Positions 1 to 64,000 of a DNA stretch of 64,000 bases are shown piece by piece. Both the position numbers and the translations under genes were made by a program. The DNA lies in the NCBI RefSeq assembly GCF_900102185.1, contig NZ_LT629690.1, positions 496,001 through 560,000 of the forward strand, given 5' to 3'. The stretch comes from Terriglobus roseus. GTDB lineage: Bacteria; Acidobacteriota; Terriglobia; Terriglobales; Acidobacteriaceae. The notes beneath the pieces are model-generated. The model was not told where the DNA came from and ran no database searches. It was given only the letters and a program-made list of their open reading frames with translations. Positions within the stretch are counted from its first letter, which is position 1, and each line of letters starts with the position of its first letter.

Positions 1-90
1 CGCATCCAACCCTTTATATGGAATGCAGACGGTACGCCGAATTTCGGCAAGCCGGTGCCTATCAACCAGCCCATGACTGCACCGAGGTGA
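1..90 (+). CDS. C-terminal end of probable GH43 family glycosidase (partial)
   Basis: An open frame runs from the first base of the window to a TGA at 88-90 and encodes 29 residues. The stretch FIWNADGTPNFGKPVPI resembles the C-terminal end of glycoside hydrolase family 43 enzymes (arabinofuranosidase/xylosidase type), which commonly close with a Trp-containing 'W-ADG-P-FG-PV' segment. Only the tail is visible, so the substrate cannot be told. The next gene starts 7 bases after the stop, suggesting one transcript. The family assignment is inference from a short segment. Confidence 0.5.
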   Translation, partial: RIQPFIWNADGTPNFGKPVPINQPMTAPR

Positions 91-97
91 CAATCTG

Positions 98-523
98 ATG
101 CATGTGAGTCTCACGCGCCTGCGCATTCGTTCCCTGCGATTTCTTCCCGGATTTATGGTGTATGCGCTACGGTCAGAGTCTCAGGTCCGCGGCGCGGCAG
201 GCTTTCGTCAAGGTTCGTTGCTGCCGGATCGCAAACGCACTTTCTGGACCATGACGTTGTGGGACAGTTCAGAGAGTATGCGTGCGTATATGACTTCTGG
301 AGCGCATAAAGCAGCCATGCCAAAGCTATTGCATTGGTGCGATCAGGCCAGCGTAACGCACTGGGAGACAGATGAAGACACGTTGCCTTCATGGGAGTTT
401 GCAGCCACTCGCATGCGAAGCCAGGGACGTCCATCCAAGGTGTTGCATCCTGCGTCCGGTCATGCTGACCTTACGTTCGATCCGCCACGTCTGAGTCCGT
501 TCAAACCCATCGCGCCGCGCTAG
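98..523 (+). CDS. DUF3291-like / dimeric alpha-beta barrel protein
   Basis: A 141-residue protein with no signal peptide. A GAGGTGA ribosome-binding site lies 8 bases before the ATG, partly over the preceding stop codon. The middle (FWTMTLWDSSESMRAYMTSG followed by an AH-AMPKLLHW segment, about residues 50-80) is typical of the antibiotic-biosynthesis-monooxygenase/DUF3291 fold: a strand ending in W, then a helix with AH and a Trp near its end. Members are small cytoplasmic proteins, often of unknown substrate. The close spacing to the upstream glycosidase suggests co-transcription but not necessarily a shared job. Confidence 0.6.
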   Translation: MHVSLTRLRIRSLRFLPGFMVYALRSESQVRGAAGFRQGSLLPDRKRTFWTMTLWDSSESMRAYMTSGAHKAAMPKLLHWCDQASVTHWETDEDTLPSWEFAATRMRSQGRPSKVLHPASGHADLTFDPPRLSPFKPIAPR

Positions 524-567
524 GCGAAAATCTTTGTTCTTTCCAACCAGACTGGAATCCAATCATC

Positions 568-1590
568 ATGAGCGATCTCGTTCTTGTTACCGGTGGCACT
601 GGCTTTGTTGGTATCCACTGCATCGTTGCGTTGTTGCGCCAGGGCTACCAAGTTCGCACCACGGTGCGGTCGCTTGATCGCAGTCATGAGGTCTGCGACA
701 TGCTGGTGCGCGCCGGTCTGGGTGATAGCCGCATTGAATTCAGCACTGCAGACCTTACCTCTGACGCCGGATGGCCAGAGGCCGTTGCAGGTTGTCGTTA
801 TGTGTTGCACGTCGCGTCGCCGTTCTTCTTCGGCAAGGATGAGAAGGAGATGGATCTGACCACTCCGGCTCGTGAGGGCACGTTGCGCGTTCTTCGAGCA
901 GCGAGAGATGCAGGCGTGGAGCGAGTTGTTCTGACCAGTTCCTTCGCGGCTATCGGTTATGGTCATCCGGATCGTTCCACACCTTTTATGGAAGAAGACT
1001 GGACCAACGTAGAAGGCGATGACGTGAGTCCTTACATCCGCAGTAAAGCGATTGCCGAACGCGCGGCATGGGACTTCGTGGCTCGCGAAGGCGGCAATCT
1101 TCAACTTGCTTCCGTCAATCCGGTCGGCATCTTTGGCCCTGCGCTTGGCCCGAAGCTCTCAACATCAGTGCAGATTCTGCAACGTATGTTGAGGGGAGAA
1201 TTTCCCGGCGTTCCGCGCATTGCGTTTGGCGCCGTAGATGTTCGTGACGTTGCAGATCTCGAACTTCTCGCCATGACGCGTCCTGAGGCCAATGGCCAAC
1301 GCCTTCTTGCCATCAGCGGCAACGCTGTCCCATTCATCGAATACGCAAATATCCTGCGCAAACACTTAGGAGAGCGTGGTGCTAAGTTGCCCAAACGTGA
1401 ATTGCCCGATTGGATGATTCGACTCTTCGCTCTCATCAAACCAGAGGCAAAAGACCTGATCCCACAACTTGGCAAACGCCGACAGACGACATCAGCAAAG
1501 GCACAGCAACTCCTCGGCTGGCATCCGCGTTCCATTGAGGAAGCCCTTAACTCCAGCGCAGACAGTCTCTTTGACCTCGGCCTAGTATGA
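568..1590 (+). CDS. Extended SDR family NAD(P)-dependent reductase (aldehyde reductase / dihydroflavonol reductase-like)
   Basis: 340 residues. The N-terminal Rossmann motif TGGTGFVG is at residues 8-15. The catalytic set of extended short-chain dehydrogenases is present: TSS at 123-125 and Y156-x3-K160 (YIRSK). NPVGIFGP near residue 185 is the usual substrate-loop motif of dihydroflavonol-4-reductase-like aldehyde reductases. It is expected to be a cytoplasmic oxidoreductase acting on a carbonyl with NADPH; the substrate is not predictable. It follows the DUF3291-like gene by 44 bases on the same strand. Confidence 0.85.
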   Translation: MSDLVLVTGGTGFVGIHCIVALLRQGYQVRTTVRSLDRSHEVCDMLVRAGLGDSRIEFSTADLTSDAGWPEAVAGCRYVLHVASPFFFGKDEKEMDLTTPAREGTLRVLRAARDAGVERVVLTSSFAAIGYGHPDRSTPFMEEDWTNVEGDDVSPYIRSKAIAERAAWDFVAREGGNLQLASVNPVGIFGPALGPKLSTSVQILQRMLRGEFPGVPRIAFGAVDVRDVADLELLAMTRPEANGQRLLAISGNAVPFIEYANILRKHLGERGAKLPKRELPDWMIRLFALIKPEAKDLIPQLGKRRQTTSAKAQQLLGWHPRSIEEALNSSADSLFDLGLV

Positions 1591-1616
1591 GCGGTTTGCG
1601 ATAGGCTGGATGCGTT

Positions 1617-2495
1617 ATGCGAATGCTGGCCAACCTACTCGCAATCTTCGCGCTCACCCTCCCTGTGGCGGCGCAGCAGAAGCTCGCCTTCGACGTGGCC
1701 TCCATCCGCGAGAACAAATCCGTCGCGGGACCAGGTGGAGAACAACCCAGCACCAACGTCCCGCTTGGCCCCGGTAATGTCTACTCGCCCACGGGCGGCC
1801 AGCTTAACATCCGCAACACCGGATTATTGTTGCTTGTCTCCTTCGCTTATCGGATGAGCATCCCGCAGCAGGATGCATTCCGAGACATGGCCCCCACGTG
1901 GGTCACCGAAGAGCGGTTCGACATTCAGGCACGTACCGACAAGACCGATGTCACCAAGGACGAACTTCGCCTTATGATGCGTTCGTTGCTGGCGGATCGT
2001 TTCGGACTTGTCGTCCATAACGAAACCCGCACTGCACCGGTGTATTCAATGCAACTTCTCAAGGCTGACACGCTGGGCCCTCACTTCCGTAAACACACCG
2101 GGGCTTGTTCCAAAGACTTCAAGGGCAAGACTACCGTTGATGCTGACGCCGACGGTTATCCCGAAGTCTGCGGCGGTCTGCTCCTTCTCTCCGGTAGCGC
2201 CAGTACTCATTTCCGCATTGGCGCACGCGACATGCCCATTACCGTCTTTGCCACGTCGCTCACCGGATGGGGTGATCTTGGTCGTCCGGTTATCAACGAC
2301 ACCGGCATTAAGGACAACATTGATTTCGTTCTCGATTTCGTTCCGCCTTACGCGCAAGCTGCCGCAGGAGCAGACGTGGACGGGCAAGGATTTCAGGAAG
2401 CGTTGCGTAAGCAACTTGGCTTGAAATTGGAGGCACAGAAGCAGCCTGTTGAGATGATGGTGCTGGATCACATCGACCATCTTTCGGAGAACTAA
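1617..2495 (+). CDS. TIGR03435 family secreted protein
   Basis: 292 residues beginning with a Sec signal peptide (MRMLANLLAIFALTLPVAAQ). The mature protein opens with FDVASIRENKS and contains RFDIQAR, ELRLMMRSLLADRFGL and RPVINDTGIKDNIDF, the recurring signatures of TIGR03435, a family expanded in soil Acidobacteriota and Planctomycetes and without known biochemical function. In several relatives such a domain is fused to BlaR1-type sensors; here it stands alone. Export to the periplasm or surface is inferred from the signal peptide. Confidence 0.85.
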   Translation: MRMLANLLAIFALTLPVAAQQKLAFDVASIRENKSVAGPGGEQPSTNVPLGPGNVYSPTGGQLNIRNTGLLLLVSFAYRMSIPQQDAFRDMAPTWVTEERFDIQARTDKTDVTKDELRLMMRSLLADRFGLVVHNETRTAPVYSMQLLKADTLGPHFRKHTGACSKDFKGKTTVDADADGYPEVCGGLLLLSGSASTHFRIGARDMPITVFATSLTGWGDLGRPVINDTGIKDNIDFVLDFVPPYAQAAAGADVDGQGFQEALRKQLGLKLEAQKQPVEMMVLDHIDHLSEN

Positions 2496-2518
2496 GCCGG
2501 GCTTAGTATCATGCTGCC

Positions 2519-4657
2519 GTGCTCATTCGGACAGCTTTTCTCGCAGTAGGATTCATCGCGGCCACATTGCCTGCGCTCTCGCAGACCACGCTCAAAGCTA
2601 TTTCCACGGATGCATCGCTGGTCACCGGTGGCGATGTTCTTGTGGAGTTGCACACCCTTGCGCCCAAGCCATCCGTCACGCTGAACGGCACAGACATCAG
2701 CCGCGTCTTCCATGCAGAAGGGCACGGTGATTACCTGGCACTGGTCACCGGTTTGCGTAACGGTTCAAACACACTGCGCAGTGGAACCACATCGCTTACG
2801 TTGACGAACTATCCCATCGAAGGTCCAGTCTTCTCAGGCCCGCGCATTGCACCGTTCATCTGCCAGACCAACGATTTCAAACTTCCTGACGGCACAACGT
2901 TAGGGAAACCATTGGATGAAAACTGTTCCGCGCGAACGGTAGTGCAGTACGTTTATCTGCCGAAGAACTCGCTGCAATTCAAACCGCTGAAAGACCTCAC
3001 CAAGGTCCCACGTGACGTAGCGATCACGACCACGGCATCCGGCAACACGGTGAACTTCATTGTCCGTGTGGAGACGGGAACCATGGACCGCGGCATTTAC
3101 CAGAGCGCCATTCTCCATGACCCCACCAGCGAGCCGCAGCCTACGCCTTTCGCTCCGCCCCGTGGATGGAATCACCATCTTGTCGCATTGCAGGGTTCAG
3201 GCTGCCCCGCAGGGTGGTACGTACAAGGTTCGGCGCTCGGTGTCTCCACGCTGGATCGCGAACGGCTCGCACAGGGCGACGCTCTCTTTTCCAACACGCT
3301 TAATCACACCAGCAACTCCTGCAATGCCATCCTCGCCGGTGAAGCTACCGCCATGGGCAAGGAGCACTTCATCGAGACGTTCGGTGTGCCTGACTGGACC
3401 ATTTCCATCGGCGGTTCAGGTGGTGCGTACACGTCATTGCAAATTGCCGATGCCTTCCCTGGACTGATCGATGGTGTGATGATTCGCGCAACATTTCCTG
3501 ACGCGCTCGCCATTGCGCTTGCTGGACTCGATGCGCATCTGCTGATGCATTACTTCCAGTCCACCGCACCGATGGCGCTAACCGCTACTCAGCAAGCGGC
3601 GATCGGTGGTTATCCATCGGTCGAGGCCATGATCGATGCGGCAAATCAAGCACAGCGCACTGATCCTGTTCCGCATCGCGACGATATCAAGGGCTATCTC
3701 TCCGCCATGTGGAAAGACGCCGTACCGCGGCCGCTTCGCTACGACCCGGACAAGAATCCAACCGGCGCGCGTCCCACCATCTTCGACTGGGCGCGCAATG
3801 CTTACGGTGTCGATCCGCAGACGGGCTTCGCTCTTCGTCCCTTCGACAACACGGGCGTGCAATATGGTCTAAGCGCGTTGAATCGCGGCGTCATCACTCC
3901 TACTCAGTTTCTTGATCTCAACGAAAAAATTGGCGGCGTCGACAACGACTCCAACTACATTCCATCGCGTACCCAAGGGAACCTCGATGCCATTCGTCGC
4001 ACCTATCAGTCTGGATTAATGCTCAGCGGTGGAGGTGGCCTTTCATCAATCCCAATCGTTGATGACGGCACATCCAAAGAAACCGGCGGCTATCACTACG
4101 GCTGGTTCCACTTCGCTTTGCGTGATCGCGTCCGCCAAGCCAATGGCAGTTCGGCGAACATGGTCTTCTGGCGCAACATCGTTACCGACGCCGCATCGCA
4201 GGACCTGCTCGATCACTGGATTACGGCTTACAAAGGCGACGCGCGTCCCGGTACACAACGGGATAAAGTTCTGCGTAATAAGCCGTCTGCCGGCGTTGAT
4301 GGTTGCTTCACCGAAGGCCGTTTCACTCGCGACGAACTGGTTTTTCAAGACGCTGGAAGCCCCTGCCAGCACGACTATCCCGTCTACTCCAACGCGCGCC
4401 ATGAAGCTGGCGGGCCGGTCGCCGGGAACATCCTCAAGTGCGCGCTCAAACCTGTTGATCCTGCTGACTACAAAGCTCCATTCAGCTCAGATGACCTTGT
4501 TCGCCTGAAAACCATCTTCCCAAATGGCGTTTGCGACTGGTCCAAACCCGGTATCAACCAGGTTCCTCTCACACCCTGGCCGTCCTTCGGCCCCTCGCCC
4601 AAGAACATGGTCTACCAGGCCCCCGCCGTCGAAAATCCAGCGAAAACGCTAAAATAG
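2519..4657 (+). CDS. DUF6351 family secreted protein (probable alpha/beta-hydrolase fold)
   Basis: 712 residues from a GTG start; an ATG at 2511 is out of frame. The signal peptide ends near ALSQTT. Features such as NYPIEGPVFSGP, PFICQTNDF, and later a serine in SIGGSGGAYTSLQ resemble the DUF6351 family, whose members look like large secreted hydrolases related to tannase/feruloyl esterases; the G-G-S-G-G segment would be the nucleophile elbow. Cysteines at several points suggest disulfides in an extracytoplasmic protein. The substrate is unknown. It lies 23 bases after the TIGR03435 gene. Confidence 0.7.
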   Translation: MLIRTAFLAVGFIAATLPALSQTTLKAISTDASLVTGGDVLVELHTLAPKPSVTLNGTDISRVFHAEGHGDYLALVTGLRNGSNTLRSGTTSLTLTNYPIEGPVFSGPRIAPFICQTNDFKLPDGTTLGKPLDENCSARTVVQYVYLPKNSLQFKPLKDLTKVPRDVAITTTASGNTVNFIVRVETGTMDRGIYQSAILHDPTSEPQPTPFAPPRGWNHHLVALQGSGCPAGWYVQGSALGVSTLDRERLAQGDALFSNTLNHTSNSCNAILAGEATAMGKEHFIETFGVPDWTISIGGSGGAYTSLQIADAFPGLIDGVMIRATFPDALAIALAGLDAHLLMHYFQSTAPMALTATQQAAIGGYPSVEAMIDAANQAQRTDPVPHRDDIKGYLSAMWKDAVPRPLRYDPDKNPTGARPTIFDWARNAYGVDPQTGFALRPFDNTGVQYGLSALNRGVITPTQFLDLNEKIGGVDNDSNYIPSRTQGNLDAIRRTYQSGLMLSGGGGLSSIPIVDDGTSKETGGYHYGWFHFALRDRVRQANGSSANMVFWRNIVTDAASQDLLDHWITAYKGDARPGTQRDKVLRNKPSAGVDGCFTEGRFTRDELVFQDAGSPCQHDYPVYSNARHEAGGPVAGNILKCALKPVDPADYKAPFSSDDLVRLKTIFPNGVCDWSKPGINQVPLTPWPSFGPSPKNMVYQAPAVENPAKTLK

Positions 4658-4678
4658 AGGGCAGGGAATAACAAAATT

Positions 4679-5101
4679 ATGATGACCAACACCAGCCCGC
4701 TCTACACCGACGAGCACGCAGCCGCCGGCACTAAAGAGCCCATGCCCGCCATCGAGACGTGGCAGAACCAGTTCCGCTCCTACGAGATCCTGATTGACGA
4801 TCCCGAGTTCACCAGCGTGTGCCCCCGCACAGGCCTGCCAGACTTCGGCCACATCATCATCCGCTACATGCCAAAGGACAAGTGCCTGGAGCTCAAGAGC
4901 CTGAAGGAATATCTCTTCTGCTATCGCAACCTCGGTATCTTTCAGGAAAACATCTGCAATCGCATCCTCGATGACATGGTTGCTGCTTGTGACCCCATCT
5001 GGGCTGAGGTGAAGGGTGACTTCCGTCCCCGCGGTGGTATCAGCACCGTGGTTACTGCTACGTATCCGCGTCCGCACCACCAGACCACCCCGTCAAAGTA
5101 A
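4679..5101 (+). CDS. queF: NADPH-dependent 7-cyano-7-deazaguanine reductase QueF
   Basis: 140 residues, the short (unimodular) QueF type. It reduces preQ0 to preQ1 in queuosine biosynthesis using NADPH. Visible determinants are the active-site Cys48 in SVCPRTGLPDFG with Asp55, and the QueF signature ELKSLKEYLFCYRNLGIFQE that binds NADPH. The enzyme is cytoplasmic. Two adjacent ATG codons (4679, 4682) follow an AGGGAA ribosome site. It begins 21 bases after the DUF6351 gene, too close for a long leader, and no preQ1 riboswitch is visible there. Other queuosine genes are not in the window. Confidence 0.95.
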   Translation: MMTNTSPLYTDEHAAAGTKEPMPAIETWQNQFRSYEILIDDPEFTSVCPRTGLPDFGHIIIRYMPKDKCLELKSLKEYLFCYRNLGIFQENICNRILDDMVAACDPIWAEVKGDFRPRGGISTVVTATYPRPHHQTTPSK

Positions 5102-5145
5102 GCCACAGGGCAGTCCCGGCGAGATGACACGCATCACAACGTGTC

Positions 5146-5292
5146 ATGAAAAGGCTAACCCTCTCCCTCGTCTTACTGATTGGCTTCGCCACAACGATGG
5201 TGAATGCTGTGGCCCAACCCTATCACCATGATCGCGGATGTCGCGATTGGCGCTATCACCATCATCATCGTTACTGCGCTCGCTGGCGCTAG
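5146..5292 (+). CDS. Small secreted His/Arg-rich peptide
   Basis: A 48-residue reading frame: ATG at 5146, TAG at 5290-5292. Residues 1-23 form a clear signal peptide (K-R, then a Leu/Val-rich core, then VNAVAQ). The predicted mature peptide of about 25 residues is rich in His, Arg, Tyr and Trp with two cysteines (runs such as PYHHDRG and YHHHHRYC). Such short HHH/R peptides are common in bacteria but rarely annotated; metal binding is plausible from the histidines, function unknown. A strong hairpin terminator follows at 5307, supporting a real transcript end. No recognised homologue. Confidence 0.6.
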   Translation: MKRLTLSLVLLIGFATTMVNAVAQPYHHDRGCRDWRYHHHHRYCARWR

Positions 5293-5306
5293 TACTGGAG
5301 CATATG

Positions 5307-5338
5307 ACCGGACCTGCTACAAGCGGGTCCGGTTCTTC
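5307..5338 (+). terminator. Rho-independent-type hairpin after small peptide gene
   Basis: ACCGGACC (5307-5314) and GGTCCGGT (5326-5333) form a perfect 8-bp stem with an 11-base loop, followed by TTCATTTG. It lies between the small peptide gene and the convergent GNAT gene and probably serves the plus strand. Confidence 0.7.
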
Positions 5339-5348
5339 ATTTGCTTAC

Positions 5349-6344
5349 TTAGCGATTGTTGCGGGTCCACACATTTGCACAAAACGCCAGCCGTGTTCGA
5401 AATCCAAGACTTTCGTACAGCATCTTTGCTGGAGTGTTTGCTTCGGTCACTGTGAGGGTTATGGCACGTGTGCCTTTCTGTGCCAGCTGCGTGGCCACAT
5501 GCCTTAGCAACATCTTGCCCATCCCATAACCGCGCCGTCTTGGAGATACACAAAGCTGTGTAATGTGCGCCACGCCAACATCCACTTTGGATACCAGCGC
5601 GATGGCCTCAAGTTGACTGCTACGCTCATCCCTCACGACAAAGCTGTTCTCTGCGTCGAACACACCACAGCCGGGGAAGCGCACGATGTTGTGCAGAAAC
5701 CGCAGCGATCCTTGCACGGTGCGGTACTGATCGTTGATGTTGGAGTCGCCATGAGCCTCATACGCGCGATGGATGAGATCGCCCGCAGGCTGATAGCAAG
5801 GTGCTGTCCATCGCACCAGCTTCAGATGTTGCGGCAGCTTCGGCATTGCCTCATCCTCACGCCGAATGAGGCTTCCTTCTGGAATCAGCTCCCGCAGATC
5901 TGGCAGGTCCACTTCCATAAACAGGCGAGCGTGTGCCCGAAACTCATGTTCCTGAAACGGCTCCTGCAATTCGCTACTCTCCAGCAGCAACTGTGATTCG
6001 ACTCTGTCTACACCCGGCGTATGTTGCAACATGGGGAGAAGGTGATGCAGCAACGTAATTTCCAACTCGCGCGCATCATCCCCAATGGCAAACACATCGC
6101 CAACCACGGCCTTCTGGGTTTCATACACGGAGAAGCAATAGCCGTGCACTGCACCTGTTGCACGTTCCACTGCGACAAAGCCGGGCAGAATACGCGAATC
6201 CAGATAGCCCAGCAGCAGCGCAATGGACTCTGAATAATCCCACCGCAGCCGTTCGTGCCACAGGCGTCCTTCTTCCGCTAGCAGGTCGCGGAGGTCGCGG
6301 CCCTTATACAGCCGCAAATCACGTATGTCGTATCGTTCCAGCAC
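5349..6344 (-). CDS. GNAT family N-acetyltransferase
   Basis: 331 residues, cytoplasmic. The C-terminal half is a GNAT domain: the strand ending in QLCVSP is followed by the acetyl-CoA pyrophosphate loop RRRGYGMGKMLL (R271-G-Y-G-M-G276), then a late TEANTPAKMLYESLGF motif typical of motif B. The first 170 residues look like a degenerate second GNAT-like domain (FVAVERATGAVHGYCFSVYE), so this may be a tandem-GNAT protein. The acceptor substrate cannot be predicted. The gene is upstream of nothing co-directional nearby; the ArnT-like gene ends 76 bases upstream on the same strand. Confidence 0.85.
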   Translation of the reverse strand: MLERYDIRDLRLYKGRDLRDLLAEEGRLWHERLRWDYSESIALLLGYLDSRILPGFVAVERATGAVHGYCFSVYETQKAVVGDVFAIGDDARELEITLLHHLLPMLQHTPGVDRVESQLLLESSELQEPFQEHEFRAHARLFMEVDLPDLRELIPEGSLIRREDEAMPKLPQHLKLVRWTAPCYQPAGDLIHRAYEAHGDSNINDQYRTVQGSLRFLHNIVRFPGCGVFDAENSFVVRDERSSQLEAIALVSKVDVGVAHITQLCVSPRRRGYGMGKMLLRHVATQLAQKGTRAITLTVTEANTPAKMLYESLGFRTRLAFCANVWTRNNR

Positions 6345-6420
6345 GTCTTCCCATCGCTGAGAGTAGACGGTTTTGTCTTTGTTTTGCGGGGTTTATGTGA
6401 GCAGGGAACCTCTTTGGTTC

Positions 6421-8289
6421 CTACTTCAAGGCATCCACGCGATACACCGCCAGCCCTTGCCACACATTTACAAACATCAGCTTGTAATGTCGCCATGGCA
6501 GCAGCTTCTGCAGCGAAGCCGAATCATCTGATCGAATCACCAGGATGTGTTCCTCGTTGGGAACGCCTGTGATCACGCTCTGCTTCTCTGTCGCTGACTC
6601 TTCCTGCAGATAATGCCGCAACGGCTGGTTGCGATAGAAGCACAACCCATAGTCCGTATCGCGTCGGATATGATGCGTCACCAGAAGCTTCACATCGGGC
6701 GCCATTTGATGAATCTGTCGTGCCATGGGCCGCGCCGAATAGTTTTCATCCAACAGCCATCCATTCCGCTGCAGCAGGAAGAACAGCAGGCATAGCACCG
6801 GCACGAGCGTCAGCGGACGAAGCCACTGTAGCCCATAACGACGCGTTAGCAGGACGATAGCTACGCCCGTTACCAGCGCAATGGAACCAGCCCATATCAG
6901 TGTCCGCGTGGCGGGAATCATGCGCTGATACACCATGTATTGCGGGCACAGAAGCAGGACGAACGTCAGCAATCCGCACATCACTCCGTGCGACACCATC
7001 AGCCAGCGTGGCAATCTGGTGCGGCGCACGCGGTACATATAGTCGCCGGTGAGAATCGTGATTGGAGGAATTGAAGGCAGAATGTATCCCGGCAACTTCG
7101 ATCCAGAGAACGAAAAGAACAGTACTGGAAAGATGGCCCACAGCACGAGAAACTCCGGGAAGGCATCACCTGCGCGCGTATGACCCAGATAGCGAGCGGG
7201 CTTATGACGTACCCGCCATTCGGCCCAGGCAATATCCACGGAATCCCACAGGGCGCGTAGCGCCACGATTGTCCAGGGCATCAGCGCGAGTATCAGAACG
7301 ATTAAGTAATAGAACGGATTCTGATGGTGCTGATAGCGGTCCGATGCAAATCGCTGCAGGTTCTGCTCAAACAAAAAGAACTTATAGAACGTGGGATTGC
7401 GTAGCTGCACCGCGATGAACCACGGCAGGACAATCGCCAGGAACAAACAAATGCCCGGCAACCAGATCATCCTTCGTAGCACCTGCCACTCACGCCGTAA
7501 TCCAACAAACAGCAGGATGATGCTGACGGAAAGGAAGATTGCAACGGGGCCCTTTGCCAGTGTGGCGATGCCGCCAAAGAAGTACAGATCAAACAGCCAG
7601 AATTTCTTGCCTGTTTCGTACCACGCGTACCAACCCAACATGCCGATACAGAATGGTGCCGCAAGCTGCATGTCAGTACTTGCACCGCGAGCAAACGCGA
7701 CAATCGCTACTGCAGAAGCTGTGATGAGAGCAGCGTCTAGATGTCCGCCAGGACGGAATCTACGCATGTGGAGGAAGATCAGAAACACCAACGCAAACGC
7801 GCCAGTTGCGCTCGACAATCTCGCAGCCCAGTCGCTCTTGCCAAACTCTTTATAGAAGCTCATGGTGCGCCAGTAATACAGCGCAGGCTTCTCCAGCCAC
7901 GGATGGCCATAAAGGATTGGGGTAATCGTTCCGCCTTCAGCGCAGAGGAAGCTTGCGTGAATATCTTTCCAGCGCAGGGAGTGCGGGATAACCCGTGCGT
8001 TCAATTCATGACAAACGGCCGAGTGCTCTTCCAGCATCTCGACGGCGATCTGCGCATACCGTGGCTCATCCGCTCCAACCAGGCCAATCGCCGGTTGCGA
8101 GATCACTGCTGGCCCGATACGAAACGGCACGAGCCCGAAGAACAACAACAACGCAGTTACGACGCACAGCACCACCAACTCGCGCAAAGTGCATGCAGCT
8201 TCCGTCTGCAGCCGTGCGCGCCATCCTAGTGGCTGCGCGGAAACATCATCCGGCGGAATCGCCGATTCGTTCTGTATGGGTTCGTTCAC
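6421..8289 (-). CDS. ArnT-like family 39/83 glycosyltransferase, polytopic membrane protein
   Basis: 622 residues with about a dozen hydrophobic helices and a soluble C-terminal part, the layout of GT-C enzymes that use polyprenyl-phosphate sugars at the outer face of the inner membrane. The first periplasmic loop carries the catalytic-type motif DEPRYA at residues 74-79, and a later LEKPALYYW motif is also characteristic of the ArnT/PMT-like family. It likely transfers a sugar (for example an aminoarabinose-like or other pentose/hexose) to lipid A or a surface glycan; the acceptor is unknown. It begins 23 bases after nrnA, so it probably belongs to the rbfA-nrnA transcript. Confidence 0.88.
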   Translation of the reverse strand: MNEPIQNESAIPPDDVSAQPLGWRARLQTEAACTLRELVVLCVVTALLLFFGLVPFRIGPAVISQPAIGLVGADEPRYAQIAVEMLEEHSAVCHELNARVIPHSLRWKDIHASFLCAEGGTITPILYGHPWLEKPALYYWRTMSFYKEFGKSDWAARLSSATGAFALVFLIFLHMRRFRPGGHLDAALITASAVAIVAFARGASTDMQLAAPFCIGMLGWYAWYETGKKFWLFDLYFFGGIATLAKGPVAIFLSVSIILLFVGLRREWQVLRRMIWLPGICLFLAIVLPWFIAVQLRNPTFYKFFLFEQNLQRFASDRYQHHQNPFYYLIVLILALMPWTIVALRALWDSVDIAWAEWRVRHKPARYLGHTRAGDAFPEFLVLWAIFPVLFFSFSGSKLPGYILPSIPPITILTGDYMYRVRRTRLPRWLMVSHGVMCGLLTFVLLLCPQYMVYQRMIPATRTLIWAGSIALVTGVAIVLLTRRYGLQWLRPLTLVPVLCLLFFLLQRNGWLLDENYSARPMARQIHQMAPDVKLLVTHHIRRDTDYGLCFYRNQPLRHYLQEESATEKQSVITGVPNEEHILVIRSDDSASLQKLLPWRHYKLMFVNVWQGLAVYRVDALK

Positions 8290-8312
8290 GGTTTGGGATG
8301 CCGAATCTGAGG

Positions 8313-9362
8313 CTAACAGACAGTCCCGGCTGCCGCGGCACGTTCGATCTCTTCATACATGGCAGTCAGTACTCGCGCCACGGAAGCATCAAACGATCCC
8401 TCCAGTGTGCAACCTGCGGCATTTCTGTGACCTCCGCCGCCAAGACGGCTGGCAACGGCCGAAACATCCACGCTTGATTTCGATCGCAGGGAAGTCCGGA
8501 ATCCCACAGGGCCGCCATTCGTTTCTCGAAGGAACACTGCCGCTTCCACGCCTGCGATGGAAATCAGATAGTTCACGGTACCTTCAGAATCCTCATCCGT
8601 TGCTTTGAACTCAGCGAGGTCATCCTGGGTGATCCACGACCAAGCCACGCCCTGCTCAATCCTGATCCGCGACAGCGCGCGACCTAACAACTGGATGCGG
8701 CACGCCGGTACGCTATACAAAACGTCACGCGCCACGCTATCCGCTTTGGCTCCCAAATCGATCAGTGCATGCGCCAGGGTAAAGGTATCGGCAGAGGTGC
8801 CGGGATAGGTAAACGATCCTGTATCCGTCATCAGCGCTGTGTATAGGCAGGTGGCAATCGCCGGCGTCACATCAACACCCAGTGCAATCGCTACCTCAAA
8901 TACCATCGCCGCCACAGCCGAAGCTTCCGGGTCAATCCAGTTCAGCGTGCCAAAGTGAATTCCCGTCAGGTGATGGTCGATGTTCAGAAGTCGCATGCCG
9001 TCCAGTCCAGTTAGACCGGTGCGTAGTGTACCGTCGCATTCCAGAATGATGGCGGCGTCATACGCGGATGCATCCACCTGACGCGCCTGCCGGATGCGTG
9101 CGATTCCCGGAAGTGTGCGATACACCTGCGGTACCGGATCGGCGAGGACCATGTCCACTTCTTTGCCGAGGCGATGCAGGATACTTCCCATGGCCAGCGT
9201 CGATCCCACTGCGTCACCATCCGGGCGCGCATGCGACGTCACCAAAAAACGGCCGTGCTGACGAATCTCCTCTGCAATCTGCTGCAGAGGGGTTTCCGCT
9301 GGCCCAGGCTGCGGATCAAAGTCTTGCGACATATCATTGGAATAGCGCAACGGTGACGCCAT
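8313..9362 (-). CDS. nrnA: DHH-family bifunctional oligoribonuclease / PAP phosphatase NrnA
   Basis: 349 residues. Metal-binding DHH-superfamily motifs appear in order: SHARPDGD (43-50), ECD (108-110), NIDHH (127-131), and the C-terminal DHHA1 motif GGGGHRNAAG near residue 312. NrnA degrades short oligoribonucleotides to mononucleotides and removes the 3' phosphate of pAp in the cytoplasm. Its start overlaps the rbfA stop (TGATG), which implies translational coupling; an internal Met at residue 11 is a possible alternative start. The rbfA-nrnA pairing is common across bacteria and supports both calls. Confidence 0.93.
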   Translation of the reverse strand: MASPLRYSNDMSQDFDPQPGPAETPLQQIAEEIRQHGRFLVTSHARPDGDAVGSTLAMGSILHRLGKEVDMVLADPVPQVYRTLPGIARIRQARQVDASAYDAAIILECDGTLRTGLTGLDGMRLLNIDHHLTGIHFGTLNWIDPEASAVAAMVFEVAIALGVDVTPAIATCLYTALMTDTGSFTYPGTSADTFTLAHALIDLGAKADSVARDVLYSVPACRIQLLGRALSRIRIEQGVAWSWITQDDLAEFKATDEDSEGTVNYLISIAGVEAAVFLRETNGGPVGFRTSLRSKSSVDVSAVASRLGGGGHRNAAGCTLEGSFDASVARVLTAMYEEIERAAAAGTVC

Positions 9363-9763
9363 CAGGATGGATTTGCCTCCGTGGCTCCGGCGCGCCGCCG
9401 TCCTTCACGTTTCCTCATCCGCGTCAGCAGTGTGTCCATGCGCGCGTTAATTTTCTCAGACCGGTCAATATGAAACGAAAGATCCGGAATATGGCGCGTT
9501 CCCATGCGGTCCAGCAACTCGGCGCGAATATAGCCCTTGGCTGCGCGCAGGCCATCCAAGGTGCGCTGTTCGTCCCCTTCGTCGCCGTTTACGGCTATAT
9601 ACACGTGACCGCTCTTCCCACCCGGTTCCAGCGTAACTTCGGTTACCGTAGCCGATCCAATCCGCGGATCGGAGAGCTCGCCGTCAATAATGACGCCAAT
9701 TTCTTCCCGCAGCGTCTCCTGGACACGGCTCCGATGATGTTCTCTTGCGCGATGTTCCGGCAT
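9362..9763 (-). CDS. rbfA: 30S ribosome-binding factor RbfA
   Basis: 133 residues, the usual size. RbfA is a KH-like cold-shock protein that helps mature the 5' end of 16S rRNA and the late 30S subunit. Recognisable features are the N-terminal helix with R-V-x-E-x-L-R-E-E, the central SDPRIG segment, the VYIAVNG strand, and MGTRHIPDLSFHIDRS near residue 90, the family's most conserved stretch. The C-terminus is basic (RMRKREGRRR). It is first in a minus-strand operon with nrnA and the ArnT-like gene, divergent from the sigma-factor operon. Confidence 0.93.
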   Translation of the reverse strand: MPEHRAREHHRSRVQETLREEIGVIIDGELSDPRIGSATVTEVTLEPGGKSGHVYIAVNGDEGDEQRTLDGLRAAKGYIRAELLDRMGTRHIPDLSFHIDRSEKINARMDTLLTRMRKREGRRRAGATEANPS

Positions 9764-9924
9764 GGCAACTTCCCCGTTTCTGACAGTTCAGGATACCAAA
9801 GCAGGGTTGTGGAAACCTTGGTAAAGAAAAAACTTGCTCTTTCCGGTAACTTCCTGCATTCGCCTCGGCCATGTAGGACGTATTGAAAAGTGAACAGGCT
9901 GTTTGAGGAGTAAGGAAAAATCGG

Positions 9925-10446
9925 GTGACGGCAACCGAAGACGAGTTTCGGGACATCGTTGAAAGCCACAGTTCCATGGTCTTTTCCGTGGCGCTGCGTC
10001 TTGTCGGCGACCGCGGTCTGGCAGAGGAAGTAGCACAGGATGTCTTCCTGGAGCTGCATCATTGGCTTCCTCGGCTGGAAAGCGCGGACCACGTGCGCCA
10101 TTGGCTTCGTCGCGTCGCCACCCACCGTTCCACAGACGCTCTCCGGCGCCGCAAGGTTCGGCCGGAGGGGCAGTCCGACGAGTGGGAAGACAAACATGAT
10201 CGCCCCGGCGATTCCGGCGGATCAGACTGCGGTTCCATGGGGGTTGCCATGGAACGCATGCTGCTCAGCCTGCCAGAGGCACAACGTACCGTGCTGGTCC
10301 TTCGCTACAGCGAAGACCTCACACCGGAAGAGATCGCCCGTACCACCGGCGACCCAGTGGCTACCGTCAAGAGCCACCTGCAGCGCGGCCTGCAACTGTT
10401 ACGCCGCAAAGGATCAGTTGTTTTGAAGGAGTATGTTCGTGGATAA
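9925..10446 (+). CDS. RNA polymerase ECF-type sigma factor
   Basis: 173 residues from a GTG start with an AAGGA site 8 bases before it. Sigma region 2 is visible at residues 5-75 (AEEVAQDVFLELHHWLPRL), and region 4 at about 110-165 with the helix-turn-helix LTPEEIARTTGDPVATVKSH. There is no region 3, as expected of extracytoplasmic-function sigma factors. The next gene overlaps by 8 bases and encodes a membrane-anchored anti-sigma candidate, so this factor is probably held inactive at the membrane until an envelope signal. Its target promoters cannot be identified here. Confidence 0.93.
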   Translation: MTATEDEFRDIVESHSSMVFSVALRLVGDRGLAEEVAQDVFLELHHWLPRLESADHVRHWLRRVATHRSTDALRRRKVRPEGQSDEWEDKHDRPGDSGGSDCGSMGVAMERMLLSLPEAQRTVLVLRYSEDLTPEEIARTTGDPVATVKSHLQRGLQLLRRKGSVVLKEYVRG

Positions 10447-10846
10447 ATTCGAGCGGAACGAACAGATCGAAATCGAGGAGTTGGAGCACGACTTGCGCGC
10501 ATGCATGCGCCACGTACCCGCTCCGGAAGGATTTACGGATCGTGTGATGCAGCGTGTCGCGGCCCGCGAAGCTGCACGGAAACAGAAGAACCGTCTTGCC
10601 GTTTTTGCTTCGGCTCACAAACGTGCCAGTTGGTGGACAGCCGTAGCCGCAACGCTTCTCTTTGCCGTCGGTGGTGACATGGTGCATCTGCACCACGTCC
10701 GCGAAGCGCGTCGTGCAGCGGAAGCGCAGCAGCAGCTTGATCTTGCTTTGCAGTTGACCAACCACGCTCTTGATCAGGTAGACACCAGTATGGAGCGCAC
10801 GCAGGCAGCCCGCTTTACCCAGATCGCGCTGGAACTAGCGAAATAA
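10439..10846 (+). CDS. Probable membrane-anchored anti-sigma factor
   Basis: 135 residues from GTG 10439; an AAGGAG site sits exactly 7 bases upstream, while the ATG at 10433 is too close to it. The N-terminal about 60 residues are charged and cytoplasmic. One hydrophobic helix follows (WWTAVAATLLFAVGG, near 65-80), then a helical, possibly coiled-coil periplasmic tail rich in Ala, Gln and Arg. No Cys/His zinc site of the classical ZAS type is seen. Its role is inferred from topology and the 8-base overlap with the sigma gene. Confidence 0.75.
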   Translation: MDKFERNEQIEIEELEHDLRACMRHVPAPEGFTDRVMQRVAAREAARKQKNRLAVFASAHKRASWWTAVAATLLFAVGGDMVHLHHVREARRAAEAQQQLDLALQLTNHALDQVDTSMERTQAARFTQIALELAK

Positions 10847-10878
10847 CTTTTAGAACTTAGGTTTTGAGGACACGCACG

Positions 10879-11709
10879 ATGAACGACATTCTTTCTCCCC
10901 GGCAACTCGCTGCAGCAACTATGTTGGCGGTCTGTACGCTGGCGGCCCATGCGCAAACTGCCAGCACGCCTGCTAACAAACAGCCGTATCTGCTGGCGAT
11001 GCGCAGCGGATCGAGCACGACGACCCTTACGGCTTCGTTCACCGGCGAAGGTGCTCATGCGTATTCCGTCACGACGCACGATGACGGTTCGACGGTAGTT
11101 ACAGAGCAACCTGCTACCGTTAGTTACGATCCGCAGACGAAAGACGATCTGATGGAGGGGCTTGATCGCCTTGGTGCGAATGCGAAGGAGCGTAACGAGG
11201 TCAATCTGGACAAGAACATGATGGCGCTCGCCGGTAACAACGGTCGTTATGGTGACCTTTCCTCCAAGATTGATCTCATCACCGTTCGCAACTATGAGTT
11301 CGCGCAAAAGGGCCAGTACCAGCGGAGCGATCTGGATGCTCTGCGCCGCAAGCTGGAGGGCAACGGCTGGTCTCACGTGATCCGTAACGAAAGCGATGGC
11401 GAGAGTAATGACATCGTGATCCGCAGTGGCGGAGACGGCTTCATCAGCGACATGGTCATCGTGAACGCTGAATCGCGTGAAGTGAATGTTGTTCACATCC
11501 GCGGCCACTTCCGCATGGAAGACGTCAATGGCGCGATGGGCCGTGTCATGGGCATCTCGCATGGCGCTGGAGCAGGTGCCATGGGGCCGCTTATGGGGAT
11601 CACTGGCAGCAGCCACTATTCCCGCAACAAGGCAACGCCACCTACACCGGCCACACCCGCAACTCCTGCGACACCTGCCACACCGGCTACTCCCCCTTCG
11701 CCGCGATAG
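10879..11709 (+). CDS. DUF4252-like secreted protein with Thr-Pro-Ala repeat tail
   Basis: 276 residues from ATG 10879, preceded by GAGGA; a TTG 15 bases earlier would place the start inside that site. A signal peptide ends at AAHAQ. The section around NYEFAQKGQYQRSDLDAL and GFISDMVIVNAESREVNVV resembles DUF4252, a periplasmic/surface family often encoded next to ECF sigma/anti-sigma pairs. The C-terminus is a low-complexity tail of TPA triplets (about eight Pro-Ala-Thr units) ending PPSPR, perhaps a cell-wall or membrane spacer. It is third in the sigma operon, 32 bases after the anti-sigma gene, and could be its sensor or output. Confidence 0.75.
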   Translation: MNDILSPRQLAAATMLAVCTLAAHAQTASTPANKQPYLLAMRSGSSTTTLTASFTGEGAHAYSVTTHDDGSTVVTEQPATVSYDPQTKDDLMEGLDRLGANAKERNEVNLDKNMMALAGNNGRYGDLSSKIDLITVRNYEFAQKGQYQRSDLDALRRKLEGNGWSHVIRNESDGESNDIVIRSGGDGFISDMVIVNAESREVNVVHIRGHFRMEDVNGAMGRVMGISHGAGAGAMGPLMGITGSSHYSRNKATPPTPATPATPATPATPATPPSPR

Positions 11710-11729
11710 GACGACTCTAACTGCAATAA

Positions 11730-11768
11730 CGATGCCCAGGTTCAAATCGAACCTGGGCATCGTTGGTT
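11730..11768 (+). terminator. Strong intrinsic terminator of the sigma-factor operon
   Basis: A perfect 14-bp stem, CGATGCCCAGGTTC (11730-11743) with GAACCTGGGCATCG (11749-11762), has a 5-base loop and is followed by TTGGTTTA. It separates the convergent sigma operon and trhO and may act in both directions. Confidence 0.85.
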
Positions 11769-11800
11769 TAGGGCGAATCTCTTTCAGTAAAGCAAAACCG

Positions 11801-12532
11801 TTACTCTCCAACAGAATCTTCTGGTCGCAAGTCGGAGTGTCGCACTGCGATTCGCTCGTCGAAGATGTAGCAATCACCCTTCCATTGGCTTTCTTCTGCC
11901 GGGGTTTCCTCCAGGTAACGCAGAATCCCGCCACGTAGGTGATACACCTCTGGAAAGCCTTGCTGCAGCATGTAAGCGGAAGCCTTTTCGCAACGAATGC
12001 CACCCGTACAGAACATCGCTACCTTCGTATGTCGTGCCGGATCAAGATGCTCCTGCACCCATTGCGCGAAGTCTGAGAACTTTTCGAGGGGAGGCATTAC
12101 GGCTCCTTCGAAGGTTCCGATCTCAGTCTCGTAGGTATTGCGGGTGTCCAGAAGAAGCACATCGGGGCTGGAGATCAACTCATTCCAACCCACAGGCTCA
12201 ACATACTTACCGGGTCGCGCTGGATCCACTGGGTCATCTGTGCGAAAGGTAATGATCTCGCGCTTGCGCTTGAATTTCAGGCGACGGAAGGGCGGCTTCT
12301 CACTGTAAGAAAACTTCACCTCGGCGCGATCCAATCCCGCGCGCTCCACAAGCAGATTCAGAAACTGCTCCATTGTCTCTGCTGAGCCTGCCATCGTGCC
12401 ATTGATTCCTTCGGGCGCCAACAGCGTGGTGCCGCGCAGGTCAGTAAGGGCAAACTTCTCATGCAGTTCGTCACGCAGACTCTGCGGATCGGTGAGAGCG
12501 AAGAAGCGATAAAAGGCAGCGACCGTGTACAT
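11801..12532 (-). CDS. trhO: Rhodanese-domain tRNA uridine-34 hydroxylase TrhO (YceA family)
   Basis: 243 residues. Oxygen-dependent hydroxylation of U34 in some tRNAs (ho5U formation) is the known role of this family. An N-terminal ferredoxin-like domain (to about 95) contains LLAPEGINGTMAGS. The rhodanese domain follows, with LLLDTRNTYE (127-136) and the active-site loop FCTGGIRCEKAS, where Cys175 is the expected catalytic residue and Cys181 the second conserved Cys. The start is placed at ATG 12532, 7 bases after a GGAA site; nine further residues upstream have no such site. It lies next to a tRNA gene. Confidence 0.93.
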   Translation of the reverse strand: MYTVAAFYRFFALTDPQSLRDELHEKFALTDLRGTTLLAPEGINGTMAGSAETMEQFLNLLVERAGLDRAEVKFSYSEKPPFRRLKFKRKREIITFRTDDPVDPARPGKYVEPVGWNELISSPDVLLLDTRNTYETEIGTFEGAVMPPLEKFSDFAQWVQEHLDPARHTKVAMFCTGGIRCEKASAYMLQQGFPEVYHLRGGILRYLEETPAEESQWKGDCYIFDERIAVRHSDLRPEDSVGE

Positions 12533-12640
12533 CTTGTTTCCAGTGTAAAAGCCGCGCAAAGCAGTGGGAGCGCTTGCTCAAGCAAATTGCTCAAGTGCGA
12601 GGCTATGTTCATGAAAATCTGGCTGGAAAAGAGAAGTGAA

Positions 12641-12717
12641 TGGTGACCCGGGCAGGAGTCCAACCTGCGACCTTCGCCTTAGGAGTGCGCCGCTCTATGC
12701 AACTGAGCTACCGGGCC
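12641..12717 (-). tRNA. tRNA-Arg (anticodon CCT), CCA end encoded, with C19-G56 instead of G19-C56
   Basis: On the minus strand a full cloverleaf folds: acceptor GGCCCGG/CCGGGTC (one G-T pair), D stem GCTC/GAGC, anticodon loop CTCCTAA (anticodon CCT, decoding AGG), T stem GCAGG/CCTGC, discriminator A and an encoded CCA (12641-12643). Two near-invariant positions are changed together. The D loop reads AGTTGCATA (C at position 19) and the T loop TTGGACT (G at 56), so the elbow pair G19-C56 has become C19-G56. The anticodon stem GCGCA/GGCGA has purine-purine mismatches at its two ends (27-43 and 31-39). Otherwise intact; it is probably functional but should be checked. Confidence 0.92.
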
Positions 12718-12752
12718 ACGTTTCGCTAGTGTAGCTGAATCATTCCAGTAAT

Positions 12753-13964
12753 TTAGTTACCCCCGGAACGGAAAACGATGTAAATCGCCCCTAGCAGATC
12801 ATCCGTTATCAGGTAGCGATCGTTGTCGAGCCGCAACACCCCACAAGGGCGTCCTGCGACACGCGTCCGTCCTGCTGTGGTTTCCAGGAAGCCCGTCATG
12901 AAATCCTTCGCTTTCCAATCGGTTCCTGCGACAGAAACTACGCGATAGCCTGTGCCAATCCGAGGATGCCCAGCCCCATGCAATGCGACGAGATACTCGT
13001 TATTCGTAACTTTCTCGATACCGAGTGGCGAACTGTGGGCGACAAAGCCGGTAAGGGGAACTTTCACACCGTCGCAAACTCCCGGCGCTTTGCCTAACTC
13101 CGGGTCAGGATGAACCTTTCCACCCTCCACATAACAAGCTGGCCATCCCACATTCATCGGTTTGCCTGACGTATATGCTGCAACGATCTCCGCTGCTGAA
13201 AAGCGCAACAGGGTGTCTTCAGGAGCCTTATCTCCTAACTGGTCGTCGCCCATGTTGGTCGCCAGCAGGCTGGAGGAAGCCTCATCCCAGAGCAACCCCA
13301 CTGCGTTGCGCACATTCTTCACCACGATCTTGCTATGGCTGCCGTCTGGATCCATCACACTGATGGTGGCTCGGACAGCTTCCTTTTCTGCGCATGCGTT
13401 GCACGACGAGCCAACCGAAACAAACATATGTGGCTTGCCCGCAATGGTGCCAAACACAACGGTACGAGTGAGATGCCAGCCGCCGTATTTGTAGTCCAGA
13501 CCGTAGTCAGGATAGTGCGCTAATACCTCGGGTTCGCTCGATGGTTGCGTATCACCAGCCTTGTACCTGTAGCGGACCAATCGGTCCGTTAGTGCAACGT
13601 AAAGCCACGTCTGTCCACCGGGATCTGTGAAGAAGGCGATGCTATTGGGATTTCTCAAGTTTTGCAGATACGGAATCGCACGCGCGAAGCGGTTCTCTGA
13701 GGGATTCCAGCCATCGAGGATCAGGACCTGGCCGCGCTTGTTGTCGGTGCGGTTGAGCATGTCTGTGGCGAAGATGCGACCGTCTGGCGACTTCGTAAGA
13801 AAACGAACCCTCTTTAGCCCGTCCAATGCAACTCGCACATCGTATCCAGCAGGCAGGTTTAGGGTTATTGCCTTGCCATTGGCTTGTAATCGGTGTGAAA
13901 CCATCTGGCATTTCGCTTGAATGATCGACAACAGGAGAAGGAAAACCGTTACGCTCCGATTCAT
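12753..13964 (-). CDS. PQQ-dependent sugar dehydrogenase-like (sorbosone dehydrogenase family) secreted protein
   Basis: 403 residues from ATG 13964, giving a good signal peptide (MNRSVTVFLLLLSIIQAKCQ). The open frame continues 116 codons upstream, but that part overlaps ispG on the other strand and is not credible. The mature protein is a six-bladed propeller of the glucose/sorbosone dehydrogenase type: GRIFATD, an NAVGL-WD segment, NVGWPACY, GFVAHSSPLG and a C-terminal GRPCGVLRLDNDRYLITDD loop. Such enzymes oxidise sugars or aldehydes in the periplasm with PQQ. No PQQ biosynthesis genes are in the window. It is divergent from ispG with only 66 bases between them. Confidence 0.82.
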   Translation of the reverse strand: MNRSVTVFLLLLSIIQAKCQMVSHRLQANGKAITLNLPAGYDVRVALDGLKRVRFLTKSPDGRIFATDMLNRTDNKRGQVLILDGWNPSENRFARAIPYLQNLRNPNSIAFFTDPGGQTWLYVALTDRLVRYRYKAGDTQPSSEPEVLAHYPDYGLDYKYGGWHLTRTVVFGTIAGKPHMFVSVGSSCNACAEKEAVRATISVMDPDGSHSKIVVKNVRNAVGLLWDEASSSLLATNMGDDQLGDKAPEDTLLRFSAAEIVAAYTSGKPMNVGWPACYVEGGKVHPDPELGKAPGVCDGVKVPLTGFVAHSSPLGIEKVTNNEYLVALHGAGHPRIGTGYRVVSVAGTDWKAKDFMTGFLETTAGRTRVAGRPCGVLRLDNDRYLITDDLLGAIYIVFRSGGN

Positions 13965-14030
13965 ATGGGAAAGGGACTGCATTAAGGGGGCTCGGGTTGC
14001 CGCTTTGGTAAACTTAATGCTGAGGTTCCC

Positions 14031-15275
14031 ATGCCCGAGATCACTCGCCGGAAGGCCGTCACGGTTAAGATTGGCAACGTTCGCGTCGGCTCTGACGCCC
14101 CGGTTGTCGTGCAGTCGATGACCAACACCGACACCGCCGACATTGAAAGCTCTATTCAGCAGATTGCCGCTCTCGCACGCGCCGGTAGCGAGATGGTACG
14201 AGTTACCGTCAACAACGATGACGCTGCGAAGGCACTGCCGTACATCGTGGAAGGCATCCGCAAGAAGGGATGGGAGACACCCATCATCGGCGACTTCCAT
14301 TACAACGGCCATCTACTGCTCGCCAAGTATCCGGACTGCGCACAGGCGTTGGCGAAGTACCGCATCAATCCCGGCAACGTATCCATCGGTCGCAAGGACG
14401 ATGACAACTTCCGCACCATGGTAGAAGTTGCAGTGAAGTATCAGAAGCCTGTCCGCATTGGCGTGAACTGGGGGTCGCTGGATCAGGCATTGCTGACGAA
14501 GATGATGGACGAGAACAATCGCTCCGCGAATCCTTTGCCTGCGCGCGAAGTGATGCTGGAGACGATGGTGCGTTCTGCACTTGATAACGCTGCTGCTGCA
14601 GAGCGTTATGGACTGCGTCGTGACCAGATTGTTCTCTCAGCCAAGGTCAGCGGTGTGCGCGATCTGATTGATGTTTATTCCGAACTCGCAAGCCGTACGG
14701 ATCATGCTCTGCACCTTGGGTTGACTGAGGCAGGTATGGGCATGAAGGGTACGGTGGCTTCTACCGCTGGACTTGCTCCGCTGCTGTTGAAGGGCATTGG
14801 CGACACGATCCGCGTGTCGCTCACACCGACGCCTGGTGGTGACCGCAGTGAGGAAGTGCGTTGCGCACAGCAGATCCTGCAGGCTCTCTCCATACGCAGC
14901 TTCGCACCTCAGGTCACAAGCTGCCCTGGTTGCGGACGCACTACGTCGACCTACTTCCAGATGCTGGCGGAGCAGGTGCAGAACTACATCACCTCATCGA
15001 TGCCGGAGTGGAAGGTTCAGTATCCGGGCGTAGAGGAGATGAAGCTGGCTGTGATGGGTTGCGTGGTGAATGGACCGGGCGAATCCAAGCATGCCAACAT
15101 TGGTATCTCGTTGCCGGGTACGTTTGAGGAGCCCAAGGCGCCTGTGTATATCGATGGCAAGTTGGCCATGACGCTGAAGGGCGACCACATTGTGGATGAG
15201 TTCAAGGTCATCCTGGACGACTACGTGAAGAGCCACTACGGCAAGGCACAGATCGAGGAGTTGGTCTCCGCGTAG
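14031..15275 (+). CDS. ispG: 4-hydroxy-3-methylbut-2-en-1-yl diphosphate synthase IspG
   Basis: 414 residues, cytoplasmic enzyme of the non-mevalonate isoprenoid pathway that converts MEcPP to HMBPP with a [4Fe-4S] cluster. The N-terminal TIM barrel contains [17 protein letters not shown] and RINPGNV; the C-terminal reductase-like part supplies the cluster ligands Cys298 and Cys301 (CPGCGRT) and Cys344 ([10 protein letters not shown]), with the usual following Glu. There is no internal insert of the plant type. It is monocistronic and ends in a strong terminator at 15299. Confidence 0.97.
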
Positions 15276-15298
15276 TTCACTTACCTACACACATACAC

Positions 15299-15330
15299 AA
15301 AGGCGCATGCTCTCTGCATGCGCCTTTGCT
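15299..15330 (+). terminator. Intrinsic terminator between ispG and the LLM oxidoreductase gene
   Basis: AAAGGCGCATGC (15299-15310) and GCATGCGCCTTT (15316-15327) form a perfect 12-bp stem with loop TCTCT. Because the stem begins with AAA and ends with TTT it can work for both convergent genes. Confidence 0.85.
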
Positions 15331-15343
15331 ATTGCTGCTGACA

Positions 15344-16348
15344 CTACGAAGGTAGCGTGATCTCCTTCGCTACATCCGCAAGTATCTCGTACGAGCGGAG
15401 ACGGTCAGCCTGCTCGTAGGTATCGGTCACAGCGAAGATCTCATCCACTCCGAGCCAATCTACGGTGCGCTGCAGTCGTTGTTTTACAGATTCATGATCA
15501 CCAACAACAGCGAGTGCAAGTCGCGCTGCGACGGCGTCGGCTTCGGCGGAGGTCCAGAGGTCGGCCATGGAGTCTACTGGGGGGCGTACCTCTATGGGTT
15601 GGTTGCGTACCAGGGAGAGGAAGCGTTGCTGGGGTGTGGTGAACAGCCGCTTGGCGTGTGCCTCCGTGTCGGCGGCGATGACTGGGAGGCCGACCATTGC
15701 GTATGGCTTGTCTAGTACATCGGACGGTGTGAAGTGTCGGCGGTAGAGCTCCATGGCCGGTTCGACGTACTGCGGGGCGAAGTGGGCGGCGAAGGCGAAG
15801 GGCAGCCCGAGATGTCCTGCTAACTGGGCGGAGTAGCCGCTGCTGCCTAGCAGGGTGATGGGTACGTGGGTGCCTTCGCCGGGGACGGCGTGGACGATCT
15901 GGCCCGGTTTGGGGTCGCCGAGATACTGGCGTAGCTCCGCTACCAGTTCGGGGAAGTCGTCGCCGCTGCTGGTGCGGCGGAGGGCACGCATGGTGGGCAT
16001 GTCAGAACCGGGTGCGCGGCCCAGGCCGAGGTCGATGCGGTTGGGGTACATCGACGCCAGTGTGCCGAACTGCTCCGCGACCACTAATGGTGCGTGGTTG
16101 GGAAGCATGATGCCGCCGCTGCCGACGCGGATGGTGGATGTCTTGTCTGCGACGTGGCCGATGAGGACGGCTGTTGCCGAACAGGCGAGGCCGCGGATGC
16201 TGTGATGTTCCGCCAGCCAGAAGCGCTTGTAGCCAAGACGTTCCACGTGTTGCGCCGTCTCCACACTGCGCGCGATGGCGTTGCCGGTGGATTCGTCGGG
16301 ACGCATACCAACCAGATCGAGTACAGAAACCTGTAATTGCCTGCTCAT
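15344..16348 (-). CDS. LLM class flavin-dependent oxidoreductase (bacterial luciferase-like)
   Basis: 334 residues from ATG 16348. The open frame extends another 306 codons upstream across the opposite-strand dehydrogenase, which is rejected as coincidental. Family features are [13 protein letters not shown] at the N-terminus, the FWLAEHHS motif near residue 45, the [21 protein letters not shown] stretch (quoted here in part: [13 protein letters not shown]) and [13 protein letters not shown]. These identify the MsnO8/YhbW-like group of FMN-dependent monooxygenases, cytoplasmic and of unknown substrate. It is divergent from the hydroxyacid dehydrogenase with 65 bases between starts. Confidence 0.92.
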
Positions 16349-16413
16349 GCATATTGGATGATGCTTCGATGGACATCGAACCATCGCTTGGATTACGGCG
16401 ATAATGGAGCGAT

Positions 16414-17376
16414 ATGACACGCGCCAAAGCCTTCCTGATCCGACCTTTGCCTGCAACCGTTGAAGCCGCCATTGCGACACATTTCGATGTGGTTCGTGCG
16501 GAAGGGGATCGAATTCTTTCCGCGGCGGAAGTGCTGGAGGGGGCACGGGGTTGCCGGGTGGTATTCGTGTCGGCCATGCAGCCGATGGGGCGTGAGGTGA
16601 TTGCGGCGTTGCAGCCGGAGCTGAAGGCTGTTGGCACGGTGTCTGTGGGCTACAACCACATCGACCTGGAGGCTTGCCGCGAGTATGGCGTGAGCGTCTT
16701 CTACTCGCCCGGGGTATTGTCCGATGCGTGCGCCGATCTGGCTGTGATGCTGGTGCTGAATGCCGCGCGTCGTGGGCATGAGGCTGAGGCGCTGGTGCGC
16801 AGTGGTAAGTGGCCGGGTTATAGCAACGTGCAGTTGCTGGGTATTGGATTGACTGGTCGTCGTGCGGGCATTCTTGGCATGGGCCGCATTGGACAGGCGA
16901 TTGCGGCGCGTCTGCGTGGCTTTGGTACCGAGATCCACTATCACAACCGTCGTCAGCTCTCTGCCGCCGAGGAGCTTGGTGCGACTTACCATGCGTCCGC
17001 GGAAGAACTGCTGCGCGTGAGCGACTTCCTGGTGCTTTGCGCGCCGGGAACGCCGGAGCTGCACCGCTTCCTGAACCGTGAGCGTATTGCGGTGCTGCCC
17101 GAGAATGCTGTGGTGGTGAATGTGTCTCGTGGTGACACGGTGGATGATGATGCGTTGATTGAGGCGCTGAAGTCTGGTCGTGTATTCGCTGCGGGGCTAG
17201 ACGTGTATGCGAATGAGCCTGCGCTCGATCCGCGGTATATCGAGTTGGAGAATGTCTTCCTGACACCGCATATTGCCAGCGCTACGACCGATACTCGTCA
17301 TGCGATGGGAATGCTGGTGCTGAATGGCATTCTTGCGCATGACGCTGGGGAAGCGCCGGAAAATCAGCTCTGCTAG
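16414..17376 (+). CDS. D-isomer specific 2-hydroxyacid dehydrogenase (GhrB-like)
   Basis: 320 residues. It should reduce a 2-oxoacid such as glyoxylate or hydroxypyruvate with NAD(P)H in the cytoplasm. The nucleotide-binding GMGRIG is at 155-160, after a lid containing VGYNHID and [15 protein letters not shown]. The catalytic triad is in place: Arg239 in NVSRGD, Glu268 in DVYANEP, and His286 in [12 protein letters not shown] at 177-180, after the second strand, suggests NADP preference (Arg residues where NAD enzymes have Asp), which is inference. It is monocistronic. Confidence 0.93.
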
Positions 17377-17446
17377 TTATTTCGTACCGTTCTCAACGGC
17401 ACTTCGACGTGTTGGGGTGGGACCCTCCCCCTCCCCCTGTTTTTCT

Positions 17447-17539
17447 AAAATCGTCTTTCTATTGGGTTTACGTTTTGAGTGGCTGTAAAATCGTCTTCCG
17501 ATTGGGGTTAGAGGCAAAATCGTCTTTCTAAAAGAGTTA
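17447..17539. repeat. Three copies of a 24-base intergenic repeat
   Basis: Copies begin at 17447, 17487 and 17516. Each starts AAAATCGTCTTYC and most end in a G-rich then TTA segment (ATTGGGTTTA, ATTGGGGTTA, AAAGAGTTA-like). Spacings are 40 and 29 bases, so it is not a regular array. They sit between the hydroxyacid dehydrogenase and a strong terminator; no gene is in the stretch 17377-17738. Confidence 0.75.
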
Positions 17540-17575
17540 GGGCCGCGCTCAGCGCGGCCCTTTTCTCTTCTATTT
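17540..17575 (+). terminator. Intrinsic terminator downstream of the repeat cluster
   Basis: GGGCCGCG (17540-17547) pairs with CGCGGCCC (17553-17560) around loop CTCAG, followed by TTTTCTCTTCTATTT. It ends the transcript from the dehydrogenase or from the repeat region. Confidence 0.85.
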
Positions 17576-17738
17576 CTATTTTAATTGTTTGGTGGAAATA
17601 CCATGCCAACTCTATGTTATTTGGTTTGTTGTGTTTAGGTGGTCCAAGGGCTTGACAGCACTTTCTAATGGTTCTGAAGCTCTCCTTGCGTAAGGTTCGA
17701 GTTTCGTACCAAGATGGCCCAGCGGTATGCGGCGAATT

Positions 17739-18601
17739 CTATCGCTTTGGTCCCCACCATTCAGGAAGTAATTTCGGAACTCGAAGTTTGGCAGCCACAG
17801 GTCCCCAAACGGGTTGAAATTCAGAGAGCAGATTCGAAATTGCCTTCCCTTCGATTCCCATGGCCATGCGTTGCTCAGCGTGGGTGACGTCGTTGTAGCC
17901 ATCCGGAAGGTACGCAATGCCGACGAAGCCACCTGCCGCAGAACTCGTGAAGGTACTCAGTGCGAACATGCGGTGACCTGAGTCGGACTTATCCACCACT
18001 GTCCATGCCAAGGCATGGCTGATACGCACTACCGGGTTCTTGCTCTCGGAACGTTTGTATCGAGGGTCTTCGTGGAACAGTACTTGTGTGGCGAAATCTG
18101 CCGTACTCCGAGCCGAACGCTGGGCGAGCTCGTTGCCGTAGTTCGCCCAAAGGCTCCCATTCCGTCCTGCCATTCTCGCGGGTACTCTTTCTTCGGGTTT
18201 GCCATCTTCATGCCCGCGCCAAAGAGCGGGTAAATCACTGCGGCTGGTGAATAGGTCTTGTGATAGTAGATCTCCCACTTATCGTGTGCGGTGAGCATGG
18301 TTCCAGAGACAAACTTGGGAGGCAACAGAGGAATTGTGTTGATCTTCGTCTGTGTCTGATGCGATGTCTCTTGATCTTGCGCGTCCATTTCGTTCTGAGG
18401 AGCGGGTGCGTCCGGGAGCGCATCGACTTCGGTGAGAGATGAGGATGTATCTTTCGCGGTCGGGTTACTGCTTGCGATGGAGGTCTCTGTGAAGAGCACG
18501 CTCTGAGAGTTTGCGGATTTGGCGATACCAAGCGAGGCTACGGCGATCGCAATTGTGGCAAACAGCTGATACAGGTTTTTCGAGGCGAAGCAGTCCTTCA
18601 T
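17739..18601 (-). pseudogene. Secreted acidobacterial protein gene interrupted by a single-base frameshift
   Basis: Two minus-strand frames encode one protein. Residues 1-153 (18601 to about 18143) carry a signal peptide (LFATIAIAVASLGIAKSANSQ), a low-complexity Ser/Asp/Pro linker and WEIYYHKTYSPAAVIYPLFG with GMGAFGR. The continuation NYGNELAQRSARSTADFATQ, HEDPRYKRSESKNPVVRI, AYLPDGYNDVTHAEQR and LPEWWGP is in the next frame to 17739. One missing base near 18143-18144 (GGGCGAACTAC) explains the break; the repaired protein is about 287 residues. It belongs to a family of unknown function that is common in Acidobacteriota. Both halves remain open, so the lesion is recent or a sequencing error. 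Confidence 0.8.
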
Positions 18602-18738
18602 AATCTCCCGGGAACACTTGATGATTTGTTATTGCGAGCCTTCGTTTCGACCTGCAGCACGTTCTTGTTGCCAGTGCGGCCGAGCGTTGGATTGAGTGGC
18701 TCTTTCCCGATTAGAGCGGCTCAAGGTGCTTTCGTTAG

Positions 18739-18824
18739 GTCGAGAAACTACTTCTCGACACTTCACGACAAATCTCTTTCACAACGAACCAGTGAAAGAT
18801 TCATCCTGTGTTGAGAAGTGTCGA
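18739..18824 (+). promoter_or_regulatory. Competing inverted repeats in leader upstream of the two-component operon
   Basis: GTCGAGAA (18739-18746) can pair with TTCTCGAC (18752-18759). Part of the second arm is also the start of TCGACACTTC (18755-18764), which pairs perfectly with GAAGTGTCGA (18815-18824). Inside that larger loop TCTTTCAC (18775-18782) pairs with GTGAAAGA (18792-18799). The first two hairpins exclude each other, as in attenuators; this is structural inference. The flanks 18602-18738 and 18825-18860 show no other signal. Confidence 0.4.
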
Positions 18825-18872
18825 CTAACGCATCTTCCCGCCAAAGCTCCCGTCTAGCACACAGGAGCCAGC

Positions 18873-19160
18873 ATGTTTCATAACCGCAGGGCAAGCCTTA
18901 CTCAGCACGCAGCCAAGATGTCAGTTTCGGTCTCGCCGTTTGGTGATGCACGCATATCACGAGGGGAGCGGCACAGCACATCCTTAAGCATCGCGCTTAC
19001 ACACATAGCAACAAGCATCCAGTGGCTCTCGCCTATGGTTGGCGCATTGGTTCCGGAAAAGGCTCTTTTGATGTGCTGTCTTGCGTCGGGCATCCGAGCC
19101 CTGGCGAGACGGATAGCGGGATTCTCTACGTCACAACCAACCAGAGATCGAGCTGTGTGA
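18873..19160 (+). CDS. Hypothetical 95-residue protein upstream of the response regulator
   Basis: A 95-codon frame with a good AGGAG site 5 bases before the ATG, ending 16 bases before the response regulator start. The product is basic and Ser/Ala-rich, contains one moderately hydrophobic stretch (SLSIALTHIATSIQWLSPMV, about 37-56) and has no recognisable domain. Composition looks less protein-like than its neighbours. It could be a small regulator or leader peptide of the two-component operon, or just a chance frame; the ribosome site is the only positive evidence. Confidence 0.35.
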   Translation: MFHNRRASLTQHAAKMSVSVSPFGDARISRGERHSTSLSIALTHIATSIQWLSPMVGALVPEKALLMCCLASGIRALARRIAGFSTSQPTRDRAV

Positions 19161-19176
19161 CCATGAGGGATTTGAA

Positions 19177-19980
19177 ATGATGATGGCCTTTTCCGAATAT
19201 CTGGCGGCAGTTCTCGACGTTCCCATGATCAGGATGAGCGAAAATACGTTAATGACACGTCAAGTGGTAACGGATGCGGGACAATCGATCCCTCTGCTGC
19301 TGATTGACGATGATCGTTCTCTCGCGTCTCTGCTTATGGAGTACTGCATCCCAGCAGGCTTTTCTATTCATTCGGCACTGAGTGGCGAAGATGGACTCCT
19401 TCAAACACGTCAGAGATGCTTTTCTCTCATCATCCTCGACGTAAGCATGCCTGGCATCGACGGTTTCGAAGTGCTCAAGCGCTTACGCGAATTCACAGAC
19501 ACGCCGATTCTCATGCTGACTACGCGGGATGCGTCGGTAGATCGAGTACGTGGACTAGAGAGTGGCGCTGATGACTATCTAGCCAAGCCATTCCAGCCAG
19601 AAGAACTGATTGCCCGCATCAAGTCCATACTGCGACGCGTACACCGCAAAGAGAGGAGTGGTCAGATTGTGGTGGGCGACCTTGCGATGTATGAGGCAGA
19701 ACGATCTCTCTTGTTATCCGGTCAGCGGCTTGACCTGACTGGAGCGGAATATGGCTTACTCCGTTTGTTGTTGCTTAGCTCAGGAGAACCTCTCACTCGT
19801 GAAGAATTGATTCCCATCATCTTTGGGCGTGAACCCAATAGCTTCGATCGTAGTATCGACAATCTAGTGAACAATCTTCGGCGAAAGCTTGGAACACATC
19901 CCGATGGTTCGGAGCGAATCAAGTCTGTTCGCAACGTAGGGTATTGTTACGTGCAGATGAGCGGCGAGAGTGGAACATGA
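19177..19980 (+). CDS. OmpR/PhoB-family response regulator
   Basis: 267 residues. The receiver domain starts near residue 38 after an unusual 37-residue N-terminal extension; the acidic pair is D44-D45, the phospho-acceptor Asp88 (LIILDVSMPG) and the signalling Lys137 (LAKPF). The C-terminal winged-helix DNA-binding domain (about 165-262) includes LTGAEYGLLRLLLLSSGEPL and the RSIDNLVNNLRRKLG recognition helix. An in-frame Met at residue 17 or 20 may be the true start. The stop overlaps the kinase start (ATGA), showing coupling. It resembles CpxR-type envelope regulators, but targets are unknown. Confidence 0.93.
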   Translation: MMMAFSEYLAAVLDVPMIRMSENTLMTRQVVTDAGQSIPLLLIDDDRSLASLLMEYCIPAGFSIHSALSGEDGLLQTRQRCFSLIILDVSMPGIDGFEVLKRLREFTDTPILMLTTRDASVDRVRGLESGADDYLAKPFQPEELIARIKSILRRVHRKERSGQIVVGDLAMYEAERSLLLSGQRLDLTGAEYGLLRLLLLSSGEPLTREELIPIIFGREPNSFDRSIDNLVNNLRRKLGTHPDGSERIKSVRNVGYCYVQMSGESGT

Positions 19981-21311
19981 AGTTGTTTTTTCGCACCATG
20001 CTCATCACCTGGGCCGTGATGTCATTGGTTGCGTTATTGGCATTATCCTTGCCGTCTGTCTTTAAGCCATTTGGAGCGCGGGCCGTTCCGTTCCACGCAC
20101 TGGAAGGATGTGCTGAACGAGCAGTACTGCAACATCAGAGTGGTCAACCCCAACTTCACGAAGACGGTTCTGCTTGCGCGAATGGACGGCTGGTGGCAGT
20201 CGACACTGCGATCAAGACTGACCTTGCGGGACATTCTCTCTCCGCCGATCAAATACAGATGGTGCGGAGTGCGGAGCAGAGTGGTGGCTTCGTGGTGAAG
20301 TTTTCACCAGAGGGCACCGACGTGGCGCTTCGCATTGATTCTGCTCCACGGCCGAATGTTTATCTAGCAACGATTCCTTCCGCGGAGCCGCACTTTTTAT
20401 TTCGTCATCTCAGCACATTGTCACCGATCTTCATCGCGGGCGTTCTCTCTCTGTTTGTAGCGGCTTATGTTGTGCGTCCACTTACCGGTTTAAATACTGC
20501 GACGGAAAAGTTCGGAGGCGGAGATCTGAAGGTGAGAGTGCAGGCCCCGCTTGCAACACGCAAGGATGAGTTGGGGGATTTGGCTCGTACGTTCAATGGG
20601 ATGGCTGGACGCATTGAGTCTCTGGTTGTCGGATACAAAGATTTTTTGGCGCACGCATCGCATGAACTCGGTTCTCCTCTTACGCGCCTGAATATCGCGC
20701 TGGCATTGGCACAAAGGAAGGCTGGTCAAGATCTTGAACAGGAACTTGATCGCATTCGCCAGGAGTCGTATCGCCTCAATAGCCTGGTACACGAGATGTT
20801 GTTACTCGCGAGAATTGAGAGCGGGAATGAAGTAAATAAAGAAGCGACACTCTTCGATGTGCGAACAATTATTGAAGAAGCGCATCGTGACGCAATGTTC
20901 GAGGCCGAGCAACACCAAAAAACTGTTGAGAGTACAGTGGTCGAAAGCTTTGTGGTTCGTGGTTATCCTGTTCTTCTGCAACGAGCCGTAGACAACGTCC
21001 TTCGAAATGCAGTTCGATTTGCGCGGCAACGTATCGCAATCGAAGTCTCACTCTCACGAGTTGAAACGCTGCGCAAAGGGCTCATCGTTATTCGAGATGA
21101 TGGACCTGGTATTAAAGCCAAACAAGAGGAAGCTATCTTCGAACCATTCGTAACATTGTCAGGATCCGAACTGACTGGCATAAGCGGAGGGTCGGGACTG
21201 GGACTCGCCATCGCACGACAGGCCGTCCTTGCGAATGGCGGTTTCATCTCCGCTCAGTCGGCACGCGACGGTGGCCTGGTGATTACGATTGAGTTGCCCG
21301 CGGAATCATAG
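19977..21311 (+). CDS. Membrane sensor histidine kinase (CpxA/EnvZ-like)
   Basis: 444 residues from the overlapping ATG 19977. TM1 is at about 4-27, a periplasmic sensor domain of about 120 residues follows (with two Cys, at 45 and 67), and TM2 is at about 149-167. Then come a HAMP domain, the H box AHASHELGSPLTRL with His229, and a HATPase domain with N box DNVLRNAVRFA, G1 DDGPGI and G2 GGSGLGLAIA. The H box has GSPL where RTPL is usual. It forms an operon with the regulator; the stimulus is unknown. Confidence 0.93.
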   Translation: MKLFFRTMLITWAVMSLVALLALSLPSVFKPFGARAVPFHALEGCAERAVLQHQSGQPQLHEDGSACANGRLVAVDTAIKTDLAGHSLSADQIQMVRSAEQSGGFVVKFSPEGTDVALRIDSAPRPNVYLATIPSAEPHFLFRHLSTLSPIFIAGVLSLFVAAYVVRPLTGLNTATEKFGGGDLKVRVQAPLATRKDELGDLARTFNGMAGRIESLVVGYKDFLAHASHELGSPLTRLNIALALAQRKAGQDLEQELDRIRQESYRLNSLVHEMLLLARIESGNEVNKEATLFDVRTIIEEAHRDAMFEAEQHQKTVESTVVESFVVRGYPVLLQRAVDNVLRNAVRFARQRIAIEVSLSRVETLRKGLIVIRDDGPGIKAKQEEAIFEPFVTLSGSELTGISGGSGLGLAIARQAVLANGGFISAQSARDGGLVITIELPAES

Positions 21312-21446
21312 ATCCCTCATCTGTTTAAGTTCCTGATGCAGGACTGAAATGTACGCCATCGATATTTTGCCTTCTGAGTTGTGGCGATCCACGTATTTCT
21401 TATCGGTGTTGTTTGTGTCTGAGCGCCTGTTCGTTTCAGGAGAGTT

Positions 21447-22847
21447 ATGAGGTTTGTGTCGGGAGTTTTCCTGGTGGCTTGTCTGGCCATGTGCGGACAG
21501 AATGTGATGGCTGGAGCCGATCGCGTTAATGGGAAATCGCTCTTACCGCAGAGAGTGCTTGCGGAGGCTCAGGCGCGCGTGGATGCCAAGTGGTATCCAA
21601 CGCTGGTGATTGCGTATGTGGATGGCGATCGCAGTGAGGTGGAGACGTTTGGGAGGCTTTCCAATGGAGCGAAACCAAATGGAGACACGGTTTATGAAAT
21701 TGGCTCGATCACTAAGACATTCACGGCTGCGTTGTTGGCCGATGAGATTCGGTCAGGACGTGTGAAGACTGATACTCCGGTTACGGCTTTGCTCCCGGAT
21801 TACAACGTTCCTGCTCGTAATGGTGTCTCGATCACGTTGGCGGATCTTGCGACGCAGTCTTCTGGATTGCCTTATATGCCGGAGAATATGAGGTCTGCGG
21901 ATGCGGCAAATCCTTATGCTGACTATGATGCGGCGAAGTTGAAGGCCTTTCTTGCTGGCTATGTGTTGAAACGCAATCCCGGCGAAGCTTATGAGTATTC
22001 GAACCTTGGGTTTGGGTTGTTGGGTTTCGCGTTAACGCAACCTCAGCACTATGGTGAGGCTTTGCGAGCGAAGATTTTTCAGCCGCTTGGAATGACGATG
22101 ACCGCGGTTGGACTGACCGATAGGATGAAGGCGCATCTGGCGACGGGGCATAACAATCACAACAGGGAAGCAGAGAATTGGCGGTTTGATGATGCTCTTG
22201 CGGGATGCGGGAGCATTGATAGTACGGGCAACGATATGCTGCGCTATCTGAAGGCAAACATGGCGATTGGTGGGACTTCGATGTCGTCTTCTTTTCAGTT
22301 AGCGCAGCAGCCTCTTCGCGATGTGAATAAGACAGAGCGCATTGGTATGGCTTGGATGACGCGTGCGTCGCTGCCTGAGGATGTTATCTGGCACAACGGA
22401 ACGACCTTTGGTTATGCGAGCTTTATCGGGTTTACGGCTGATAGGAAACGCGGCGTCGTCATTCTGACGAATATCGGTGGGAGTGTTGACGATCTTGGTT
22501 TTGCAGCCTTATCGGATGCGCCGCTGCGTACTTACAAAACGGTGGCGGTGGATCGATCGATTCTTAGTAGCGATGAGGGAGTGTTTAAGACTGCAGATGG
22601 TGGGTTGATCAAAATCTATCGTCAGGATGGGCAGCTCTATGCCCAGGCTAAGGGAGAAGATGGGATTCCGCTGTTCGCGCTGTCATCAGAAGAATTCTTC
22701 ACGCGGATTGATGGATTTCATTTGATCTTTCCTCGCAATGGCGATGGGCACAATGACAGCATTGTTCTTCGGCAGCAGGGTGGGGTTGACCGTGTTGCTC
22801 CCAGGCTTGAGGGTGCGGAGGCTGCTGCTGCGCTTTCCAAGTTTTAG
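21447..22847 (+). CDS. Class C beta-lactamase-related serine hydrolase (penicillin-binding protein / esterase)
   Basis: 466 residues with a signal peptide ending near VMAGA and an AGGAGA ribosome site. The serine beta-lactamase/transpeptidase motifs are S87-I-T-K90, Y184-S-N186 and H316-N-G318 (the KTG position is HNG, as in many AmpC-like esterases and D-peptidases). A C-terminal DUF-type lipocalin-like domain of about 100 residues follows. Location is periplasmic. Without experiments it may be a peptidase, esterase or weak beta-lactamase. It follows the two-component system on the same strand but 135 bases away. Confidence 0.88.
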   Translation: MRFVSGVFLVACLAMCGQNVMAGADRVNGKSLLPQRVLAEAQARVDAKWYPTLVIAYVDGDRSEVETFGRLSNGAKPNGDTVYEIGSITKTFTAALLADEIRSGRVKTDTPVTALLPDYNVPARNGVSITLADLATQSSGLPYMPENMRSADAANPYADYDAAKLKAFLAGYVLKRNPGEAYEYSNLGFGLLGFALTQPQHYGEALRAKIFQPLGMTMTAVGLTDRMKAHLATGHNNHNREAENWRFDDALAGCGSIDSTGNDMLRYLKANMAIGGTSMSSSFQLAQQPLRDVNKTERIGMAWMTRASLPEDVIWHNGTTFGYASFIGFTADRKRGVVILTNIGGSVDDLGFAALSDAPLRTYKTVAVDRSILSSDEGVFKTADGGLIKIYRQDGQLYAQAKGEDGIPLFALSSEEFFTRIDGFHLIFPRNGDGHNDSIVLRQQGGVDRVAPRLEGAEAAAALSKF

Positions 22848-22883
22848 GAGAAGGCGCTTCCGCTGAGGGGTTAGTTAACTTTC

Positions 22884-23552
22884 TTATGCTTTATTCGCGA
22901 GCGCGAGTGAAACTGCGAGTTGGTCGCCTTGCGGAGTGACTGATACTGCACGGAAGTCTTGCACTAATAGATCGTGTTGCAGTTGCTCTGCTGGCATGGT
23001 GGTTAGTAGTCCTACTACCTGCATGCCTGCGCTGAGTGCTGCGTCGATGCCGGGGCGTGTGTCCTCGAAGACGAGGCAGTCTTTGGGTTGAACGCCCAGT
23101 ATTTCTGCGGCTTTTAAGAAGCCTTCTGGATTTGGTTTGCCCTTGCTGATCTCATCCACTGGAACGAGGACTTCTGGCATCGGTAGTCCGGCAGCGTTTA
23201 CGCGGATGGTGGCTAACGTTCTCCAAGCTGATGTGACGATCGCCCATGGATGGCCTTGTATTGCTTTTACAAATTCGAGGGCTCCGGGAATGGCGACGAT
23301 GCCTTCCAGAGTGGTTTCTTCATGCACTGCGAGTTCTGCGACGTCTGCGGCGTGATCGTGTCCGGGGCGGAAGTGCTCCATCGTTGCCGATCCGGGACGT
23401 CCGTGCGAGAACTTGAGGATGGACTCGAGGTGAAGTCCATGACGTGAAGCCCATTTGGCCCAGCCTTGTTCGACAACTGCAGTTGAGTCGACAAGTGTGC
23501 CATCCATGTCAAACAAGATGGCTTTGCACCAAATGGTTACGGACTGATCCAT
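22884..23552 (-). CDS. HAD-IA family sugar-phosphate phosphatase
   Basis: 222 residues from ATG 23552, with a GAGGAG site upstream; an in-frame GTG 18 bases earlier lies over that site. HAD motifs: I, FDMDGTLVDS near residue 13; II, VTSAWR; III, Lys in SKGKPNPEGF; IV, FEDTRPGI. The small alpha-helical cap between motifs I and II places it with HxpA/YfbT-like sugar phosphatases and glycerol-3-phosphatases. Cytoplasmic. It follows the VOC gene by 87 bases and may share its transcript. Confidence 0.9.
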   Translation of the reverse strand: MDQSVTIWCKAILFDMDGTLVDSTAVVEQGWAKWASRHGLHLESILKFSHGRPGSATMEHFRPGHDHAADVAELAVHEETTLEGIVAIPGALEFVKAIQGHPWAIVTSAWRTLATIRVNAAGLPMPEVLVPVDEISKGKPNPEGFLKAAEILGVQPKDCLVFEDTRPGIDAALSAGMQVVGLLTTMPAEQLQHDLLVQDFRAVSVTPQGDQLAVSLALANKA

Positions 23553-23639
23553 GCTTCTGTTGCTCCTCACAAAGGCTTCAAGCGGAAGGCTCTCTACCAG
23601 CGTGAGCGATGCGAGGCGGTTCTGTCCAATCGTTAGCGA

Positions 23640-24104
23640 TCAATGAGAGAGCGACTCTTCGAGTTCGCTCTCTTCGGGTGCGTCTGTGGGGCTTGAAAAT
23701 TCCATGCGGTAGCCGTCAGGATCGATGACTGGGACTACCCATAAGCGGTTTCCTACGAAGGGACGATTGCGGGTTTGTAGGCCGCGTGATTTGAATTCGC
23801 GATAGAGCGCTAGCGCGTCTTCGCATTGAAAGCAGATGTTGATTCCTGATCCCAGCGGCTCTTTCGGTTTGCGTTCCGGGATGTACTCCTGCAACATGAT
23901 CGCGGCCTCGCCAAGCTCAAGCCAACACCAGCGAATCTTGCCGTTGGGCTTGTCTCCATCTTGATGGCTATCTGGAATCCACCAGCGCTTCATGATGAAA
24001 CCGAGGCCGTCTACATAGAAGCGCAGCGACGTTTCCATGTTGATCACGCTGAAGAACGGGACTGCTTGTCTTACGTTCGCGCTTGCCATGGATTCGTCTG
24101 GCAT
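23640..24104 (-). CDS. VOC (glyoxalase/bleomycin resistance) family protein
   Basis: 154 residues with GAGGT 7 bases before the ATG. Two beta-alpha-beta-beta-beta modules are visible: VPFFSVINMETSLRFYVDGL then WCWLELGEAAIML, and ICFQCEDALALYREFKSRGL then VVPVIDPDGYRMEFSSP. Glu residues in WLELG and RMEFS occupy the usual metal-ligand positions. The substrate is unknown; glyoxalase-I, dioxygenase and binding-protein roles occur in this fold. The first part of the gene is duplicated as a truncated copy at 24939-25067. Confidence 0.9.
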   Translation of the reverse strand: MPDESMASANVRQAVPFFSVINMETSLRFYVDGLGFIMKRWWIPDSHQDGDKPNGKIRWCWLELGEAAIMLQEYIPERKPKEPLGSGINICFQCEDALALYREFKSRGLQTRNRPFVGNRLWVVPVIDPDGYRMEFSSPTDAPEESELEESLSH

Positions 24105-24209
24105 CTTTCTACCTCATTGGCACGCCTGGAGAGTTGTAGCTGGTACGGCGTTTACCAGCATCAATCCAAATGAGCGGAGACAATCACTGAGATGCCAAGC
24201 TTACAACTT

Positions 24210-24225
24210 CGTCTATGCATAGACG
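24210..24225. repeat. 16-bp perfect palindrome at the collagen-like gene stop codon
   Basis: CGTCTATGCATAGACG reads the same on both strands and contains the TAG stop of the minus-strand collagen-like gene. It has no loop, so a dimeric protein site or chance is more likely than a terminator. Confidence 0.45.
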
Positions 24226-24863
24226 ATAGGCGACGGCATCGCCGCGATGGAACATGTTCTTCCACCGTTATTCGGATATACCGATATGTTGAAGCCAAAC
24301 CCTCGGAACGTAACAGTTGTTCCCGAAGTTGGTGATTCGCAAGTTGCGAGAATTGGGACCACCTGAATGCTGCTCTCCGGAAGGGCTGCGATGCGTCCCG
24401 AGACATTTCCCTGGATACTTGCACCGTTCGTGGCCGATAGTTCGATTCCCCACGACTGTGGATCGTTATCAGTATTCCTGAGTTGAACCGTGGCCCAAAT
24501 TACGTAAGACCCCGCAGGAAGCTTGATCTGGGCAAAATCGGCTCCATCATTTCCAAAGTTCACAATGGCTGTTGCGTATGAAACGAATGTCTCCGAGGAA
24601 GTGCTTGGACCCGCTGGGCCTCGAGGTCCCACTTCCCCTTGCGGACCAGCAGGTCCCGTGTCTCCTTTGGAAGCGATTAGTGCCCAATTTGGGCTAGGAG
24701 GCGGATCGTTCTGATTCCAGTGAATGGCCGCATAGCTGGAACCGTTGTATGGCACTGCATCACAAGGTCGGTAGATGCTGCCCGCATTCCATCCCTCGCG
24801 GAAGCGAATGCAGCAGTCGCAACGATGGCATTCGCACGTGCAATTTTCTTTGCAGTGTTCCAT
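24213..24863 (-). CDS. Collagen-like protein with Cys-rich head, carbohydrate-binding-like module and C1q/TNF-like end
   Basis: 216 residues from ATG 24863 (GAGGT site 8-9 bases upstream). Four parts: residues 1-20 hold seven Cys (4, 8, 10, 12, 15, 17, 18) and His; 25-66 resemble a CBM5/12-type module (WNAGSIYRPCDAVPYNGSSY ... WALIASKGD); 67-86 are Gly-X-Y triplets (GDTGPAGPQGEVGPRGPAGP); 95-216 are strand-rich, with KLPAGSYVIWATVQLRN and GFGFNISVY, consistent with a C1q/TNF-like trimeric head. No signal peptide. Similar linkers occur in phage tail fibres and acidobacterial surface proteins. It stands alone between homologous VOC segments. Confidence 0.75.
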   Translation of the reverse strand: MEHCKENCTCECHRCDCCIRFREGWNAGSIYRPCDAVPYNGSSYAAIHWNQNDPPPSPNWALIASKGDTGPAGPQGEVGPRGPAGPSTSSETFVSYATAIVNFGNDGADFAQIKLPAGSYVIWATVQLRNTDNDPQSWGIELSATNGASIQGNVSGRIAALPESSIQVVPILATCESPTSGTTVTFRGFGFNISVYPNNGGRTCSIAAMPSPIVYA

Positions 24864-24938
24864 AACCAATCACCTCGTATTTTCTTGAGATACGAAACGA
24901 AATCTACACCACTAAAGCCAATATCGGATTTGTTTAAA

Positions 24939-25067
24939 TCAAAAAACACTTTCCATGGTGAACCCAAGCCCGTCCACATAGAAGCGCAGCGACGCTTCCA
25001 TGTTGGTCACGCTGAAGAACGGAACTGCTTGTCTTACGTTCACGCTTGTCATGGATTCGTCCTGCAT
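24939..25067 (-). pseudogene. Truncated duplicate of the VOC gene 5' end
   Basis: A 42-codon minus-strand frame with its own GGGAGG site. Its product matches the start of the intact VOC protein (VRQAVPFFSVTNMEASLRFY against VRQAVPFFSVINMETSLRFY) through VDGLGF, then ends ESVF and TGA. DNA identity by eye is about 88 percent over roughly 125 bases (24954-25079 against 23991-24117). The rest of the VOC gene is missing. Since both copies are in the same orientation they form direct repeats around the collagen-like gene. Confidence 0.85.
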
Positions 25068-25158
25068 CTTCCACCTCCCTGACATTATGAATAACCGAGG
25101 CATCGCTTCATGCGGGCAGCAGTCATGGGATGAGCGTAGTAAGCAGGCATTCCCGTCT

Positions 25159-25638
25159 CTAAGCGGGAGGTATGGCCGGTTTCAGTCCATGACGGTGCAT
25201 GATTTCAACCATCTTTGCGCGGTCAGGCGGCCCTCCGGCTGCGGCCTTGAGTACAGCTGCTATCTCGCGGAAGTACTCCGGCCCAATGGCCGCAGGTGTG
25301 ATGATGCAAAGCACCTTTGCGTCGTCCGTGGTGTTGTTGCGGAAGCTATGCACGGCTCCGCGAGGAACACAGGCCGCTTGCCCCGGACCTATCTCAAATA
25401 TTTTCCCTTCGACCGTCACGGTCAGCACACCGGACAGGCCGTAGGCCGTCTCCTCGTAGCCGTTGTGGCTATGGGGTGGCGCAGGGAGTCCCTCGGTGGG
25501 CGGGACGGTCATCTCAAAAGTGGCAACGCTGCCCGATGAGTTTTCTCCCGTGAGAAGAAAGCGAATACCAAGCGGGCCGACGAAGATGGTTTCCTCTGCA
25601 GGGTTAACTTCGAGGCCGACAGCGTGAAGTTGAGTCAT
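25159..25638 (-). CDS. Cupin-domain protein
   Basis: 159 residues from ATG 25638 (GAGGA site). Cupin motif 1 is PPHSHNGYEETAYGLSG and motif 2 PGQAACVPRGAVHSFRN, giving a metal site with His residues and Glu. The single-domain fold suggests a small dioxygenase, isomerase or sensor enzyme in the cytoplasm. It is divergent from a MarR-type gene and shares with it a 64-base promoter region that holds two matching inverted repeats, so it is very likely the regulator's target. Confidence 0.88.
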   Translation of the reverse strand: MTQLHAVGLEVNPAEETIFVGPLGIRFLLTGENSSGSVATFEMTVPPTEGLPAPPHSHNGYEETAYGLSGVLTVTVEGKIFEIGPGQAACVPRGAVHSFRNNTTDDAKVLCIITPAAIGPEYFREIAAVLKAAAGGPPDRAKMVEIMHRHGLKPAIPPA

Positions 25639-25650
25639 GCATCCTCTATT

Positions 25651-25669
25651 CTGTAAACTGTGTTTACAG
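25651..25669. promoter_or_regulatory. Putative MarR operator 1
   Basis: CTGTAAAC-TGT-GTTTACAG is a perfect inverted repeat with an 8-base arm and a 3-base centre. Its centre (25660) is 23 bases, about two helical turns, from that of a second copy at 25676. It lies in the shared promoter region of the cupin and MarR genes. Confidence 0.75.
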
Positions 25670-25675
25670 AGGGAA

Positions 25676-25690
25676 GTAAACATCGTTTAC
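25676..25690. promoter_or_regulatory. Putative MarR operator 2
   Basis: GTAAAC-ATC-GTTTAC repeats the arms and the 3-base spacing of operator 1. It ends 12 bases before the MarR start codon, overlapping where RNA polymerase or ribosomes would bind, which fits autorepression. Confidence 0.75.
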
Positions 25691-25702
25691 AGGTGAGTGT
25701 CA

Positions 25703-26164
25703 ATGGCCGTTTCACTGAAAAAATCCCCCCTCAAACCCGGTGAAGTCCTGATTGGCGCGTTGCTGCGCGTTCCCACTGAGGCAATCTTTAGGCGCATCGT
25801 GCGGGAACTGAACGAGGCGGGCTTTGAAGGGCTTGCCCTTCCTCACATCGCGGTGATGCGGTATCCCGGGCCGGATGGCGAGCGCCCGGGCGTTCTGGCT
25901 GAACGCGCTGGCATCAGTAAGCAGGCTATGAACCGGTTGCTGGGCAGCCTGGAAGAGCTTGGGTATCTGAAGCGGATGGACGCATCAAACAGTGGCTCCG
26001 CGCGAATTGTGCGCTTTACCCGGCGCGGCCATGCGGCATGGGCCAGGATCGTTGAGAGCATGCGCGAGATCGAGTGCGAATGGAGCGCGGAGCTTGGGGA
26101 AAAGGACTTTGCTCAATTGAAGAAACTGCTGGTCCGTGTCAGGGAAAGCCCGCTGGTCCGATAA
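25703..26164 (+). CDS. MarR family winged-helix transcriptional regulator
   Basis: 153 residues; ATG 25703 is 6 bases after AGGTGA, whereas the GTG at 25697 overlaps the site. The centre, RPGVLAERAGISKQAMNRLLGSLEELGYLKR (two parts: ERAGISKQAMNRLLGSLEEL is the helix-turn-helix), is followed by the wing SARIVRFTRRG and a long dimerisation helix. MarR proteins are usually ligand-released repressors. The paired inverted repeats directly upstream are its probable operators, controlling itself and the divergent cupin gene. Confidence 0.9.
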   Translation: MAVSLKKSPLKPGEVLIGALLRVPTEAIFRRIVRELNEAGFEGLALPHIAVMRYPGPDGERPGVLAERAGISKQAMNRLLGSLEELGYLKRMDASNSGSARIVRFTRRGHAAWARIVESMREIECEWSAELGEKDFAQLKKLLVRVRESPLVR

Positions 26165-26204
26165 GGAAACCCCACGTCTCAGAATCGAGACGTGGGGTTT
26201 CCGT
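26165..26204. terminator. Bidirectional intrinsic terminator
   Basis: GGAAACCCCACGTCTC (26165-26180) and GAGACGTGGGGTTTCC (26187-26202) form a perfect 16-bp stem with loop AGAATC. It begins at the MarR stop codon and separates it from the convergent TonB receptor gene. Confidence 0.88.
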
Positions 26205-26242
26205 TGCATCGTGGTTGTTGGCTACTGCTGTTTCTGATGGTG

Positions 26243-29029
26243 TTAGAAGCTGTAGCGGAGGCCGCCTTCTATGCGTCGGCCGTTGTCGCCCTGGGTGGCT
26301 TTGCCGAAGGTGGGTGAGCCTACTACGCTGCCTACGTTGGTTACGTTGAGGTGGTTGAGTACGTTGGAGCTGCGGATGTTTGCTGTTAGCGATTGCGGGT
26401 GTTCTGCCTTCGCGTTGTGCGTCAGCTTGAAGGTGCGTTGCAGGTTGGTGTCCAGATAGAGGGTCCAGGGCTGGTTGCCTGCGTCGCGACCGATGGTGGC
26501 GCCTGTGCCTGAGGTAGAGAGCAGGCCGTACTGCGTCTGATAGGCGCAGTTGGATGCGATGGTGGCGGTGCAGTTGGGCGTGCCGGTGGGGGCGATGAAG
26601 GGACGGTCGTTGAAGTTGCCGTCGCCGTTGTTATCAAAGCCGGTGGTGAGGTTGAACGGCGTGTCGCCCTGTGCGTTGAGGTTGGCGCTGAGCTGCATGG
26701 CGTAGGGCAGTTTCGCGGTGGCGTTGCCGAAGACTTCCCAGAGAGCGTTGCCGGAGCGGCGTGCGAATTCGCCGACGTTTGAGCCGGTGCGCTGCGGTGT
26801 GTAGAAGGGACTGTCGTTGGTGTTGTCAATGACGTTCACACGCACAGCGCCGGAAGAGAACTGAATGTACTTCAGGCTTTGATTGGACAGGCCCATGAAG
26901 ATAACGTTGCCGTAACCGCGACCGTTCGATTGCCACTGAAGGATGTTGACGTTCTGCTGCAGAGGACGTGGGCCGAGCGGCTGGCCGTTGAGCGGCGAGT
27001 TGATGTTCTGCGAACGCGTGTAATGCCACAGTTGCGCGATGTAGTAGTCCGCAGAGATGCTCCAGTTTTTGCCCATGGTGTGGCTGAAGCCCAGGTTCTG
27101 AATGCTGAAGAACAGGTTGGGCAGGTGCGGTTCCACGTTGCGGATGGACTGGAGTGGTGTGGCTCCTGTGAATGGGTTGCAGGTGTTGGGATTGAAAACG
27201 CCGCTGCATGTGGGCGAATAGATGAGGCTGGTGGTGCGCTGTACACCATCGTTGTCCAGCAACTGTGCCCAGCTATGTGCGGAGAAGCGTCCGGAGAACA
27301 TGCCTGCGTGAGCATGCAGTGTCCACTTAGAGTCTTTGTCTGGTGCCCATGAGAGGCCGAAGCGCGGATTGAAGTTGTTATGCACCATGGGCTTGCTCTG
27401 CGTGTAATAACGCAGGCCCCATGCGAAGTGGAGGCGTGGCGCAACCTTCCAATCGTCCTGGAAGAAGAGGGCGATGCGGTACTGCGACAGGTTGATGGTG
27501 GGATTGCCAGCGATGTTGGAGAACTGTGTGGGCGAGCCACCGGCCCAGCCGTTGAGTCCGCGCACGTATTGTTGGACGCCGGTGATCGTTTCCGTTTGGC
27601 CGGTGGGATTGTGGTTCGCGTCGAGGACCGGCGCAGTGCCACCACCGAAGAGCCATGTGCCGTTGAAGTTGGTGGTGTAAAGGAAGCGTTCGCGCAGCAG
27701 CTCAGACTGGATGCCGAATTTGAGGAGATGCTTGTCGAGATTGATGATGGCGTCGTCATCGAATTCGACGTCGACTTCGTGGTCGCGGAATGCGCCGTTG
27801 GTGCTGCCACCGCCGGTGAATGCGCCAGCGACCTGAATCTGCGGAGCGAGAGAGTTGGGGATCTGGTCGCGACCGTCGAACTCGAAGCCGAGGCGCGCTT
27901 CATGCATGATCTTGGGCGAGACGACGGTCACGTTGGTGATGTGGAGTTCGTGATCGTACTGCTTGTTGGCGTAGGCGTTTTCAGGAAGCGTGGTGCCGCC
28001 TGCGCCCATGTTCTGCTGGTCGTTATGCCATGCGTTGAAGCTGACGATGAAAGTGTTCTTGTCGTTGAGTTGCCAGTCGACTTTCGCCATGCCGATCCAA
28101 CGGCTTTGCGTGGTGGGCACGTTGGCGAGGACGGGCGTCTGGTTGCCAGAGGCGTCGACGTTGATGGCGTTGATGGCGGCGAAGTTGTTGACGGTGCGGT
28201 GTTCAAGATTGAGAACGAAGTCCGAACCTTTTTTGCGGATGGGGCCGGTGAGTTCAAAACCGTAGCGCTGTTTGCCGAGAGCGGCCCGGCTAACGGAGAA
28301 GGGATCGCGCGCGTTCATCCACGCGCTGGAATTGGTGGCGAAGAGAGCGCCGTGATACGAGGGCTGGCCGGGCTTGGTGTAGATCTGGACCTGTCCGCCG
28401 CCGAAGGGTGGGTTGCGATATTCGGCGGAAAAGAGGTCGGGGTTGACCTTGATGTACGCGATGGAGGATTTCGGTGGGATCGTCGAATTGTTGTCGCCAC
28501 TGACGAAGCCATCAACAGAGATGGTGGTGTTGCCGGGTGCGCCGCCTGCGGCTGCAGCCATCTGCTGGAGTTGGCGCAGGAGATCGTCGGGATCGTCTGC
28601 CAGCGATTGGAGGCGCTTGCCGGAGATGGTCGTGGAGGGGCCGGTGGCTGTGGCGGAATTGACTGCGGCGGGATTTTCGTCGTCGGTGTCTGCTACGTCG
28701 ACCGTGGTTTGAACTTCTTCGGGCTGCAGGGTGATGGAGAGTTCGCTGGCGCGGGGGAGCGAGACGGGCATCATCAAGGGTGCGAAGCCGCTGAACTTGA
28801 CCTGCAGGGTGTGGCGACCTTCAGGCGCACAGGCGATATGAAAGCGGCCTGCGGCGTCGCCGGTGACGGGGGCGGTGTCGTCGATCTGCACCGATGCGCC
28901 GGGGATGATTGCGGCAGTGGAGTCATGCACCACACCGTTGAGCGGAGTGCATTTGGACTGCGCGCCAGCCGCAGAGAGTGCAAGCGCAGGTGTTACCGCC
29001 GTAAGCAGGGCGAACAGATTCAGTTTCAC
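26243..29029 (-). CDS. TonB-dependent receptor-like protein with N-terminal carboxypeptidase regulatory domain
   Basis: 928 residues. A signal peptide ends near SAAGAQ. Residues 27-100 form a CarboxypepD_reg-like Ig fold (LNGVVHDSTAAIIPGASVQI ... GRFHIACAPEGRHTLQVKF). A plug-like region follows with TISVDGFVSGDN and GGGQVQIYTKPG, then a beta-barrel with many aromatic strands, ending in RRIEGGLRYSF (terminal Phe, as for outer-membrane proteins). These 'Oar-like' receptors are expanded in Acidobacteriota and are thought to import polymers or large ligands. No TonB box is obvious. The gene stands alone, followed upstream by the MFS gene. Confidence 0.92.
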   Translation of the reverse strand: MKLNLFALLTAVTPALALSAAGAQSKCTPLNGVVHDSTAAIIPGASVQIDDTAPVTGDAAGRFHIACAPEGRHTLQVKFSGFAPLMMPVSLPRASELSITLQPEEVQTTVDVADTDDENPAAVNSATATGPSTTISGKRLQSLADDPDDLLRQLQQMAAAAGGAPGNTTISVDGFVSGDNNSTIPPKSSIAYIKVNPDLFSAEYRNPPFGGGQVQIYTKPGQPSYHGALFATNSSAWMNARDPFSVSRAALGKQRYGFELTGPIRKKGSDFVLNLEHRTVNNFAAINAINVDASGNQTPVLANVPTTQSRWIGMAKVDWQLNDKNTFIVSFNAWHNDQQNMGAGGTTLPENAYANKQYDHELHITNVTVVSPKIMHEARLGFEFDGRDQIPNSLAPQIQVAGAFTGGGSTNGAFRDHEVDVEFDDDAIINLDKHLLKFGIQSELLRERFLYTTNFNGTWLFGGGTAPVLDANHNPTGQTETITGVQQYVRGLNGWAGGSPTQFSNIAGNPTINLSQYRIALFFQDDWKVAPRLHFAWGLRYYTQSKPMVHNNFNPRFGLSWAPDKDSKWTLHAHAGMFSGRFSAHSWAQLLDNDGVQRTTSLIYSPTCSGVFNPNTCNPFTGATPLQSIRNVEPHLPNLFFSIQNLGFSHTMGKNWSISADYYIAQLWHYTRSQNINSPLNGQPLGPRPLQQNVNILQWQSNGRGYGNVIFMGLSNQSLKYIQFSSGAVRVNVIDNTNDSPFYTPQRTGSNVGEFARRSGNALWEVFGNATAKLPYAMQLSANLNAQGDTPFNLTTGFDNNGDGNFNDRPFIAPTGTPNCTATIASNCAYQTQYGLLSTSGTGATIGRDAGNQPWTLYLDTNLQRTFKLTHNAKAEHPQSLTANIRSSNVLNHLNVTNVGSVVGSPTFGKATQGDNGRRIEGGLRYSF

Positions 29030-29192
29030 AGTAGTTCTCTCAAAAAATCGTTGGTCTTACAGGGACAGCGACCGGCTCACGGCGTCCGGCTTCAAAAAGA
29101 GATGAAGCGTTATACGGAAGCTGAGCGGTATTGGTTCCTGTAGATGAGTACGAAATTTGAGTGGCGGGAAAAGTCGAAATCTTTGCTGCAGA

Positions 29193-30443
29193 TTAAGAAT
29201 GTTGCGGGACGGCGGATGTCGCGGACGTATCGCGAGGAGCGAAGCGCGCTCCACACCATTGCAGGAGTGAGGATGCGACCAGCGCAATGACGGAGACACC
29301 GAGGCCGATGTGCAGGTTTGTGTGGTCGCTGACGAAGCCGATGATACGTGGCGATGGGACGTCGCCAAAGAGGTGGATGAGGAAGAGTTGGCCTGCGAGC
29401 GCGGTGGAACGGACGCGTGCGCTGACTGAGTTGACGATGGCTGCGTTGACCGGGCCGCTGCCGAGGAAGAGTGCCAGCTCTGCGATGGCTAATGATGGCA
29501 GCATGAATTGCTTCGGTCCGAAGAAGCAGAACAATGCAAACGGGATGCATAACGCTGGACCGATGGCACAGACCCAATAGAGAGCGCGGTGATCGGTCTT
29601 GAGCCATCGTTGCGCCCACCATCCACCGATAGCTGTGCCGAGGATTCCTGTGACTGCGGTGATGGCACCTACCGAGAAGCCTGCGGACGTGGCGGACATG
29701 CCTGCTTCGCGTTGCAGGAAGCTGGGGATCCATGCGCTGATGCCGCCGATGGTGAAGGTGGTCATCGCGTAGCCCATGGTTGCGGTGAGGTAGGCGGGGT
29801 TCTTGAGCAGATCGAAGACTGCGGCGGACTTTTTCTTTTCGCCGCGGGTATCGGATTCGCCGCGTTCAGGTTCACGCAGGAAGAAGAGGATGACAAACGC
29901 GATGAGTACGCCGGGGACGGCGGAGATATAAAACGCTGAGCGCCAGCCGTGATTTTGGCCGACCCATCCACCGAAGCTGTAGCCGAGCGCCGCGCCGACG
30001 GGGATGGCGACGTTGAAGATGGTGAGGGCGCGGTTACGTTGCGAGGGTGGGTAGTAGTCGCTGAGGAGCGCGGGGCCGTAGATGCCGAAGCTGGCTTCGC
30101 CGATGCCAAGTGCGGCGTGACGGAAGAGCAGTCCGTCGAAGTTATGCACCATGGCAGTGAAGAGATTGACGCTGCTCCAGAGCAGAGCGCCAATGACGAT
30201 GAGGGGCTTGCGGGGGAAGTGGTCGCCGAGCCAGCCGGTGAGCGGCGCCGCAATGATGTAGGTGAGGAAGAAGTATGTGGTGAGCGCGCCTATGCGCTCG
30301 TCGGAGACGTGGAACTCTGACTTGATCATCTCCTGCACGCCGGGCAGGATGTAGCGATCAATGTAGTTGACCAGGTTGAGCGAGGTGAGCAGCACCAACG
30401 CGACGGTGGCGGCTTTAGCGTTGGCTTTGGTCTCTTCGGTCAT
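29193..30443 (-). CDS. MFS transporter (spinster-like group)
   Basis: 416 residues with 12 predicted membrane helices. The first helix includes NLVNYIDRYILPGVQ, and the loop after TM2 has the MFS motif GWLGDHFPRKPLIVIG. A second similar half begins near residue 215 (YAMTTFTIGGISAWIP). These match the spinster/hexuronate-type major facilitator proteins; the substrate is not predictable. The helices place it in the inner membrane. It lies upstream of the TonB receptor on the same strand with 163 bases between, so they may be related but are probably separate transcripts. Confidence 0.9.
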   Translation of the reverse strand: MTEETKANAKAATVALVLLTSLNLVNYIDRYILPGVQEMIKSEFHVSDERIGALTTYFFLTYIIAAPLTGWLGDHFPRKPLIVIGALLWSSVNLFTAMVHNFDGLLFRHAALGIGEASFGIYGPALLSDYYPPSQRNRALTIFNVAIPVGAALGYSFGGWVGQNHGWRSAFYISAVPGVLIAFVILFFLREPERGESDTRGEKKKSAAVFDLLKNPAYLTATMGYAMTTFTIGGISAWIPSFLQREAGMSATSAGFSVGAITAVTGILGTAIGGWWAQRWLKTDHRALYWVCAIGPALCIPFALFCFFGPKQFMLPSLAIAELALFLGSGPVNAAIVNSVSARVRSTALAGQLFLIHLFGDVPSPRIIGFVSDHTNLHIGLGVSVIALVASSLLQWCGARFAPRDTSATSAVPQHS

Positions 30444-30463
30444 CGCGAGGAGGATAGCAGGTC

Positions 30464-30946
30464 TTAGTCGAGCTGAGCTTTCACGGCTTTCATGGTGTCA
30501 ATTGCGAGCTTGCTGTCGCCTACTCCGATGGCGATCCAGTCATGACAGAGCGACTCGTAAGCTGCCGCAGGCTCTGCACAATGGACAAAGAAAAAGGCTG
30601 CCTCGGCAAGGCCGTCCCGATCATGCCAGGTGGTCATGATGACGCTGCGGTCGTCATCCTCATAAAACCTGCCGTCAATAATGATGCGATCAATAAGGTC
30701 ATGCAGACCCTCTGCGTTGCCGTTGGCCCACACACAGCAGTAGCAGAGGCCTTGTTTGAGCAGGCTCGTTGCGACCTGAATCCAGGTTTGCCGTTCGTTT
30801 GGCCAATCGGGAGCGACAAAGAAAGCGACGAAACGGCCACCTTGCTCTATGCATTCGAGGGGAGAAAGTAGATCCCATACTGTTGAAGCGTGCAGCACGC
30901 GATAACGCCTGCCGTACTGCTTCCGCTCCAACAAGGTACGAATCAT
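30464..30946 (-). CDS. Conserved hypothetical protein (DUF7684-like)
   Basis: 160 residues from ATG 30946, which shares its A with the stop codon of the upstream membrane-protein gene (TAATG), so translation is coupled. The longer frame upstream overlaps that gene and is rejected. The protein contains FVAFFVAPDWPNERQTWIQV, LLKQGLCYCCVWANGNAEGLHD and an Asp-rich turn (GRFYEDDDRSVIMTTWH), resembling a small cytoplasmic family of unknown function often labelled DUF7684. No catalytic motif is recognised. It could act with the membrane protein. Confidence 0.65.
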   Translation of the reverse strand: MIRTLLERKQYGRRYRVLHASTVWDLLSPLECIEQGGRFVAFFVAPDWPNERQTWIQVATSLLKQGLCYCCVWANGNAEGLHDLIDRIIIDGRFYEDDDRSVIMTTWHDRDGLAEAAFFFVHCAEPAAAYESLCHDWIAIGVGDSKLAIDTMKAVKAQLD

Positions 30947-31275
30947 TACGCAGTCTTCAGGCGCTTGCCGAGGACTTCCGCAATCCCGATCGACGCGATG
31001 CCGATGATGAGGTGTGTGATCTGGATGTAGGGCAGGTCCGGGCGGCCGATGTGGGTGAGCTGCATGATGCCGATGACGGGCAGCAGGATGGCCATGACGA
31101 TGGTGCCAAGGGCGAGGCCGATTGCGCGTCCGAGACCCATGAGGCCGAGCACGATCATCAGCAGTGCGATGGCAAAGCCGATATACATGTGTACGCTGAT
31201 GGGCCATGCCACCGTGTGGAAGTAAAACAATGCGCCCGTGATGAGGTTCACAAGCCACAGCAGGCGGATGGTCAT
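30946..31275 (-). CDS. Small four-helix membrane protein
   Basis: 109 residues from ATG 31275, chosen because AAAGG lies 7 bases upstream; an ATG six codons earlier lacks a site. Four hydrophobic helices can be seen: LLWLVNLITGALFYF, VHMYIGFAIALLMIVLGLMG, LALGTIVMAILLPVIGIM and ITHLIIGIASIGIAEVLG. It has no known domain. His residues are present in the first loop (HTVAW) and TM3 end (THIGRP). It is translationally coupled to the following cytoplasmic gene, which suggests a two-gene unit of unknown role. Confidence 0.7.
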   Translation of the reverse strand: MTIRLLWLVNLITGALFYFHTVAWPISVHMYIGFAIALLMIVLGLMGLGRAIGLALGTIVMAILLPVIGIMQLTHIGRPDLPYIQITHLIIGIASIGIAEVLGKRLKTA

Positions 31276-31342
31276 GAGTGTGCCTTTAAGCATGTGAGTA
31301 TCGTACCGCGCCGAGGCATGGCTTCGCGGCTAAATGTCGTTG

Positions 31343-31636
31343 TTAGTCGAGGATATCGGTCTGGGTGTCTAAGACAATTGCTCCCAGACCTACCGCCAGA
31401 CGGTTAACAGCTTCCTCTACTTCGTGGAGCTGTCCCTGGAGGTAATCGCGGCTGCTGTGGATGGCGGCGATGCCGATGGTGGCGCGGTTCCACATGGGTG
31501 TTTCGTCGAGCTCGGCGACGGAGATGTTGAAGCCGTGACGGAGCTTGTCCTTTATGGAACGCACGACCTGGCGTCGGTCCTTGAGGGATTGCGCGTGCTC
31601 GATGGCGATTTCGACGGTGAGCGTGGCGATGGGCAT
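31343..31636 (-). CDS. DUF503 domain protein
   Basis: 97 residues, the normal DUF503 length, from ATG 31636; 18 further codons upstream would run through the pstS promoter. Family features: MPIATLTVEIAI at the N-terminus, the SLKDRRQVVRSIKDKLRHGFN basic helix (SLK-RR-V-SIK), and FNISVAELDE with W-RATIGI. The protein is small, cytoplasmic and of unknown function, often found near ribosome-maturation genes such as rbfA. It is divergent from pstS. Confidence 0.88.
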   Translation of the reverse strand: MPIATLTVEIAIEHAQSLKDRRQVVRSIKDKLRHGFNISVAELDETPMWNRATIGIAAIHSSRDYLQGQLHEVEEAVNRLAVGLGAIVLDTQTDILD

Positions 31637-31684
31637 GGCTTTCTGGAAGATTTTAGGCTTCCTGTATGAGCGACGCACCCCGGC

Positions 31685-31717
31685 GTTCATGGTGCGTTCA
31701 TGGCGATGGGCTAGTGT
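31685..31717 (+). promoter_or_regulatory. Pho box and -10 element of the pst operon
   Basis: GTTCATG (31685-31691), four bases, then GTTCATG (31696-31702): two identical 7-base direct repeats with 11-base periodicity, the exact geometry of a PhoB site. A TAGTGT hexamer at 31712 sits about 10 bases further, where PhoB-dependent promoters carry the -10. It lies 41-62 bases before the possible pstS starts. The PhoB-type regulator itself is not in the window. Confidence 0.72.
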
Positions 31718-31763
31718 TGGGGCAGGCGCTCCGTGTGAGACGATGTTGGCAGGCGGCGCGGAT

Positions 31764-32846
31764 ATGGTTTCTGCTGCTGGATTTCCGTTTTTCTCAGGGG
31801 TGGTTTTGCTTCGTCGGGTCGCAGGGATGTGCGCTCTGCTGTTGTGGATTGGCTGTGGCGCGGTTGCCGCGGCACAGCAGATGACGCTGACCGGAGCTGG
31901 CTCGACCTTTGCCTATCCTCTTTATTCCAAGTGGGCTGCCGAGTATCTGAAGACGCATCCGCGGATCCAGGTGAACTACCAGAGCATCGGGTCGGGCGGC
32001 GGTATTCGACAGGTGAGCATTGGCACCGTGGATTTTGGCGGCACCGATGGGCCTATGACGGATTCGCAGCTGGCCGAGGCGCGGACTAAGCTGAACGGCG
32101 CGAACATCCTGCACTTTCCTACGGCGCTGGGGGCGGCGGTTCCGGTCTATAACTTGCCCGGCGTTTCGGCGGAGCTGAACTTTACGTCGGCGGCGCTGGC
32201 CGGGATTTTTCTGGGCACGATTCAGAAGTGGAACGATCCGGAGATTGCGCGGGCGAATCCGGGTGTGAAGTTGCCGAATGAATTCATCCTGGTGATTCAT
32301 CGCGCGGATGGCAGCGGCACCTCGTTCCTTTGGGTGGATTACCTGGCGAAGGTGAATCCGGCGTTTGCGGCGAAGGTGCGGGTATCGACGTCGCCGCATT
32401 GGCCGGTGGGGTTGGGCGGCAAGGGCAATGAGGGTGTTGCTGGGTTGGTGCGGCAGATGCCGAACTCGATTGGTTATGTGGAGCTGGTGTACGCGCTGAA
32501 CAGCCACATGCTGTACGGGAAGATTCAGAATCGTGAGGGCCAGTTCGTTAAGGCGGATCTGCGTTCTGTGTCGGCTGCGGCTACGGCGATGTCGAAGTTA
32601 ATGCCAGCCGATTTCCGCGCGGACATTACGAATCCGCCAGGGGTGGGCAGCTATCCTGTGTGCAGCTTTACATGGATGCTGGTGCCGACGAGGATGGCGG
32701 ATCGCGCGAAGGGCGCGGCGCTGAAAGAGTTTTTGACGTGGGGCCTGACGGACGGGCAGAAGTATGGTGCCGCACTTTCGTATGCGCCATTGTCGAACGA
32801 TATTGTGGATCGCGAGTTGCAGGCGCTGAAGCTGCTGCAGTACTGA
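31764..32846 (+). CDS. pstS: Phosphate ABC transporter substrate-binding protein PstS
   Basis: 360 residues from ATG 31764; ATG 31743 is an equal candidate. A signal peptide ends at AVAAAQ. Phosphate-binding elements are visible: LTGAGSTFAYPLYSKW at the mature N-terminus (Ser/Thr ligands), GSGGGIRQVSIGTVDFGGTD (cut short here: SGGGIRQ and DFGGTD), and the HRADGSGTSFLW loop that supplies Ser, Gly and Thr. It captures phosphate in the periplasm and hands it to PstCA. It is the first gene of the operon and is probably induced by phosphate starvation through the Pho box. Confidence 0.95.
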   Translation: MVSAAGFPFFSGVVLLRRVAGMCALLLWIGCGAVAAAQQMTLTGAGSTFAYPLYSKWAAEYLKTHPRIQVNYQSIGSGGGIRQVSIGTVDFGGTDGPMTDSQLAEARTKLNGANILHFPTALGAAVPVYNLPGVSAELNFTSAALAGIFLGTIQKWNDPEIARANPGVKLPNEFILVIHRADGSGTSFLWVDYLAKVNPAFAAKVRVSTSPHWPVGLGGKGNEGVAGLVRQMPNSIGYVELVYALNSHMLYGKIQNREGQFVKADLRSVSAAATAMSKLMPADFRADITNPPGVGSYPVCSFTWMLVPTRMADRAKGAALKEFLTWGLTDGQKYGAALSYAPLSNDIVDRELQALKLLQY

Positions 32847-32850
32847 AGAG

Positions 32851-33846
32851 ATGGGAATGACAACCACAGAGACATCGTCGGAGATGGTTGCGCAGAAGCC
32901 TGCAGGGGCGACGAAGTTGTCGTTCATGGAGCGGTTGCGCAAGGGCGATGAGGCTGCGTATCTGATTACGATTTGTGCCGCGCTGACGGTGGTGTTGATT
33001 ACCGGGTTGCTGGCGCAGCATCTGTGGGTAAATTCGGCGCTGTCGCGGCACCAGTCAGGCTGGCGTTTTCTTTGGAGCAGCGAGTGGGATCCGGGCAGCG
33101 AGATATTCGGCGCGTTGCCGTTTATCTACGGGACTCTTGTTACGAGTGTTCTTTCGCTGGCGATTGCGATTCCCATTGGATTAGGCGCTGCGATTTTTCT
33201 GGCGGAGATGGCGCCGCGCAAGTTGAGCGACATCCTCACATTTCTTGTGGAACTGTTGGCGGCTGTGCCGAGTGTGATCTTCGGCTTGCTGGGCATCTTT
33301 GTGCTGGTGCCGATCCTGAGCAACTATGTGGTGCCGCCGCTGCGTGCATTGTTTGGTTGGTTACCTATCTTTCAGGGCGCGTTCTATGGCGTGAGTTATT
33401 TCTCCGCCTCGGTGGTGCTGGCCATCATGATTGTGCCGTTCATCGTGTCGATCTCGCGCGAGGTGTTGTTGAGCGTGCCTGCATCGCAGCGTGAAGCGAT
33501 GATGGCGCTAGGCGCGACGAAGTGGGATGTGACTTGGCGCGCGGTGGTGCCGTATGCCAGCCGAGGCATTATGGGCAGCGTGTTTCTGGCGCTGGCGCGT
33601 GCGCTGGGCGAGACGATGGCCGTGACCATGGTGATTGGCAATGTGCCGGATGTACATCTTTCGCTGCTGGCGCCGGGATACACGATTGCATCCGTCATTG
33701 CGAATGAGTTCACCGAGGCGACGGGCGATCTTTATATTCATGCGTTGATTGAGCTTGGTCTGGTTCTTTTTGTGACGACCATGCTGATTAATGCAGCCGC
33801 ACGGCTACTGATGCTGCGTTTTAAGGTGCAGGAGGTGAATGCGTGA
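32851..33846 (+). CDS. pstC: Phosphate ABC transporter permease PstC
   Basis: 331 residues with about seven membrane helices, starting 4 bases after pstS; an ATG two codons later is possible. The permease signature EAA loop is SQREAMMALGATKWDVTWRAVVP (core EAMMALGATKWD), which contacts PstB. Other conserved parts are PFIYGTLVTSVLSLAIAIPI, GLGAAIFLAEMAP and the ALARALGETMAV segment with an acidic residue in the pore region. It forms the membrane channel with PstA. Confidence 0.95.
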   Translation: MGMTTTETSSEMVAQKPAGATKLSFMERLRKGDEAAYLITICAALTVVLITGLLAQHLWVNSALSRHQSGWRFLWSSEWDPGSEIFGALPFIYGTLVTSVLSLAIAIPIGLGAAIFLAEMAPRKLSDILTFLVELLAAVPSVIFGLLGIFVLVPILSNYVVPPLRALFGWLPIFQGAFYGVSYFSASVVLAIMIVPFIVSISREVLLSVPASQREAMMALGATKWDVTWRAVVPYASRGIMGSVFLALARALGETMAVTMVIGNVPDVHLSLLAPGYTIASVIANEFTEATGDLYIHALIELGLVLFVTTMLINAAARLLMLRFKVQEVNA

Positions 33847-34289
33847 TGAGACTCATGCTTTCTGCTGTTGCACCGTTGTTGCTGGTTACGCTGCTGGGTT
33901 GTGACAATACGTTTGATGCGGCTGCGGCGAATCCATCTGCCGAGACTGTTCGGCAGTATGTGGAAAGTGGTTGGATGCCGCATGGAGTGCCGCAAAATTT
34001 GCGCGCTGTGAAGGTGAGCGGCGATACGGATACCGAGCGTTACGTGGGGACGTTCACGAGCGACGCGACGGATGCTTTCCTAGCGAAGTGCAAGCTGGAC
34101 AAGGATGGGTTCGTTGTTGAAACCGGCTTGCCCAAGTGGTTTCCGGAAGAGGTGCGCTCGACCAGCTCCTCCGACACGCTTCGCGGTGAAGGTTATGAAA
34201 CCTATAGCTGTGAAGACGACTTTGCTGTGATTCGCAAGGGAACGGATAACACTGTTTGGTTTTGGTCGGACAGGGAGGATGACGACTGA
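33846..34289 (+). CDS. Uncharacterised lipoprotein encoded between pstC and pstA
   Basis: 147 residues. The ATG shares one base with the pstC stop and its TGA shares one base with the pstA start, so it is locked into the operon. The N-terminus is a lipoprotein signal with lipobox LLGC (LLLVTLLGC). The mature domain of about 125 residues has three further Cys, pairs of acidic residues, and an end rich in Asp (SDREDDD); no family is recognised. It is a soluble membrane-anchored domain of unknown fold. Its position suggests a job in phosphate capture, sensing or transporter assembly, which is inference. Confidence 0.8.
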   Translation: MRLMLSAVAPLLLVTLLGCDNTFDAAAANPSAETVRQYVESGWMPHGVPQNLRAVKVSGDTDTERYVGTFTSDATDAFLAKCKLDKDGFVVETGLPKWFPEEVRSTSSSDTLRGEGYETYSCEDDFAVIRKGTDNTVWFWSDREDDD

Positions 34290-35146
34290 TGGCGTCGCCT
34301 GTATATCCTCCGAAACGCCGCCGCGTGGTGAATGCGGTGATGCTCACGTTGACCGGGCTTTGCACGCTGCTGGTGGTGAGTGTGCTGTTCTTCATCCTGG
34401 GTTATCTTGCGTGGCATGGTGCGCGTTCGCTGAACTGGGACTTCTTCACCAAGTTGCCTGCGCCTGTGGGACAAGAAGGCGGCGGCATGGCGAATGCCCT
34501 GGTGGGTTCGCTAAAGATGCTGCTGATTGCTAGTGCGATTGGTATTCCGATTGGCATGCTGGCGGGGATTTATCTTGCGGAGTTTGGACGCGGCTGGCTG
34601 TCAGGGCTGGTGCGTTACATGACGGATTTGCTGAATGGTGTGCCGTCGATTGTGATGGGCATCTTTGTGTACACGCTGGTGGTGCTGCCGATGCGGCATT
34701 TCTCCACGCTAGCGGGCGGCATTGCGCTGGGCATCATGATGATTCCGATTGCGCTGCGGTCGACGGAAGAGTTTCTGCGCGGTGTGCCGAACAGTATGCG
34801 TGAGAGCGGACTGGCGCTGGGTGCGAGCAAGGCGCAGACGGTGTTCACGGTGATCGTGCCTGCGGCGATTACGGGTATTGTTACCGGCATCATGCTGAAC
34901 CTGGCGCGTGTGGCGGGTGAGACGGCTCCACTGTTGTTTACGGCGTTTGGAAACCAGTTCTGGAGCAAGGGCGTGAACGAGCCCACGGCTTCTTTGCCAG
35001 TGATGATTTTTAACTACGCGATTTCGCCGTATGAGGATTGGCACCGGCAGGCTTGGGCTGCGGGATTTGTGTTGCTGATGGCGGTGCTGGCGATCAACAT
35101 TGTGGCGCGTGTGATTTTACAGCGCGGACGACGGGTGGGCCGATGA
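34289..35146 (+). CDS. pstA: Phosphate ABC transporter permease PstA
   Basis: 285 residues with six membrane helices. The EAA loop [20 protein letters not shown] and the preceding [10 protein letters not shown] are diagnostic, as are [16 protein letters not shown] and [16 protein letters not shown]. It pairs with PstC in the inner membrane. Start and stop overlap the neighbouring genes (TGATG with the lipoprotein, ATGA with pstB), typical of tight stoichiometric coupling. Confidence 0.95.
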
Positions 35147-35946
35147 GTTCGCTGGCGAGTGTGTTTGCGCCGCAGGGTGCAGTGGCGGAGGACTTTGCGC
35201 ATCCGCAATTCACCGCACGCGAGGTGAATTTTTATTACGGCGGCTTTCATGCGTTGCACGATATTTCGATTGTGCTGCCCGCGCGAAAAGTCACTGCGCT
35301 AATTGGGCCTTCAGGCTGCGGTAAGTCGACGTTTCTGCGCATTCTGAATCGCATGTATGAGACGGTGCCGCATACGCGCATCGCTGGCGATGTGTTGTTA
35401 GGTGAGCAGAACCTGTTTGACTTTGATTCGATTGTGCTGCGGCGCAAGGTGGGCATGGTGTTTCAAAAGCCTATGCCGTTCTTCAAGTCGATCTATGACA
35501 ACGTTGCGTATGGGTTGCGCGTGAACCACATTGTTGGGCGTGGCGAAATTGACGAGCGTGTCGAGAAGAGCCTGCGACGTGCGGCGCTCTGGAATGAAGT
35601 TAAGGATCGGTTGCACTCGTCTGCGCTTGGTTTGAGCGGCGGCCAGCAACAGCGACTTTGCATTGCGCGTGCGTTGGCAATTGATCCGGAAGTGCTGCTG
35701 ATGGATGAGCCTTGTTCGGCGCTTGATCCGATTGCAACCGCGAAGATTGAAGAGTTGATGGTGGAGTTGAAAGAGCAGTGCACCATCATCACCGTGACGC
35801 ACAACATGTTGCAGGCGGCGCGTGTGGCGGACTATACGGGCTTCTTCATGGCAGGAAGGTTGATGGAGTTTGATGCTTCGCGCGTGATCTTCCAGCGGCC
35901 TGCCCGACGCGAGACGGAAGAATATGTGACCGGCCGGTTTGGCTGA
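35143..35946 (+). CDS. pstB: Phosphate ABC transporter ATP-binding protein PstB
   Basis: 267 residues from ATG 35143. Walker [10 protein letters not shown] at 55-63, signature LSGGQQQR at 164-171, Walker B LLMDEP at 185-190, and the H-loop VTHNM. The NRMYETVP and QKPMPF elements are PstB-specific. It energises PstCA at the inner face of the membrane. No phoU follows; the next gene, 63 bases on, encodes a cytochrome c, so this operon lacks the usual phoU partner locally. Confidence 0.95.
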
Positions 35947-36008
35947 GATTACGCCGCGTCGTGTGATGGCGCGCTCGTACTGCTTCTGTTGTGTGGAAGA
36001 ATGCTGCG

Positions 36009-36980
36009 GTGAAATCCCTTGGATGGTTTGCTGTTGCCAGTGTGGTCGCAGGTTCTCTGCTGCCGTTGTCTCTTCGTGTCCATGCGCAGAAGAATGCGGG
36101 TGAGTCGTTGCCGGTTTGGGCATGGCCGTTGTTGCCGCCGGGTACGCCTGCTGAGCCTGCGGCAAAGCCTACTGGCGAAGTGAAGCATGTTCCGGGAAGC
36201 TCGGCTTCTTATACGGATAAAGAGATTCCGGGTTTGTTCCTGGTGCCGGATTGGTTCCCGAATGAGCATCCGAAGATGCCGCAGGTAGTTGCAGTGGGGC
36301 GTGCGCCGGGTGTGAATGCTTGCGGGCATTGTCATCTGCCTACGGGTATGGGGCGGCCGGAGAACATGAGCGTTGCCGGGTTGTCGAAGGGGTACATGAT
36401 CCAGCAGATGGCGGATTTTCGCGATGGTTTGCGGAAGTCGTCGGAGCCTCGCTTTGGATCGACTCGGGCCATGATTCACACGGCTCAACAGGCTACGCAG
36501 GAAGAGGTAGAGGCGGGTGTGGACTACTTTGCTTCGCTCAAGCCGGTGAAGTGGATTCGTGTGGTGGAGACGAATCGTGTGCCGTTGACTAAGGTGGGCG
36601 CGCTGATGATGGTTGTCGCGGACACGAAGCAGACAGAGCCGATTGGTGATCGTGTGTTGGAAGTGCCGGAGGACCTGGAGCAGACGGAGTTGCGCAATCC
36701 GCATTCAGGGTTTGTGGCTTATGTGCCTGTGGGTTCGTTGAAGAAGGGCAAGGCGCTGACGCGGACTTGTGTTGCGTGTCATGGGAAAGACTTGCGCGGT
36801 GTCGGCGATGTGCCGTCGATTGCGGGCAGGTCCCCGAGCCAGATGACACGGCAATTGATTGATTTTCAAACAGGTGCGCGCAATGGAACGCATGCCGCGA
36901 TGATGAAGCCGGTCGTGCAGAACATGACGCTGTCGCAGATGGTGGCGATTACGGGATATCTGGCTTCGCTGCGGCCCTGA
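36009..36980 (+). CDS. Diheme c-type cytochrome, periplasmic
   Basis: 323 residues from GTG 36009 (GGAAG site about 10 bases before); another GTG lies 18 bases earlier. A signal peptide ends at VHAQ. Two haem-binding CXXCH motifs occur: CGHCH at 36321-36335 and CVACH at 36768-36782, the second inside a typical class I cytochrome c domain with a distal Met (AAMMKPVVQNMTLSQMVAIT). The first domain has an unusual long Pro-rich lead-in. It should act in periplasmic electron transfer. Relatives occur next to sugar and alcohol dehydrogenases; none is adjacent here. Confidence 0.85.
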   Translation: MKSLGWFAVASVVAGSLLPLSLRVHAQKNAGESLPVWAWPLLPPGTPAEPAAKPTGEVKHVPGSSASYTDKEIPGLFLVPDWFPNEHPKMPQVVAVGRAPGVNACGHCHLPTGMGRPENMSVAGLSKGYMIQQMADFRDGLRKSSEPRFGSTRAMIHTAQQATQEEVEAGVDYFASLKPVKWIRVVETNRVPLTKVGALMMVVADTKQTEPIGDRVLEVPEDLEQTELRNPHSGFVAYVPVGSLKKGKALTRTCVACHGKDLRGVGDVPSIAGRSPSQMTRQLIDFQTGARNGTHAAMMKPVVQNMTLSQMVAITGYLASLRP

Positions 36981-37072
36981 AATCTCCTTGATTGGCCGCG
37001 AATATCCGGTGTTAGGATGAAATCTTCCAAACATCGCATTTCGGTTGGGCTGAGGCCCACAAGGAGTTACGC

Positions 37073-38932
37073 ATGGCCAGATTTCTGGTTCATATGCTCG
37101 CTGCCAGTTGCCTGGCTGTAGTCCCGGCAATGGCGCAGGCACCCGCTGTTTCTGACGTGAACACGCAGTTGCGCGCGCAGGAGACCAAGGATTCGCAGCT
37201 GATGTGGTGGCTGCACGAAGTCACCGATGTGTATGGTCCTCGTCTGACGGGTTCGCCGGGACTGAAGGCTGCGCAGGACTTTGCTGTGAAGCAGATGAAG
37301 GCGTGGGGATTCCAGAATGTTCACCTGGAGCCGTGGAACTTTAACCATCCGGGATGGCAGAACTACGAGACGGTGGCGAATGTTACCGCGCCGTTCCAGC
37401 AGCCGCTGAATGTGCGTGCGGTGTCGTGGACGCCGGGAACCAAGGGTATGGTTGAAGGCAAGGTGCTGGTGGTGGAACCGCCTCTGCCTCCTCCGGTTGC
37501 TCTTGGTCGCGGTGGTGGTGCGTTTGGTCGTGGCGGTGGGCCTTCGCCGGAACAGTTGAAGGCGATGGAGCAGGCGGGAACGTCTCCCGCGCCGATGCCT
37601 GCGGCTAAGCCGGAAGAGCATAAGCCTGTGACGCAGGCTGATCTGGATGCTTACCTTGCTTCGATCAAGGACAAGGTGAAGGGTTCGGTTATCTTCTATG
37701 GACCGCATGTGGAAGTACCGGAGAACTTTGCGCCAGCAACGCTGCGTCGCCCGGATGAGCAGTGGGAGCAGCAGGCTGGTCGTCGTGGTGGTTTCCCCAC
37801 ACCGCCGACTCCTCCGAAGACGGAAGGATTGACGCTTGCCGAGGTAACGGGGCAGGTGAACAAGTTCCTGATTGCGAATGGTGCGCTGGCCAAGGTGACG
37901 GACTCGGGCCGTGCTTACGGTATTGTGTTGCAGCAGTCGACCGCTGGTTACAACGAGAATCCTGATAGCCCGAACCTGCCGACGCTGGTGATGGGCAATG
38001 AGGACTATGGTCGCATCTATCGCACGACGAAGATCGACCATCTTCCTGTGACGATTCGGTTGAACGTGAAGAGCGAGTTCTATCCCGCAGGCAAGACGGT
38101 TTACAACGTGGTTGGCGAATTGCCGGGTACGGACAAGTCTGACGAAGTGGTGATGGCGGGCGGTCACTTTGATTCGTGGAATCCGGCGACTGGTGCTACG
38201 GACAACGCTGCGGGTAGCACGGTTGCCGTGGAAGCGTTGCGATTGATTAAGGTGCTTAACCTTCCGCATCGTCGTACCATTCGTGTGGCACTGTGGAGCG
38301 GTGAGGAGCAGGGCTTGTACGGTTCGTTGGCGTATGTGGCGCAGCACTTTGGCAGTGCGGAAAACCCGAAGCCGGAGTGGTACAAGCTGGACGCTTATCT
38401 GAACCTGGATGATGGTACGAGCAAGCCGCGCGCTGCAAGCGTGTTTGGTCCGCCGGAGGCTGCGGCGATGGTGCAGGGCGCGATGGATAACTTCAAGGAC
38501 TGGGGTTTCTTCCACGTGAGCCCGACGGTTGGCCGACAGACTGGTGGAACTGACAGCACCTCGTTTAACAATGCGGGACTGCCGGGCGTTGGTTATAGCC
38601 AGGATCCGTTTGACTACAACACGTATACGCATCACACCAGCTTCGATACGTACGAGCGCATCTATGAGCCGGATATGCGCGAGGCTGCGGTGGAAGAGGC
38701 GTTGACGCTGTATGCGTTGGCGAATGCAGAACAGATGGTGCCGCGCTGCTCAGTGGCGACGATGCCTGCGCCGCCGGTGCCCAATGCGCGTGTGATTGCT
38801 GCTCGCAAGAGCACGCTGCCACGCACGCCGGTGGAGGAGTTCATGCTGCCGGAAGGTGCGACGGCTCCTGAGCGTCCTAACCCATGCACTGCGGTGCAGC
38901 CGAAGGAAGCTGCGCCGGTTTCCTGGAAGTAG
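37073..38932 (+). CDS. M28 family zinc aminopeptidase/carboxypeptidase Q-like, secreted
   Basis: 619 residues with an AAGGAG site and signal peptide ending AMAQA. The zinc site is of M28 type: GGHFDSW (His365) with ATDNAAGS, the WSGEEQG pair of Glu, NLDDG and a final HHTSFDTY His. A domain of about 110 residues with the sequence PPLPPPVALGRGGGAFGRGG and a following Ala/Pro-rich stretch interrupts the protease-associated region (about 135-190). It probably trims peptides in the periplasm. It is monocistronic, ending in a hairpin of the GGCCAGCC type. Confidence 0.9.
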   Translation: MARFLVHMLAASCLAVVPAMAQAPAVSDVNTQLRAQETKDSQLMWWLHEVTDVYGPRLTGSPGLKAAQDFAVKQMKAWGFQNVHLEPWNFNHPGWQNYETVANVTAPFQQPLNVRAVSWTPGTKGMVEGKVLVVEPPLPPPVALGRGGGAFGRGGGPSPEQLKAMEQAGTSPAPMPAAKPEEHKPVTQADLDAYLASIKDKVKGSVIFYGPHVEVPENFAPATLRRPDEQWEQQAGRRGGFPTPPTPPKTEGLTLAEVTGQVNKFLIANGALAKVTDSGRAYGIVLQQSTAGYNENPDSPNLPTLVMGNEDYGRIYRTTKIDHLPVTIRLNVKSEFYPAGKTVYNVVGELPGTDKSDEVVMAGGHFDSWNPATGATDNAAGSTVAVEALRLIKVLNLPHRRTIRVALWSGEEQGLYGSLAYVAQHFGSAENPKPEWYKLDAYLNLDDGTSKPRAASVFGPPEAAAMVQGAMDNFKDWGFFHVSPTVGRQTGGTDSTSFNNAGLPGVGYSQDPFDYNTYTHHTSFDTYERIYEPDMREAAVEEALTLYALANAEQMVPRCSVATMPAPPVPNARVIAARKSTLPRTPVEEFMLPEGATAPERPNPCTAVQPKEAAPVSWK

Positions 38933-38952
38933 TTCCTACGCTTAACAGCGCG

Positions 38953-38989
38953 AGAGGCCAGCCGATGATTTGGCTGGCCTCTTCGTTTT
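38953..38989 (+). terminator. Intrinsic terminator after M28 peptidase gene
   Basis: AGAGGCCAGCC (38953-38963) pairs with GGCTGGCCTCT (38972-38982), followed by TCGTTTTG. The core GGCCAGCC/GGCTGGCC recurs after two nearby genes. Confidence 0.88.
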
Positions 38990-39124
38990 GCTTGTTGTGC
39001 CTCTTTGACATGCAATGGTGGTACCTTGCTTGGTAACTAAAGTCAGGATCGGCTGCACGGCCGATGGCGCCTCGACGATTGGGCTCATCTGTCCGCACTC
39101 CCCGAAAATGACAGGAGGTCCTCC

Positions 39125-40870
39125 TTGTACTACAGTGCTGGAAACTACGAGGCATTTGCGCGTCCGCGTAAGCCTGCGGGTGTGGACGATAAGTCTGCCT
39201 ATCTTGTAGGTGGTGGCCTGGCTTCGCTGGCCGCTGCAGCCTTTCTCATCCGCGATGGACAGATGAAGGGAGAGCGCATCACGATACTGGAAGCGTCAAA
39301 GATTGGCGGCGGTGCTCTGGATGGTGCTGGCGATGCGCAGACAGGATGGTTGATCCGTGGCGGTCGTGAGATGGAAAACCACTTTGAGTGTCTGTGGGAT
39401 TTGTATCGCTCTATTCCGTCGCTTGAGATCGAAGGCGCGTCCGTTCTGGATGAGTTCTATTGGCTGAACAAGGACGATCCTAATTTTTCATTGCAGCGCG
39501 CCACCATTGAACAAGGTAAGGATGCCGAGACGGGCATGAACTTTACGCTGTCTGGCAAGGCTCGTAAGGAAATCATTGAGCTGGTTCTGGCATTGCCGGA
39601 ACAGTTGTATGAGAAGCGGATCAATGAGGTGTTTGGCAAGGACTTCTTCGCCTCGAACTTCTGGCTGTACTGGCGCACGATGTTTGCCTTTGAAGAGTGG
39701 CATGGTGCGCTGGAGATGAAGTTGTATGTACAACGATTTATCCATCACATTAACGGGCTGCCTGATTTCAGCGCTCTGAAGTTTACGAAGTACAACCAGT
39801 ACGAATCGCTGGTGCTGCCGCTGATTACGTGGTTGCAGAAGCAGGGCGTGAAGGTGCAGTTCGACACGCAGGTGATGAATGTTGTTTTCGACATTGCGCC
39901 TGCGGAGAAGGTGGCGCGGCGTATTGATTGGATTCATGAAGGCCGCGTTGGTGGAGTGGATATTACGGAGAACGAGCTTGTCTTCGTGACCAACGGATCA
40001 CTGGTAGAGAACTCAGAGTGGGGCGATCACCATACGCCTGCGAAGTTTGATCCGATTGTGCATGACGGAGGGAGCTGGCATCTGTGGCGCAACATCGCTG
40101 CGCAGGATCCTTCATTTGGCAGGCCGGATAAATTCTGCACGCGGGCTGAGGAGTCGCAGTGGGCGTCAGCGTCCATCACGACGCTGGATCAACGTATTCC
40201 TGCATACATCGAGAAGATTGCGAAGCGGCCCACACGTTCGGGCAAGGTGGTGACGGGTGGCATTGTCAGCGTGCGCGATTCTTCGTGGCTGATCAGTTGG
40301 ACTGTGAATCGGCAGCCGCACTTCAAAAAACAGCCTGAGGATCAGACGGTGGTTTGGTTCTACGCGCTGTTTACGGATCGTCCCGGTGATTATGTCAAAA
40401 AAGCGATGCGTGACTGCACTGGGGAAGAGATTACAAAGGAGTGGTTATATCACCTGGGAGTGCCGCCACAGGAGATTGAGGAACTGGCGGCGAACGGAGC
40501 CATTACGCGCCCGTGCATGATGCCGTTTATTACGGCATTCTTCCTGACACGCAATGGAACGGATCGTCCGCTGGTGGTGCCGGAAGGCGTGAAGAACTTT
40601 GCTTTCATCGGCCAGTTTGCGGAATCGACGCGCGACTGCATCTTTACGACGGAGTACTCCGTGCGCACCGGCATGGAGGCTGTGTATCAGTTGTTGAAGA
40701 TTGAGCGTGGCGTGCCGGAGGTGTTCGGGTCTATCTATGACGTGCGCGAATTGATTAAGTCCACCGCGTTTCTGCGTGATCACGAGAAGATATCCGTTCC
40801 GTTCTTTGTGCGGAAGTATGTGGATAAGACCATCATTGGGCGGATGTTGGAAGAGTATGGAGTTATCTGA
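39125..40870 (+). CDS. ohyA: Oleate hydratase (FAD-dependent fatty acid hydratase)
   Basis: 581 residues from a TTG start with AGGAGG six bases upstream. It adds water to the cis-9 double bond of oleate to give 10-hydroxystearate, using FAD structurally. The Rossmann motif LVGGGLASLAAAAF is at 27-40 with Glu56 (LEAS), the family loop GAGDAQTGWLIRGGREM near 67-84, and the MFAFEEWH and NQYESLVLPL segments that hold catalytic acid and Tyr positions. Such enzymes detoxify unsaturated fatty acids. No signal peptide; probably membrane-associated by interface. Confidence 0.93.
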   Translation: MYYSAGNYEAFARPRKPAGVDDKSAYLVGGGLASLAAAAFLIRDGQMKGERITILEASKIGGGALDGAGDAQTGWLIRGGREMENHFECLWDLYRSIPSLEIEGASVLDEFYWLNKDDPNFSLQRATIEQGKDAETGMNFTLSGKARKEIIELVLALPEQLYEKRINEVFGKDFFASNFWLYWRTMFAFEEWHGALEMKLYVQRFIHHINGLPDFSALKFTKYNQYESLVLPLITWLQKQGVKVQFDTQVMNVVFDIAPAEKVARRIDWIHEGRVGGVDITENELVFVTNGSLVENSEWGDHHTPAKFDPIVHDGGSWHLWRNIAAQDPSFGRPDKFCTRAEESQWASASITTLDQRIPAYIEKIAKRPTRSGKVVTGGIVSVRDSSWLISWTVNRQPHFKKQPEDQTVVWFYALFTDRPGDYVKKAMRDCTGEEITKEWLYHLGVPPQEIEELAANGAITRPCMMPFITAFFLTRNGTDRPLVVPEGVKNFAFIGQFAESTRDCIFTTEYSVRTGMEAVYQLLKIERGVPEVFGSIYDVRELIKSTAFLRDHEKISVPFFVRKYVDKTIIGRMLEEYGVI

Positions 40871-40898
40871 TCTTCCTTTTTTCGGGTGCGGTACTAAG

Positions 40899-40935
40899 AA
40901 AGGCCAGCCGATTTTGGCTGGCCTCTTCATTTTGT
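40899..40935. terminator. Intrinsic terminator between oleate hydratase and yjbQ genes
   Basis: AGGCCAGCC (40901-40909) pairs with GGCTGGCCT (40916-40924) around loop GATTTT, followed by CTTCATTTTG. It serves the plus strand and, being A-rich at the 5' side, possibly the convergent yjbQ gene. Confidence 0.88.
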
Positions 40936-40945
40936 GTTGATGAAA

Positions 40946-41362
40946 TTATTCGCCGATAACATGCAGAACGATCTGTCTGCGGTGCGGATGCGTGCGGTGC
41001 TCGAAGAGGTAGATGCCCTGCCAGGTGCCTAAGACGAGACTGCCGTTGGCGATCGGAATGGAGAGTTGCACCTGGGTTAACGCGGTTTTCAGATGCGCGG
41101 GCATATCGTCCGGACCTTCGTCAGTGTGTTCGTATGGGCCGTTTTCAGGGGCGATACGGCTGAAGTAGGACTTGAGGTCGCGGCGCACGCTGGGGTCTGC
41201 GTTCTCCTGGATCAGCAGCGAAGCTGAGGTGTGCCGGCAGAAGACGGTGAGCAGGCCGGTGTGGATCTGCTGCGCTCGGAGCCATGTTTCCACTTCCGAT
41301 GTGAACTCATAGAGCCCCTGGCCGCGCGTTGTGATTTCGAGTTTATGTACGGATTGCTTCAA
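40946..41362 (-). CDS. YjbQ family (UPF0047) secondary thiamine-phosphate synthase
   Basis: 138 residues. The conserved parts are all here: CRHTSASLLIQENADPSVRRDL (core HTSASLLIQENADPSV), YEHTDEGPDDMPAHLKTAL, and GTWQGIYLFEHR at the C-terminus, with the HTSA and EH residues forming the putative active site. Members are small trimeric proteins with weak thiamine-phosphate synthase activity in E. coli; the physiological role is unclear. Cytoplasmic. Divergent from the histidine kinase gene. Confidence 0.93.
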   Translation of the reverse strand: MKQSVHKLEITTRGQGLYEFTSEVETWLRAQQIHTGLLTVFCRHTSASLLIQENADPSVRRDLKSYFSRIAPENGPYEHTDEGPDDMPAHLKTALTQVQLSIPIANGSLVLGTWQGIYLFEHRTHPHRRQIVLHVIGE

Positions 41363-41496
41363 GCGACTGCCTCTGTTTCAAGGATAGCGTTGCTCCTGTT
41401 GTTATGCGGCGTGGCTAAGGGGGCAGGGTTGCGGTGACAGCGTTTGGAAAACTGCTGGAGTGCTCTTTGTCAGAACGCTGACGTAAACTTCTGTGC

Positions 41497-43158
41497 ATGA
41501 GTTCAGGCGTCCCAGAATCTGATACTGGTATGGATTTGCGCGATCTGCTGGAAGACCAGGCATTTCGAGACCGTCCACGGCAACTGCGCGATCCAGATCG
41601 AGGGAGCATCGCATTTCGGCACTTTGCTGAAATCCTGGGCGGTGATCGGGAATCCGTCCTTCAGGAATTAGTGGACGCCGTGGTGAACCTTTGCGGTGCG
41701 GATAGTGCCGGGATCTCGCTGGAGAGGCCGGACGAAGGAACATTCGAATGGGTTGCCGTTGCGGGTAGTTTCGAGCGTTATCTGCACGGACGCACGCCAA
41801 GGAACTATAGCCCTTGTGGCACCTGCCTGGACACAGGCCGACCACAGCTTTACCGGGTGACCCAGCCTTACTATGACTTTCTGGGGGTGAGCGCCGATCC
41901 GATTACTGATGGTGTTTTGATTCCCTGGTCGAACGAGTTTCTGAAAGGCACACTATGGGCTGTTTCGCACTCTGCAGAGGATGCATTTGATTTTGAGGAC
42001 TATCAGTTCCTGAAGAGCATCTCGGATTTTGCGTCGATCATCCTTGGCCAGCAAGTGCGGCGTCGTCAGTTGACGGATGCGGAGAAGGCGAGGGCGGACG
42101 CAGATACCCGCCTGAAGCGGATCATGGAAACGGATGCCGTGGGAATGATCTTCTTCGACGGCGAAGGCACCATCATTGAAGCCAACGATGTGTTTCTGCG
42201 CATGGTGGACTACACGCGGGACGATGTTGCATCGAGAGCGATGACGTGGCGCAAGCTTACGCCGCCGGAGTGGGTGGCGAGCAGTGAAGAGCAGATGCGG
42301 GGCTTTGTTAAGACTGGCCGCATTGGACCCTATGAGAAGGAGTACTTCCGCAAGGACGGTTCGCGCCGGTGGATGCTGTTTGCAGGACGTGATCTGGGTG
42401 ATGGAACGATCGTGGAGTATGCGATTGACATTACAGATCGAAAGCGCGCAGAAGCAGCTCTGGTAAGAAACGACAAGCTGAGCACGTTGGGGCGATTAGC
42501 TGCGTCCATTGCGCACGAGATTAACAATCCGCTGGAGGCTACAACCAATCTCCTCTATCTGGCGAGGACGACGGATGGTCTTCCTGTAGAGGCGAAGGAT
42601 TACCTGATTCTTGCGGAAGCGGAACTGAAACGTGTGGCCCACATCACGCGGCAATCCCTGGGTTTTTATCGTGAATCGAGCCAACCGTCAGAGGTTTCGT
42701 TGCCAGAACTGCTGGAAGCCACGATTGATTTGCTTCAGGCAAAGATTACAAGCAAGCAGGCACACATTGATCGGCGTTGGAAGGAAGACGTAACGGTGCG
42801 TGCCGTCGCGGGCGAGTTGCGCCAGGTCTTCTCAAACCTGATGGCGAATAGCCTGGATGCGATTGACGTTGGAGGGACCATCACGGTTCGTGCTGTTCGG
42901 CACGGCAGCGATCGTGGACCGATGGCGCGCGTCAGCTTTTCTGATTCGGGATGCGGCATTGAGCACGAGAAACGTAAGAATATCTTCGATCCGTTTTTCA
43001 CGACGAAGCAGGAGTTGGGAAACGGGCTCGGGCTGTGGGTGACAAGCCAGATTATGGAGAAGCACCGTGGCACTCTCCGCATGAGAAGCCGTACGGAAGC
43101 GCCTTATCGGGGCACAACATTTTCTCTCTGCTTCCCACTGAGCCATAACGCGGAATAA
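41497..43158 (+). CDS. Soluble GAF-PAS sensor histidine kinase
   Basis: 553 residues without membrane helices. Residues about 50-185 form a GAF domain (LCGADSAGISLERPDEGTFE ... DYQFLKSISDFASI); a CxxC (Cys107-Cys110) lies in its loop. A short helix leads to a PAS domain (205-315; GMIFFDGEGTIIEANDVFLR, then the PAC segment EYAIDITDRKRAE). The H box IAHEINNPLEA has His340, and the HATPase domain shows NLMANSLDAI, DSGCGIE and GNGLGLWV. It is a cytoplasmic light-, redox- or ligand-sensing kinase of unknown partner; no response regulator gene is adjacent. Confidence 0.92.
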   Translation: MSSGVPESDTGMDLRDLLEDQAFRDRPRQLRDPDRGSIAFRHFAEILGGDRESVLQELVDAVVNLCGADSAGISLERPDEGTFEWVAVAGSFERYLHGRTPRNYSPCGTCLDTGRPQLYRVTQPYYDFLGVSADPITDGVLIPWSNEFLKGTLWAVSHSAEDAFDFEDYQFLKSISDFASIILGQQVRRRQLTDAEKARADADTRLKRIMETDAVGMIFFDGEGTIIEANDVFLRMVDYTRDDVASRAMTWRKLTPPEWVASSEEQMRGFVKTGRIGPYEKEYFRKDGSRRWMLFAGRDLGDGTIVEYAIDITDRKRAEAALVRNDKLSTLGRLAASIAHEINNPLEATTNLLYLARTTDGLPVEAKDYLILAEAELKRVAHITRQSLGFYRESSQPSEVSLPELLEATIDLLQAKITSKQAHIDRRWKEDVTVRAVAGELRQVFSNLMANSLDAIDVGGTITVRAVRHGSDRGPMARVSFSDSGCGIEHEKRKNIFDPFFTTKQELGNGLGLWVTSQIMEKHRGTLRMRSRTEAPYRGTTFSLCFPLSHNAE

Positions 43159-43190
43159 GACAAGGGAAGCACTGCACAGGAGTGTGATCG

Positions 43191-44663
43191 TTGGATCGTC
43201 GTGAGTTTCTGTTGAAGTCTTCGCAGGCGATGGTGGCTTCGTCGCTTGTTGGTACACGAGGTGAAGCGCAGGGGAAGCAGCCCACAAAGAAGAGCAACAT
43301 CCTGTGGCTGGTGGCGGACCAGATGCGTGCGCAGGCGTTGGGGGTTAATGGCGATCCGAATGCTCATACTCCGAACATCGATCGCTTGAGTCGCAGCGGT
43401 ATTAATTTTCAGCAGGCGCGTTCCGGGTTTCCCTTGTGCTGCCCGTTTCGTGGCACGATGCTGACGAGTCGTTATCCGCACCATATGGTCCCGGGGCATG
43501 AGTATCCGTTGCCTGCCGGGCAGAAGACAGTCGCGAACCTGTTCAATCACGCTGGTTATCACACGGGGTATTTCGGTAAGTGGCATCTGGGTGGCTTTCA
43601 CGAATCGGAAGGCCGCGCCACCATGTATGTTGTTCCGCCGGAGCGGCGTGGTGGTTTTAAGACGTGGATAGGGTATGAGAACAACAACAGCCCTTGGGAT
43701 ACGTGGGTGCATGGTGGCGAAGGCAAGGACGCGTTTCAGTATCGGTTGCCGGGGTATGAGTCTGACTCGTTGACGGACCTTCTCATCAAGTACATTCGTG
43801 AGCGCGTTGCGGAACAGAAAGCAGGGAAAGGACAGCCGTTTTTTGGTGTGCTGTCTGTGGAGCCTTCGCATAACCCGTACATTGCGCCGCCGCAGTTTAT
43901 GTCGCGGTACAACGCGGAGCAGATCAAGCTGCGACCGAATGTTCCTGCGGATGAGACGATGCCCGGCAAGGGGCCGCGTGTGTTGGGTGGGCGCGAGACG
44001 ATTGGTGAGAAGTCACGTCAGGACCTGGCTGGATATTATGCGCAGATTGAGAACTGGGACTGGAACATTGGTCGCATCATTGAGACGCTGACTTCGCTGA
44101 ACCTGCTGGACGATACTCACATCATGATCTTTGCGGATCATGGCGATACGCATGGATCGCATGGGCAGTTTCTGAAGACGAATCCTTATGAAGAGTCGGT
44201 TCGCATCCCGATGATCGTCAGTGGCAGCGAAGGTTTTTATGATGGCCATGAGACGGGCAAACCAAATGTGTTGTTCAGTGCGATTGATATTGCGCCGACG
44301 ACGCTTGGCCTGTGCAATGTTGGCATTCCGGATTGGATGGAGGGCAATGATCTTTCGGGGCATCGTTTGCAGTCGCGCCCAAGGCCAAAGAATCCGGATT
44401 CAATGTATTTGCAGAACGTGATTCCGACGGGACATCCTGATAGCGTCAACACGCCTTATCGCGGAATTGTGACGACGGATGGATGGAAGTATGTGTGTTT
44501 GCCGCGGCAGTCGTGGATGATGTTCAACCTGATCGATGATCCGTATGAGCAGGTGAATGTGGCGTTCAACGACGGTTATAAGGCGGATCGGAAGCGGTTG
44601 CTGGCGCGGTTGAAGCAGTGGGTTACCGATACGGGCGATACGTTCGAGCTGCCGGAGAGTTAG
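43191..44663 (+). CDS. Secreted sulfatase (formylglycine-dependent, Tat-exported)
   Basis: 490 residues from a TTG start with AGGAG eight bases upstream. The N-terminus MDRREFLLKSSQAMVASSLV carries a twin-arginine signal. The metal site opens with ILWLVADQMR. The formylglycine motif C83-C84-P85-F86-R87 fits C-x-P-x-R, with Phe at the variable position where Ser is most common. Downstream GYHTGYFGKWHLGG, FADHGDTHGSHGQF and PYEESVRIPMIV are typical of the S1 family. It should hydrolyse sulfate esters in the periplasm. The Cys is expected to be modified by a formylglycine-generating enzyme elsewhere. Confidence 0.93.
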   Translation: MDRREFLLKSSQAMVASSLVGTRGEAQGKQPTKKSNILWLVADQMRAQALGVNGDPNAHTPNIDRLSRSGINFQQARSGFPLCCPFRGTMLTSRYPHHMVPGHEYPLPAGQKTVANLFNHAGYHTGYFGKWHLGGFHESEGRATMYVVPPERRGGFKTWIGYENNNSPWDTWVHGGEGKDAFQYRLPGYESDSLTDLLIKYIRERVAEQKAGKGQPFFGVLSVEPSHNPYIAPPQFMSRYNAEQIKLRPNVPADETMPGKGPRVLGGRETIGEKSRQDLAGYYAQIENWDWNIGRIIETLTSLNLLDDTHIMIFADHGDTHGSHGQFLKTNPYEESVRIPMIVSGSEGFYDGHETGKPNVLFSAIDIAPTTLGLCNVGIPDWMEGNDLSGHRLQSRPRPKNPDSMYLQNVIPTGHPDSVNTPYRGIVTTDGWKYVCLPRQSWMMFNLIDDPYEQVNVAFNDGYKADRKRLLARLKQWVTDTGDTFELPES

Positions 44664-44683
44664 TTCGTTTTCCTAATCAAATA

Positions 44684-44718
44684 CAGAAGGCCAGCCTTTG
44701 CGGCTGGCCTTCTGCATT
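44684..44718. terminator. Intrinsic terminator between sulfatase and TIM-barrel isomerase genes
   Basis: CAGAAGGCCAGCC (44684-44696) and GGCTGGCCTTCTG (44702-44714) form a 13-bp stem with a 5-base loop, serving two convergent genes. It shares its GGCCAGCC/GGCTGGCC core with the hairpins at 38953 and 40901. Confidence 0.88.
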
Positions 44719-44733
44719 GTGTTGGTCTTCTGA

Positions 44734-45699
44734 TTAGGAGAGGGACTTGAGGTACTTGTAGTCGGCTTCTGCGGCCTGCATTGCGGGCATGCGGCTGTAG
44801 GGGCCTTCCTGTTCGACGAAGATGTGCTCGATGCCCTTGCCCTTAACGCTGGCGAAGATTTCCTTGTAGTTGACGACGCCTGTGCCGATCTCCGCGCCCT
44901 TGGGTGCGTTGGGGCCGGTTGCGGCGCCGGGTTCGATGGCAAGGAAGTCCTTGATGTGCAGCATGCGAATGCGGCCCGGATAGCGGTTGATGTACTCAGA
45001 TGGCTTGTGGCCCGCGACGGTGATCCATCCGCAGTCAATCTCGAAGAAGACCGTGTTCTTATCGGTGTTCGAGATCAGATAGTCGTAGCCGGGCTTGCCG
45101 TTGTCGTCTGCGAATTCCATGGTGTGGTTGTGTGCGGCGAAGCGCAGACCACTGGCCTTGGCAGCGGCGCCTACCTTGTTCATGGCTTCGGCGAGTGCCT
45201 TGAATTCATCCGGCGTCATGGGAGCGAGCATGCCACGCATGGTCTTGGCCATGGCGGCGCGGCGCTCGTCCTGCGACATGCTGCTCATGTCGGGCATGGA
45301 TGCGGATGCGAGGATCTGCTTTGGCACCGAAGACGTGGCGTACGTGCAGCCGAGCGTGTGCGCGTCGTCGAATGCCTTGTTCAGGTTGTTCATGTCGAAC
45401 TGCAGATGCGCGCTGGGACACTTGATGCCGTTGTCATCGAAGATTTTGCGGAGGGCTGCGGCGGTCTTTGCGGAGCCGAAGCCTGCGGTTTCGACTTCCT
45501 TGTAGCCGATGGCGGCAAGCTGCTTGATAGTGGCTTCCGCGTCCTTGCCGAGGTCGGCGTTCACCACGTAAAGCTGGATGCCGATGGGCAGGCCGAGCGG
45601 TGTGGCCGAAGCAAAGCGGGGCATGGCGGCGGCCATGGCGGTGACGGCGGCGAGGCTGCCCGCGCGTCCGAGGAAGACTCTGCGTGTGATGTTGCTCAT
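44734..45699 (-). CDS. Sugar phosphate isomerase/epimerase-like TIM-barrel protein, Tat-exported
   Basis: 321 residues from ATG 45699 (GGAG about 10 bases upstream). The N-terminus MSNITRRVFLGRAGSLAAVT is a twin-arginine signal followed by a hydrophobic core. The AP-endonuclease-family-2 barrel shows GIQLYVVNADLGKD, KEVETAGFGSA, RFAAHNHTMEF, FFEIDCGWI and MLHIKDF; Glu, His and Asp residues in these are the usual metal ligands. Such proteins are exported isomerases or hydrolases of unknown sugar substrate in soil bacteria. It follows the copper-site lipoprotein gene by 85 bases, separated by a hairpin. Confidence 0.85.
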   Translation of the reverse strand: MSNITRRVFLGRAGSLAAVTAMAAAMPRFASATPLGLPIGIQLYVVNADLGKDAEATIKQLAAIGYKEVETAGFGSAKTAAALRKIFDDNGIKCPSAHLQFDMNNLNKAFDDAHTLGCTYATSSVPKQILASASMPDMSSMSQDERRAAMAKTMRGMLAPMTPDEFKALAEAMNKVGAAAKASGLRFAAHNHTMEFADDNGKPGYDYLISNTDKNTVFFEIDCGWITVAGHKPSEYINRYPGRIRMLHIKDFLAIEPGAATGPNAPKGAEIGTGVVNYKEIFASVKGKGIEHIFVEQEGPYSRMPAMQAAEADYKYLKSLS

Positions 45700-45735
45700 G
45701 GCTTTTGAACTCCAGCGGTTATTGATAATGCGTTG

Positions 45736-45765
45736 ACCCCGCCAACTGTAGACGCTTGGCGGGGT
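45736..45765. terminator. Hairpin between copper-site lipoprotein and isomerase genes
   Basis: ACCCCGCCAA (45736-45745) and TTGGCGGGGT (45756-45765) are perfect 10-base inverted repeats around a 10-base loop. There is no T-run, so it may be a weak terminator, attenuator or mRNA-stability element. Confidence 0.45.
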
Positions 45766-45784
45766 GTGGGGCAAGAGCGAGGCG

Positions 45785-46561
45785 CTACTTTGCGTGAAAA
45801 GTGAGGTTCGCTTCCGCCTTGCCGCTGGGCGCGATGGTGACCGAAGTCTCTATGGGATCCATGTTTTCGTGCCATGCGGTGACGGTATAGGTGCCCGGCG
45901 GCAGGTTCGGGAGTTTGAAGGTGCCGTCGTCGCCGGTGACTGCGAAGTATGGGTGATCGACCACGCCGATGAAGGCGTGCATCCAGTCGTGGATGTTGCA
46001 CTTCACGGGGATCATGACTTCCGCCTTTGTGAATTTACGGTGCATGGGCGGGTCGCCGGGGCCCTGCGAGTGATTCCACTCGCGGTTGTCGTGCGGCATG
46101 GGATGGATGTTGTGCGTGACGGGATCGGAGTTGATGATGTCCAGCGTCTGGCCGGTTTGCAGACCGAGCACACGGGGTTTGAACCAGCAACCGGATTGGT
46201 CGATCTTGATGGAATCAGTGGGCGTGGCGAAGGCTTTGCCTTCGAGGCCCTTGGAGATGTAGACGAAGGCGTTGGCGAGGTCACCGCTCTTGTCGACGAG
46301 CAGCGATTCGTCCAATACCTTGCCGCCCTTGTGGGCCTTGGCGCAGGCTGGGTCGCTGCTCATGTCGATGACTTTGGGCTTGGCTTTGGGGCCTTCGTAC
46401 TTGATGGTGCCGGTGACGGTGCCTGCCGTGGCGGTGTCCACTTTGAAATATGTGGGTTCGGCTGGTTTTGTTGCGGCAGAAGTATCGGCGGTACTTTGCG
46501 ATTGTTTACAGCCGGTGACGGCGAGCAGGAGGAGCGCGGCGGTGCAGAGCTTGCGGTTCAT
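45785..46561 (-). CDS. Lipoprotein with blue-copper-like (cupredoxin) and carboxypeptidase regulatory-like features
   Basis: 258 residues. A lipoprotein signal ends at VTGC (Cys18). Residues around DIINSDPVTHNIHPMPHDN and KCNIHDWMHAFIGVV look like a type 1 copper site: His after THNIH, Cys in KCNIH, then His and Met (WMH). A small Ig-like tail, DDGTFKLPNLPPGTYTVTAW, matches carboxypeptidase regulatory domains. It is anchored in the periplasm or outer membrane and probably carries electrons. It lies 37 bases after the MauG-like peroxidase gene and is probably its partner. Confidence 0.8.
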   Translation of the reverse strand: MNRKLCTAALLLLAVTGCKQSQSTADTSAATKPAEPTYFKVDTATAGTVTGTIKYEGPKAKPKVIDMSSDPACAKAHKGGKVLDESLLVDKSGDLANAFVYISKGLEGKAFATPTDSIKIDQSGCWFKPRVLGLQTGQTLDIINSDPVTHNIHPMPHDNREWNHSQGPGDPPMHRKFTKAEVMIPVKCNIHDWMHAFIGVVDHPYFAVTGDDGTFKLPNLPPGTYTVTAWHENMDPIETSVTIAPSGKAEANLTFHAK

Positions 46562-46598
46562 TGCGTTTAGTCCCTCGTTGGTTCAGACGCTTTTCGTT

Positions 46599-47672
46599 TT
46601 ACTTGCTGTTGGATGGTGGGCCAAGGTTTGGTGTCACGTCGCCGGTTAGGGCGTTGAGAAATTCGAGGAGGTCGGTGCGGTCCTGGCCGGTCATGTGAAT
46701 CTTCTTCATCTCAGGGTCGAGGTATTGATTGCTGTTGCCCTGGCCGGCGTAGAAATCGATGACTTCTTTCAGCGTCTTCAAGCGGCCGTTGTGCATGTAG
46801 GGTGCGGTCTTTGCGACGTTGCGTAGCGTGGGCGTTTTGAATGCGCCTTTGTCGGTGGCGACTTTGGTCTCGTGAAAGCGGCCAATGTCGCTGAAGTCGC
46901 CGTCGTCGTTTACACCTTCGCCGATGTTGTGGAACTTGCCGTCGGTGAAGAGTGCTCCCTGGGGTGCGATGGTGTGGCACGAGGCGCAGTTGCCGCCGTT
47001 GGGATTGAGGAAGACGCCGTAGCCGCGGAGTTGTGCGGGTGTGAGCGCGTTCTTGTTGCCGCCGAACTGGTATTGGTCGAAGGGCGAGTTGCCGGTAAGG
47101 GCGGTGCGTTCAAACGAAGCCAATGCTGCTTCGACGCGTGCGATGTTTACGTCTTCCGTGCCGAAGGCTTTCTTGAAGAGAGCGCGGTATTCGGGGTCGT
47201 CGCCGAGTTTGCTGACATCGGCGGCGTGGGGCTGGCTCATCTCGACAGGGTTTGCGATGGGGAAGGCGGCTTGCTCTTCCAGCGTGATGGCGCGGCCATC
47301 CCAGAATTGAAACGGCAGGTAGGCTGCGTTGAGGATGGTGGGCGCGTTGCGTGTGCCGAGTGCGCCGCGTACGCCGGTGCTGACGTTCTTGCCGTCGGTA
47401 AAGTAGTCGCGCGGATCATGGCAACTGGCGCAGGAGAGTGTGTTATCGACGCTGACGCGCTTGTCGTAGAAGAGGCGGCGGCCAAGGGCGATGGTGTCGG
47501 CGGTGGGCGGATTGTCTTTTGGAATGGGAACAGGCGGCAGGCCGAGCAGCGGCTGGATGTGGACCTCTGCGCCGATGGGGCGCGCGCTGACCTCTTTCTT
47601 CTTGCAACCTGTGGAGAGAAGCAGCAGGGCAAGGCAGAGGAGGACGCGATGGTGCTGTTGGCGCTTCATCAT
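46599..47672 (-). CDS. MauG/diheme cytochrome c peroxidase-like lipoprotein
   Basis: 357 residues from the first of two adjacent ATG codons (47672). The lipobox is LLLLSTGC. Two haem c motifs are SCASCH (with the surrounding ALGRRLFYDKRVSVDNTLSC) and NCASCH; each half has the bacterial peroxidase signature, and GAFKTPTLRNVAKTAPYMHNG is the family's C-terminal motif with the axial Met region. It reduces hydrogen peroxide or oxidises a protein partner in the periplasm. It begins 4 bases after the cupin gene stop, so it is translated from the same mRNA. Confidence 0.92.
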   Translation of the reverse strand: MMKRQQHHRVLLCLALLLLSTGCKKKEVSARPIGAEVHIQPLLGLPPVPIPKDNPPTADTIALGRRLFYDKRVSVDNTLSCASCHDPRDYFTDGKNVSTGVRGALGTRNAPTILNAAYLPFQFWDGRAITLEEQAAFPIANPVEMSQPHAADVSKLGDDPEYRALFKKAFGTEDVNIARVEAALASFERTALTGNSPFDQYQFGGNKNALTPAQLRGYGVFLNPNGGNCASCHTIAPQGALFTDGKFHNIGEGVNDDGDFSDIGRFHETKVATDKGAFKTPTLRNVAKTAPYMHNGRLKTLKEVIDFYAGQGNSNQYLDPEMKKIHMTGQDRTDLLEFLNALTGDVTPNLGPPSNSK

Positions 47673-47676
47673 TCTG

Positions 47677-48090
47677 TTAGACGCTTTGCGCCTCAACGCC
47701 CTTTGCCAGCCATTTTGAGAAGTAAAACGTCATGGGCGTGCTGCCGGTGTTGGTGATGCCGTGGAGCGTGTTGGCGGCGCAGTACATGATGGCCCCGGGA
47801 CCGACTTGTGTCGTAACACCATCGACTTCGATGATGCCGGTGCCGGTAGCGACGATCATGGTTTCTTCTTCGGGATGACGGTGTGGCGGATGCGGTGTGG
47901 CTCCCGGGTCGAGTACGCACATGCCGGTGCAGAGCGTGCTGAGGTGGCCGGTGGGGCCGTTGTAATGCACGTATGCCGCGGTGCCGGGCGCTGCGCCCAC
48001 GGCGGGAAGGTTTTCGTAGGCGATGACACCGTCGGCGAGAAGGGGCGCGTCGGTTATGGTGTCAATGTGCGTGATGGCGGCTTCGCTCAT
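47677..48090 (-). CDS. Cupin-domain protein upstream of the MauG-like gene
   Basis: 137 residues, no signal peptide. Motif 1 PPHRHPEEETMIVATGTGII and motif 2 PGAIMYCAANTLHGITNTG give the cupin metal site (three His and Glu). It is the first gene of the cupin-MauG-copper lipoprotein unit on the minus strand, divergent from the ArsB-like permease gene. The substrate is not known; small cupins of this kind can be dioxygenases, isomerases or metal-dependent scavengers. Its link to periplasmic redox proteins is by genetic context only. Confidence 0.85.
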   Translation of the reverse strand: MSEAAITHIDTITDAPLLADGVIAYENLPAVGAAPGTAAYVHYNGPTGHLSTLCTGMCVLDPGATPHPPHRHPEEETMIVATGTGIIEVDGVTTQVGPGAIMYCAANTLHGITNTGSTPMTFYFSKWLAKGVEAQSV

Positions 48091-48165
48091 GATTTGCTCC
48101 GGGTGGCCAGTATAGCTGTGCGATTTCGCAACCGTGGAGAGATGAAATACGTCAGAGTGTGACAG

Positions 48166-49431
48166 ATGCCGGTTGAGTTATCCCATGTGCTGTTGATTGC
48201 GATTGTTGCGGCGAGCATTTTGCTGATGCTGGTGCGGCCTAAGAACCTGCCGGAGGTTTGGTGGGTGGGGCCCGGTGCGCTGCTGCTGGTGGTGCTGCGG
48301 CTGGTGCCGCTGAGGACAGCGGGCAAAGCTGTTGCGGAAGGCAGCGATGTGTATCTGTTTCTGATCGGCATGATGCTGCTGAGCGAGCTGGCGAAAGAGA
48401 ATGGCGTGTTTGAGTGGCTTTCGACGCATGCTGTGCTGGGCGCGCATGGGAAGCGGTCGCGTTTGTTTGCGTTGATGTATGCGGTGGGAACGGTTGTCAC
48501 CATCTGCATGAGTAACGATGCGACTGCCGTGGTGCTGACGCCCGCGGTGTTGGCCGCGGTGAAGAAGGCGAAGGTGCCGCCACTGCCTTATCTGTTTGCA
48601 TGCGCCATGATTGCGAATGCGGCTTCGTTTGTGTTGCCGATTTCGAATCCTGCGAACCTGGTGGTGTTTGGCGCGCACATGCCGCCATTGGGACAGTGGC
48701 TGGCTTCGTTTGGTTTGCCTTCGGTGTTGTCGATTGCGGCGACTTACTTTGTGCTGCGTTGGTACTTTCGCGAGGAGTTGCGCGATGGCATTGAGTGCGA
48801 GCCGGAAGCGACGTCGTTGGAGTGGAATGCGAAGGTGGTGCTGGCTGGGTTGCTGCTGGTGATTGTGGTGTTGCTGGTGGCTTCGGGATTGGGATGGCAG
48901 CTTGGTTTGCCGACGTGTGCTGCGGCATGTGTTGTGGTGATCGCGGTGTCGGTGATTGCGAAGAAGAGTCCGCTGCCGATGCTGAAGGAGATTAGTTGGA
49001 CGACGCTGCTGCTGGTGGCTGCGTTGTTTGTGATGGTGCGCGCGGTGGAAGCGATTGGGGCGCTGGGCTATGCGGTTGCAGCGATGCGATGGGCTATGCA
49101 CCTGCCCGTGGTTGCAGGCGCATTTGTGGTGAGTTTTGTTGTGGGTGTTGGAAATAACATCGTTAACAATTTGCCGCTGGGTTTGATTGCGGGAGCCACT
49201 GTGCAGACGGCGCAGGTGCAGGGTGTGCTATCGCACGCGGTGTTGATTGGTGTGGACCTGGGGCCGAATCTTTCTGTGACGGGATCGCTGGCTACGATCC
49301 TGTGGTTGCTGGCGATTCGCAAGGAAGACATGCATGTCAGCGCATGGGATTTTTTGAAGGCTGGTGCGATTGCCATGCCGGTGGCGATGGTGGCTGCGAT
49401 ATGCGGAGTGCTGTTGATGCACTGGATATAA
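48166..49431 (+). CDS. ArsB/NhaD superfamily ion permease
   Basis: 421 residues with about eleven hydrophobic helices. Characteristic re-entrant-type motifs are present in both halves: SNDATAVVLTPAVLAAVKKA near residue 117, with SNPANLVVFG, and the later VGVGNNIVNNLPLGLIAGAT. They match the arsenite exporter ArsB and the wider ion-transporter superfamily; arsenite, sodium or anion transport are all possible, since no arsC or arsR is adjacent. Start at ATG 48166, inner-membrane location. Divergent from the cupin gene. Confidence 0.85.
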   Translation: MPVELSHVLLIAIVAASILLMLVRPKNLPEVWWVGPGALLLVVLRLVPLRTAGKAVAEGSDVYLFLIGMMLLSELAKENGVFEWLSTHAVLGAHGKRSRLFALMYAVGTVVTICMSNDATAVVLTPAVLAAVKKAKVPPLPYLFACAMIANAASFVLPISNPANLVVFGAHMPPLGQWLASFGLPSVLSIAATYFVLRWYFREELRDGIECEPEATSLEWNAKVVLAGLLLVIVVLLVASGLGWQLGLPTCAAACVVVIAVSVIAKKSPLPMLKEISWTTLLLVAALFVMVRAVEAIGALGYAVAAMRWAMHLPVVAGAFVVSFVVGVGNNIVNNLPLGLIAGATVQTAQVQGVLSHAVLIGVDLGPNLSVTGSLATILWLLAIRKEDMHVSAWDFLKAGAIAMPVAMVAAICGVLLMHWI

Positions 49432-49470
49432 AAGAAAGAGCGCGGCGAGTGCCGCGTTCTTTCTTTGTGA
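49432..49470 (+). terminator. Intrinsic terminator after the ArsB-like permease gene
   Basis: AAGAAAGA-GCGCGGC (about 49432-49446) pairs with GCCGCGT-TCTTTCTT (about 49451-49466) around loop GAGT, with one G-T pair, then TGTG. It also faces pckG, so it may act for both convergent genes. Confidence 0.82.
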
Positions 49471-49474
49471 ATCA

Positions 49475-51313
49475 CTATAGCCTGCAGATGAGGAGCTCGC
49501 GCTCGTAGATCATCTCTGGTGGCAGATGATCGTGGAGTAGAAGGAAGACTTCCTCGTGGCCCATGACTTCGCGTTTCCATGTGGCGCGGTCGACCGTCTC
49601 CAAATCGTTGAATTTGTCTTCGGGGAAGTCGAGGCCGTTCCAGTTGATGTCGTGATACTTGGGAATCCAGCCGATGGGTGTTTCCTGTCCGCGCACACGA
49701 CCTCGCACGCGATCGACGATCCACTTGAGCACGCGCATGTTTTCGCCGTAGCCGGGCCACAGGAATTTGCCGTTCTCATCTTTGCGGAACCAGTTCACAT
49801 GGAAGATGCGTGGTGTGCTGGTGAGTTCGCGCTGCATCTTGAGCCAATGACGGAAGTAGTCGCCCATGTGATAGCCGCAGAAGGGCAACATAGCCATGGG
49901 GTCGCGGCGGACAATTCCTACTGCGCCACCGGCTGCTGCAGTTTGTTCGCTGCCCATGGTTGCGCCGACGTAGACACCGCTGGACCAGTTGAATGCCTGG
50001 TAGACGAGAGGCATGGTGGTGGCGCGACGGCCGCCGAAGATGATGGCGTTGAGCGGTACGCCTTGCGGGTTTTCCCAATCGGGATCGATGGTGGGGCACT
50101 GTGAAGCAGGCGCGGTGAAGCGGCCGTTGGGATGTGCTGCGGGTGTCTTTGATGCCGGAGTCCACGGTTCGCCACGCCAGTCGAGCGCTTCAGCGGGCGG
50201 CTTGTCCGTCATGCCTTCCCACCAGATGTCGCCGTTGGGTACACCGTTCTTTGTCACGAGCGCAACATTGGTGAAGATGCTGTTCTTGCGCAACGTCGCC
50301 ATGGCGTTGTGATTGGTCTTGTCACTGGTGCCGGGGGCGACGCCGAAGAAACCTGTCTCAGGATTCATGGCGCGTAGCTGGCCAGTGGCGTCGGGCTTGA
50401 TCCATGCGATGTCGTCGCCTACTGTCCATACTTTCCAGCCTTCGAATCCTGCAGGGGGGATGAGCATGGCGAAGTTGGTTTTGCCGCAGGCAGAAGGAAA
50501 GGCTGCGGCGACGTAGGTCTTTTCCGTTTTGCCGTTTTCATCCGCGGGCGATTCCACGCCGACGATGAGCATGTGCTCTGCCATCCATCCTTCATCGCGA
50601 CCGATGGCCGAGGCGATACGGAGAGCGAAGCACTTCTTGCCCAGTAGAGCGTTGCCGCCGTAGCCAGAGCCGTAGCTCCAGATCTCGCGTGTTTCGGGAT
50701 AGTGGACGATGTACTTCGTGTCGTTCTGCGGCCAGGGGACATCTTGTTGGCCGGGTGCGAGTGGTGCGCCTACAGAGTGGACGCAGGGGACGACGCGCTT
50801 GTAGTCCTTGTCGATTTCCGCGTAGACGGGCAGGCCGATGCGGGCCATGATGCGCATGTTCACGACGGCATATGCGGAGTCCGTAAGTTGCACGCCGATC
50901 TGGCTCATCGGCGAGCCGACGGGGCCCATGCTGAAGGGCATGACGTACATGGTGCGGCCCTTCATGCTGCCTTTGAAGAGTGCCTTCAACTTGCGGCGCA
51001 TGACGAAGGGATCTTCCCAGTTGTTGGTGGGGCCAGCGGCGTCTTTTGAGAGCGAGCAAATGAAGGTGCGATCTTCCACGCGGGCCACGTCGTTCGGCGA
51101 GGAACGTGCGTAAAAGCATCCGGGCCACTTCACGGGATCGAGGCGCGTGAAGGTTCCGGCTTCGACGAGTTCGTTGCAGAGTTGTTCGTTCTCCGCATCG
51201 GAGCCGTCGAGCCAATGAATGCGGTCGGGCTGGCAGAGGTCCGCCGTTTTTTCCACCCACTTAATGAGGTGTCGATTTGTTGTTGGGGGAGTGTTGCTGG
51301 GAATTGATGCCAT
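49475..51313 (-). CDS. pckG: GTP-dependent phosphoenolpyruvate carboxykinase PckG
   Basis: 612 residues from ATG 51313, 7 bases after GGAGG, the standard length for the GTP enzyme. The N-terminus contains [20 protein letters not shown]. The nucleotide loop FPSACGKTN at 272-280 has catalytic Cys276, and [24 protein letters not shown] and [15 protein letters not shown] are diagnostic. It converts oxaloacetate to PEP in gluconeogenesis. A second possible start at 51361/51364 has an even stronger AAGGAGG and would add 16-17 residues. It is monocistronic. Confidence 0.96.
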
Positions 51314-51492
51314 CCAAGGGCCTCCGGAGCGTCTGCGATAGACGTTTGACGCGCCGGTCATCATTGTCCTCCTTACGGGACGACAGGCAAAGTATGCGTG
51401 TGCGTTAATCGCACGCACGTGCGAAATCTGCTTCGGTTAGCGGGCGCGCAGAAGCTGAGGTTTTCGGTATCGAAACGGTTTCTTACGCAGCG

Positions 51493-52995
51493 TTATTGTT
51501 CGATGCGGTTGCGGCCTGCGTGCTTTGCGCGATAGAGGGCGTTGTCCGCGGCACGCAGCAGATCAGAGGGCGCGCCGATGTGCTGACCTTCATGTGTGGC
51601 TACGCCGATGCTGATGGTGATGTAACCGAGTTCGGTCTGCGTGTGAGGGAGTTTCAACGCTTCGACATTGGTGCGGATTCGTTCCGCTGTTTGCCATGCG
51701 CTTTCTGCATTGGTTTCGGGCAGAAGGACGGTGAACTCTTCACCGCCGAGACGCGCAGCAATATCGGTAGCTTGCCGCAACGATCTTTGAAGCGAGGCAG
51801 AGATGAGGCGCAGGCACTCGTCTCCGTGGGCGTGCCCGTAATGATCGTTCAGCAACTTGAAGTGGTCGATGTCGATCATGAGCAGACTGAACGAAGTGTG
51901 TGCCTCATTGTTTTTGCGCCATTCGTGATCGAGTGAAAGGTCGAGGCTGCGTCGGTTGGCAAGACCTGTAAGTGCGTCCGTAAGTGAGAGCGTTTCGAGC
52001 TGATCTCGGGCTTCCTGCAGGTTTCGTTGCGAATGCATATAGCGAAGCTGCAGGACAGTGACGCGGGTGCCATAGATAAGGGCTGCAAGAACGATAGCGC
52101 CAGAGCCGATGTAGAAATGCGTGCGGATGACTGCCAGGCCAAGTGCTATCAGGATCAGTGTGAAGAACACGGGGCTGGCATGGCGAATGAACTGTCCTAA
52201 AGGTTGTTGGTCATCCGAAGCGCGCGCTTTTGCTGCTGGCTGTTGGACCGTGAGGACAAGAATAAGAACGAGAAATGGCACGTCGCTGAGAAGAGCAACG
52301 TAATCCATAACGCCCTGTAGGATCAGGTCGAGCTGGTTATAGAGGATGGCGAAAAAACCATACGTCCAAAGGAAGATGTTGAGCGTGCGGAAGAAGTCAC
52401 GCATGTCTTCTTTCGAGATGGAGATAAGGCGAAGTGCTGCCGCTAATGCCAGCACTACATTTTCTGTTGCGTAGGCGAATGCAAGAACAGAGTCCGAGAT
52501 GGGATGTACTGGCTTACCCCAAAAAGGGAATGTAGTGAAGATGAGAAGGTAAGTGAGCGTCGCCGCTACTGAGATCTGAACCGTGTCGAGCCAGACGAAG
52601 AGTGGTACGCGTTCCTTCCGTTCCGGTAGCGAGATGGCCAAGACAATGGGAACTCCATATAGAAAGTATGGGAGATCCGCATACGATGCCTGTGAAATAT
52701 CGGAATGCAGAACGACTTCTTCCCACGCTGCGCGCGCGGAGCCGCATTCCCACAGAAAGATGGCAGCGCTGAAGAGTTGCCAGTAGAGTCGAGTGTCTGG
52801 CGTCGCGCTGCGTGTGCGTGCAATGCAGAAGATGAGTGCAATTGCGACAACGACGATAGAGAAGACATGAGAGATGACCGTGCGTTGCGCGGGGAACAGG
52901 GCCAGGGAAACCGCGTGGATCACAAGAAAGCCAAGAGCGAAGGCCAGTCCCTGTGATCGCGAAAGATATTCCTGCGTTTCGTTCTTCGTGCTCAC
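51493..52995 (-). CDS. Membrane diguanylate cyclase (GGDEF)
   Basis: 500 residues from GTG 52995 (GGAAG seven bases upstream); a TTG at 53064 has no site. Nine or so hydrophobic helices occupy residues 14-310, an integral-membrane sensor of uncertain family. After a helix that may be a coiled coil comes the GGDEF domain: LTDALTGLANRRSLD, DIDHFKLLNDHYGHAHGD and active-site RLGGEEF with ISIGVATH. The substrate GTP-binding and metal residues are intact, so it should make c-di-GMP. The signal is unknown. Divergent from the Nudix gene. Confidence 0.93.
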   Translation of the reverse strand: MSTKNETQEYLSRSQGLAFALGFLVIHAVSLALFPAQRTVISHVFSIVVVAIALIFCIARTRSATPDTRLYWQLFSAAIFLWECGSARAAWEEVVLHSDISQASYADLPYFLYGVPIVLAISLPERKERVPLFVWLDTVQISVAATLTYLLIFTTFPFWGKPVHPISDSVLAFAYATENVVLALAAALRLISISKEDMRDFFRTLNIFLWTYGFFAILYNQLDLILQGVMDYVALLSDVPFLVLILVLTVQQPAAKARASDDQQPLGQFIRHASPVFFTLILIALGLAVIRTHFYIGSGAIVLAALIYGTRVTVLQLRYMHSQRNLQEARDQLETLSLTDALTGLANRRSLDLSLDHEWRKNNEAHTSFSLLMIDIDHFKLLNDHYGHAHGDECLRLISASLQRSLRQATDIAARLGGEEFTVLLPETNAESAWQTAERIRTNVEALKLPHTQTELGYITISIGVATHEGQHIGAPSDLLRAADNALYRAKHAGRNRIEQ

Positions 52996-53213
52996 TCGAT
53001 GTCTTCCGCCTCTCGATGAGACGAACAGGTTAGCACTGCCTTCCCAAGGAAACGAATGACACAAAAGAGGATGTAGTCGCGTACGAGCGTGATATCAGAT
53101 CCCACATCGAAGGCAAGCTTCCTGCGATGACGATATTTGCGGATTCATTCTGACGGAGGGAAGATTGGACGTGTGCGGAAAATAAAGGGAAGGGATTCTG
53201 TTCTTACAGCCAA

Positions 53214-53684
53214 ATGGCCAAACGTACCAAGCAAAGTGCAGGCCTCCTTATGTTTCGCAAGAGAGCAGAGGTTTTCGAGGTCTTTCTTGTTCATCCCGGC
53301 GGTCCGTTCTGGGCTAAGAAGGATGTTGGCGCATGGACTGTGCCCAAGGGTGAATTTACGAACGATGAGGGACCTCTCGCAGCCGCGCAACGAGAATTCA
53401 TCGAAGAGACCGGCTTCATCCCGCAAGAGCCTTTTCTTGAACTTGGTTCGGTTACTCAGAAGTCCGGAAAGGTTGTGTTTGCGTGGGCCTTTGAAGGGGA
53501 CTGCGATCCGGCGGACCTGAGAAGTAATACCTGCGAGATTGAGTGGCCTCCGCGTTCAAAGCGCCTTGTGACCATCCCTGAAGTGGATCGTGGTCAATGG
53601 TTCACACCGTCTGTCGCCAAAACATATCTTCGAACGGAACAGCACGCTTTTCTGTCGCGCTTAGAGGATTTGCTCCGCCAGTAG
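53214..53684 (+). CDS. Nudix hydrolase
   Basis: 156 residues. The Nudix box is complete: G-E-F-T-N-D-E then AQREFIEETGF, fitting Gx5Ex7REUxEExGU, at about residues 46-68. The upstream part (SAGLLMFRK, VFLVHPGGPFWAKKDVGAWT) is typical of NTP pyrophosphatases of the NudF-like or Ap4A group. The substrate may be a nucleotide sugar or damaged dNTP. The last 24 bases overlap dinB tail to tail on the opposite strand, so the two transcripts are antisense at their ends. Confidence 0.9.
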   Translation: MAKRTKQSAGLLMFRKRAEVFEVFLVHPGGPFWAKKDVGAWTVPKGEFTNDEGPLAAAQREFIEETGFIPQEPFLELGSVTQKSGKVVFAWAFEGDCDPADLRSNTCEIEWPPRSKRLVTIPEVDRGQWFTPSVAKTYLRTEQHAFLSRLEDLLRQ

Positions 53685-54776
53685 AGAGAAAGAGTCTTCG
53701 GTGCTTTCGTCTTCCGCGTTCTCGCGCTCAAAATTGCTGAGACCCACGCCGACCAACCGATAAAGTTGCTCCTGCGGCAATCCGACTTTAGCGCAGAGTG
53801 CAAGCGCGGTGTCTGTCAACACTTCGCAGCTTTCAATTCGTTCACGGGATGTGAGACTTCGCGTGAGTGATTGAAACTCTTTCGTTTTCAGTTTGAGAAC
53901 AATCGTTTTTGCTCCGCGGGCGTTGGCATTCGACGCTTTCCATATCTTTTCGGCAAGGCGTTGGATGTGCACATTGCACGCTTCGAGAGGGATGTCATCG
54001 GGGAAGGTATCTTCCGCAGAGATTTGTTTGCGCACGCGATTTGACACGACAGGGTTGTGATCAATGCCTCGTGCAAGCTCATAAAGACGTTGCGCATAGC
54101 TGCCGAAGGCTTGTTCCAGTGTCGCGATATCCATGGCGTGAATGTCGCCCACGAGCTTAATGCCGACCTCAGCCATACGTGCCTCGGTGACTTTTCCAAC
54201 GCCGGGGATGCGGCCTACAGGAAGCGTGAGGAGGAATGATTGTGCCTCGTGTGGCTGAATAACGAACTGTCCGTTCGGCTTTCGCCAATCGGACGCGATC
54301 TTCGCAAGAAACTTATTGGGTGCGATGCCTGCTGAAGCAGTCAGGTGAAGTTCATCCCATATCTCCTGACGAATCTTCTTCGCCACCAGCGTTGCTGTTG
54401 GCAATCCCTGTTTGTTCTGCGTCACGTCAAGATAGGCTTCGTCGAGCGAGAGTGGCTCAATGTGGTCTGTGTGTCGTGTGAAGATTTCTCGCACACCTTG
54501 GGATGCCGCTTTATATCGCGTGAAGTCAGGTGGGATAAAGATTGCATGGGGGCATAGCCGTTCCGCACTTACTGCCGGCATTGCGGATCGAACGCCGAAC
54601 TTCCTCGCTTCATACGACGCGGCGCAAACGACGGAACGTTTTCCCTTCCATGCGACCACGACCGGACGGCCACGCAGATTCGGATCGTCTCGCTGTTCGA
54701 CGGATGCATAGAACGCATCCATGTCCACATGAACGATCTTGCGGTGTCCGAGCAAGGTGATCTGTTCGTCAATCAT
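53661..54776 (-). CDS. dinB: DNA polymerase IV DinB (Y-family translesion polymerase)
   Basis: 371 residues from ATG 54776. The catalytic carboxylates are in VDMDAFYASVEQRDDP (motif I) and in LSLDEAYLDVT (motif III); the thumb helix-hairpin-helix is VGRIPGVGKVTEARM, and the little-finger domain follows. The NxxLAKIASDW-KP motif typical of bacterial Pol IV is here as NKFLAKIASDWRKPNGQF. It copies damaged templates with low fidelity. No clear LexA operator was seen upstream; the C-terminal beta-clamp tail is short. Confidence 0.95.
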   Translation of the reverse strand: MIDEQITLLGHRKIVHVDMDAFYASVEQRDDPNLRGRPVVVAWKGKRSVVCAASYEARKFGVRSAMPAVSAERLCPHAIFIPPDFTRYKAASQGVREIFTRHTDHIEPLSLDEAYLDVTQNKQGLPTATLVAKKIRQEIWDELHLTASAGIAPNKFLAKIASDWRKPNGQFVIQPHEAQSFLLTLPVGRIPGVGKVTEARMAEVGIKLVGDIHAMDIATLEQAFGSYAQRLYELARGIDHNPVVSNRVRKQISAEDTFPDDIPLEACNVHIQRLAEKIWKASNANARGAKTIVLKLKTKEFQSLTRSLTSRERIESCEVLTDTALALCAKVGLPQEQLYRLVGVGLSNFERENAEDESTEDSFSLLAEQIL

Positions 54777-54978
54777 GACAATGCCTGCGTGTGCCGTCGC
54801 CAATGGTAAAGAAGCGGTATCTCAATGCTTTGCGAGCTATGTGCGTCCCGATGGAAGCCCTGGAGATATTCTTCCATATTCGCCGTGTGTTCGCCTAGTG
54901 GTATTTGCTACTTCGCCCGCGTTGATGCGCTCACTCAAACCCATTCACACTCGTGCAGAACCACATGGTCAATGCATG

Positions 54979-55013
54979 TAGTGCCACCATCGGTTGCTGT
55001 GTGGTGACCACTA
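54979..55013. promoter_or_regulatory. Imperfect inverted repeat upstream of the giant secreted protein gene
   Basis: TAGTGCCACCA (54979-54989) and TGGTGACCACTA (55002-55013) pair with one bulged base. The stretch 54777-55097 between dinB and this gene is otherwise empty apart from a GAGG ribosome site 8 bases before 55098. It could be an operator or a leader hairpin. Confidence 0.35.
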
Positions 55014-55097
55014 TAGGTTCTGGCTTTCTTTCTTCATAGGCTTGCGAAGCGACGTTTTGTCAGCAAATACACGCTCCGCAAAAGTGAGGTTGTACCT

Positions 55098-58000
55098 ATG
55101 AAATCGTTAAGAAAGTTATGTACGCTAGCCGCGCTTGTGTCGTCAGTCGGAGTATTTGCTCAGACCGCACCGGTGGCTGGCGTGACGTCAACCGCCAATG
55201 TTCGGAACCGTGCGACGGTCTCTTTTCCGTCCGCAACGCCAGGCTCCAATCTGCAATCGGCTATCGTCCAGTTTCCGCAGGGAACACGGACTGAAACGGT
55301 AAAGGCAAAACTCAACGGCAAGGATGTTAGCGCAAAGTTTTCTGCAACTCCTTGTTCCGGTAAGGTGTGCCTGACCGCACAGCTTGGTTCGGACGATGGT
55401 GTCATCGACGGAAATAACACACTCTTTGCGACAGCGAAGAATCAGGATGGAACGGCTTCCAGCACGCGCACACATTTTGTTAGCGGCGCAGCGTCAGCCA
55501 CATCGCAAGGGTTGCACGCGTTGGCTGTCAGTGCTGATGTCACAGCATCGAGCCTGCCTACCTATAGCAGCTTCCTTCCGCCTTCGATTAGGTTCTATAC
55601 ACTCGTATCGGGTGGTCCTGGGGCCAGCCAGAACTGGTTCCAGCTTGGTACCAAGTCCAGCTCCGTTCTGGCTTCGGGAAGCTGCGCTAGTTCGAGCATG
55701 TACAGCGTCATCCTGGTGGATCGCCGGACGCTTACGCAGTCAGGCTCGTCGCAGTGCTACAACGATGGCGTTTCACTGTCATCGGCGCTGCAGAATCTGG
55801 CAAGCCAAACGCCAGTTGCAAACGACCTGGTGATTGTGGGAACGAACTATGGGCAGAACACGGATGCAGGAAGTGCCATGGCACAACTCAACACCAGCGC
55901 GATTGGTGGACGTGCTTACAATTGCAACGCCAATGGTTCTGGTAGCACCTGCACAGGTGGTCCGCTCGGGACTTCGAATGATGTGCCCCAGGGATATCTG
56001 GCCATCGGCGTTTTGAATGGCAAGCCTGGATCGGCTTTCGAGTACTACAAGACGAATGGCAGTCCAATACCGAATACGTTTGCCACTGGCATGTTGATGC
56101 AGGACGCGAATGGAAACTACAACTTCCAGTCGTCGAACAACGTGGAATACACGGTCCAGCCGGGAACAGCGCAGCAGAGCGCGCAGATCAAGATTATTAA
56201 CGCGCCGAGCCTGCCAGGACAGACTGCTGTCTATACTCCGCCCACAGGCACCAATGGCTTTTGGGTCCTGGTTATGGATCGTGGGAGCTTGTCGACTTCC
56301 ACCGCGTGTTCGGGCAGCGGCAGTGGACAAAACGTTACCTTCGCGAACTGCGGTATTTTCTATCCACTCGGTGCGAATGGCGGAAACGCCACCATGATTA
56401 ACGCCATGGCGCAGACACTTCAGTCTGTGCGGAGTGATCAAGTCGTGTTTCTGACAACTGTAGGAACCGCTGGCTGGGGCGATGCGACGACCATGGCGAG
56501 CGATAACAACACACCAAACAACACGATTGAACTGGCGAATGCGCTGGGATCACTGGGCATTCCGGATAAGTCCATCCTCTATACCGGCGCGACCAATTCG
56601 ACTTATACGTTTGTCGCCAGCCCTGCCTTTGGCAATCCGATCTCTGGACATGATGTGCTGTCCTCTTCCTACTTCACACAACAGGGACACAGTGGCTATG
56701 TACACGGCACGCTTGCGCGCGATAGCTATGGTTTGTATGAACCGGCACATACGGAACAGCAGCAGGCCGCTACTGATACAGCGGATCTGCAGTTGGGTTT
56801 GATCAACTCGCAACAGCCGCAGGAATGGCCTGAATTTATTACTGCGCTTGCGACAGGAAACACCCTGACAGGTCAGACGCAGGCATACCAGTACCTCAGC
56901 TATTACCTGCTGAACCAGTGGTACGTGGCAGGCCAGTTGAACAGCAGCGGTGCAGCTCAGCCGGGTGTAACCGGAACTTATGCGTACGACATTCACTACT
57001 TCTTCACGGGATCGTTGAATACCCTTTTGGACTATCACACTTATGATCCGGCGAATGCTACATATCCGGGTGCATCGTGGACCTCGCCGGACGGAACCAC
57101 GCTGAGTTTCACACAGCAGGAATTCAATTCGGTGAAGTATCAGCTTCATAACGAGATTGTTGACCTGACGAACGTACTTACTTACTTCGTGACTGGTTCC
57201 ACCAACCTGAAGGACCTTGTGGCCGCAGGCAATGCCAATGCTGCGCTGAGCCTGATTCAGGCGTCCAGCGACATTCAGGCAAACCTGGAAGCGAGCCAAA
57301 TTCAGGCGCAGACCACAACACCGGCGACGCTGAGCCCGTGGCACATCATGCATATGGTCGCCTCAGATGTAAGCCCCTATGTATCGTTCGCGACCGATGG
57401 TGTCGTGAACCCGGACGACATTGCATTGGCAAACAAAGCGATTGGCTTCGTGAGTGACCTGTTCTCCGCGGCCGGTAGCACTGGCGGCGGACTCAGCAGC
57501 GGCGATACATCCGCGCAAAAGGAGATCCCACGGCTTGACTACCGTTTAGATACCACGATTGGTCAGATTGCAGGTTCGGATTTGCAGGGCCAGTTTCTGG
57601 CGGGCTTTGATTCCACGCTGGATTCCATTACCGGTGACTGGGGTAAGTTGAATGCGTTGGGTGGTCAGAGCATCACGCAGTCTCCGCTCTTTGCACCCAC
57701 GCAGGCAACACAGAACCAAGTGATTCAGATGATCACAAAGGCTTCGCAGAAGAGTCTGTATGTCTCGCTGATTCCGCAGATCTATCAGGCACACAAGTGG
57801 GGCATGTATGGCCAGACAGCGACTGCTGATATGGGATACACCGCAAACGGTGACACCAATTCGTGCAAGGCGTTCTATGACAACACAACAACAGCCTGGG
57901 TGGCTGTGTGGTATCCCACCTACGGAGGCACGTCCTACTGGGAGTCCTGGAAGACAGTGAACAACAACCCAGACTTCCCGTTCAAATATGTCTATAACGC

Positions 58001-59141
58001 GCCCTTCTACGATTGGTATGTTCTTTCGCTTCCGTTCACGAGTCAGGGTGGTAGTGGTGCGCGAGCAACCGCAATGGACGCGAATATGTCGAACATACTA
58101 TTCGGTAACAGTTCGAACTCTGTGAACTTTGTGCGCGATGAGTTTGTGGCTGGTGGTGGACCGATGCAGGTTCGCATCACCGACGGCGGGACCTCTGAAT
58201 TTGATCTCGCGTTCGAGTGGGACAGCGCCAACCCGATCAATAAAAACTTCTCACCCGATACGAATGCCATTGGCATTCATACCGCAAACGTTTGCTCTGT
58301 CTCGCAATTCAATGGCGTGAGTGCAACAGCACCGACGTCGCAGGATACGGTGACGACACTCACTGTTCCGGGAAGCTCCGTGCTGGGCATCGACGTAACC
58401 TACAGCGCGAAGATCACTAAGACCATTGGGACTGGAGTTCCGGCAGGCTTTGTGGAATTCCGTGACAATGACCAGACTGTGGCGAACGTCGCTTTGGATG
58501 GAACCGGTAATGCGACCTATACAGCGAAAGGTTTGTCGCTGGGCAACCATGGCATCTCGGCCTACTATCTTCCGAGCGACGGTAGTCAGCCTTCCAATTC
58601 AGCAGCAAGCTCGCTGATGGTTTATGCCAATACACCGGACATGATCCTTGGACTATCGCAATCCTCACTAAATGTGACTTACGGCACAACTTCTTCAGCG
58701 GTCACCCTGAAGCTGCAGTCACTGTCGGGTATGGCAGGAACTGTGAACTATGCATGCTCAGGTTTGCCTGTAGGTATGACGTGCAGCTTCTCGCCTGCGA
58801 GCAACACAGTCACGGACGGCGGGACGGCAAGCACCACGTTCACTGTCTCGGGAAACGTTCTCACGAGCACTTCCGGATTTAGCTCGGTGAGGGGATGGGC
58901 GATTGTGTTGATGTCAGTACCGCTCTTGCTTGTGGCGACGCTGCGCAAAACAGCAACCCGAGGACGACTGCTGTGCTCGCTGCTTCTGATGATGGTTGCC
59001 GCGGCTAGCCTGACGGGATGCGGCGGCAATTCGACCCCTGCTTCGCCCACGCTGAAAGATACGGGAACAAAGACCGTGTTGATCACTGCAACGGCGGGTA
59101 GCGTGACGAGAGCTGTACCGTTAACCGTTACGGTTCAGTAG
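55098..59141 (+). CDS. Giant secreted protein with Ig-like domains and internal membrane/lipobox segment
   Basis: 1347 residues. A signal peptide ends at VGVFAQ. Residues 30-1080 are a Ser/Thr/Asn-rich, disulfide-poor region of unknown fold with repeated VxG-NYGQ-like strands. An Ig_3-type domain follows (about 1090-1180; TVPGSSVLGIDVTYSAKI ... FVEFRDNDQTVANVALDG). A second Ig-like strand set (about 1195-1265) is interrupted by a hydrophobic pair and lipobox-like LTGCGG (about 1275-1315), then continues in TKTVLITATAGSVTRAVPLT. Such insertions recur in acidobacterial Ig proteins. Surface or adhesin role is inferred. Confidence 0.8.
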   Translation: MKSLRKLCTLAALVSSVGVFAQTAPVAGVTSTANVRNRATVSFPSATPGSNLQSAIVQFPQGTRTETVKAKLNGKDVSAKFSATPCSGKVCLTAQLGSDDGVIDGNNTLFATAKNQDGTASSTRTHFVSGAASATSQGLHALAVSADVTASSLPTYSSFLPPSIRFYTLVSGGPGASQNWFQLGTKSSSVLASGSCASSSMYSVILVDRRTLTQSGSSQCYNDGVSLSSALQNLASQTPVANDLVIVGTNYGQNTDAGSAMAQLNTSAIGGRAYNCNANGSGSTCTGGPLGTSNDVPQGYLAIGVLNGKPGSAFEYYKTNGSPIPNTFATGMLMQDANGNYNFQSSNNVEYTVQPGTAQQSAQIKIINAPSLPGQTAVYTPPTGTNGFWVLVMDRGSLSTSTACSGSGSGQNVTFANCGIFYPLGANGGNATMINAMAQTLQSVRSDQVVFLTTVGTAGWGDATTMASDNNTPNNTIELANALGSLGIPDKSILYTGATNSTYTFVASPAFGNPISGHDVLSSSYFTQQGHSGYVHGTLARDSYGLYEPAHTEQQQAATDTADLQLGLINSQQPQEWPEFITALATGNTLTGQTQAYQYLSYYLLNQWYVAGQLNSSGAAQPGVTGTYAYDIHYFFTGSLNTLLDYHTYDPANATYPGASWTSPDGTTLSFTQQEFNSVKYQLHNEIVDLTNVLTYFVTGSTNLKDLVAAGNANAALSLIQASSDIQANLEASQIQAQTTTPATLSPWHIMHMVASDVSPYVSFATDGVVNPDDIALANKAIGFVSDLFSAAGSTGGGLSSGDTSAQKEIPRLDYRLDTTIGQIAGSDLQGQFLAGFDSTLDSITGDWGKLNALGGQSITQSPLFAPTQATQNQVIQMITKASQKSLYVSLIPQIYQAHKWGMYGQTATADMGYTANGDTNSCKAFYDNTTTAWVAVWYPTYGGTSYWESWKTVNNNPDFPFKYVYNAPFYDWYVLSLPFTSQGGSGARATAMDANMSNILFGNSSNSVNFVRDEFVAGGGPMQVRITDGGTSEFDLAFEWDSANPINKNFSPDTNAIGIHTANVCSVSQFNGVSATAPTSQDTVTTLTVPGSSVLGIDVTYSAKITKTIGTGVPAGFVEFRDNDQTVANVALDGTGNATYTAKGLSLGNHGISAYYLPSDGSQPSNSAASSLMVYANTPDMILGLSQSSLNVTYGTTSSAVTLKLQSLSGMAGTVNYACSGLPVGMTCSFSPASNTVTDGGTASTTFTVSGNVLTSTSGFSSVRGWAIVLMSVPLLLVATLRKTATRGRLLCSLLLMMVAAASLTGCGGNSTPASPTLKDTGTKTVLITATAGSVTRAVPLTVTVQ

Positions 59142-59158
59142 CCTCAGTAGCTCTGTCG

Positions 59159-59192
59159 GCCAGTAAAGGAGTGGAGACATTCTTTTACTGGC
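59159..59192. terminator. Weak hairpin between the giant protein and PepSY genes
   Basis: GCCAGTAAA (59159-59167) pairs with TTTACTGGC (59184-59192) across a 16-base loop. The AAA/TTT ends would suit terminators on either strand of this convergent junction; the long loop makes it weak. Confidence 0.5.
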
Positions 59193-60490
59193 TACAACAG
59201 GGAATCGGGTGTCAACTTGTGTATCAGTCCTGGAGTGCAAGCAAGAACGCAGAGCAATAAGAGACACCAGGAGAGTGCATCCCACCATCCGTCTCCGATG
59301 AGTGCGGAAAGGAGCCCGCAGAGGGATGTGATGGCTAATACGATGGGCCAACGATAGATTTGTAGAGACGAACGTGGTCGTTGATGAGCGTGTCTTCGCG
59401 GAGTTTTGTCTGCAACGAACTCAGTCGCCCTGCCTTTACCAACCCAAAGCATGATGCCACTTATCAACACTGTGATTGCAACTAAGTCCAATGCGGCCCA
59501 AAGGAACTTCAACGGTAATCCACCGTAATCGCCAAAGTGAAGCGGACGCGATACCTCAACGGTGTGGATGTACCACGGGAACTGCGTTGAGGACGTCACG
59601 ATACCTGTCGTCGCGTCCACGAGAACCGGTGTGAAGATGCGTGACGTGATCGGCGTGCGGCCTTTGGTGTAGATCAGGTAGTGCCACGGTGTTGTTGTTG
59701 GTCCGGGAAAGACGATGCCTGTGACTTTCATTCCGGGCAATGCACGACGCGCGGCAGCGGCCGCTACGTCCGGTGTGACGATGTTCGTTGCAGGTGGATG
59801 TCCTTTGTATGAAGCAAGCACGGAGATTGCAGACTGCTTTTGCCAAAGCGCGAATAGTGGTGCGGAGATAGCATTCAGAATGCCTGTGCCACCAACAACC
59901 AGCATCCAGCAGAGCGCTGAAGCGCCCAATAGATTATGCAGGTCTAACCAATGCGTACGATGTGGTGTCGGGCGAACTGTGCCGAAAGGCAGGCGGCGCA
60001 TGAATGGCCCATACACGACTATCCCGCTGATCAGTGCGAGCACAAACAGCAGAGCCATTGCGCCCATGAACAGTTCGCCGGGAACACCTGCGAACAGACC
60101 GCGATGCAGCGCGAGCACTTTTTCCATCACGCTATTGCCTTGCGTGCCAGAAGAAAGCGGTGCAGCAGTGCTTGCGTGATACACGTCGATGACGCGACCT
60201 TTGATCGCTTTGCCTACAACGGCAACGCGTATCTCAGGCGCATCTTCTTCGATGGTCATGAAAGCGGGATGCGCTCCGGGGTGACGAATCAAGGCTAGAT
60301 CTACAAAGTGCTGCAGAGGAATGGCGGGAATTTCAATTGCCTCTTCTGTTTGCGGCTTACCAATCTGTTCCAACTCATCACCGAAGATGAGTGGAAGACC
60401 CGTGATGCATGAAATTAGCAGGAAGACGGTGCAGACAAGGCTGGTCCATCGATGCAGTTTGTACCATCTACGAAGTGAATGCGACTGCAT
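59192..60490 (-). CDS. PepSY-associated membrane protein (PiuB-type, iron-regulated)
   Basis: 432 residues with about six membrane helices. The N-terminus LRRWYKLHRWTSLVCTVFLL is the family signature (W-x2-LHR-W), and a second WLDLHNLLGASALCWML block holds another conserved His pair. Two periplasmic PepSY-like segments lie between. In related proteobacteria these proteins are induced by iron limitation and act in siderophore reduction or uptake. It is just downstream (20 bases) of the TonB receptor gene, so one transcript is likely. Confidence 0.88.
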   Translation of the reverse strand: MQSHSLRRWYKLHRWTSLVCTVFLLISCITGLPLIFGDELEQIGKPQTEEAIEIPAIPLQHFVDLALIRHPGAHPAFMTIEEDAPEIRVAVVGKAIKGRVIDVYHASTAAPLSSGTQGNSVMEKVLALHRGLFAGVPGELFMGAMALLFVLALISGIVVYGPFMRRLPFGTVRPTPHRTHWLDLHNLLGASALCWMLVVGGTGILNAISAPLFALWQKQSAISVLASYKGHPPATNIVTPDVAAAAARRALPGMKVTGIVFPGPTTTPWHYLIYTKGRTPITSRIFTPVLVDATTGIVTSSTQFPWYIHTVEVSRPLHFGDYGGLPLKFLWAALDLVAITVLISGIMLWVGKGRATEFVADKTPRRHAHQRPRSSLQIYRWPIVLAITSLCGLLSALIGDGWWDALSWCLLLLCVLACTPGLIHKLTPDSLL

Positions 60491-60510
60491 GGATGAACCA
60501 ACCCTCCTGT

Positions 60511-63500
60511 TTAGAAGTGGAACTTTAGTGCGGCCTGCAGCGAACGCGGCCCACCTGTTTGATACAGCGAGTTCAATCCGCCAAGCTGATTGTTCAGAGT
60601 GCCGGAAGTGGTGCCGAACAGCGTCGCTCCCGTTGCCAGGTTGTTGTACACGCTGCCATAAATTGCATGGTTCAGCAGGTTAAACGCCTCCATACGGAAC
60701 AGGATGCCAGCGCGATGGTAGATGGGGAAGTCGCGCTGGACTGCGAGGTTCTGCTCTACAGCGTCGTAACCCCGGACGGAGTTGCGGCCTGAGTTGCCTT
60801 CCACATATGCCGTTACACCGCCCGCTGCTGTTGTGGCGGCTTTGAAGGCGTTGTAGTTGATGCGGCGACCGCTGGGAACTGTGCTGTCCTGCACATAGAT
60901 CGGCTGTCCTGCCACCATGTTCGGGTGATAGTTCAACTGCGCACCGCTGCCACCACCAATCGTGGTGTAACCAATCAGATCAATTGGAAGCCCAGAGCGT
61001 GCCGTTGTACGCGAAACGAAGGACCAGTGCGACAGCACGGCATTGGCTACAGCGTTGCGATAGCCACTTGGAACTTCATACGTAAGCGCCATCTCAAAGT
61101 TGTTGCGAACGTCAAAGTCCGAAGGTCCACGCAACTGTGTATATACGGCAAGGTTGTTCGAGGCATCATCCAGCGAATGCGCCCACGTGTACGACGCGAG
61201 CATCTGCAATCCACGTGAGAGTCGGCGCTCAAACTGAACTTGCAATGAGTGGTAGTCCGCGGATGCTCCATTCGTCGTCAGGTACAGATAGGAAGACGCG
61301 CTGAAATTCCTGTTGCCAAGGTAGTACGGTAGATACTGCTTCGACAGATACAGCTGCCGTCCTACAGAGCCAACATAAGTAACCTTCAGCGTTTGGCTCT
61401 GTCCCAAGCCCTGTTCCACTGCTGCGTTCCACTGCACGCTGTATGGCGAACTCAGCTTCGGATTCGTCGCATACACGTTTGCCGCATAGGGTGCGGCAAT
61501 ATTTGGCGCAGGAATTGTGTCAACCTGCGTTTGTGTCAGCGGGAATGCAGCGCCCACTGTAGAGATTGTCGCTGACGAACCTAAACCGCCGTATCCCTGC
61601 GAAGCATTCGCCGCGCCGAGGCTATAGAACAAACCGCCACCAAGACGAAGTATCGTCTCGTGTCCGGGTGTTTGATGTGCTTGATATGCAATACCAAAGC
61701 GCGGCGCCACATTGCCATAACGCGTTTGCCATAGCTTCGTTCCCTTATTTGCAACTGCAAGCGTCGCGGGGTCTGCACTTGTCACAGCGAAAGGATCATT
61801 GCCTGCGTCATCATGTGGAGCAGGGTTCACATCCCAGCGAACCCCATAGGAAAGGCTCAAGCGGGGCGTGGTCTTCCACTCATCCTGAACAAAGGCTGAG
61901 TAGTTCTCGTATGTCGGTCGCATCGCGCCGGAATACTTCTGGCCAATGATCGCTGTCATCGTGTTGGCGCGCAGTTCAGCTTCTGACAATACGTATGCAA
62001 ACTCGTATAACGGAGGTCGCGATTGCGAAGTCAACAGCCTGCGATAGTCAAAGCCAAAGTGCAGCGTGTGCCGACCGACCGAAGCCGTCAGTGTATCCAC
62101 TACGTTGATCTGTCGCTGCCGCGTAGCGCCCGGAGCGACATAGGTCAGAGCATGCAGGTCGTAAAAAATATTGAAGATGAATGAGTCCTGGGTTGGGTTC
62201 GCATAGCCAGGTAGGCCGCCGAGACTCAAGGGAGTTGCTCCACCAAAATTGGTTAGCGTTGCTGCGCTGTCTGCATCATTGCCCGTCAGGTTGAAACGTA
62301 ATTCATTCACGAAGCGCGGCGTGATTACATTTGTTGCACCCAGCGTGATGAGTCTTGTCTTTCCTTTCGAAGCATTCAGCACGGCGAAATTGCCGGAGTT
62401 GCGCGTGCTAATGCTCGAAGTCGTATACGCTGCCCGTCCAAAAATGCGGAAGCGATCGCTGAAGCTGTGATCCAGACGCAACGAGCTGGAATCGAGGTTG
62501 CTTGGGCTTGAGTACGCAGCTGTGTACGTCGCCAATCCATTGCCTCGGTCTGTTCCAGCATCTGGCACAGGATATGCATTCAATACGGAGCGCAGCGTGG
62601 CATTCACTGTTGTGTCTCCGCGCAACGATGCGCTCGGTACACCATTCAGAGTTGCTGCTACAGGCGTACGCAACCGCAAGCCTTCATACGAGAAGAAGAA
62701 GAATGACTTGGAGCGTCCGTCATAAAGATGCGGCAACCAGATGGGACCACCTACTGTGCCGCCGAAGTCGTTCTGCCTTTCCGCAAGACGTCCGACTTTG
62801 TTGCGGTTGTTGAAGGTGTTGTTAGCATCCAGCACTTCATTGCGGAGGTAGTCATAGGCCGTTCCATGGATAAGGTCCGTTCCGGCGCGCGACACAATGT
62901 CGAACTGGCCTCCCGGCGTACGCCCGTACTGTGCTGAGTACGAAGAGGTGGTTGCGCGAAATTCTTGAAGTGCATCAATTGACAGCAGGCTCTGTGTGGT
63001 GCCCAGCACTGTCTCGTTCGGCGTCTGTCCACCAAAGCCGGCTCCGTAGCCTATGGTGCCCGGCGACGCCCCCGTGTTCGCAGCCACGCCGTCTACCGTG
63101 AAGTAATTGCCTTCGGTGCGCTGACCGTTCACCGTCAGTTCGCCGCTTACGCCTGGCCCCGAGGAAGGTACGAGTGCAACGCCCGGCACAGCAGTTAGCA
63201 ACGATTGAAAGCTGCGTCCGTTCAGTGGGATATTGTTTACGAAATTGCTGTCGATTACCGTGCTTACGGTGGCGTCGGTGGTGTTCATCACCACATTGCC
63301 GCCGTTTACCGTAACGATCTGGCTGTCTCCCCCAGCCTGCAGAGTCACATCAAGCGAGACTTTGCCCGCCACGTCCAGCTTTACGCTGTCGATCTGCTGA
63401 GGAGCAAAACCGGAGGCACTCACCTTTACCGTGTATCGGCCCGGTTCGAGCGAGGGAACCACATACAAACCGGCTCCGTTTGTCTCACCCTGCCAGCGCA

Positions 63501-63660
63501 GGTGGGTGTCCACATTTTCAACGCTCACAGTTGCATTTGGAATGACTGCATGAGCGGCATCACGAACCAAACCGGAAAGCTGCGCACTTTGTGCAAAGGC
63601 AGCACTGGAAGACAGAACAACACAGGAAAGGGCAAGTGCCCTTTCAACAGAAAATCGCAT
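60511..63660 (-). CDS. TonB-dependent receptor with carboxypeptidase regulatory-like N-terminal domain
   Basis: 1049 residues from ATG 63660 (GAGG eight bases upstream). A signal peptide ends at AAFAQ. A carboxypeptidase-like Ig domain covers residues 27-110 (LSGLVRDAAHAVIPNATVSV ... GRYTVKVSASGFAP). The plug contains NGRSFQSLLTAVPGV, GQRTEGNYFTVDGVAANTG and SAQYGRTPGGQFDIVSRAGT. The barrel ends with RSLQAALKFHF, a Phe-terminated C-terminus. It is an outer-membrane receptor of the Oar-like group. Pairing with the PepSY gene suggests a ferric-siderophore or metal ligand, which remains inference. Confidence 0.92.
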   Translation of the reverse strand: MRFSVERALALSCVVLSSSAAFAQSAQLSGLVRDAAHAVIPNATVSVENVDTHLRWQGETNGAGLYVVPSLEPGRYTVKVSASGFAPQQIDSVKLDVAGKVSLDVTLQAGGDSQIVTVNGGNVVMNTTDATVSTVIDSNFVNNIPLNGRSFQSLLTAVPGVALVPSSGPGVSGELTVNGQRTEGNYFTVDGVAANTGASPGTIGYGAGFGGQTPNETVLGTTQSLLSIDALQEFRATTSSYSAQYGRTPGGQFDIVSRAGTDLIHGTAYDYLRNEVLDANNTFNNRNKVGRLAERQNDFGGTVGGPIWLPHLYDGRSKSFFFFSYEGLRLRTPVAATLNGVPSASLRGDTTVNATLRSVLNAYPVPDAGTDRGNGLATYTAAYSSPSNLDSSSLRLDHSFSDRFRIFGRAAYTTSSISTRNSGNFAVLNASKGKTRLITLGATNVITPRFVNELRFNLTGNDADSAATLTNFGGATPLSLGGLPGYANPTQDSFIFNIFYDLHALTYVAPGATRQRQINVVDTLTASVGRHTLHFGFDYRRLLTSQSRPPLYEFAYVLSEAELRANTMTAIIGQKYSGAMRPTYENYSAFVQDEWKTTPRLSLSYGVRWDVNPAPHDDAGNDPFAVTSADPATLAVANKGTKLWQTRYGNVAPRFGIAYQAHQTPGHETILRLGGGLFYSLGAANASQGYGGLGSSATISTVGAAFPLTQTQVDTIPAPNIAAPYAANVYATNPKLSSPYSVQWNAAVEQGLGQSQTLKVTYVGSVGRQLYLSKQYLPYYLGNRNFSASSYLYLTTNGASADYHSLQVQFERRLSRGLQMLASYTWAHSLDDASNNLAVYTQLRGPSDFDVRNNFEMALTYEVPSGYRNAVANAVLSHWSFVSRTTARSGLPIDLIGYTTIGGGSGAQLNYHPNMVAGQPIYVQDSTVPSGRRINYNAFKAATTAAGGVTAYVEGNSGRNSVRGYDAVEQNLAVQRDFPIYHRAGILFRMEAFNLLNHAIYGSVYNNLATGATLFGTTSGTLNNQLGGLNSLYQTGGPRSLQAALKFHF

Positions 63661-63866
63661 CGCGTAGCCTCTTCTTGGGCAGCCCAAAGACGCGCGATTC
63701 ATTTCTAATGAAGAAACGGTATCTCGCCTTTTCGGGTGCCGTATATGGGCCTTCGCGGTGCTTCGCCAAAAGACTGCCGCGGAGGCCTCATGTTTCTTTA
63801 GTAGAGAATATACGACAATTGTGGTCCGAGTTGAGTCCTGACCAATAATGGCATTCAGATTTCAAG

Positions 63867-63913
63867 CCGGTTAAAATTTGGTAATCGGTTAATATTTTTT
63901 GCCGTCTAACCGG
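63867..63913. repeat. A/T-rich direct and inverted repeats far upstream of the TonB receptor gene
   Basis: CGGTTAAAATTT (63868-63879) and CGGTTAATATTT (63886-63897) are direct repeats 18 bases apart, and TAACCGG (63907-63913) is the inverse of the CCGGTTA at 63867. They lie about 210-250 bases before the receptor start, possibly a regulator site. No gene is seen in 63661-64000. Confidence 0.4.
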
Positions 63914-64000
63914 ACATCTGTCGCAGTAAGCGCCTTGCGTGCGATGCGATCGATGATTCAGGGTATTCCGATTCCAAATCCCGGCCCGTCCTAGCCTGCA

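Follow-up and report, generated by a model that had tools for sequence, protein, structure and literature searches.

Reversal of the elbow pair 19-56 as a recurrent feature of predicted AGR-reading arginine tRNAs in Terriglobus roseus, other bacteria, and phages

The genome of Terriglobus roseus encodes a tRNA-Arg(CCU) in which the elbow pair joining the D-loop and the T-loop, taught as a nearly invariant G19-C56, is reversed to C19-G56. As judged by sequence comparison, this reversal (the flip) is a recurrent, isoacceptor-biased feature of predicted AGR-reading arginine tRNAs across several phyla as well as phages, and the T. roseus gene probably specifies a working AGG-reading tRNA-Arg whose elbow has been kept by a compensatory change from G19-C56 to C19-G56. 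The initial annotation of this DNA had called the reversed pair a striking exception. That description holds within the genome, where the pair is the lone flip among 46 tRNAs, but not beyond it, given the recurrence in AGR-reading arginine tRNAs. No report of a natural bacterial C19-G56 pair was found at the level of abstracts and passages in the open-access literature searched, and within that literature the recurrent, arginine-biased flip appears to be undescribed. In the available passages of one ribosome structure report, C19-G56 is written without remark for the A-site tRNA (PMC10944890).

The gene occupies positions 12641 to 12717 on the minus strand of the window (the whole 64-kb stretch of DNA analysed, itself part of one 4.85-Mb contig) and comprises nucleotides 1 to 76 of the tRNA, with the CCA encoded. 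It was called by ARAGORN and matched the Rfam tRNA model (RF00005) over its full length at 52.5 bits, the gathering score being 29. With the stems verified pairwise, all seven pairs of the acceptor stem form, one of them as G2-U71, and every pair of the D-stem and T-stem is formed. The anticodon stem has one mismatch at each end, G27.A43 and A31.G39, as had been pointed out in the initial annotation. G18-U55, U54-A58, U8-A14, G15-C48, G53-C61, U33, A20, and A73 are all normal, and 19-56 is the sole changed tertiary pair among those checked. By tRNA-convention numbering of the sequence, C19 (the D-loop half of the pair) lies at 12699 and G56 (the T-loop half) at 12661. The anticodon CCU, which reads AGG, is at 12681 to 12683 (ARAGORN and base-by-base numbering), and positions 12678 to 12686 hold the anticodon loop and the A31.G39 mismatch that closes it (in Granulicella and Edaphobacter, A31.C39). 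The swap described initially is thereby borne out by ARAGORN, Rfam, and the numbering, with the gene placed on the minus strand. The arginine identity bases A20, C35, U36, and A73 are present, the identity set given in the available text of PMC9976931 being A20, C35, U36, and A/G73. The gene thus combines a cloverleaf, CCA, arginine identity, and a Watson-Crick 19-56 pair, as a bacterial elongator tRNA-Arg(CCU) does, and departs from the canonical elbow (G19 and C56) in having C19 and G56. It shows neither the broken stems nor the flank-like divergence of a pseudogene.

Within T. roseus the change is confined to this tRNA. The genome yields 46 Rfam tRNA matches and 46 distinct tRNAs by ARAGORN; 45 of the 46 have C56, tRNA-Arg(CCU) being the lone departure, and an ordinary, separate tRNA-Arg(UCU) is also encoded. 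Arg(CCU) is likewise the only non-canonical tRNA in Brevundimonas diminuta ATCC 11568 (43 Rfam places, 40 distinct tRNAs called) and in Pyrinomonas methylaliphatogenes K22 (42 places, 42 distinct tRNAs), so that the specificity in the three genomes is 1/46, 1/40, and 1/42 distinct tRNAs.

Relatives were searched in 61 genomes and then in 200 genomes of the family, with loci called by ARAGORN. The flipped tRNA-Arg(CCU) is present in 16 of 19 Terriglobus genomes (T. roseus and 15 of 18 others); a strict-pattern search did not find it in the remaining three (G012, G016, and G018, which are 94, 80, and 94% complete). Beyond Terriglobus it occurs in Granulicella, Edaphobacter, Tunturiibacter, and Bryocella, and the family search found it in members of the genera coded g50, g80, g82 (genome G107), and g83, while the Arg(CCU) genes read from other genera of the family, order, and class have G19-C56. 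This is the comparison with Acidobacteriota relatives that the initial annotation had called for, and the conservation of C19-G56 in Terriglobus and related genera means that the gene is not a local mutant. The tRNA is near-invariant across the genera of the flipped clade, while its flanking DNA differs from species to species. Because the flip is conserved in relatives, it is not a product of chance or of sequencing error. A decayed gene, an attachment-site remnant, or an assembly error might be suspected from the low Rfam score (rank 42 of 46 in the genome) and the anticodon-stem mismatches, but such an origin is extremely improbable in view of the near-invariance across genera with diverging flanks, the complete cloverleaf, a conserved promoter-like box, and the presence of the flip in many independent assemblies; decay, chance, and assembly error are refuted by the conservation across relatives.

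At 31-39, where unflipped relatives of the family, order, and class have U31-A39, the flipped clade carries A31.C39 or A31.G39, a change through which decoding may be altered. Among the tRNAs read, the 31.39 mismatch was seen only in the flipped clade, whereas the 27.43 mismatch is present in unflipped relatives too (e.g., at loci L724 and L720).

Upstream of the gene lies a −10-like box, TACACT, at −16 to −11 from nucleotide 1 (12728 to 12733, minus strand), which is conserved upstream of the flipped tRNA. Of 62 distinct upstream regions, 51 contain it within 90 bases of the gene, in 36 cases at −14 to −16, against 0 of 62 downstream regions; base shuffling gives an expectation of 1.5 on average and 6 at most (of 62). 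The T. roseus tRNA-Arg(CCU) is an intact elongator tRNA that is very probably expressed. Directly downstream, on the 3′ side, is the gene for a UPF0176 rhodanese protein (11801 to 12559, minus strand), which we take to be a TrhO-like tRNA hydroxylase.

AGG accounts for 57 of 1033 arginine codons in the long open reading frames of the window, a mechanically chosen set of which some are probably not genes. Reassignment of AGG, such that the tRNA would no longer be an arginine tRNA, has a parallel in algal mitochondria, where CCU tRNAs are a site of reassignment according to the available text of PMC7609411. Here it is highly implausible: A20, C35, U36, and A73 are retained, and in the DinB gene codon 67, an AGG, is matched in alignment to an arginine of DNA polymerase IV. 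A wider codon-alignment test yielded only nine aligned AGG positions, three at Arg and three at Lys, and R234 of NrnA, a single case encoded by AGG, falls at an unconserved site.

Several lines of evidence favor compensation at the elbow. The initial annotation had read the double change as compensatory rather than as decay or error, and this reading has gained in strength: the flip is fixed across related genera, and each of 86 distinct Arg(CCU) sequences has a Watson-Crick pair at 19-56 (55 G-C, 25 C-G, and 6 U-A). These sequences, all with a 9-base D-loop, come from the Terriglobia, Caulobacterales, and Blastocatellia, with those of the flipped-only scan left out. Shuffling, in which relatedness is not kept, gives Watson-Crick pairing in a mean of 42.9 and a maximum of 57 sequences over 2000 shuffles. 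On a tree made without columns 19 and 56, 15 state changes are needed, of which at least 5 are forced by supported branches; this tree is rough, with few columns and poor resolution, and its 85-sequence Arg(CCU) set includes 22 sequences chosen for the flip. The covariation suggests that pairing at 19-56 weighs more than the identity of both bases in Arg(CCU). As to how the flip reached these lineages, a single origin via lateral transfer is not favored: Brevundimonas locus L853 and the unflipped Caulobacterales locus L854 differ at two sites besides 19 and 56.

Other bacteria were surveyed by scanning a species collection for tRNAs of all kinds that have C19 and G56 in one type of D-arm. Of the 40 to 46 tRNAs in a genome, no more than 6 to 9 fit this pattern, and 2 to 5 of those are arginine tRNAs (3/7, 2/6, and 5/9 of the pattern-fitting tRNAs in three genomes). 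At least 119 stretches were returned, and among the matches listed 107 are Arg(CCU), a count biased upward by the pattern. The 107 represent 24 distinct sequences and are phylogenetically clustered, with 52 labeled as Caulobacteraceae, 29 as Acidobacteriaceae, 4 as Blastocatellia, and 1 each as Parvularculaceae and Oscillospiraceae, and with 9 Acidobacteriota and 6 Alphaproteobacteria among those without a family label. Single records labeled as Rhodanobacteraceae, Alcaligenaceae, and Verrucomicrobiota, of Acidobacteriaceae or Brevundimonas type, may be misbinned. The remaining listed matches are three called Pyl by ARAGORN (their loop reads UCU), one Arg(UCU), one CCU tRNA with G33, three Thr(UGU), one Gly(UCC), one Ser(ACU), and two without a called tRNA.

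Among 200 Caulobacterales genomes, the 13 closest matches are all C19-G56, and the next one (L854) is G19-C56. Among 147 Blastocatellia genomes, 28 distinct sequences were read, 12 with C19-G56, 6 with U19-A56 (loci L879, L880, L882, L887, L894, L896, and L930), and 10 with G19-C56, proportions that are no measure of frequency in loci picked by similarity to a flipped tRNA. U19-A56 could be a stepping stone, leading through a U19.G56 wobble to C19-G56. The Blastocatellia genome G599 encodes a flipped Arg(CCG) (L875 and L925) in addition to its flipped Arg(CCU); that at L925 may have arisen by duplication and a change of anticodon. In cyanobacteria, flipped tRNAs of Arg(UCU) type are found at L166, L202, L237/L830, and L253, three of them called Pyl by ARAGORN. 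The tRNA at L830 lies in a dense tRNA array, and Symploca (G308) has an ordinary Arg(UCU) too (L828).

Two kinds of odd tRNA were also seen. Loci L192, L283, and L344 encode class I tRNAs of arginine-like build (short variable loop, A20, and C19-G56) with the serine anticodons ACU or GCU and are possibly mis-reading tRNAs or mis-calls, and a metagenome-assembled genome of the Flavobacteriales has a CCU tRNA (L171) with a flipped elbow and G33 in place of the invariant U33.

In 2.9 million viral contigs, a generic class I tRNA pattern with C19 and G56 matched 90 stretches, of which 82 were called as tRNAs, 54 of the 82 being Arg(UCU) or Arg(CCU). A matched control with the same pattern and G19 and C56, in which 111 of 120 listed stretches were used, gave 31 of 162 Arg(UCU/CCU) among the matches listed. 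Relative to these listed controls, the two isoacceptors are enriched in flipped viral tRNAs (odds ratio, 8.1; p 1.4e-12), also when each flipped sequence is counted once (42/65; odds ratio, 7.7; p 1.5e-10). Flipped Arg(CCU) genes of Brevundimonas and Blastocatellia type are found in viral contigs too, and some viral flipped tRNAs of bacterial type may be prophage ends. State-neutral searches put these numbers in proportion. Among the matches listed for viral Arg(UCU) with a GNATA D-loop, 115 of 120 are G-C, 2 A-U, 1 U-A, and 2 A-C; since 0 of these 120 is C19-G56, the flip is rare even in viral Arg(UCU). The matches listed for viral Arg(CCU) comprise 113 of 120 G-C, 3 U-A, 1 A-U, 2 C-G, and 1 G-U, and those for viral tRNAs with U20, nearly all non-arginine, comprise 128 of 134 G-C, 1 A-U, 4 A-C, and 1 U-C. 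Uncompensated states thus exist in viruses, as in the 2 of 120 listed Arg(UCU) with A19-C56.

The number of flipped Arg tRNAs in viral contigs might suggest that the flip shields the tRNA from an elbow-reading nuclease or toxin, much as phage tRNAs evade anticodon nucleases. To our knowledge, however, tRNA-Arg is not the specific target of any known elbow-reading nuclease, and neither of the two neighboring genes annotated in the window (UPF0176 and GcpE) is a phage gene. Phage tRNAs escape through changes in the anticodon loop, and the available text of the report concerned mentions neither the D-loop, the T-loop, nor the elbow (PMC10264068). We regard evasion of such a nuclease as very unlikely.

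The 3′ half of the gene, from about the anticodon loop to CCA (12641 to 12686, minus strand), corresponds to the core of an attachment site that is duplicated in relatives. The search of the T. roseus genome found no second copy of this half. In at least 7 of 23 flipped-clade genomes, plus G004, second exact or near-exact copies lie at least 11 kb off or on another contig (G231 was left out of the count, its tRNA being cut by a contig end). Three relatives (G211, G075, and G013) have the duplicated 3′ half together with an integrase: islands of about 11, 16, and 18 kb (L901, L902, and L903, respectively) lie between the copies, each with a tyrosine integrase gene (PF00589), one with a TrwC relaxase, and one with an Abi-alpha gene. 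Within 90 bases downstream of the tRNA at L217, L256, L259, L708, and L716, its 3′ end recurs as short copies that may be left over from earlier integrations (4 of 62 regions by strict match).

Mobile elements could accordingly have driven the flip, if attP supplied the 3′ half including base 56, the host kept base 19, and a changed base 56, either brought in or selected to evade the integrase, was then compensated. The duplicated 3′ halves, the three integrase-bearing islands, the flipped Arg(CCU) in viral contigs, and the cyanobacterial flipped Arg(UCU) in a tRNA array (L830) are all in keeping with this. We nevertheless consider it improbable: every core copy in the three islands already has G56, which makes the direction indistinguishable, U19-A56 occurs too, and no other tRNA is flipped in the three complete tRNA sets.

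We favor instead the maintenance of a working elbow through compensation. In the available literature, residue 57 is sandwiched between the 18-55 and 19-56 pairs (PMC7912444), and the flat face of the elbow pair is used by the ribosome, RNase P, and T-box RNAs (PMC4810234). Because the reversed pair is still a Watson-Crick pair, the L shape and the stacking face used by RNase P and the ribosome should persist. Modification would be affected differently. TruB and Pus4 accept a T-loop of the form 53-GUUYRANYC-61, as given in a passage of PMC7912444, and the T. roseus Arg(CCU) T-loop, GUUGGACUC, fails this consensus, having G at position 56 where Y is stated. The T. roseus genome contains a TruB gene, and Psi55 is predicted to be low or absent in the flipped tRNA, since position 56 is a purine and off the TruB consensus.

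This mismatch with TruB can also be turned around: the flip may have been selected to escape at least one elbow reader, the purine at 56 making the tRNA a deliberately hypomodified form that decodes differently or differs in stability. The two states that recur in bacteria (C19-G56 and U19-A56) each place a purine at 56, the consensus needs a pyrimidine there (PMC7912444, in the passage available), the enzyme is encoded in T. roseus, and the state is near-invariant within flipped clades. Viral Arg tRNAs with A19-U56 (3 of 240 listed) retain the pyrimidine, however, and escape in itself leaves the choice of arginine unexplained; we judge it unlikely. A broader version, which we put forward only tentatively and do not expect to hold, is that AGR-reading arginine tRNAs constitute an elbow class of their own whose pyrimidine-purine flips repeatedly evade one elbow reader, and that this reader is the enzyme forming Psi55, an integrase acting at attB, or a defense that cuts tRNAs, with RNase P and the ribosome, which read stacking only, blind to the flip.

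Two factors may let AGR-reading arginine tRNAs cross the valley between paired states more often than other tRNAs. tRNA-Arg(UCU) could read AGG by wobble, and Arg(CCU) is probably partly redundant, such that imperfect intermediates could survive. ArgRS, for its part, would grip A20, beside position 19, and hold the D-loop itself. A20 is the main arginine determinant in Escherichia coli and unique among the 20 families, and its contacts are the initial recognition step, as described in the available passages of PMC9976931; the contact of ArgRS with A20 is thus a suggested reason why arginine tRNAs may tolerate adjoining changes. Neither factor alone explains the bias: in the three complete tRNA sets the other C34 tRNAs are unflipped, which speaks against redundancy as the sole cause, and Arg(ACG) and Arg(CCG) are unflipped too, which speaks against the ArgRS grip as the sole cause.

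The occurrence of G-C, U-A, and C-G in one isoacceptor of culturable bacteria is a natural series for which the other tRNAs of the same cells are internal controls. It allows one to ask which elbow readers sense only the stacked pair and which sense the bases, whether Psi55 formation in vivo is sensitive to base 56, and why arginine tRNAs in particular may change 19-56. It also shows, as a caution for tRNA gene finding and for the design of orthogonal tRNAs, that the G19-C56 rule has a systematic exception.

The non-protein tRNA-Gly of Staphylococcus, which serves cell-wall synthesis, has a naturally altered D-loop GG (18-19) that is uncompensated; in the T. roseus tRNA, the change is compensated and G18 is kept. 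The closest counterparts, the ordinary Arg(CCU) tRNAs of other genera of the family (such as those among L720 to L726 and L941 to L959), resemble it in length, cloverleaf, anticodon, A20, and genomic role but have G19-C56 and U31-A39, in contrast to the C19-G56 and A31.G39 or A31.C39 of the flipped clade. tRNA-Pyl and type II mitochondrial tRNAs likewise lack the G18 G19 and T-Psi-C consensus, but as described in the available text they lose or replace the interaction (PMC7609411), whereas the T. roseus tRNA, otherwise normal, keeps it with the partners swapped. Nuclease-evading phage tRNAs are, as here, deviant tRNAs in phages; in the passages available their change is in the anticodon loop (PMC10264068), unlike the flip, which lies in the elbow and is also fixed in bacterial chromosomes. 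The same reversed pair is known from human mitochondrial tRNA-Ser(UGA), in which, according to the available text, charging is lost with G19C and regained with C19:G56 or A19:U56, so that pairing rather than identity matters to that synthetase (PMC10412605). That C19:G56 is a laboratory double mutant of a mitochondrial serine tRNA, whereas the flip in T. roseus is natural, chromosomal, in an arginine tRNA, and recurrent.
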